A DNA stretch of 21,194 nucleotides from a virus. Both the position numbers and the translations under genes were made by a program. The notes under the pieces are model-generated. The model was given only the letters and a program-made list of their open reading frames with translations, was not told where the DNA came from and made no database searches. The stretch's first letter is position 1, and each line of letters starts with the position of its first letter. Shown here in pieces: positions 1-21,194 of this stretch. The stretch covers positions 1-21,194 of the IMG/VR virus record IMGVR_UViG_3300025282_000307; one strand, given 5' to 3'.

Positions 1-2333
1 AAGGTTATTTACCAGGAACATCCCGCGCTGCTGGCAGGGTAGGGGCAGAATCTGCGGAATGGGCAAAACATTATGAAGACACATGGGCTAAGTTCCTAAG
101 TGACGAACAGTCTGCCGGGGTTTCTATAGCTGATCTTGCGAAAAGGTATGGTGATGTTAGTGACGAGCTTGCTGGTGATGTTGTGGGTTATGCCCCGCAT
201 ATTCTAACAGAGCTTGCTAAGACCGATAGAAGATTTAAGGGAATACATAACTGGTTTAACTTAAAGAAAAGACAGGGTGGTTTCTCTGCTCAAAGAAAAG
301 GGAAGGGAACTATAGAAGGGCAGAATGTAGCAAGGAAGGCAGCAGGCAAGTCTCCTTGGTTACATACAAATCCAGAGTTATTAAATCTTCATAGGGCTAT
401 GTGGCATAACAGAGCCACCGCATCTTCAAGACTTAGGACTTCCATAAAAGACTTGGGTTCAGCCTCTGGTCATCCAAATAATTATCAAAGGCTTGAGTAC
501 GAATACTTTACGCCACAAGGAACAAAAAAGAAATCCTACTTAAAAAATGATTCTGGAGAAGAACTGTACTTTAGTCCAGACGACATAAGCGCGTACAAAG
601 AAATGGATGAGATTCTAACCTCCGCTCCAGTTGCTAATAAGTACCTGAGGGGATGGGATACAGCCCAGAATTGGTGGAAGACGTATGCTCTGATAACTAG
701 ACCAGCTTACTATACTAGGAACTTAGTTGGTAACTTCTGGAATGCTTATGCTATTGCTGGGTTGAAAAATCCGGCACGGTATAAGGATGCTGCGGTTCTT
801 CAGGCTAAGGCTTTTTGGGCAAGGTCAGGCTCAGGTAACTGGGGGAGTGGGACTGTAGCTGGAATACCAGAAGAAGAGGTCTTTAGGGAGCTAGTAAACA
901 GAGGGGTTTACAACAAAGGTCAGTATGGTTTACATGGCGATATAGATAAGAGGCTAGTTGCTGACTTAGGGGATGCCTCTACCAAAGGCCCGCTTTGGAG
1001 GAGGGTTGGCGCGGTATTTGTACCGTCTACCAATAATCCCGCAGCCCAGGCTATTTTTAGGGCTGCTGGCGCAACCCCAGAAAACAACGCAAGGATGGCT
1101 GTCTTTATAGACCAGTTGCATAAACTAAAGGCCGGGAGCTTAACTGGCAAAGCAAGAAAAGATGCTTACGACAAAGCGGCTGAAATGGTCAACAAAGCTC
1201 TGTTTGATTACTCAGATGTTTCTATGGTTGAGAGGAATGTATTAAAGAGGGCATTCCCATTTTATAAATGGTCTAGGGAAAATATACCCGCTCAACTTAG
1301 GGCCTTGATGGAGCATCCCGATAGATACCAAAAGTTAAATATTGCTATAGAGAATATGCAGTACGGTGTAGATAAGCCACATCCTCAAGATGTTGCTGAG
1401 TGGTTAAGGGGAAGGTATCCCCTTTACCTTAGCGCAAATGCAAAGGAAGATATATACCACATCATACCCTTGTTAAACTGGCATCCTTATGCTGACTTAG
1501 CTCAGGTAACTAGACCCAAAGAGTTTATATCTCAGATGGCTTCTCCGTTCTTGAAGCTACCTATGGAATATTTCTCTAACTATGACTCCTTCAGGAAGCG
1601 AGACCTAAAGCAATACGAGGGGCAGACTGCTGATTTCCTGGGCGTGGATATGCCTGTTCATGTTCACAGGTTTTTAACTAACATAGTTATGTTGGCTGAG
1701 TTGGATAGGGCTAACCCGTATGAGATTTTTGGGGCGCAGATAACAGACCCCGATTCTGGCGAACCCCTGATAAAGAAGCTGTCATACGAGCCATTCTTTC
1801 AAAAACTCGTTGACCTGGGGGTGATGGAGGAAACCCAAAGGAAAGTAAAACATCCCACTTACGCTGAGTTAGAGTCTTATGCTGCTGCAAGATACCCCTC
1901 AGCGGAAGAAAGAGGAATAGTAAAGCAACTTCAGTCTAGGCTGGGTGTGGAAGCTGATGGTCATTTAACCCAAGATCAGTTATCTTTGTTGGCTGCTGAA
2001 GGGGCTAGAGAAACCAGACGAGATTTCCCATCTAAGGTTATGGATGAAGGTGGTAGGGAAGTGGATGTAGAGGCAACGATAGCTGACTCTAGGTCTAAAA
2101 GGCTTCTTCAGTTCTTAACTGGGATCAGGGTTTACGAAACAAAGACAGAACCCCAAGTGTACAATAGGCAGATGGATTTTATGACGGGCTTGACGGAGGC
2201 TGGCTACTGGCTAGGCTCTGCTGACGCAGCCAAACAACATAGAAAAGTAAGGGAGTTGTATACTTTTATTAAAAACTTTGAGGAAGACTTTGAAAGGATA
2301 CAGGAATCAATAGATAGTAAGAGACAAAGATGA
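1..2333 (+). CDS. large virion-associated/polyvalent phage protein, C-terminal 776 residues (5' partial)
   Basis: The frame is open from the first complete codon at base 3 to the stop at 2331-2333, so the gene begins upstream and the GTG at 183 is internal. Seen: an aromatic and Arg/Asn-rich segment, PAYYTRNLVGNFWNAY, at about nt 705-750, and a second motif, ERNVLKRAFPFYKWSREN, at about nt 1230-1285. Both are of a kind found in the C-terminal parts of very large phage internal-virion or polyvalent proteins. Near nt 1900-1990 there is a short stretch (VKQLQSRLGVEADGHLTQDQ) that looks like half of a peptidoglycan-binding type 1 repeat. The protein probably enters the virion and may be ejected with the DNA. 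No catalytic domain is visible in this fragment. It shares an ATGA overlap with the next gene. The size class and motifs are fairly convincing; the exact role is inferred. Confidence 0.75.
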   Translation, partial: GYLPGTSRAAGRVGAESAEWAKHYEDTWAKFLSDEQSAGVSIADLAKRYGDVSDELAGDVVGYAPHILTELAKTDRRFKGIHNWFNLKKRQGGFSAQRKGKGTIEGQNVARKAAGKSPWLHTNPELLNLHRAMWHNRATASSRLRTSIKDLGSASGHPNNYQRLEYEYFTPQGTKKKSYLKNDSGEELYFSPDDISAYKEMDEILTSAPVANKYLRGWDTAQNWWKTYALITRPAYYTRNLVGNFWNAYAIAGLKNPARYKDAAVLQAKAFWARSGSGNWGSGTVAGIPEEEVFRELVNRGVYNKGQYGLHGDIDKRLVADLGDASTKGPLWRRVGAVFVPSTNNPAAQAIFRAAGATPENNARMAVFIDQLHKLKAGSLTGKARKDAYDKAAEMVNKALFDYSDVSMVERNVLKRAFPFYKWSRENIPAQLRALMEHPDRYQKLNIAIENMQYGVDKPHPQDVAEWLRGRYPLYLSANAKEDIYHIIPLLNWHPYADLAQVTRPKEFISQMASPFLKLPMEYFSNYDSFRKRDLKQYEGQTADFLGVDMPVHVHRFLTNIVMLAELDRANPYEIFGAQITDPDSGEPLIKKLSYEPFFQKLVDLGVMEETQRKVKHPTYAELESYAAARYPSAEERGIVKQLQSRLGVEADGHLTQDQLSLLAAEGARETRRDFPSKVMDEGGREVDVEATIADSRSKRLLQFLTGIRVYETKTEPQVYNRQMDFMTGLTEAGYWLGSADAAKQHRKVRELYTFIKNFEEDFERIQESIDSKRQR

Positions 2334-2704
2334 AAGCTATTCTAATTACACTACTATTACTAGCGACATCGTCCACACTAGCGGGGCCACCCAAAGGGAT
2401 GGTGAAACAAATGATCCCATTCCCTGCAATGTGTTTGCCAGCGACAGTAGCAGAAAACCATTTTGCTGTTCTCATGGGTGCATTGATTACTGACTATGGT
2501 GTTCATATATCAATGACATTCAGTGCTAGTCTGGATCAGAGTAGGCGAGTCGCAATCATTGAGAACCCAGCTACTGGTTTGGCTGGTGTGTTGATGATAA
2601 CGGATGAGCAGACCTGTATTGCCTTCTCAGGTGAGGATCGTCAGGAGTTCATCAGACCCCCAGACCATCCAATTGGTGAAGCGAATCAGGACACAAAAGC
2701 ATAA
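2330..2704 (+). CDS. secreted/periplasmic hypothetical protein, 124 aa
   Basis: The start ATG overlaps the preceding stop (ATGA). The N-terminus is a clear Sec signal peptide: MK, a hydrophobic core ILITLLLLATSS, and a probable cleavage site after STLA near residue 19. The mature part is about 105 residues, with two cysteines (in AMCL and QTCIAF) that could form a disulfide in the periplasm. I do not recognise the family. Its place at the head of a late cassette of membrane proteins suggests an envelope role late in infection, but that is inference. Confidence 0.75.
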   Translation: MKAILITLLLLATSSTLAGPPKGMVKQMIPFPAMCLPATVAENHFAVLMGALITDYGVHISMTFSASLDQSRRVAIIENPATGLAGVLMITDEQTCIAFSGEDRQEFIRPPDHPIGEANQDTKA

Positions 2705-3045
2705 TGAACGTAGACTCAAGAATAATAACTCTAGCTCTCTTCCTCATTGCTCAGTCTGTAGGTGCTATCTGGTGGGCTAGTGGACTATCTTCTGAGGTTA
2801 ATAGACTATCTGGTCTTGTAGACAAATCCGACCAGTTCCAGACTGAAATACAAAGGGCTGTCTCTGGCCTTGATGTCCTTAACTTTAAGGTTGAGGAGTT
2901 ATGGAAGGCTATAGAGAGGTTGGAAGAGGCTGACATAGTATTGCGTGAGGTCGATAGCGAGATAATGGTTCAACATGAAACCATATTTGCTTGGTTATCT
3001 GAAGGCGAGGCAGAACAGACAGCTAAGGGAAACCCATATGACTGA
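2704..3045 (+). CDS. membrane-anchored coiled-coil protein, 113 aa
   Basis: It starts in a TAATG junction with the previous gene. Residues 6-24 form one hydrophobic membrane segment (ITLALFLIAQSVGAIWW) near the N-terminus. About 75 residues of heptad-like, Glu-rich sequence follow, with Leu and Val at spaced positions, predicting a coiled coil. A short N-terminal anchor followed by a long periplasmic helix is the shape of inner-membrane spanins and some holin-like proteins. No family motif proves either. It overlaps the next gene by 8 bases, so the two are likely translated together. Confidence 0.72.
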   Translation: MNVDSRIITLALFLIAQSVGAIWWASGLSSEVNRLSGLVDKSDQFQTEIQRAVSGLDVLNFKVEELWKAIERLEEADIVLREVDSEIMVQHETIFAWLSEGEAEQTAKGNPYD

Positions 3046-3469
3046 TGATGTTAGTCTTAGCGATAAGACTAGCGTTGGAATGCCTATAAGAAACCTTATA
3101 GGTTTAATAGGTACAGTTTGCGTAGGGGCATGGGGTTACTTTGGAATACTTGAGAGGCTTAATGTGGTGGAAACCAACCAGATACTTATGTCTGCCGATG
3201 TAACCAAGAACTCCATTTTCTCGGAAAAGTGGCCAAGAGGCGAGCTAGGTTCCCTGCCTGCTGACGCTGAGCAATTCATGTTGATCGAGCATCTGTCTGG
3301 CGAGTTTGAAAAGCTACTAAAGAACATTGAAGATGGTAACGCTCCGTTTGATAGGCAACAGGCGCTTACCCTGGACTTCTATCGGCAAAGGATAGAGGCT
3401 TTGGAGAAGAAGGTAGAGATACTGAAGGATAAGGTTGCACAAATTAAATTCAGCAATGGAGCGCACTAA
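3038..3469 (+). CDS. single-pass membrane protein with C-terminal coiled coil, 143 aa
   Basis: I place the start at ATG 3038 rather than an in-frame start at 2975, because AAGGGA lies 7 bases upstream and the shorter form overlaps the previous gene by only 8 bases. One membrane segment spans about residues 18-38 (RNLIGLIGTVCVGAWGYFGI). Residues about 110-137 are a strongly amphipathic coiled coil (RQRIEALEKKVEILKDKVAQ). Its architecture resembles that of the preceding gene, so the pair may form a membrane complex, for example lysis-related. I do not recognise a named family. Confidence 0.75.
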   Translation: MTDDVSLSDKTSVGMPIRNLIGLIGTVCVGAWGYFGILERLNVVETNQILMSADVTKNSIFSEKWPRGELGSLPADAEQFMLIEHLSGEFEKLLKNIEDGNAPFDRQQALTLDFYRQRIEALEKKVEILKDKVAQIKFSNGAH

Positions 3470-3720
3470 TGGAAGTCATGTTTGTTTTATTATTGTATAT
3501 GAACGACAACTTAAAGGAGTGGATGGGGCACTATGAGAATGATGGTGGTGAGTGGGTTGAGATGGGAATGTCTGGATGTTTGAGTATGAAACGCACATTA
3601 AAAAGAAATGGCTGGAAGGATACGGCCTCCGGCAAGACGAGGTTCTCTTGCGAGAAGCGTACCGTCGAGCTGAAGCTGAACAAAGAAGGAAAGCCGGTCG
3701 TCGCGAGGGTAGTAGAGTGA
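3469..3720 (+). CDS. small hypothetical protein, 83 aa
   Basis: It begins in a TAATG junction directly on the stop of the previous gene. The N-terminus is hydrophobic (MEVMFVLLLYM). The rest is mixed, with two cysteines (SGCLSMKR and FSCEKR) and a basic C-terminal half that reads as a small beta-rich domain (VELKLNKEGKPVV). A second Met at codon 4 could also serve as the start. The short hydrophobic start followed by a Cys pair would suit export, but no signal-peptidase site is convincing. Function unknown. Confidence 0.65.
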   Translation: MEVMFVLLLYMNDNLKEWMGHYENDGGEWVEMGMSGCLSMKRTLKRNGWKDTASGKTRFSCEKRTVELKLNKEGKPVVARVVE

Positions 3721-3893
3721 AGCATTTAAGAGATATTAACATGAGCTGGAGTATGCACCTATGGTACGCACTGACCTTGGCTGGGAGATTGTTTCTTTTG
3801 TCATTGACTGCTGTGGCGCATGGTCTGTTACCTTTTATTTTTACGTCCAAGGTATCTGACGCAGTGCACAAGCTAGATGAGGAGTTGTCTTGA
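3717..3893 (+). CDS. DUF6356-like membrane protein, 58 aa
   Basis: I chose GTG 3717, which overlaps the previous stop as GTGA and has GAGGG about 7 bases upstream. The longer in-frame reading from 3576 would overlap the previous gene by 145 bases. The 58-residue product has a His near the start of a hydrophobic helix, then AHGLLPFIFTSKVSDAV and a final KLDEEL. The pattern H-x-L-L-P-F-x-F followed by a Ser and a short charged tail matches what I recall of the DUF6356 family of small phage and bacterial proteins. Function is unknown. ATG 3741 is an alternative start. Confidence 0.7.
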   Translation: MKHLRDINMSWSMHLWYALTLAGRLFLLSLTAVAHGLLPFIFTSKVSDAVHKLDEELS

Positions 3894-4093
3894 CCTGGAT
3901 AAGGGAAACTATCCATAACTTTTCCTGTATTTTTTGTAATCGCCATTGGTCAATAGCCTTAGAGCATGGCGCTGAACACGTTTTAATGAATAAGGAATTG
4001 CATTGCCCTTGGTGTGGTGGTAAACATATCTACTTGGCAGATGAGGACTTTAGGGGAAACACACATAGAAATAAGAAATCGGAAATTGAATGA
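3890..4093 (+). CDS. small zinc-ribbon protein, 67 aa
   Basis: TTG start at 3890, overlapping the previous stop (TTGA) with GAGG just upstream. Two CxxC knuckles are visible, C13-x2-C16 (CIFC) and C39-x2-C42 (CPWC), separated by 22 residues; this is a zinc-ribbon arrangement. Compact Cys4 proteins of this kind are common in phages and usually bind nucleic acid or protein partners. It lies immediately before the Fe-S carrier gene with an ATGA overlap. A functional link to metal handling is possible but not shown. Confidence 0.7.
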   Translation: MTWIRETIHNFSCIFCNRHWSIALEHGAEHVLMNKELHCPWCGGKHIYLADEDFRGNTHRNKKSEIE

Positions 4094-4389
4094 CGATAAC
4101 AGAGGCAGCCCAGAAGAAAGTAGACCAGACCCTAAACGGGGAGGGTTTCTTAGGCGTACACTTAGAGGGTGGGGGGTGTTCTGGCTATCAGATAAAGTTG
4201 ACTCCATCTTCGAGTATCCCCTCAGACGCAGCCATGATAACAGAGACAATCTTCTCCGATGCCACCTCTTTGGGGCTTTTGGGGGACGCGACGATGGATT
4301 GGATTGAAGACCCCTTTGGGTCTACCTTTCATTTCACGCCGCCCACTGGATCTCAGTCATGTGGGTGTGGTAACAGCTTTACTGTATGA
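4090..4389 (+). CDS. A-type iron-sulfur cluster carrier (IscA/ErpA/HesB-like), 99 aa
   Basis: The protein has the hallmark of the A-type carrier (HesB/IscA/SufA/ErpA) family: one cysteine in GGGCSGYQIKL (C30) and a C-terminal CGC pair (C91 and C93, in SCGCGNSFTV). The C30-to-C91 spacing of 61 is close to the 64 of E. coli IscA, and the length is normal, so all three ligands are intact. Such proteins receive [Fe-S] clusters from scaffolds and pass them to apo-proteins in the cytoplasm. It sits in the late gene block with ATGA junctions on both sides and is therefore an integral phage gene. It may mature a host Fe-S protein or a virion metalloprotein. The family call is strong; the target is unknown. 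Confidence 0.93.
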   Translation: MTITEAAQKKVDQTLNGEGFLGVHLEGGGCSGYQIKLTPSSSIPSDAAMITETIFSDATSLGLLGDATMDWIEDPFGSTFHFTPPTGSQSCGCGNSFTV

Positions 4390-4493
4390 GTGATGGGTGG
4401 TTCGCTGTACTAATGATGGTTTTGATACTAGGTATATCATTGGGCTCAGCATTGTTAGCAAACTGTTTACTGCTAAATGAAATATGTTCTTAA
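4386..4493 (+). CDS. membrane microprotein, 35 aa
   Basis: A short frame starts at ATG 4386, overlapping the stop of the Fe-S carrier gene as ATGA, and ends at TAA 4491. It encodes an almost entirely hydrophobic peptide (MSDGWFAVLMMVLILGISLG and 15 more residues) forming one membrane helix. The overlap, the lack of any other use for the 100 bases, and the RBS for the next gene placed just after its stop (AAAGGAG at 4492-4498) all support a real gene. The role could be a holin or antiholin-like helix or a modulator of a host membrane protein. Neither can be shown here. Confidence 0.6.
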   Translation: MSDGWFAVLMMVLILGISLGSALLANCLLLNEICS

Positions 4494-4503
4494 AGGAGAC
4501 AAC

Positions 4504-4626
4504 ATGGAAAAATGGAAAGAGTTAAGCGTTGGAAGAAAAAGATTTTGGATGGCGGTAGGAGTTATTGTAGCGATAGCCCTGGTAGGTTGGGCCACAGGTT
4601 GGTGGTCTTCGCCAGAGGTTGTCTAA
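4504..4626 (+). CDS. membrane microprotein, 40 aa
   Basis: ATG 4504 has a near-perfect Shine-Dalgarno (AAAGGAG) 5 bases upstream. The product starts with a charged amphipathic segment (MEKWKELSVGRKRFW), followed by one membrane helix (MAVGVIVAIALVGWATGWW), and ends SSPEVV. The basic N-terminus predicts an N-in orientation. It overlaps the start of the lipoprotein gene in another frame by 25 bases. A small inner-membrane protein nested against an outer-membrane lipoprotein recalls spanin gene pairs, but this one is too short and lacks a coiled coil. Family unknown. Confidence 0.68.
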   Translation: MEKWKELSVGRKRFWMAVGVIVAIALVGWATGWWSSPEVV

Positions 4627-5000
4627 CCCTCTCGTCGATAGGTTTAATAGGATGCACTACTTTGAAGAAGGCCGGTATAGTGGGGATAGCCGGAGGAACG
4701 GGTGCACTTGCGGGGACTGTCTTATCGGGGGGTGCAGTTGCACCGATAGTGGGAGCCACGACGAGTGCCTTTGTAGCCGATGTGGTGACAGCAACAACTC
4801 AAGTTGGGAATTCGCAGAAGGGGCAGGACATGACTAATTGCGCACCGGATAATTTTTGGAGCTTACTGGGCTCCTTAGTGGAGATGGGTGGATGGTTACT
4901 AATCTTAGTATTTGTAGTTCCGATGGTTCTGGGGTGGATTCTACCTGGGCCCTTGGAGAAGAAGAAAAAAGGCTCTGCATCGTGGAGTGGAAGGATATAA
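4602..5000 (+). CDS. predicted lipoprotein with glycine-rich hydrophobic region, 132 aa
   Basis: I place the start at GTG 4602 (TTG 4599 is also possible). The upstream part of this frame is occupied by the 40-residue gene in another frame. The N-terminus has a lipobox, GLIGC, making C18 the lipidated residue. A Gly/Ala/Thr/Val-rich region follows (residues 24-66, such as AGIVGIAGGTGALAGTVLSG) of the kind seen in glycine-zipper lipoproteins. A strong membrane helix lies at about 95-115 (WLLILVFVVPMVLGWIL) and the tail is basic. A lipoprotein late in a phage cassette may act in the envelope during lysis or superinfection exclusion. That is inference. Confidence 0.62.
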   Translation: MVFARGCLTLSSIGLIGCTTLKKAGIVGIAGGTGALAGTVLSGGAVAPIVGATTSAFVADVVTATTQVGNSQKGQDMTNCAPDNFWSLLGSLVEMGGWLLILVFVVPMVLGWILPGPLEKKKKGSASWSGRI

Positions 5001-5215
5001 TATCCTGCTCAGGGTGGGAGAAAGCCTCTGACGTTGACTGCCCTACCTTTAAGACGGTGGGGTGGCTTGTCTCTAATGACGAGCAGACCATAAAAATAGC
5101 CTCGACCCTAGACTACGCCGATGCTTTCGACGATGCTAAGGACGAGGCTAAACCCGTCGCTTACGGTATTACAGCCTTTCCCAAGGGCTGTGTAGTAGGG
5201 GTTGAATTTACCTAA
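4982..5215 (+). CDS. conserved small phage protein, 77 aa
   Basis: The start is placed at GTG 4982, with AAAAAAGG upstream and a 19-base overlap with the lipoprotein gene. The frame is open back to 4856, but that part duplicates lipoprotein coding sequence in another frame. The product reads as a small beta-rich domain: WLVSNDEQTIKIASTLD, then YGITAFPKGCVVGVEF. This 'x-W-L-v...I-k-I-A-S...I-P-k-G-c-I-v' layout recurs in short uncharacterised phage proteins. It ends exactly against the convergent minus-strand gene, with no spacer. Function unknown. Confidence 0.65.
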   Translation: MEWKDIISCSGWEKASDVDCPTFKTVGWLVSNDEQTIKIASTLDYADAFDDAKDEAKPVAYGITAFPKGCVVGVEFT

Positions 5216-5440
5216 CTAACGCCAGACCTTTTCCCCTGGAAGGTCTTGGTTGATGCGGGGGTCAAGGAAGTCTTTGTAGGTTTCCCAAAGGGCTTCCTCA
5301 TTGACTGACTTAGATGTTTTTATATTACCCTCGATCATCTTTCTCATGTTGTCAACCTCCCCATTCTCAATGCACTTCTGCATCGCAGCAATGGCTGACA
5401 CCATCCCAGTTACACCCACCATACACCAGGGCCTACTCAC
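5216..5440 (-). CDS. hypothetical protein, 74 aa
   Basis: Last gene of the minus-strand metabolic operon. GTG 5440 overlaps the exonuclease stop as GTGA; ATG 5422 (codon 7) is an alternative with TAGG upstream. The sequence is mostly helical with alternating charges (AMQKCIENGEVDNMRKMIEG). I see no recognisable motif. Its stop abuts the stop of the plus-strand cassette at 5215. Confidence 0.6.
   Translation of the reverse strand: MSRPWCMVGVTGMVSAIAAMQKCIENGEVDNMRKMIEGNIKTSKSVNEEALWETYKDFLDPRINQDLPGEKVWR
5224..5246. terminator. hairpin at the convergent gene boundary, possible bidirectional terminator
   Basis: AGACCTT (5224-5230) and AAGGTCT (5240-5246) form a perfect 7-bp stem with a 9-base loop, extendable by CC/GG across a bulge. 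It lies 9 bases past the stop of the plus-strand cassette, inside the 3' end of the minus-strand gene. Neither side has a U-run, so if it terminates transcription it would need a factor or work weakly. No other terminator candidate exists at this convergence. Confidence 0.35.
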
Positions 5441-6195
5441 CCTCGTCCTCTGCTTCTTAGCTTGGTCAACCCAGTGTATCCCACCAACAACCCACAGAAC
5501 GTGATGAAGTCTACGTCTATATTGTTTGACATAGAGGCTTCAAAGTCACCACTCTCCTTGTCAAATCTAAGTATGTAGGCTCCCTCTACAGTCTCCCCAT
5601 AGATGTCCTCCACACATTTTGAATAGGCTGCCACCTGGAGGTGGTACTCCTCATAGATTCTAGCTGAAGTCTTGAAGTCTATGACGGAGAACACACCATT
5701 AACCCTGGCTACAGCATCAACAGTTCCGGCATACCCATGCTTACGACTGTACACCCTCTGTTCCGCAGCCATCCACTCTACTTCATTCTGCTTTACCCAA
5801 TCCCTAAAAGCATTGATAGCATTGACAGCTTGTTCGTTCTCTGGCATCCCAGGGATCTCAGCCTCGCCCAGCTTCCACAAGATAGCTTGCTCACACCATT
5901 CATGCACCTGCCTTCCGAGATCAATAGCCCCAGCAGACTTACGCTTGTAGGCTTTCTTAATCCCATCAATCATCTCTGTAACAGATAGCTCTGCCTGGGT
6001 GAACCGCTCACAGTTCTCCTTAAACCACTCAGCTCCCATCTTCACAGCCCAAGGCATTAGAAACTGCTGCTTGGCTATGGTTGTGCTGAGTACAGAGGTA
6101 ACCGCTGGAACAAACACCCCATCATGGCTGTACTGATGCTTCGCCTCGTTGAATTCCAACTCAATGGATTCACCATCATGGAACTCTATCTTCAT
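5437..6195 (-). CDS. PD-(D/E)xK superfamily exonuclease (Cas4/RecB-like), 252 aa
   Basis: The nuclease core is visible: H98 in GRQVHEWCEQ, E145 in AEQRVYS, D160 in YAGTVDAVA, the paired D173 and K175 in VIDFKTS, and Q187/Y191 in LQVAAYSKC. This is the order H-E-D-DxK-QxxxY typical of RecB-family and Cas4-like nucleases and of phage 5'-3' exonucleases used in recombination and end processing. ATG 6195 has AAGGGGG a few bases upstream. It follows the SSB-tail protein, the small conserved protein and the HNH gene in one run. That context suggests a recombination or replication module. Confidence 0.88.
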   Translation of the reverse strand: MKIEFHDGESIELEFNEAKHQYSHDGVFVPAVTSVLSTTIAKQQFLMPWAVKMGAEWFKENCERFTQAELSVTEMIDGIKKAYKRKSAGAIDLGRQVHEWCEQAILWKLGEAEIPGMPENEQAVNAINAFRDWVKQNEVEWMAAEQRVYSRKHGYAGTVDAVARVNGVFSVIDFKTSARIYEEYHLQVAAYSKCVEDIYGETVEGAYILRFDKESGDFEASMSNNIDVDFITFCGLLVGYTGLTKLRSRGRG

Positions 6196-6215
6196 AATAC
6201 CCCCTTAGACTTCCC

Positions 6216-6602
6216 CTAGAAGGGGAACTCGTCATCCTTCTCTGGTTTATTCCAGTTCCGCTCCCTCTTGGGCTCAGGAGAAAAGCTACTAGACTTATAG
6301 GATTGCTCCCTGGGCTCCTCCAATTTGATACCCCAATCAGGGTCAGTGTCCTTCTTCTTGTCGTTCTTCCAAAGCGCCCAGTTAATAGTTTCACCCTTCC
6401 ACTTCATAGACCCATTTAATTTAGGGGCCCTAGGGTTATCAGAGCGGTTTGTCCAACCACTACCTCTTCCCTCTTTATGCTCAAAAGCCATTTGCTGTTC
6501 CTCTAGCTGTTGGTTGTGTGCCCAGCCTTGGGCGTTTTCCTGATCGTCAAGTATTTTAGTCCATCCATCAGGGTTGTGATACATCCATTCATCATCATTC
6601 AT
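6216..6602 (-). CDS. phage protein with SSB-like acidic C-terminal tail, 128 aa
   Basis: The last eight residues, EKDDEFPF, match the C-terminal tip of bacterial single-stranded DNA-binding proteins (DDDIPF in E. coli SSB), which docks on SSB partner proteins. Residues about 59-98 (PKLNGSMKWKG, then INWALWKND, then WGIKLEEP) read as a small beta-barrel of the kind seen in phage 'G-x-I-x-x-x-G-K-E-Y-x-x-x-x-W-K' SSB-like proteins. Residues 99-120 are a disordered, charged linker. The N-terminal 45 residues are Gln/Trp-rich and unrecognised. It is probably a DNA-binding or SSB-mimicking protein of the recombination module. No full OB fold can be confirmed from sequence. ATGA overlap with the upstream gene. 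Confidence 0.72.
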   Translation of the reverse strand: MNDDEWMYHNPDGWTKILDDQENAQGWAHNQQLEEQQMAFEHKEGRGSGWTNRSDNPRAPKLNGSMKWKGETINWALWKNDKKKDTDPDWGIKLEEPREQSYKSSSFSPEPKRERNWNKPEKDDEFPF

Positions 6603-6913
6603 ACCTTACGCAAGTTAGCAGACATCGTTCTCCAAATATCTATAATAACTTCCTCAGTATGGCGTTTGTTGTCGAGCAGTTCAGAATCTACCCAACAGTT
6701 TTCAGCGTAGGCTACATGATCCCTGAACTCCTGGGATGTAACAGCCTTTGCTTCCCTCTCAGCGACAGTACCCGTACCCTTCAGGAAAGCCTCCCCTCGA
6801 ATGATGCGCTCCATCTTCTCTAACTTTTTGCATAGAGCTTTAGACTTAGCAGCCTCCTCATCCGTATGGGCTAGGTAGGTTATCGCTTTCTCTAACCTCT
6901 CTTCACTTATCAC
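6599..6913 (-). CDS. conserved small phage protein of the recombination module, 104 aa
   Basis: GTG start at 6913, overlapping the HNH gene by 11 bases. The layout ISEERLEKAITYLA-(T/D)EEAA-...-FLKGTGTVAEREAKA-...-IDIWRTMSAN is one I associate with a widespread uncharacterised phage family found beside ssDNA-annealing and SSB genes. It is all helical, with a central Gly-Thr-Val turn. No catalytic motif is visible. A role in recombination or replication rests only on its position between the HNH and SSB-tail genes. Confidence 0.72.
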   Translation of the reverse strand: MISEERLEKAITYLAHTDEEAAKSKALCKKLEKMERIIRGEAFLKGTGTVAEREAKAVTSQEFRDHVAYAENCWVDSELLDNKRHTEEVIIDIWRTMSANLRKV

Positions 6914-7166
6914 GTTTAAGAACCCCCTCGTTCAATGCCTTGAAGATTGTTTGCAAGCACCACCTCATCTGTGTTTCCTTGTCAAAGGTTCCATCATGGC
7001 AACCTGTGTGGCAGCCGTAGCAGACAGGGAGAGTAAAGTAATCTGACGCTTTCTTCCCCATGCCTGCTCCTAGCTGACTCACCCTTAGATGATGTGCTTG
7101 AGACTGAGCCCCGCAGTGTATGCAGGGCAACCCCGCCACCCATTCCAAATACTTCCTATCCTTCAC
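6903..7166 (-). CDS. HNH/DUF968-like zinc nuclease domain protein, 87 aa
   Basis: Two zinc knuckles frame a His pair: C15-x2-C18 (CIHCG), H25-H26 (AHHLR), then D42 (KKASDYFTLPVC), C49-x2-C52-H53 and H57. The order Cys pair, HH, G-K-x-x-D, Cys/His cluster matches DUF968 and P1 Ref-type HNH proteins, which cut DNA during recombination. The length is short but normal for the phage form. GTG start at 7166 overlaps the GIY-YIG stop as GTGA. It probably acts with the neighbouring exonuclease and SSB-tail protein. Confidence 0.82.
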   Translation of the reverse strand: MKDRKYLEWVAGLPCIHCGAQSQAHHLRVSQLGAGMGKKASDYFTLPVCYGCHTGCHDGTFDKETQMRWCLQTIFKALNEGVLKRDK

Positions 7167-7798
7167 GCTGCTAACGCAACATCCAGTATCTTACGCAGAG
7201 ACTCATGCGAATTAGCAAGCTCGATTGTTTTGACAGCTACTTTAAGATCAATAGTAAAATGCTCCTTACCTAAGTCATCTGAGACAACCCTGTAGCTATC
7301 TAATCGGTCATGCACATCAGCTTCAACCTTCTTACAGTCATCCACTTCCAGATAATACTCGCAAGTGTACGGACCCCAAGTCCTAGCAGCAGAACGTCTA
7401 CCCTCCAGGTTGTCCGTTGAACCTATCTTATAGACATTCTCAGGATGCCACCTGTTCCTGAAGATATACACATAACCCTCAGGTGGGTAGTCTATCTTAG
7501 ACTGCTTAGGAGGCTTCCTCCCGATGTTTTTGTAAATCCTGGGAAGGGAATCCTCCTCCTTTTCTTTAGGGGAAATAGAGGAAACCACACTTTCATTGTG
7601 GATTAATTCCCAATGGTAGCCCCCGGCTGTGAGTGTCCCTCTCCACCCGCTAATAGCTTTACTGATTGCGCCATGGCTTGATTCACCATGACTATTGGGC
7701 CCTGGAGGGTAATACTGCCCTATCCAACGCCCAGCCTCAGTCATAGAGGGGAAAACCTCCCCCGTTTCAACACATCTAACCCTTATCTTATCCCCCAT
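7163..7798 (-). CDS. GIY-YIG (T5orf172-like) homing-endonuclease-like protein with NUMOD-type N-terminus, 211 aa
   Basis: The C-terminal half is a GIY-YIG domain of the T5orf172 type: GYVYIF (108-113), YKIGSTDN (123-130), R134/R135, E159 in KVEADVHDRL and the late GKEHF (178-182). The N-terminal 65 residues (VRCVETGEVFPSMTEAGRWI, SHGAISKAIS, TAGGYHWEL) look like the NUMOD DNA-recognition repeats of free-standing homing endonucleases. The RBS AGGAGG sits 4 bases before ATG 7798, the best in the window, and overlaps the end of the RNR gene. It lies directly downstream of nrdJ; RNR genes are frequent homes for such elements. Probably mobile; catalytic residues appear intact. Confidence 0.88.
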   Translation of the reverse strand: MGDKIRVRCVETGEVFPSMTEAGRWIGQYYPPGPNSHGESSHGAISKAISGWRGTLTAGGYHWELIHNESVVSSISPKEKEEDSLPRIYKNIGRKPPKQSKIDYPPEGYVYIFRNRWHPENVYKIGSTDNLEGRRSAARTWGPYTCEYYLEVDDCKKVEADVHDRLDSYRVVSDDLGKEHFTIDLKVAVKTIELANSHESLRKILDVALAA

Positions 7799-7806
7799 CT
7801 AACCTC

Positions 7807-9666
7807 CTAGATTTCACAGTGATCGCCAACACAAGCTAATTCCTGGCTGGCTGTGGTTACATCTGCAACTTCCTTAATGGACTGCCAATCAATACTCTTT
7901 GGCATACCCTTTTTCATTTCCTTGTACTCATCCATAGACAAGTCTTCGTAGGGAGCTTGCTCATATATATGCCCCTCATCAGAAGATGGTAGAAATGAAA
8001 TTCCGTTGACAATATCCCAGTTCTCCCAGACCCAAGAGGCAACCTCTGCCCAGGAACCCTCTGGTACATAACAGGTCATGCTGGGTTTGTGTTCACACCA
8101 GTTGATAGCAAAGTGTTTCCATAGCTCCAACTGACTGATAGGGGTTACCTCATGTCTGGTTAATGCCTTTGCTGGAGACTTCATGGGGAAAGAGAACACC
8201 CACGCCTCTGAGTTATAGTTATCCTCCTCATAGGGTACACCAGCGTCCATGAGAGCTTGGGATATTGGATCTTTCTTGTCGTTCCTCACCCTCCTGGTGA
8301 AAAAGCTCGACCAACGGGGGTGGCAGCCACTGGCTGAGTCACAAAGCTGGCTCACCGTTCCAGACGGCTTAATACAGGTGATGGCAGTAGAGGGATTTAT
8401 CCCCAGTATCTTGGCCCACTTCTCATTCACAAGCCTTGCCCAATCCCTAAGGTCATTCAAGTCCTCAGCAGAGCTGTTACGCAGCACTGGGGAATCGTAT
8501 ATGCCAGTAATACTAACCCCTAACAGACGCTCCTCCTCACAATTCACCGTCCAGCCCTTCCTTAGAAACTTGAAGTTTGTCAAGGTTGACTGTAACGTAC
8601 CCAAGATGGTAGCTATCCTAACCTTATCCTTCAGGGTTTCCATAGTATCATTGGGTTTAGCCACAACCTCTGTAAGGTTGCAGAATTGCGCTGGTCTAAG
8701 GATTATTTCCGAGCAGGGATTACATCCAAAATCATGGTTGGGATCTCTCCTTTCGGGGAGCATACTTCCACAAGCCTCGCGATTGAAAATCCCACGCTCA
8801 CCTGATCGACTTTCGTATATAGCCAACCATTCTCGCATGAAAGCGCCCATCTCTGGCTTTTCGGTATAACAAATTGAGTTGTTGGATAGACTTCTTTGAG
8901 GGTTCTCAGCGAACCAGTTTCCCATTTTGGCATGGCGCATCCTCTCGTCACTGTGGTTTGATAGGCTAATCAAGGAAGTCCTACGGACTCCTCCGACTAC
9001 TACGCACTCCCCTATATGGCACATAGCGTCATGCACTTCTATAGAGTTTAGCTTTCTACCCTTTGCTCCTTTCCAGATGTTAGCGAGGTTGATGAGCATA
9101 CGCTCAAAAGGCCAAGGCCCTGAGGCACGACCCCCAAAAGTTTTTAATGGAGCCCCAGACGGCCTGACTTTAGAAACATCTACCTTGGGAACCTTCCCAC
9201 TGTAGAGTAGTCGGACGTACTCATCAAGGGCTGTTGCCCAACCCATCTTGGAGTCCCTTACCACCACAGTAGTGTCGGTCTCAAAGAACTCATCAGCCAC
9301 TTCTGGGAGCTTGGATATATACTGTCTTTCAACAGAGTAGCCCAATCCTGTACCATTCATCTGAATGTAGAGGGATTCACCAAAAACCTTTACATGGTCA
9401 ACAGGGACGTAAGCGCAGTTATACCCACAGATGTTGTCCCTATCCAGGGCTTCCCCAGCGGTCATAAGACACCTCATACTGGGCATCACTTCCTTATTAA
9501 AGATAGCTTCCCTTATTTCAGTGGTAATCTGGGGCGACAACTCGAACCTATCACCAAAATAATCGGAGTACCTATCTACCGTTTCTCCCCAGGTCTCTCT
9601 CCTTTGTAGCTCTGCTAAGTACCTTGCGTACCTAGAGATAGCAATGTAATCGTCATATACTGTCAC
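7807..9666 (-). CDS. nrdJ: class II adenosylcobalamin-dependent ribonucleotide reductase, monomeric type, 619 aa
   Basis: Makes deoxyribonucleotides for phage replication using coenzyme B12 as radical source, without oxygen dependence. Landmarks fit the Lactobacillus leichmannii RTPR scheme: N316-P-C318-S-E320 (NPCSEI) supplies the thiyl cysteine and catalytic Glu and Asn, C329 lies 11 residues on (FCNLTEVV, equal to the 408/419 spacing), C84 in NCAYVPVD is the likely redox partner, and the C-terminus ends C612-x4-C617 (CVGDHCEI) for re-reduction. KPSGTVSQL near 433-441 is also conserved. At 619 residues it is over 100 shorter than RTPR, as in compact phage forms. GTG 9666 overlaps the resolvase-like gene (GTGA). 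It implies a host that makes or imports B12. Confidence 0.95.
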   Translation of the reverse strand: MTVYDDYIAISRYARYLAELQRRETWGETVDRYSDYFGDRFELSPQITTEIREAIFNKEVMPSMRCLMTAGEALDRDNICGYNCAYVPVDHVKVFGESLYIQMNGTGLGYSVERQYISKLPEVADEFFETDTTVVVRDSKMGWATALDEYVRLLYSGKVPKVDVSKVRPSGAPLKTFGGRASGPWPFERMLINLANIWKGAKGRKLNSIEVHDAMCHIGECVVVGGVRRTSLISLSNHSDERMRHAKMGNWFAENPQRSLSNNSICYTEKPEMGAFMREWLAIYESRSGERGIFNREACGSMLPERRDPNHDFGCNPCSEIILRPAQFCNLTEVVAKPNDTMETLKDKVRIATILGTLQSTLTNFKFLRKGWTVNCEEERLLGVSITGIYDSPVLRNSSAEDLNDLRDWARLVNEKWAKILGINPSTAITCIKPSGTVSQLCDSASGCHPRWSSFFTRRVRNDKKDPISQALMDAGVPYEEDNYNSEAWVFSFPMKSPAKALTRHEVTPISQLELWKHFAINWCEHKPSMTCYVPEGSWAEVASWVWENWDIVNGISFLPSSDEGHIYEQAPYEDLSMDEYKEMKKGMPKSIDWQSIKEVADVTTASQELACVGDHCEI

Positions 9667-10034
9667 TCTGTCCCTCCGTAGTTTTCTGGGATGTCAAAAT
9701 CATCCTCTCCTTCTCCAACCAAGATCGGGGGGTTGGTCTCCCCTAGCGCTGCTACCAACAGATTCAATAGATCGCTCATGTTGACCAAGGCGTACATCTT
9801 GGAGCTATTGTACTCACCTAAGACAACGGTGGGTATCAAGTCCTCCCCAGAGCCTGCCTCAGCCTGCGCCATTGCCTCTGTAAGGAACTTTGACAGCTTC
9901 CTGCGGTACTTGCATTCAATCCCCAAGTAGGGGTGCTTAACGTCCAGAGGCGTCCTCCTGTCAGCCACAGGGATTCTCTCCCCGCCTGTCCTGAGGGCTA
10001 CCCTCCGCTCGAATCTTTTCCAGTTTTTGTCCAC
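9663..10034 (-). CDS. PD-(D/E)xK nuclease, Holliday-junction-resolvase-like, 123 aa
   Basis: The short core has E9 in FERRVA, D31 in TPLDVKHP, E40-C-K42 in GIECKYR, and Q57 in AMAQAEA. This E-D-ExK-Q pattern over about 60 residues matches archaeal Hjc-type resolvases and small phage VRR/Hjc-like nucleases. The acidic C-terminus (GEGEDDFDIPEN) is unrelated to catalysis. GTG start at 10034 gives an N-terminus (MDKNWKRFERRVA) typical of the family. It overlaps the upstream gene by 74 bases and nrdJ by 4. It probably resolves branched DNA before packaging. Confidence 0.8.
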   Translation of the reverse strand: MDKNWKRFERRVALRTGGERIPVADRRTPLDVKHPYLGIECKYRRKLSKFLTEAMAQAEAGSGEDLIPTVVLGEYNSSKMYALVNMSDLLNLLVAALGETNPPILVGEGEDDFDIPENYGGTE

Positions 10035-10215
10035 GATAGACCTTTACGTCCTCTAGTTTCCCAAAGTGTTTAAACGCTGCCATTACAAACTCATGTAGCT
10101 CTGGGATTGTCTTGATGTATTCCCACTTAGCTCTTTTTCCTGCTGGTGTGTCGCTGAAGAGCAGCTCTTCCTTCCACCTCGATTCTCTCCTGCCACTCTC
10201 CTCTCGTTTCGCCAT
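9961..10215 (-). CDS. hypothetical basic protein, 84 aa
   Basis: Very basic N-terminus (MAKREESGRRESRWKEELLF), then KRAKWEYIKTIPELHEFVMA and GKLEDVKVYRGQKLEKI, which look like a folded helical region. The last 25 residues overlap the resolvase gene by 74 bases and are low in hydrophobics, so they may not be under strong selection. No family recognised. A GTTTAAAC palindrome (10068-10075) lies inside. The RBS is weak, so the start is uncertain. Confidence 0.55.
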   Translation of the reverse strand: MAKREESGRRESRWKEELLFSDTPAGKRAKWEYIKTIPELHEFVMAAFKHFGKLEDVKVYRGQKLEKIRAEGSPQDRRGENPCG

Positions 10216-10420
10216 CTTTAAACCATAAGTCCATTTCGATTAGTTTTTCCTTTAGGACTTCCTTAAAGGGTCTAGTTACCCCATCAATAGTCATAGTGGA
10301 GTGTTTATCCACCCAACATGAATCACACATTGGAGATGGACTAAGCTGGGTGACTCGCTTGTAATCACAAACGGGACACCATGTCGGATACGTCTTTGTA
10401 TATGTCGAGTCTGAATTCAC
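10127..10420 (-). CDS. zinc-finger protein, 97 aa
   Basis: Two knuckles, C15-x2-C18 (WCPVCDY) and C32-x2-C35 (MCDSCW), form a likely zinc site in the N-terminal third. The remainder is helical and charged (FKEVLKEKLIEMDLWFKDG, then GEWQERIEVEGRAAL). I prefer GTG 10420, with GGAG about 11 bases upstream; a longer reading from ATG 10471 would overlap the previous gene by 107 bases. It overlaps both neighbours, so this stretch packs three frames. Function unknown, possibly nucleic-acid binding. Confidence 0.6.
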   Translation of the reverse strand: MNSDSTYTKTYPTWCPVCDYKRVTQLSPSPMCDSCWVDKHSTMTIDGVTRPFKEVLKEKLIEMDLWFKDGETRGEWQERIEVEGRAALQRHTSRKKS

Positions 10421-10820
10421 TTCGTAGGGTCTCCAGTTCTTCGTTGGTGCAGAGGGTGCGAGCAACGTCACTTAGAGAATCTATAAGCTCATCCATAGCC
10501 TCAACGTGGGTTTTTAAAAGATTCTTTGCATCGTCCAGGGTGGTAGGGTTCCAGCCTTCCTCAGCATACTGAGCTAGATCACGTTTGGTCATGTCAAGCT
10601 CTACCGCTGCTTTCGTACAGGCTTCCTCACCATCCCTGTGCAGTGCTTTTATCCTATCTTCCACAGTTACAATCCTCAGTCGCTTAGTTTTCTTTCTTGA
10701 GTGCAAGATAGGCACGACCAACTCCCTGCCTAGAGCCTCTATGCACTCAGTCCTAGAGCCGTATACTACACCCGTTTCTAGGTCTATGATACTACCGATT
10801 GCTACGAGGTGGCTTACCAT
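10365..10820 (-). CDS. hypothetical helical protein, 151 aa
   Basis: The first 25 residues (AIGSIIDLETGVVYGSRTEC) look like a small beta-hairpin, and the next part is a basic helix (HSRKKTKRLRIVTVEDRIKA). After that, residues 60-150 are long alternating helices, with a Met-Asp-Glu-Leu-Ile segment and a C-terminal EELETLRSEFRLDIYKDV, that could form a coiled coil. No family recognised. It overlaps its neighbours by 29 and 56 bases. Confidence 0.65.
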   Translation of the reverse strand: MVSHLVAIGSIIDLETGVVYGSRTECIEALGRELVVPILHSRKKTKRLRIVTVEDRIKALHRDGEEACTKAAVELDMTKRDLAQYAEEGWNPTTLDDAKNLLKTHVEAMDELIDSLSDVARTLCTNEELETLRSEFRLDIYKDVSDMVSRL

Positions 10821-11334
10821 CCCACAGTTTCCTCATCTCCGCTAGACCTTCCCCAGCTTTCTTGGCGTTGTCCGGCCTCCAGTAGGGGTTGTCATGGCCT
10901 CGTTGCTTAGGCTGCGCCATAAGATAGTTTGAATCCCAATTAACGTGCTTGAATCCAAGACCACCGGAATAAACCTCTGCGCTCTTCGCGAATACTGCCT
11001 GACTGCCCATCTCCTCCAGATCGTCCTGGTTCATATCCTCCAGGTGAACCTCCCTAGTCCCTGGCCTCCAGTGTAGGCTTTCACCTACCTTGGGCTCAAA
11101 ATTCTGTAGATCAAAGTATATATCCCAGGCCTCTCGCAAGATAGGGCTGTCGTTCCGCTCCTCTGGGGGGATCAAGTTAGAGATCCTCTCTATTTGAGTA
11201 AGACACCTGTTCAGATGACTCTCCTTAGGAACTGTCCCGTCCTTGCTTTTTCTTTGATTTGCAACGGCTTCCTTTAGGGAATTACGGACAACTTGCATAG
11301 AAGCGTTGAGTAATTGTTCTTTTCCTGGTTTCAT
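10792..11334 (-). CDS. hypothetical protein, first gene of the minus-strand metabolic operon, 180 aa
   Basis: ATG 11334 lies beside the large intergenic region, with only a weak GAGAAAC leader upstream. The N-terminal 60 residues are helical and basic (NSLKEAVANQRKSKDG, CLTQIERISNLIPPEE). The C-terminal half is rich in aromatics and turns (FKHVNWDSNYLMAQPKQRGH, NPYWRPDN). No family or catalytic motif recognised. As the promoter-proximal gene it may be among the earliest made. Confidence 0.68.
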   Translation of the reverse strand: MKPGKEQLLNASMQVVRNSLKEAVANQRKSKDGTVPKESHLNRCLTQIERISNLIPPEERNDSPILREAWDIYFDLQNFEPKVGESLHWRPGTREVHLEDMNQDDLEEMGSQAVFAKSAEVYSGGLGFKHVNWDSNYLMAQPKQRGHDNPYWRPDNAKKAGEGLAEMRKLWDGKPPRSNR

Positions 11335-11748
11335 AAATTGTTTCTCATATAGTAATAAGAGCTAGAACGTAAGTGTTTGATTAACAAAGGTTTCTAGTTC
11401 GTGTGAGTTTGAGTTGTAACCGCTTATACAGTCTAGCATTGTCGAGTTACCGCCTAACTCTTATTAGTATAGAGGGTGTAATGTTTCCGACATACAAATC
11501 ATGAGGCTCCTCTGTGCCTCCATCGGATAAGTAGCAGAGACTGGAGCATAACCTTTGAGCCAGGGATAAACCGCCGTTAGCGTGATCGTTGTTCGATCTG
11601 GGCATGGGCCAGCCTTGTTATTGGTGGGCGGATAACTTGCGACAGTACCATGTAGTCTCCGTAGGGGCCGATCACATACGGCTCATTAGAATAACTTTAT
11701 TTAATTGACAGATGTTGCAATAAAACAACACTATGAAGAAACGGTAGA
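11335..11748. other. 414-base non-coding region with many inverted repeats; candidate structured RNA or control region
   Basis: No convincing reading frame on either strand. The left part (11353-11467) is framed by TAATAAGAG and CTCTTATTA, a perfect 9-bp inverted repeat about 100 bases apart. It encloses CTAGAA/TTCTAG and GTAAC/GTTAC pairs. The right, GC-richer part has hairpins GAGGC/GCCTC (11503-11520), GATCG/CGATC with loop TTGTT (11584-11598) and GGGCCG/CGGCTC with one G-T pair (11665-11684), plus long-range GAGACT (11537-11542) with AGTCTC (11654-11659). It separates divergent genes and must hold their promoters. A minus-strand TATACT (11466-11471) lacks a matching -35. Confidence 0.55.
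11705..11734 (+). promoter_or_regulatory. possible sigma70 promoter for the small plus-strand genes
   Basis: A perfect -35 hexamer, TTGACA (11705-11710), is followed after 18 bases by CACTAT, which matches only three of six -10 positions. Transcription would start just before GTG 11749, giving a very short leader. The -35 is clear; the -10 is not. Confidence 0.28.
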
Positions 11749-11958
11749 GTGGCTAAGAAAAAGTTTGATCCCTGGAATGCAGAGGAATGGCTGTATACAG
11801 AATTTCTACAGGCTGCGGGGCCCATAAGTAGGGCCTGGGTAGAACGAGAATTCCAGAGGCGTAGGTATTTGCATGGGGGAAAGCCTGAGGTGCTAAATAT
11901 GTGCCTTCAGAGGCTTGGAATAAGGGATGAGGGGCTGATGTTGTGTCCTCCGACCTAG
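11749..11958 (+). CDS. small hypothetical protein, 69 aa
   Basis: GTG start at 11749, with the weak leader GGTA just upstream. The product is basic and aromatic (MAKKKFDPWNAEEWLYTEF, then ISRAWVEREFQRRRYLHGG), with two cysteines near the end. It is one of only two plus-strand genes between the two minus-strand blocks. The next gene starts inside it at 11943. I do not recognise the family. Confidence 0.6.
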   Translation: MAKKKFDPWNAEEWLYTEFLQAAGPISRAWVEREFQRRRYLHGGKPEVLNMCLQRLGIRDEGLMLCPPT

Positions 11959-12110
11959 ATAGGGCCTCCCAGAAGAACCACAGACGCTTGAGGCGTCAGA
12001 GAAACCTAGTCCAGAGGGATTCCTGGGGAAAAAAAGGAGGCGGCCCCATGAGAGACCGCTCCAAGTTTGCCAGAAAGCCTAAATATCCTGATACCAAGCA
12101 CTTAGACTAG
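11943..12110 (+). CDS. small, strongly basic protein, 55 aa
   Basis: GTG 11943 overlaps the end of the previous gene by 16 bases and the frame runs to TAG 12108. The product is about one third Arg/Lys (SQKNHRRLRRQRNLVQRDSW, KFARKPKYPDTKH). Short R/K-rich proteins with an RNH-like segment, overlapping a neighbour, are common in podoviruses and probably bind nucleic acid. The 3' end overlaps the convergent minus-strand gene by 32 bases. The frame has no other use in this stretch, but it is short. Confidence 0.5.
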   Translation: MSSDLDRASQKNHRRLRRQRNLVQRDSWGKKGGGPMRDRSKFARKPKYPDTKHLD

Positions 12111-12531
12111 TGTAGGCGTACCCAGTAGGTACTGTGTTACCTTTCTTATCGTGCATAAAGTCGCAAACGTACTCCTCTTTAGCTACTTGCTTTGCGTAGT
12201 ACAGGTCATGGGCCCTAGAGTTGACCTCCTGACAGGCAGCCATAACACCTTTGATCGCGTCCTTGCTCTCTTGCATTTGATCCTCTTGTATCTCAAAGAG
12301 GGCCTCAGTTGCTTTGTACTGAGCCAAGACCATTATGTCTTCTACTCTGTCCAGGGCTCCGGTATCGCCGTCCTCGTCCTGCCCCATGCAGTATTGCGGG
12401 ACTAACTGGTTCATAACAGCTTGAATTATTCCCTGCTGTGCATCTGCCAGCTTTCCAGCTTCGTAGGCACGATGTTTAGGGGTTTTCTTTTGAACATTCC
12501 AGGGGTTGTTCTTACCTTTGGGTAGCTTCAT
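12079..12531 (-). CDS. hypothetical helical protein, 150 aa
   Basis: ATG 12531 has GAGG about 6 bases upstream. After a basic N-terminus (MKLPKGKNNPWNVQKKTPKH) the protein is a long series of acidic helices (VEDIMVLAQYKATEALFEIQ, DQMQESKDAIKGVMAACQEV) ending in an aromatic segment. Heptad spacing suggests a helical bundle. It is the last gene of the minus-strand accessory cluster and converges with the basic 55-residue gene. No family recognised. Confidence 0.68.
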   Translation of the reverse strand: MKLPKGKNNPWNVQKKTPKHRAYEAGKLADAQQGIIQAVMNQLVPQYCMGQDEDGDTGALDRVEDIMVLAQYKATEALFEIQEDQMQESKDAIKGVMAACQEVNSRAHDLYYAKQVAKEEYVCDFMHDKKGNTVPTGYAYTSLSAWYQDI

Positions 12532-12542
12532 ATATACCTCGT

Positions 12543-12731
12543 TCAGTCTAGGGTTTTAGGCGAAACTATGGGATAGGTCATCCCAGGCTGCGCCCGACGT
12601 TCACCGTAATTTAACTTACGGATGAAAACAGTAGATACACCAAACTCATTAGCTATTAGATCGGGGTGCGTCCCTTCTCTTAGCTCAATGTAGATTTGTT
12701 CAACTTCCAGATCTGTGATTCTTTTAGGCAT
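12543..12731 (-). CDS. small helix-turn-helix DNA-binding protein, 62 aa
   Basis: Residues about 8-42 (EQIYIELREGTHPDLIANEF, then GVSTVFIRKLNYGERR) form a classic HTH: a helix, 'DLIANEFGVS' as turn, and a recognition helix ending in x-x-G-x-R-R. ATG 12731 follows a GAGGAAACC leader (12737-12745) with 5 bases between. Its own promoter lies just upstream and is covered by a 7-bp inverted repeat, which fits autoregulation. It is probably a phage regulator, though the family is too generic to name. Confidence 0.75.
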   Translation of the reverse strand: MPKRITDLEVEQIYIELREGTHPDLIANEFGVSTVFIRKLNYGERRAQPGMTYPIVSPKTLD

Positions 12732-12763
12732 ACAGGGGTTTCCTCGATTACTTTGAAACCCTC

Positions 12764-12792
12764 ACAATACCTGGGAACATAGGGTATTGCAA
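12764..12792 (-). promoter_or_regulatory. sigma70-like promoter with operator-like inverted repeat, upstream of the HTH gene
   Basis: On the minus strand TTGCAA (12787-12792) and TATTGT (12764-12769) are separated by exactly 17 bases. CAATACC (12765-12771) and GGTATTG (12783-12789) form a perfect 7-bp inverted repeat over both hexamers. That places a protein-binding palindrome on top of the polymerase site. The same -10 is used upstream of the 70-residue gene. Confidence 0.45.
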
Positions 12793-12804
12793 GGGCTCCA
12801 GGGT

Positions 12805-12812
12805 GTTTAAAC
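12805..12812. repeat. GTTTAAAC palindrome copy
   Basis: One of at least seven copies of this 8-bp palindrome in the window (10068, 12805, 13942, 14478, 15143, 15160, 15245). This copy is intergenic, just upstream of the HTH promoter and followed by GG. Fewer than one copy is expected by chance in 21 kb. Confidence 0.6.
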
Positions 12813-12815
12813 GGT

Positions 12816-13181
12816 TTACTCTGAGCTTAGACTAATTGAGGCGTTGTCTATAGCGTGTAGGGTTATTGAGTCCCTGTCGCCGATTACGCCCTGACAGAAG
12901 CGGTATACAACGTGCCCTGCTCCGGCGTGCTTGACTAGACTCACCGCAAAATCAGTCGCGCCCGTTTTCGGGTCAGATATAGCAGTCAACTCTACAGCAC
13001 CTTTCCAGGTTGAGATCCTGGCGGTCATAATGTCGTCAGACCGTCCAGTGACGGTTGAAACGGTATCTTTTGAACTGTTCTCCACTCCACAAAAGAAGTG
13101 GGAACCCTTGCGGGTGTATCCCTCGTCCTGTCTAGCTGAGGGGTCGTCGCAAAACTTCCGGTATAGATCTTTTTTCATCAT
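12816..13181 (-). CDS. hypothetical protein, 121 aa
   Basis: I start it at ATG 13181, which overlaps the previous stop as ATGA and has GGGAG upstream. The frame is open to 13229, but that adds only out-of-frame neighbour sequence. The N-terminus is a charged helix ([20 protein letters not shown]). The rest is beta-like with many Thr, Ser and Val (TARISTWKGAVELTAISD, TDFAVSLVKHAGAGHVVYRF). No family recognised. Confidence 0.65.
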   Translation of the reverse strand: MMKKDLYRKFCDDPSARQDEGYTRKGSHFFCGVENSSKDTVSTVTGRSDDIMTARISTWKGAVELTAISDPKTGATDFAVSLVKHAGAGHVVYRFCQGVIGDRDSITLHAIDNASISLSSE

Positions 13182-13378
13182 ACTCTCCCTGTCCGGTAAT
13201 CGTATATAGCTTTCTGGATGTCTCGACACAAATCATCTAGCTTGTCTAAGTCTGTTAAGTAGGTGACAAGACGGTCGCCGTTCTCCTTTTTAATATGGAG
13301 TAGAGTGCCGTTCGATCTAGGTGTGCCTACCCTAAATTGTACATATTCTGGGTATATTTCAACGTCTAAATTGCTCAT
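13178..13378 (-). CDS. small hypothetical protein, 66 aa
   Basis: ATG 13378 overlaps the stop of the SEC-C gene (ATGA) and follows GAGGTAAACC, a variant of the local leader. The sequence is a likely beta-sheet of about 40 residues ([33 protein letters not shown]), followed by a helix ([15 protein letters not shown]). Function unknown. Confidence 0.62.
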
Positions 13379-13521
13379 TCTGGTTTACCTCTATGACAGT
13401 GTTTAGACTTACTACCAGAACCGCATGGGCACAACTCATTCCTACCTACCTTAGGATATGAGCGTACCAGGGTTATTCCACCCCTACGGCTGCGTTGCCT
13501 TTTAACTTTGTATTCGTTCAC
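13375..13521 (-). CDS. SEC-C motif zinc-binding microprotein, 48 aa
   Basis: GTG start at 13521 with GAGG upstream; the stop overlaps the next gene's ATG. The N-terminus is basic ([15 protein letters not shown]). The C-terminus is a SEC-C motif, [20 protein letters not shown], with the C-x-C and C-H ligands (C31, C33, C42, H43) intact. SEC-C tails are best known from the end of SecA and from many stand-alone bacterial proteins, where they bind zinc and mediate contacts with partners such as SecB or ribosomes. Here the whole protein is little more than the motif. It could mimic or compete with host SEC-C domains. Confidence 0.78.
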
Positions 13522-13523
13522 TG

Positions 13524-13721
13524 TTATAAAACCTCGATTGCTTTAATTGACACATAACCATTATAACCATTATAGCCGTTCTGTCTAGTGTTTTTTTCCC
13601 AAATAAAATAATCAGGATACAGGCTGCAACAATAGACCTTTTTAAGGTCAGACTGCCAGACCTTGCGTTTACCGCTTTCGGTATGGGTAAACCCTGGTAA
13701 ATTAACGTGTATTCTAGCCAT
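13524..13721 (-). CDS. small hypothetical protein, 65 aa
   Basis: ATG 13721 follows a GAGGAAACCC leader (core 13727-13735) with the usual spacing. The leader also holds the stop of the previous gene. The product is beta-like ([28 protein letters not shown]) and has three tandem NGY tripeptides from a 9-bp DNA repeat (13554-13580). An overlapping frame at 13502-13750 lacks such a start signal and was rejected. Function unknown. Confidence 0.65.
13554..13580. repeat. 9-bp tandem repeat, two exact and one diverged copy
   Basis: ATAACCATT occurs at 13554-13562 and 13563-13571, then a diverged ATAGCCGTT at 13572-13580. On the minus strand it encodes NGYNGYNGY near the end of the 65-residue gene. 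Slippage is the likely origin. Confidence 0.7.
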
Positions 13722-13733
13722 TGCTGGGTTTCC

Positions 13734-13925
13734 TCAGATGTAAGGGCCACAAGCCCCCGGTATTACCGCGCCACAATTAGCGCAGCTAGTATCAAATTCT
13801 GACTCATTGCAACCGTTCCACCGTTGATAATTTTCACCAGTGTGGTCTCGATTACAGAAGTCAGAACAGAATTCGATATGATCTACAACGTCGCCTGTAT
13901 TATCTTCTATAAGGTGTAAGTGCAT
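13734..13925 (-). CDS. cysteine-rich zinc-binding-like microprotein, 63 aa
   Basis: ATG 13925 shares a base with the previous stop (TAATG). Six cysteines (C20, C24, C39, C48, C51, C59) in an acidic chain suggest one or two zinc sites. The SCANCG knuckle at 48-51 is a standard zinc-ribbon half, and FCSDFCNRDH at 19-28 supplies the other half with a possible His. Its stop lies in the RBS of the next gene. No named family. Confidence 0.65.
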   Translation of the reverse strand: MHLHLIEDNTGDVVDHIEFCSDFCNRDHTGENYQRWNGCNESEFDTSCANCGAVIPGACGPYI

Positions 13926-14137
13926 TAGGCTATATCCCCCCGTTTAAACGGTGTGGAATTATTGTGTGCCCGAATAGCATCTTCATCTGACATAAACATA
14001 TCAGAATCACAGTTTAACCAGGCCTTTTCACCTGTGCGGGGGTTCCAGCAGTACAGCACTCGAATACCTGAGCGCGTCATATAAGATGTTTCACCAGTTC
14101 CAGGTATCCAGGGAGTAGTGGGTTTAATGTCGTCCAT
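13925..14137 (-). CDS. hypothetical protein, 70 aa
   Basis: ATG 14137 sits 4 bases after a GAGGAAACC leader (14142-14150), in a gap that also holds a promoter. The middle (SGIRVLYCWNPRTGEKAWLN) reads as a small WW- or SH3-like beta domain and the C-terminus is basic (NNSTPFKRGDIA). A GTTTAAAC palindrome (13942-13949) lies in its last codons. Function unknown. Confidence 0.62.
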   Translation of the reverse strand: MDDIKPTTPWIPGTGETSYMTRSGIRVLYCWNPRTGEKAWLNCDSDMFMSDEDAIRAHNNSTPFKRGDIA

Positions 14138-14166
14138 ATTGGGTTTCCTCTGTTAGTAAATAAACG

Positions 14167-14206
14167 TATAAGGCACACAATACAGGCTGCCTTATAGGTT
14201 TGTCAA
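14167..14206 (-). promoter_or_regulatory. sigma70-like promoter with 9-bp inverted repeat
   Basis: On the minus strand a perfect TTGACA (14201-14206) and TATTGT (14177-14182) are 18 bases apart. TATAAGGCA (14167-14175) and TGCCTTATA (14188-14196) form a 9-bp perfect inverted repeat with a 12-base loop that contains the -10. The repeat could be an operator or, in RNA from upstream, a weak terminator hairpin. It would drive the run of zinc microprotein genes below 14137. Confidence 0.5.
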
Positions 14207-14814
14207 CTATCAGCTACCATCGGCACATTACAAGCTCCACAAACTAGCCCGTATGTTAGAAAAGGGGTTTTTGCTTGTCGCGCTACATTGTCGCATTCTG
14301 GGCACACTACCTTGATTAATCGACTGCCTTTTGTGCCTTTTTTCTCAATTGCTGGTGTTAATACCTCATGCGGGTATTTACCCAGTTCGGCGGCAATAGC
14401 CCGTAATTGATTATTGAGCACCGGTCCAGCATGGGTTGATTTCATAGGGCCCTCTAGTCCTATCTTGAGAGCTAAGCGTTTAAACGGCCCTTTATGAGCG
14501 CATTCGGTGCCCACAATACAGTGATCCATTTCATGTACGAGGGTTTCCAGGACGCCGTTGTTATTGTCGTCCTCAGATATAGCATCTGACAACACCGGAC
14601 TAATAAACATTTCAGTCATGTTACCGGCTGAGGTTGACGGATTCCAGCACTGGCCTATAGCACCGCCTATTGATCCATCCTCGCGGGAAAAAGGTCGAGC
14701 CCCCGCCGGAAACCCAGTGGATACCCTAAAGTTTACCGCTTTAACATCGTGCGGCGCGAATACCACTGTGTTGATCTTATCAGCAGCAGCATTTAACCAT
14801 TGTTCTCTGTTCAT
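14203..14814 (-). CDS. SprT-like zinc metallopeptidase with C-terminal zinc ribbon, 203 aa
   Basis: The active site H94-E95-x2-H98 (LVHEMDHCIVG) with a third ligand, H107, in ECAHKGPFKRLA matches the SprT-like phage metallopeptidase layout. IGQCWNP and EMFISPVL precede it in the expected order. The C-terminus has a zinc ribbon, C171-x2-C174 (CPEC) and C192-x2-C195 (CGAC). All catalytic residues are present. Cellular SprT/SPRTN proteins digest proteins cross-linked to DNA; the phage substrate is unknown. ATG 14814 overlaps the stop of the 25-residue gene (ATGA), so the gene belongs to a three-gene transcript. Confidence 0.88.
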   Translation of the reverse strand: MNREQWLNAAADKINTVVFAPHDVKAVNFRVSTGFPAGARPFSREDGSIGGAIGQCWNPSTSAGNMTEMFISPVLSDAISEDDNNNGVLETLVHEMDHCIVGTECAHKGPFKRLALKIGLEGPMKSTHAGPVLNNQLRAIAAELGKYPHEVLTPAIEKKGTKGSRLIKVVCPECDNVARQAKTPFLTYGLVCGACNVPMVADS

Positions 14815-14888
14815 GATTTAAACAGTCCCCAGTATGTGAATATTAAAAGCCCAACAATAAGTCCAGAGAATACGATAGCGTGAGTCAT
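14811..14888 (-). CDS. membrane microprotein, 25 aa
   Basis: A 25-codon frame from ATG 14888 to TGA 14811, encoding a single membrane helix (THAIVFSGLIVGLLIFTYWG) with a short basic end. It shares ATGA overlaps with the gene before it and with the SprT-like gene after it. The coupled overlaps on both sides make chance unlikely, although a frame this short is never certain. It may be a small regulator or membrane anchor. Confidence 0.5.
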   Translation of the reverse strand: MTHAIVFSGLIVGLLIFTYWGLFKS

Positions 14889-14989
14889 GAGAAGTACACC
14901 AGTGCAAACAATGAGGCTGCCCCAATGAGCCCGAACAACGGAATAAGAAAGCTCGTACCATGCTTAATCTTGTCTAACGTATTATTCAT
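14885..14989 (-). CDS. membrane microprotein, 34 aa
   Basis: A 34-codon frame from ATG 14989, with AGGA 6 bases upstream, to TGA 14885. The basic start (MNNTLDKIKHGTS) is followed by one membrane helix (FLIPLFGLIGAASLFALVYF). It is the first gene after the strong promoter at 15020-15048, with a leader of about two dozen bases. Tight coupling to the 25-residue gene and the SprT-like protease argues for co-expression. Confidence 0.58.
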   Translation of the reverse strand: MNNTLDKIKHGTSFLIPLFGLIGAASLFALVYFS

Positions 14990-15019
14990 AACAAGTCCTA
15001 ATCAATTAACAGTAGCTGA

Positions 15020-15048
15020 ATGGTAAAGACAACTATATATAGTGTCAA
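15020..15048 (-). promoter_or_regulatory. strong sigma70-like promoter for the membrane microprotein/SprT operon
   Basis: On the minus strand TTGACA (15043-15048) and TACCAT (15020-15025) are exactly 17 bases apart. The spacer contains the perfect 12-bp palindrome ACTATATATAGT (15032-15043), flanked by GAC and GTC arms. This is a natural operator position between the hexamers. The start site would fall near 15013, about 24 bases before ATG 14989. Confidence 0.6.
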
Positions 15049-15085
15049 CCTTTAATTGTCTACTCAATGCAATAGGTACAGTATT

Positions 15086-15106
15086 GGTTTCCTCATAGGT
15101 TTCCTC
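15086..15106 (-). repeat. tandem GAGGAAACC leader motifs
   Basis: Two copies on the minus strand (15086-15094 and 15098-15106), 12 bases apart. The same motif precedes the start codons of the genes at 12731, 13721 and 14137, and occurs again at 15231-15239 (minus) and 15329-15337 (plus). The upstream copy here is followed by a 10-codon frame (ATG 15096 to TGA 15064, MRKPILYLLH), possibly a leader peptide. Confidence 0.5.
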
Positions 15107-15150
15107 AGTAAAAGATATTCCTGTGTGGACACACGCACGATAGTTTAAAC

Positions 15151-15176
15151 TAAGTTCCGGTTTAAACCCGAACTAA
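15151..15176. repeat. 26-bp imperfect palindrome centred on GTTTAAAC
   Basis: The half-sites TAAGTTCCGGTTT and AAACCCGAACTAA are complementary at 11 of 13 positions. The centre is the GTTTAAAC at 15160-15167, and another GTTTAAAC (15143-15150) abuts the left edge. The size and symmetry fit a site for a dimeric or tetrameric regulator. Confidence 0.55.
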
Positions 15177-15199
15177 TGAGGCAACCCATGAGGCAACCC
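15176..15199 (+). repeat. 12-bp tandem repeat, two copies
   Basis: ATGAGGCAACCC is present twice in direct tandem and is followed by a further ATG. On the plus strand it gives a GAGG-N6-ATG pattern and a 13-codon frame (MRQPMRQPMRGYP, 15176-15217). Its core differs from the GAGGAAACCC leader by one base, so it may have arisen by duplication of that leader. Confidence 0.6.
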
Positions 15200-15271
15200 A
15201 TGCGCGGGTATCCATAGAGGCGGCCTCAGAGGTTTCCTCAGTGCGTTTAAACACCAGGACAGGCGCGGCCC

Positions 15272-15285
15272 GGGGGCGGCCCCCC
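15272..15285. terminator. GC-rich hairpin, possible terminator or structural element
   Basis: GGGGG (15272-15276), a CGG loop, and CCCCCC (15280-15285), then TTT, inside a 30-base run of almost pure G and C (15261-15285). This contrasts sharply with the A/T-rich sequence directly to the right. The T-run is too short for a classic terminator, so the role is open. Confidence 0.3.
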
Positions 15286-15286
15286 T

Positions 15287-15314
15287 TTGCGAAAAATAGA
15301 ATTAATTATATTGT
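15287..15314 (+). promoter_or_regulatory. candidate promoter for the packaging/head operon
   Basis: TTGCGA (15287-15292) and TATTGT (15309-15314) are 16 bases apart and each match consensus at four of six positions. The -10 is the same as in two minus-strand promoters of this window. A TCCGC/GCGGA hairpin (15316-15328) and a GAGGAAACCC motif follow in the leader. An AACTATAGAAAA sequence at about 15364 is a second, phage-type candidate. Confidence 0.35.
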
Positions 15315-15381
15315 ATCCGCACAGCGGAGAGGAAACCCATAAAACATTAACAAACGCTTATGAACTATAGAAAAGACTATA

Positions 15382-16287
15382 ATGGGTATACTCTCAGAAG
15401 CTAAGGCATCTCCCCCGATAGGGTTATTAGAGCCAATAACAGACTTTAACCTGGAGATAGAGATTTCTCCTGTGGATGAGCGCCTATATAGGGCTCTTGA
15501 GAAGGCTGAGCATAGGAGTTATCTGGACCGCCTAAACACTTGGTCTCCTTCTGGCGATAAAACCAGCACAGCTTGGGGACCAGTTCAGATAGATAATCCT
15601 ACTATGGGCGATCTTTTAAGGTACAAGACAGGGAAAGACCCTGTAAAATCTGCTAGGTGGGTAAAGAAGAATGACCCCTTAACAAAGGATGAGGAAGCCT
15701 ATATAAAAAAGTATGTGAGTTTATCCCAAAAGGATAAGAATAAGGAACTAAGGGATACTATAAGCAAGTATACCTATAACAGCATAGCTAAGAAATATAT
15801 TAGGTACCTTTGGGAGGTCAGGTCTGGCAAAGATCCCAAAGCGTTCGCTACGTTATGGCATTATGGTCCCTCTTCTTTGGTTAGAAAAAAGGCTATAAAC
15901 AAGGGCCAGATGGTTGATCTAGTAGATAAACCTTACTGGGAAGAATTTATAGATATGGCTTATATGGATGAAGTTATGATGGAAAGCACAGGCCCAGGAA
16001 TGGCTCCCCCGATGGGAGGCCCAGGAATGGCCCCGCCAATGGATGATCCCGCAATGGGAGGAGGCCCACAGGATGAAGTGGGTCAACTACTAGAACTTAG
16101 GAGTCAAATTGACATGAGGCTCATGGAGCTTGGTGTGCCACCGGAAGCTATGGCTTCCCCTGATATTGCACCTCCTATGGCTCCGCCTATGCCCCCTATG
16201 GACCCTGCAATGGCTATGGGTGGGGGTGGTATGCCTATGGGCCCTGGTGGGCCTCCTATGCCCCCACAGGCAGGTTTATTGGGGTGA
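15382..16287 (+). CDS. lysozyme/transglycosylase-like virion protein with Pro/Met/Gly-rich tail, 301 aa
   Basis: The N-terminal half looks like a lytic transglycosylase-type domain: a probable catalytic Glu in ALEKAEHRSYL (E43) and SGDKTSTAWGPVQIDNPT (57-74), with the S-x-A-x-G-x-x-Q-I signature of peptidoglycan-degrading virion proteins. About residues 100-195 are helical. Residues from 200 are low-complexity repeats such as GPGMAPPM, then a helix (EVGQLLELRSQIDMRLMELG) and another Pro/Met/Gly stretch. It probably helps the phage cross the cell wall or acts in head assembly. The start has a poor RBS. It overlaps TerS by GTGA. Confidence 0.7.
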   Translation: MGILSEAKASPPIGLLEPITDFNLEIEISPVDERLYRALEKAEHRSYLDRLNTWSPSGDKTSTAWGPVQIDNPTMGDLLRYKTGKDPVKSARWVKKNDPLTKDEEAYIKKYVSLSQKDKNKELRDTISKYTYNSIAKKYIRYLWEVRSGKDPKAFATLWHYGPSSLVRKKAINKGQMVDLVDKPYWEEFIDMAYMDEVMMESTGPGMAPPMGGPGMAPPMDDPAMGGGPQDEVGQLLELRSQIDMRLMELGVPPEAMASPDIAPPMAPPMPPMDPAMAMGGGGMPMGPGGPPMPPQAGLLG

Positions 16288-16691
16288 GGACTGAGAAGCA
16301 GGAAGCCTTTATAGAGGCATTCTGTCTTACTGGTAATGCTGCTAAGGCAGCAGAGATGGCTGGCTATTCTTCTAAAGCAGCCAAACAGAAGGGGTATGCC
16401 CTTAAAAAGCAGTTCACGCATGAGATCTCTGAGAAAACCAGGGATATGATGCGGGATGCAGTCCCTGGGGTTCTAGCAAAACTCCATGAACTGATAGAGG
16501 AATCCTCTTCAGACGCTGTAAAGCTAGGAGCCATAAAGGATTTCCTGGACAGAGCAGGATTAAAACCCGTAGAAAAAGTCGAACAGCAGGTATCTCACGT
16601 TGAGACAGCCTCTACTGAGGAGCTACGGAGGGAATTGGAAGCTCTTGTAGGTACGTCTAGCCTAGAAGAAATACCCGAACTGGTGAACTAG
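16284..16691 (+). CDS. terminase small subunit, 135 aa
   Basis: The N-terminus (RTEKQEAFIEAFCLTGNAAK, then AAEMAGYSSKAAKQKG) is the characteristic helix-turn-helix of small terminase subunits, with the TxKQxxFIxxF start. The middle forms the oligomerisation helices (VLAKLHELIEESSSDAVKLG) and the acidic C-terminus would contact TerL. It recognises phage DNA for packaging. GTG start in a GTGA overlap with the preceding gene. TerL follows after two genes, which fits. Confidence 0.88.
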   Translation: MRTEKQEAFIEAFCLTGNAAKAAEMAGYSSKAAKQKGYALKKQFTHEISEKTRDMMRDAVPGVLAKLHELIEESSSDAVKLGAIKDFLDRAGLKPVEKVEQQVSHVETASTEELRRELEALVGTSSLEEIPELVN

Positions 16692-17132
16692 ATGCCTGAA
16701 GGCTTTTTAGATGCTACTGAAGGCGGGAATGTTAGTGGACTTCTGGGTGAGATTGATGACCTAGATGGGATTCTTGACCTTGATTTCATCGCTAATATCC
16801 CAGGTTCTACTGAAAACACCACGTCTGTAGGCTCTGAAAACCCCCATGCGTATCAAGTTGGCTTGGATAAGCTGGGTAATCTTGCTAAAACTGGCCTAAC
16901 TGTCGGAGCAACTAAGGCTTTATGGGGTATAAACCCGCTACTTGGTATAGCTGCCCATACCCCTGGATCATTCTTTAGAGCTGGGGCAAAGAAGCTGGGG
17001 GGTGGCGATCTAGATAAATGGGATAAGTTAGACCTTGCTACTGGTTTTATTAGTGCTACCCCACTAAGCGGTTTTATAAACAGATTTGTCGATATTGTAT
17101 TCCCTGGAAGCACTACACTAGATGAGGACTAA
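16692..17132 (+). CDS. hypothetical protein in the packaging cluster, 146 aa
   Basis: It starts immediately after the TerS stop (TAG-ATG). The first 50 residues are acidic and poorly folded (EIDDLDGILDLDFIANIPGS). Residues about 60-135 are hydrophobic and Gly/Ala-rich (GNLAKTGLTVGATKALWGIN, PLLGIAAHTPGSFFRAGAKK), possibly membrane-interacting helices. I do not recognise it. It may be a minor virion protein. Confidence 0.65.
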   Translation: MPEGFLDATEGGNVSGLLGEIDDLDGILDLDFIANIPGSTENTTSVGSENPHAYQVGLDKLGNLAKTGLTVGATKALWGINPLLGIAAHTPGSFFRAGAKKLGGGDLDKWDKLDLATGFISATPLSGFINRFVDIVFPGSTTLDED

Positions 17133-17288
17133 ATGCCTATACAACGCTGCACACTAAAGGGTGGTAAGAAAGGATGGAAGTGGGGAAAGTCTGGCAAGTG
17201 CTACTCCTCAAGATCAGGCGCAGAACGACAAATGAAAGCAATCCATGCAAGCCAGAACAGAACTAGAAAAAGCGGTAGAAATAGCTAG
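17133..17288 (+). CDS. small basic protein, 51 aa, overlapping terL
   Basis: ATG 17133 follows directly on the previous stop. The product begins MPIQRCTLKGGKKGWKWGKS and continues GKCYSS...AERQMKAIHASQ. This 'R-C...G-W-K-W-G-x-S-G-K-C-Y...R-Q-x-x-A-I' layout is a small conserved phage protein often found next to terminase and portal genes. Two cysteines (C6, C23) may bind metal. It overlaps terL by 44 bases in another frame. Function unknown. Confidence 0.72.
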   Translation: MPIQRCTLKGGKKGWKWGKSGKCYSSRSGAERQMKAIHASQNRTRKSGRNS

Positions 17289-18702
17289 GGAGATAAGGAC
17301 AAGAGAAAGGTTCAATAAGATTGACTTCTACGACCCTTATCCTTACCAACTTAACTTCCACGAAACTGGAGGTTCTGCTAACCAGCGATTGTTAATGGCT
17401 GCTAACAGAATAGGAAAAAGTTACTGCGGAGCCGCAGAAATGGCTTTTCATGTAACTGGGCTATATCCCAAGTGGTGGAAAGGTAGAAGATACCGACAGC
17501 CGATAGTAGCGTGGGCTGGAGGGGTATCGAATGAAACAACACGCGATATTGTCCAATATGAATTATTGGGTTCCCCAGATGACCCAGAGGCTTTTGGTTC
17601 GGGTGCTATACCCAAAAAACTAATAATAAAAACCGAAAGAAAACCTGGAGTCCCTAACGCCAAATCGGTCGCTCTAATCAAGCACGTTAGTGGTGGGAAC
17701 TCTTCTTTATTCTTCAAAGCCTACGAGATGGGCCAGGAGAAATGGCAGGGTAGGAGTGTAGATTGTATCTGGCTAGACGAAGAGCCAAGCAGAGAAATAT
17801 ACTCTCAAGCTGTCACTAGAACTCTGGATCGTAAGGGTATGATTTTTATGACTTTTACTCCAGAGCAGGGAATGACAGAAACGGTTGCATCTTTTATGAA
17901 CAACCTCCAATCTGGTCAATCCCTAACTAACGCTACTTGGGATGACGCCTCTGAACGAGTATTCTCCATGAACGGAGAAAGAGGCCACCTCTCAGAAGTT
18001 GTAATGGAACAGATCCTTTCGTCTTACTCCCCACATGAGAGAGAGATGAGGCGTAATGGTAGGCCCTCAATTGGTTCAGGATTGGTCTTCCCATTAGGAG
18101 AGGAGAAGGTAATAACTGATCCTGTGCATATAGAAAGTCATTGGCCCAGGATAGCTGCTATAGATTTTGGTTGGGATCACCCCACTGCTCTCGTATGGTG
18201 TGCTATTGATAGGGACTCAGAGACTTTCTATGTATACGACTGTTACAGGGCTTCTAAAGCCAGCCCTACTGTACACGCTTCAATTATAAAGCAACGACCT
18301 ATGTTTATACCCATAGCCTACCCACATGACGGGAATCGCAGGGATAGCATGGGAAACCCAGGTCTTGCTGACCAATATAGGAATCTAGGCTGTAACTTTA
18401 GATTAGAACATTTTACCAATCCTCCAGCCTTAGGAGAGAATAAGGGCTCTAACTCCATAGAGGAGGGTTTAATGGCAATGTTACAAGCTATAGAGGCTGA
18501 TAAATTTAAAGTGTTTTCGACGCTTGGGGATTGGTTTGAAGAGTTTAGAATGTACCACAGAAAAGATAATAAGGTTGTCCCAATTCGGGATGACCTCATG
18601 TCTGCCACAAGATATGCGTTTCAATCTCAGCGCTTTGCTATAGCTGGTGAAGATCCCACATGGACAGAAGATGTTAAATACAGGAATTATGGTATTATTT
18701 AA
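17245..18702 (+). CDS. terL: terminase large subunit, 485 aa
   Basis: This is the packaging motor. The N-terminal ATPase has a Walker A-type loop at 53-59 (ANRIGKS), Walker B IWLDEE at 175-180 with the catalytic Glu, and a coupling motif TFTP at 203-206. The C-terminal RNase H-fold nuclease has D307 in IAAIDFGWDH, D362 in YPHDGNRRD and D449/D450 in PIRDDLM. Length is normal. ATG 17245 lies inside the small basic gene; the upstream region belongs to that gene. It works with TerS and docks on the portal encoded next, whose start overlaps by one base. Confidence 0.95.
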   Translation: MQARTELEKAVEIAREIRTRERFNKIDFYDPYPYQLNFHETGGSANQRLLMAANRIGKSYCGAAEMAFHVTGLYPKWWKGRRYRQPIVAWAGGVSNETTRDIVQYELLGSPDDPEAFGSGAIPKKLIIKTERKPGVPNAKSVALIKHVSGGNSSLFFKAYEMGQEKWQGRSVDCIWLDEEPSREIYSQAVTRTLDRKGMIFMTFTPEQGMTETVASFMNNLQSGQSLTNATWDDASERVFSMNGERGHLSEVVMEQILSSYSPHEREMRRNGRPSIGSGLVFPLGEEKVITDPVHIESHWPRIAAIDFGWDHPTALVWCAIDRDSETFYVYDCYRASKASPTVHASIIKQRPMFIPIAYPHDGNRRDSMGNPGLADQYRNLGCNFRLEHFTNPPALGENKGSNSIEEGLMAMLQAIEADKFKVFSTLGDWFEEFRMYHRKDNKVVPIRDDLMSATRYAFQSQRFAIAGEDPTWTEDVKYRNYGII

Positions 18703-20672
18703 TGGCTAGTGAAAAAATTACTGAAGAAGAGCTAGTAAGCAGGATACGGGGAGAAATCTCTGATTCTCTTGGTTATATGGGAGATGTAATATCTACCCAG
18801 CGCGAAGAAGCCATGAAGTATTACTATGGACTTCCCTTTGGAAATGAGGTCGAAGGTCGCAGTCAGTTCGTAGATTCTACCGTACAGGATACTATAGAAT
18901 GGATAAAACCGTCTTTGATGAGGGTATTTGCCTCTGGGGATGAGATGGTGAAATTTTCTCCGCATGGCCCGGAAGACGTAGAAATGGCTAAACAGGCTAC
19001 AGACTACGTTAATTACGTCTTTACAAAAGACAATCCGGGCTGGGAGATTATGTATTCTTGGTTCACTGACGCCCTGTTATCTAAGAATGGGATAGTAAAG
19101 GTTTGGTGGGACGAGTATGTCGAGGAACAGAGGGAAGAGTATAGAAACTTAGAAGAGACTGAGTTCTCTATGCTAGTGTCCCCCGATGAAGTAGAGGTTA
19201 TAGAGCATACAGAATATGAGGTTGAGGGGATGCCTCGACATGATGTTGTAATAAAGCGTAGCTCTGATAACGGAAAAATAAAGATAGAGAATGTGCCTCC
19301 TTCAGAATTTCTTATAAGTAGGGAATCTAAGAGTATTCAAGATGCAAGGTTTGTATGTCATCGTGTTATAAAGACTCTTTCTGAGTTGAGGGAGATGTAC
19401 CCAGATGAAGACCTTGAGGTTGGAGACCTTGGTGGGGGTGGTGATGATATGTCTGCGTTCTCGGCTGAAAGGCTGGAGCGTTATCAGTTTGACAAGTCTG
19501 CCAAGTATTGGGAAGGCATGGGTGGTGGCGATGACTACGGCGAGGAAGGCTTACGGACGTACTGGTTACATGAGTCTTATTTGCAAACAGACTTTGACGG
19601 GGATGGGATTACCGAACTCCGGAAAGTATGTACTGTAGGCTCTAAGGTTTTAGCTAATGATGAAATAGACTCTATTCCGCTTATTTCTATTACACCAATA
19701 AAGATTCCGCACAAGTTCTTTGGCTTGTCGGTTGCAGATCTTGTTATGGATCTTCAGCTCATGAAGAGTACGCTAATGCGTAATCTCATGGATAATATGT
19801 ACAACCAGAATTTTGGACGTTTCGCAGTATTAGAGGGGCAGGCGAATCTCGATGATCTGCTCACCCAACGCCCTGGTGGGGTGGTTAGAGTTAAATCCCC
19901 CAACGCCGTAACGCCCCTCGCTACTCCTGCCTTGCAACCCTACTCATTCCAGATGCTTGAATACTTGGACGGGGTAAGGGAGGCAAGAGCTGGGGTATCT
20001 AAGATGTCTCAGGGCTTGGACGAGAATGCCCTGACATCTCACACAACAGCCACTGCTGTAAACGCTGTTATGGGGGCAGCCCAAAGTAGGGTTGAATTGA
20101 TTGCCAGAAACTTTGCAGAAACTGGCGTAAAAGATTTAATGATAAGGATATATGAATTACTGTATAAGAATCAAGATAAAGAAAGAATGGTTAAGCTGCG
20201 TAATGAGTGGGTTCCAGTACGCCCTGATGTATGGAATGATAAGTATGACTGCACTGTGTCTGTTGCTTTAGGAAGTGGAAACAAAGATCAGCAGATGATG
20301 CACCTTTCCCAGATGCTTTCTTTTGCTGGGGAAGCAATGTCAGGTGGATTAAGGATTGTATCAGAACAGAATATGTACAACTTAGGGGCATCTCTTGTGA
20401 AGGCTATGGGCTTTCAGAATGTGGATGATTTCCTAACTGATCCTTCCACAATACCTGAGCAACCGCCAGAGCCTGATTTAGAAGAGCAGGCAAAGTTAAT
20501 GGAAGCTCAAGTTAAACAAGAAGAAGTAAAGATAAAGGCTGCGGAAGTTCAACTCAAGGCCCAAAAGATTCAGCAGGAGTACCAGAAGTTAGCGGTAGAC
20601 TCTAGATTAAAAGCTGAAGAGATTGGGATTGAAAGAGAGCAACGTCGAGCCGTAGCTATAGGGGACACCTAA
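18702..20672 (+). CDS. portal protein, P22-like, 656 aa
   Basis: Its position after TerL, length of 656 (P22 gp1 is about 725) and sequence features fit the P22-type portal family. These include a tyrosine-rich N-terminal helix (QREEAMKYYYGLPFGNEVEG), IEWIKPSLMRVFASGDEMV, LMRNLMDNMYNQNFGRFAVL and GVSKMSQGLDENALTSHTTA. The C-terminal 70 residues form a charged helical barrel-like segment (EAQVKQEEVKIKAAEVQLKA). It forms the dodecameric ring at the capsid vertex through which DNA passes. It starts in a TAATG overlap. Confidence 0.92.
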   Translation: MASEKITEEELVSRIRGEISDSLGYMGDVISTQREEAMKYYYGLPFGNEVEGRSQFVDSTVQDTIEWIKPSLMRVFASGDEMVKFSPHGPEDVEMAKQATDYVNYVFTKDNPGWEIMYSWFTDALLSKNGIVKVWWDEYVEEQREEYRNLEETEFSMLVSPDEVEVIEHTEYEVEGMPRHDVVIKRSSDNGKIKIENVPPSEFLISRESKSIQDARFVCHRVIKTLSELREMYPDEDLEVGDLGGGGDDMSAFSAERLERYQFDKSAKYWEGMGGGDDYGEEGLRTYWLHESYLQTDFDGDGITELRKVCTVGSKVLANDEIDSIPLISITPIKIPHKFFGLSVADLVMDLQLMKSTLMRNLMDNMYNQNFGRFAVLEGQANLDDLLTQRPGGVVRVKSPNAVTPLATPALQPYSFQMLEYLDGVREARAGVSKMSQGLDENALTSHTTATAVNAVMGAAQSRVELIARNFAETGVKDLMIRIYELLYKNQDKERMVKLRNEWVPVRPDVWNDKYDCTVSVALGSGNKDQQMMHLSQMLSFAGEAMSGGLRIVSEQNMYNLGASLVKAMGFQNVDDFLTDPSTIPEQPPEPDLEEQAKLMEAQVKQEEVKIKAAEVQLKAQKIQQEYQKLAVDSRLKAEEIGIEREQRRAVAIGDT

Positions 20673-20815
20673 TGTTAAGAAAAGAAAAAAAACCGCAACG
20701 AAAGGACACTTTAGATGGTGAGATAAAACGATTAGATGTTGCAGCCCAAACTCCATTTGAGAAGGCTAGACGACGAAGACGTATTCATCAATCAAAACAA
20801 CATAAGGTTTCATAA
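20672..20815 (+). CDS. small basic protein, 47 aa
   Basis: ATG 20672 shares its A with the portal stop (TAATG), and the frame runs to TAA 20813. The product is rich in Lys/Arg (MLRKEKKPQRKDTLDGEIKR, FEKARRRRRIHQSK). The upstream portal sequence AGGGGACACC could act as RBS. It has no motif beyond charge and may bind nucleic acid or capsid proteins. The tight overlap supports it. Confidence 0.55.
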   Translation: MLRKEKKPQRKDTLDGEIKRLDVAAQTPFEKARRRRRIHQSKQHKVS

Positions 20816-20829
20816 ACTATAGGAAACAC

Positions 20830-21078
20830 ATGACACCAGAAGAGAGGGAAGGAAGGGCGAGAGGTTTAGTTAATGACCCGTTGTTACAGGAGTCATATAC
20901 TATTTTAAGAGAAGATTTAATGAACCGTTGGAATCACAGTGGTTCTACAGATTCGGAGGCCAGAGAGTCAATCTGGCTTGCGATAAGACTGCTTGATAGA
21001 ATTGAAGGTCATGTAAAGTCCATTATTGAAACTGGGCATATGAACAAGATTCTGGACAAGCAACACCCTTATATCTGA
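20830..21078 (+). CDS. small conserved head-region protein, 82 aa
   Basis: ATG 20830, with AGGAAAC upstream. The sequence is helical: RARGLVNDPLLQESYTILRE, DLMNRWNHSGSTDSEARESI and WLAIRLLDRIEGHVKSIIET. This 'dp-x-x-x-x-x-x-x-l-x-x-x-x-x-x-W...R-E-x-x-w' pattern occurs in short proteins between portal and scaffold genes of many marine podovirus-like genomes. Function unknown; a head-assembly helper is plausible from position. Confidence 0.68.
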   Translation: MTPEEREGRARGLVNDPLLQESYTILREDLMNRWNHSGSTDSEARESIWLAIRLLDRIEGHVKSIIETGHMNKILDKQHPYI

Positions 21079-21093
21079 TAGAGGAATTTAATT

Positions 21094-21194
21094 ATGGCGG
21101 ATACGCAGACTGCCCCGCAAGTCCCGGCTGGATTACAGCCAATACCCGCGCCAGGTGGAAGTGTCACCGAAGCGCAAGAAGCATTACTCAGCCC
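21094..21194 (+). CDS. probable scaffolding protein, N-terminal fragment (3' partial)
   Basis: ATG 21094 has GAGG about 9 bases upstream. The 33 visible residues (MADTQTAPQVPAGLQPIPAP, then GGSVTEAQEALLS) are Pro/Gln-rich and disordered, as at the start of many phage scaffold proteins. The position after the portal fits a P22 gp8-like scaffold. The frame is open at the window edge, so the call rests on context. Confidence 0.55.
   Translation, partial: MADTQTAPQVPAGLQPIPAPGGSVTEAQEALLS

Follow-up and report, generated by a model that had tools for sequence, protein, structure and literature searches.

What does a phage maintain in a stretch of its genome where no gene is found? The window, by which we mean the whole stretch of DNA that was analysed, is the entire IMG/VR virus record IMGVR_UViG_3300025282_000307 (21,194 bases, ends not joined), and positions 11335-11748 lie in it between a leftward ORF (11334-10792) and a rightward 69-aa ORF (11749-11958). 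A sequence-only reading had described these positions as free of coding sequence, and this is borne out by ORF calls and by comparison among relatives, which revealed no conserved ORF. Coding on the minus strand was considered and rejected: short ORFs seen there in single members do not correspond among relatives, and indels come in lengths other than multiples of three.

The same reading had proposed a candidate new phage RNA, distinct from tRNA and tmRNA, and had suggested a covariance search as a check. Such a search of the window against the 4227 families of Rfam gave no family at the gathering threshold; over the region, at E values up to 10, the best match was a yeast snoRNA at 14 bits against a gathering threshold of 35. 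Five relatives gave sub-threshold matches only, none of them over the RNA core, and the GOLLD and ROOL models matched neither the window nor these relatives. ARAGORN found no tRNA or tmRNA in the 21-kb window, in agreement with the proposal. A group I intron was likewise rejected, with no Rfam match and a locus that lies between divergently oriented genes. Literature on structured and ornate phage RNAs, which we covered incompletely, held no described RNA of this kind. The RNA is thus a member of none of the tested families and is previously undescribed.

Relatives were reached through the two genes downstream. Using the 69-aa protein as query, we obtained five contigs with the same region and a sixth that is partial, and the arginine-rich protein encoded next to it yielded nine more, every one of which carries the RNA (nhmmer E values from 1e-34 to 1e-46). 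All 15 loci with the arginine-rich protein carry the RNA. In the reverse direction, four scans of the viral collection with RNA patterns returned the known set of contigs and chance matches, and no RNA without the arginine-rich protein; pattern matches in genome contigs were judged by nhmmer to be due to chance. Homologues of the RNA occur in 14 IMG/VR contigs and, after near-duplicates are merged, amount to 13 distinct sequences including that of the window. DNA of three members and the peptide matched nothing in 50,697 isolate phage records, and the covariance model gave no significant match in three isolate records with related portals. Among 369 bacterial genomes of one class there was no match at an E value of 0.001, a weak result given that filters were strict and few candidates were scored per genome; four contigs with the RNA served as positive control. 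The carriers are related uncultured phages, with at least 13 distinct sequences of the RNA.

The case for a structured RNA is settled by comparison, because single-sequence folding is barely better than that of shuffled sequences (z of -1.5 for the folding energy, and about 0 for pieces, which is weak and uninformative evidence). Helices K, S2, C, D, E, F, G and H and a GAGC/GCUC hairpin were named on A6, a structure-blind MAFFT alignment; RNAalifold applied to A6 recovers K, the GAGC/GCUC hairpin, E and G, and adds helix I. Over the ten core helices, comprising 49 pairs, 95.7% of cells are paired, compared with 86.2 +/- 0.7% in shuffles and 31-45% when the structure is slid along the alignment, and 22 pairs are changed on both sides, against 9.1 in shuffles and 2-6 in slid versions. 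By parsimony on a tree built from unpaired columns, pairs switched 62 times from one standard type to another, and in 35 of these cases both bases changed, compared with 0 to 4 for slid structures. The lack of compensatory changes in related phages had been named as a result that would speak against an RNA; such changes are abundant, and the RNA reading is not refuted. At fixed alignment columns, 45 wobble cells are G-U and 12 are A-C, and since an A-C on the + strand is a G-U on the other, these counts favour the + strand; a fold of + strand DNA is also compatible with the wobble test. Taken from alignments, this evidence makes it nearly certain that a genuine structured RNA (or strand fold) is conserved here. 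The candidate RNA has thereby gained strong covariation, a + strand polarity and the lack of an Rfam match, but several of the stems first proposed differ from those that relatives conserve, and that description missed the greater part of the actual fold, a set of interlocking pseudoknots.

As kept in relatives, the structured RNA covers about 340 nt (11345-11685, + strand; 13 distinct sequences, alignments A1 and A6), with an uncertain 5' end. Comparative data place in it a core of about 205 nt (11480-11684, + strand) whose ten helices interlock in several pseudoknots and which also contains conserved unpaired stretches. The core begins with hairpin K (11480-11494), in which AAUGU (11480-84) pairs with ACAUA (11490-94) and one pair shows an A-U/G-C exchange. 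The loop of K joins a downstream strand in pseudoknot S2 (11486-11527; UCCG at 11486-89 with CGGA at 11524-27), with a compensatory change to UCUGA/UCAGA in L005. Hairpin GAGGC/GCCUC (the GAGC/GCUC hairpin, 11503-11520) is paired in 100% of cells, with changes from G-C to C-G, and its loop likewise joins a downstream strand in pseudoknot C (11510-11539; CUCUG at 11510-14 with CAGAG at 11535-39), which reads CUAUG/CAUAG in L008.

Further helices make up the remainder of the core. Helix I (11540-11646), found independently by RNAalifold, combines ACUG (11540-43) with CAGU (11643-46) and then GCA (11546-48) with UGC (11638-40); at one of its positions as many as six types of pair occur. The long-range GAGACT/AGTCTC pairing suggested earlier is not conserved; its 5' strand pairs instead as ACTG (11540-11543) with CAGT (11643-11646). 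An inner hairpin from the same reading, CTAGAAC/GTTTCTAG, falls within an insertion confined to this phage and a near-identical copy. Helix D (11556-11685), UGAGCC at 11556-61 with GGCUCA at 11680-85, appears in relatives as GAGGACG/CGUCCUC and as AUGAGAGACG/CGUCUCUCAU. Helix E (11571-11631), CCGCC at 11571-75 with GGCGG at 11627-31, has all four Watson-Crick types at one pair and five double changes on the tree. Helix F (11582-11675), GUGAUCG at 11582-88 with CGAUCAC at 11669-75, is supported by covariation: its five counted pairs (GUGAU/AUCAC) are 100% paired, and three positions covary. D and F cross both I and E. Hairpin G (11600-11615, GGGC/GCCU) is another of the ten, and its loop forms pseudoknot H (11607-11626; GGCCA at 11607-11 with UGGUG at 11622-26) with a strand 3' to it that adjoins E; H covaries in relatives, where it reads GGUGA/UCAUC, AACCU/AGGUU or GGGCU/AGCUC. 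The 5' strand of helix F might alternatively pair with the strand just downstream of it (GAUCG/CGAUC, 11582-11596), which could be a conformational switch, and which is not feasible in every relative.

Upstream of the core lies stem A, probably an outer stem closing the 5' part of the RNA. The sequence-only reading had seen its central 9 bp, TAATAAGAG (11353-11361) with CTCTTATTA (11458-11466), and the stem is indeed present with its pairing kept in relatives; as RNA, the 5' arm reads UAAUAAGAG (+ strand, extending to 11348) and the 3' arm CUCUUAUUA (+ strand, extending to 11471). The arms hold 6 to 21 complementary bases in 12 genomes despite complete turnover of sequence (15 bp in L182 and L184, 20-21 bp in L186), and in 8 of the 12 no other genome's 3' arm beats a genome's own, with L006 weak. 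Inside the stem, a conserved motif, UAAGUNNUUGAU (11370-11382, + strand), occurs in each of the 12 genomes that include this part, some copies differing by a single base. The pairing itself is real, and an RNA helix and a pair of DNA sites are alike compatible with it; the core is independent of stem A.

The second of these possibilities, which is compatible with the function that we favour below and concerns stem A alone, deserves to be taken seriously though we would not bet on it: the arms may be inverted DNA sites that serve the leftward gene and the RNA as promoters or operators facing outward and that coevolve with one phage regulator, so that the RNA would consist of the core only, from about 11470. 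A divergent control region, as the sequence-only reading had allowed, may be present at the outer stem. A TATAnTAT-like sequence occurs in both arms in most genomes, the Shine-Dalgarno sequence and start of the leftward gene adjoin the arm directly, the stem contains about as few G-U as A-C mismatches (4 vs 3), and an insert of about 560 nt leaves the arms matched. Against paired DNA sites, the match between the arms extends beyond the TATA part, and the distance between them ranges from about 80 to 600 nt. Moreover, the motif of the stem is virtually limited to its two arms in the ten contigs checked, by which its use as a general phage promoter was rejected.

The position of the RNA is fixed as well. 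All homologues lie at one place, between leftward replication genes and rightward terminase and portal genes. As far as the contigs reach, the common order consists of RNR, RusA-like, p9961, p10127, p10365 and p10792 in the leftward part, followed by the rightward RNA and arginine-rich gene, by variable and mostly leftward genes, and by rightward terS, terL and portal; wherever a contig is long enough, the RNA precedes the terS-terL-portal arm, with leftward genes between the RNA and the late genes. The large terminase subunit is 87-100% identical to that of the window. The RNA is better conserved than the adjoining gene: identity to the window is 57-68% for the RNA core, and for the neighbouring protein p10792 it falls to 33-44% in distant members.

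A gene-free, strongly structured site at the border of replication and late genes might also serve as an origin, as the sequence-only reading had allowed, with a replication or packaging origin whose fold acts in single-stranded DNA or as a primer transcript. The wobble test is compatible with a fold of + strand DNA, but GC skew tracks the direction of the genes, with turning points near 5 and 15 kb and none at 11.4 kb, and so elaborate a set of pseudoknots is typical of RNA; the option is unsupported, and we regard it as very improbable.

The 69-aa gene (11749-11958, + strand) occurs in the window's subclade only; its product is predicted to be winged-helix-like (AlphaFold pLDDT 86), with weak fold matches in the PDB. 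In three members (L181, L184 and L186) small leftward ORFs are inserted within the loop of stem A, and the RNA is separated from the peptide gene by a leftward ORF in L184, L185 and L187, as if the border of the RNA were a collector of accessory genes. Between the RNA and the next gene there is also a conserved hairpin, TGTTGT and ACAACA around an A-rich loop (about 11712-11730 in the window), which likewise lies 3' of the RNA in L005, L046, L182, L183, L184, L185, L186 and L188 and is missing from L006, L007 and L008; in some members it stands 3-4 nt upstream of the start codon of the next gene.

The constant companion of the RNA is the arginine-rich gene (11943-12110, + strand), which encodes 55 aa in the window and 49-57 aa across loci. 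It accompanies the RNA in every contig, always downstream and on the same strand, often at a distance of about 50-65 nt, and is the first gene 3' of the RNA that all relatives have in common, with the 69-aa gene or a leftward ORF intervening in some. RNA and arginine-rich gene are linked both ways in the available data. The last bases of the 69-aa gene are also the first of the arginine-rich gene, read in a second frame (11943-11958), and the DNA there is strongly conserved (TGTCCTCCGACCTAGA). Within the arginine-rich gene is a minus-strand terminator-like site for the leftward genes (12059-12040), a GC-rich hairpin followed by a T-run, whose hairpin part GAGCGG/CCGCTC recurs in relatives and reads TCCGGG/CCCGGA in L046. 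The protein follows the pattern RRxRRQRNLxQRDSW, is predicted at low confidence to form a long N-terminal helix at residues 4-31 (pLDDT 68), and has no match in Pfam, NCBIfam or PADLOC. Without gaps it aligns with the boxB-binding peptide of P22 N (KARRRSRRQRNLTQRDS and KTRRHERRRKLAIERDT, respectively; the latter from PMC11480772), an alignment equalled by 4-23 of 2000 shuffles; the match is short and was selected post hoc, after the sequence had been seen, and we treat it as a lead. Resemblance to lambda N is much weaker and in most members not significant. The arginine-rich protein may be a partner of the RNA.

We tentatively favour, at rather less than even confidence, the explanation that these phages carry structured leader RNAs of a new family, each acting together with an RNA-binding peptide of its own. 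The RNA would be transcribed from the + strand at the start of the rightward arm and would fold on leaving RNA polymerase; the arginine-rich peptide would then bind it, the pair forming one unit that would most probably control rightward transcription in the manner of nut and N, either with polymerase reading on into the late genes for terminase and portal or with regulation of the peptide's own unit. We infer an action on rightward transcription because of the place of the RNA at the start of the rightward arm, the nutL-N-like gene order and the N-like motif. Counting against antitermination, we found no convincing + strand promoter or terminators near the RNA, and against nut/N, inspection of A1 and A6 by eye gave no boxA or boxB-like hairpin common to all sequences (CUCUUA, present in the 3' arm of stem A, is limited to some members of one subclade). 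The leftward genes that precede the late genes, and the leftward ORF between RNA and peptide gene in three members, likewise speak against this explanation, as do the missing Pfam, NCBIfam and PADLOC matches of the peptide.

Two close rivals of this explanation assign the RNA and the peptide different roles. The first, somewhat unlikely in our estimation, is a free-standing RNA or RNA-protein particle that acts in trans, resembling GOLLD or ROOL, with the peptide as a packaging or chaperone partner that does not act on its own transcript. The fold is suitably large and compact with its many pseudoknots, and the ORFs that separate the RNA from the peptide gene or occupy the stem A loop imply that a strict leader architecture is not kept; yet no terminator marks the 3' end, the peptide gene always follows on the same strand, often some 50-65 nt away, and there is no Rfam match. 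The second, a leader acting in cis on translation or termination of the peptide gene, either by autoregulation of the ribosomal-protein type or as a small-molecule riboswitch, strikes us as improbable. Its constant place upstream of the same gene, the conserved unpaired stretches of the core and the possible switch at the 5' strand of helix F would suit such a leader, but neither a terminator nor an alternative structure sequestering the ribosome-binding site was found, the 69-aa gene or a leftward ORF can intervene, and the local alternative to helix F is not possible in every sequence.

Returning to a leader RNA that works with its own peptide, it is conceivable, though we think it unlikely, that RNA polymerase, or some other host machine, is remodelled jointly by a peptide of about 50 residues and a compact, pseudoknotted RNA longer than 300 nt whose fold has not been seen before; the pair would then be an antiterminator or RNA-protein effector built on a new RNA fold. 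Because covariation backs the fold well, a partner gene of about 50 codons is always present and the place at the border of early and late genes is fixed, peptide binding and read-through are directly testable.

Large structured phage RNAs without known function are a known kind, exemplified by GOLLD, ROOL, manA and wcaG; few phage RNAs as complex as the present one are known, and most have no assigned function. GOLLD and ROOL, like it, are large, supported by covariation and pseudoknotted, and they are often found near tRNA islands. In contrast, ARAGORN found no tRNA in the 21-kb window, the Rfam models of both are unmatched, and our RNA is shorter than GOLLD, which exceeds 800 nt (PMC12286853). 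The manA and wcaG motifs of cyanophages and marine metagenomes are likewise structured and lie in potential 5' UTRs, but the genes downstream of them are largely metabolic (PMC2864571), whereas here that gene encodes an arginine-rich peptide, and their Rfam models gave no match. HK022 putRNA resembles our RNA in being a phage RNA in leader position, and ours could similarly act on RNA polymerase; put, however, consists of two stem-loops in about 70 nt and works without a dedicated protein (PMC9378689), in contrast to ten interlocking helices over about 205 nt. The lambdoid nut site consists of boxA and a 15-nt boxB hairpin, neither of which is conserved in our RNA of about 340 nt with its several pseudoknots, and the 49-57 aa peptide matches no Pfam model. 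The arrangement is nonetheless like that of P22 N and boxB, with an RNA element 5' of the gene for a small arginine-rich protein at the start of a transcription arm, and with a peptide that aligns ungapped with the boxB-binding helix of P22 N. Should the RNA prove to control late transcription, RNA-based antitermination would extend far past nut and put.
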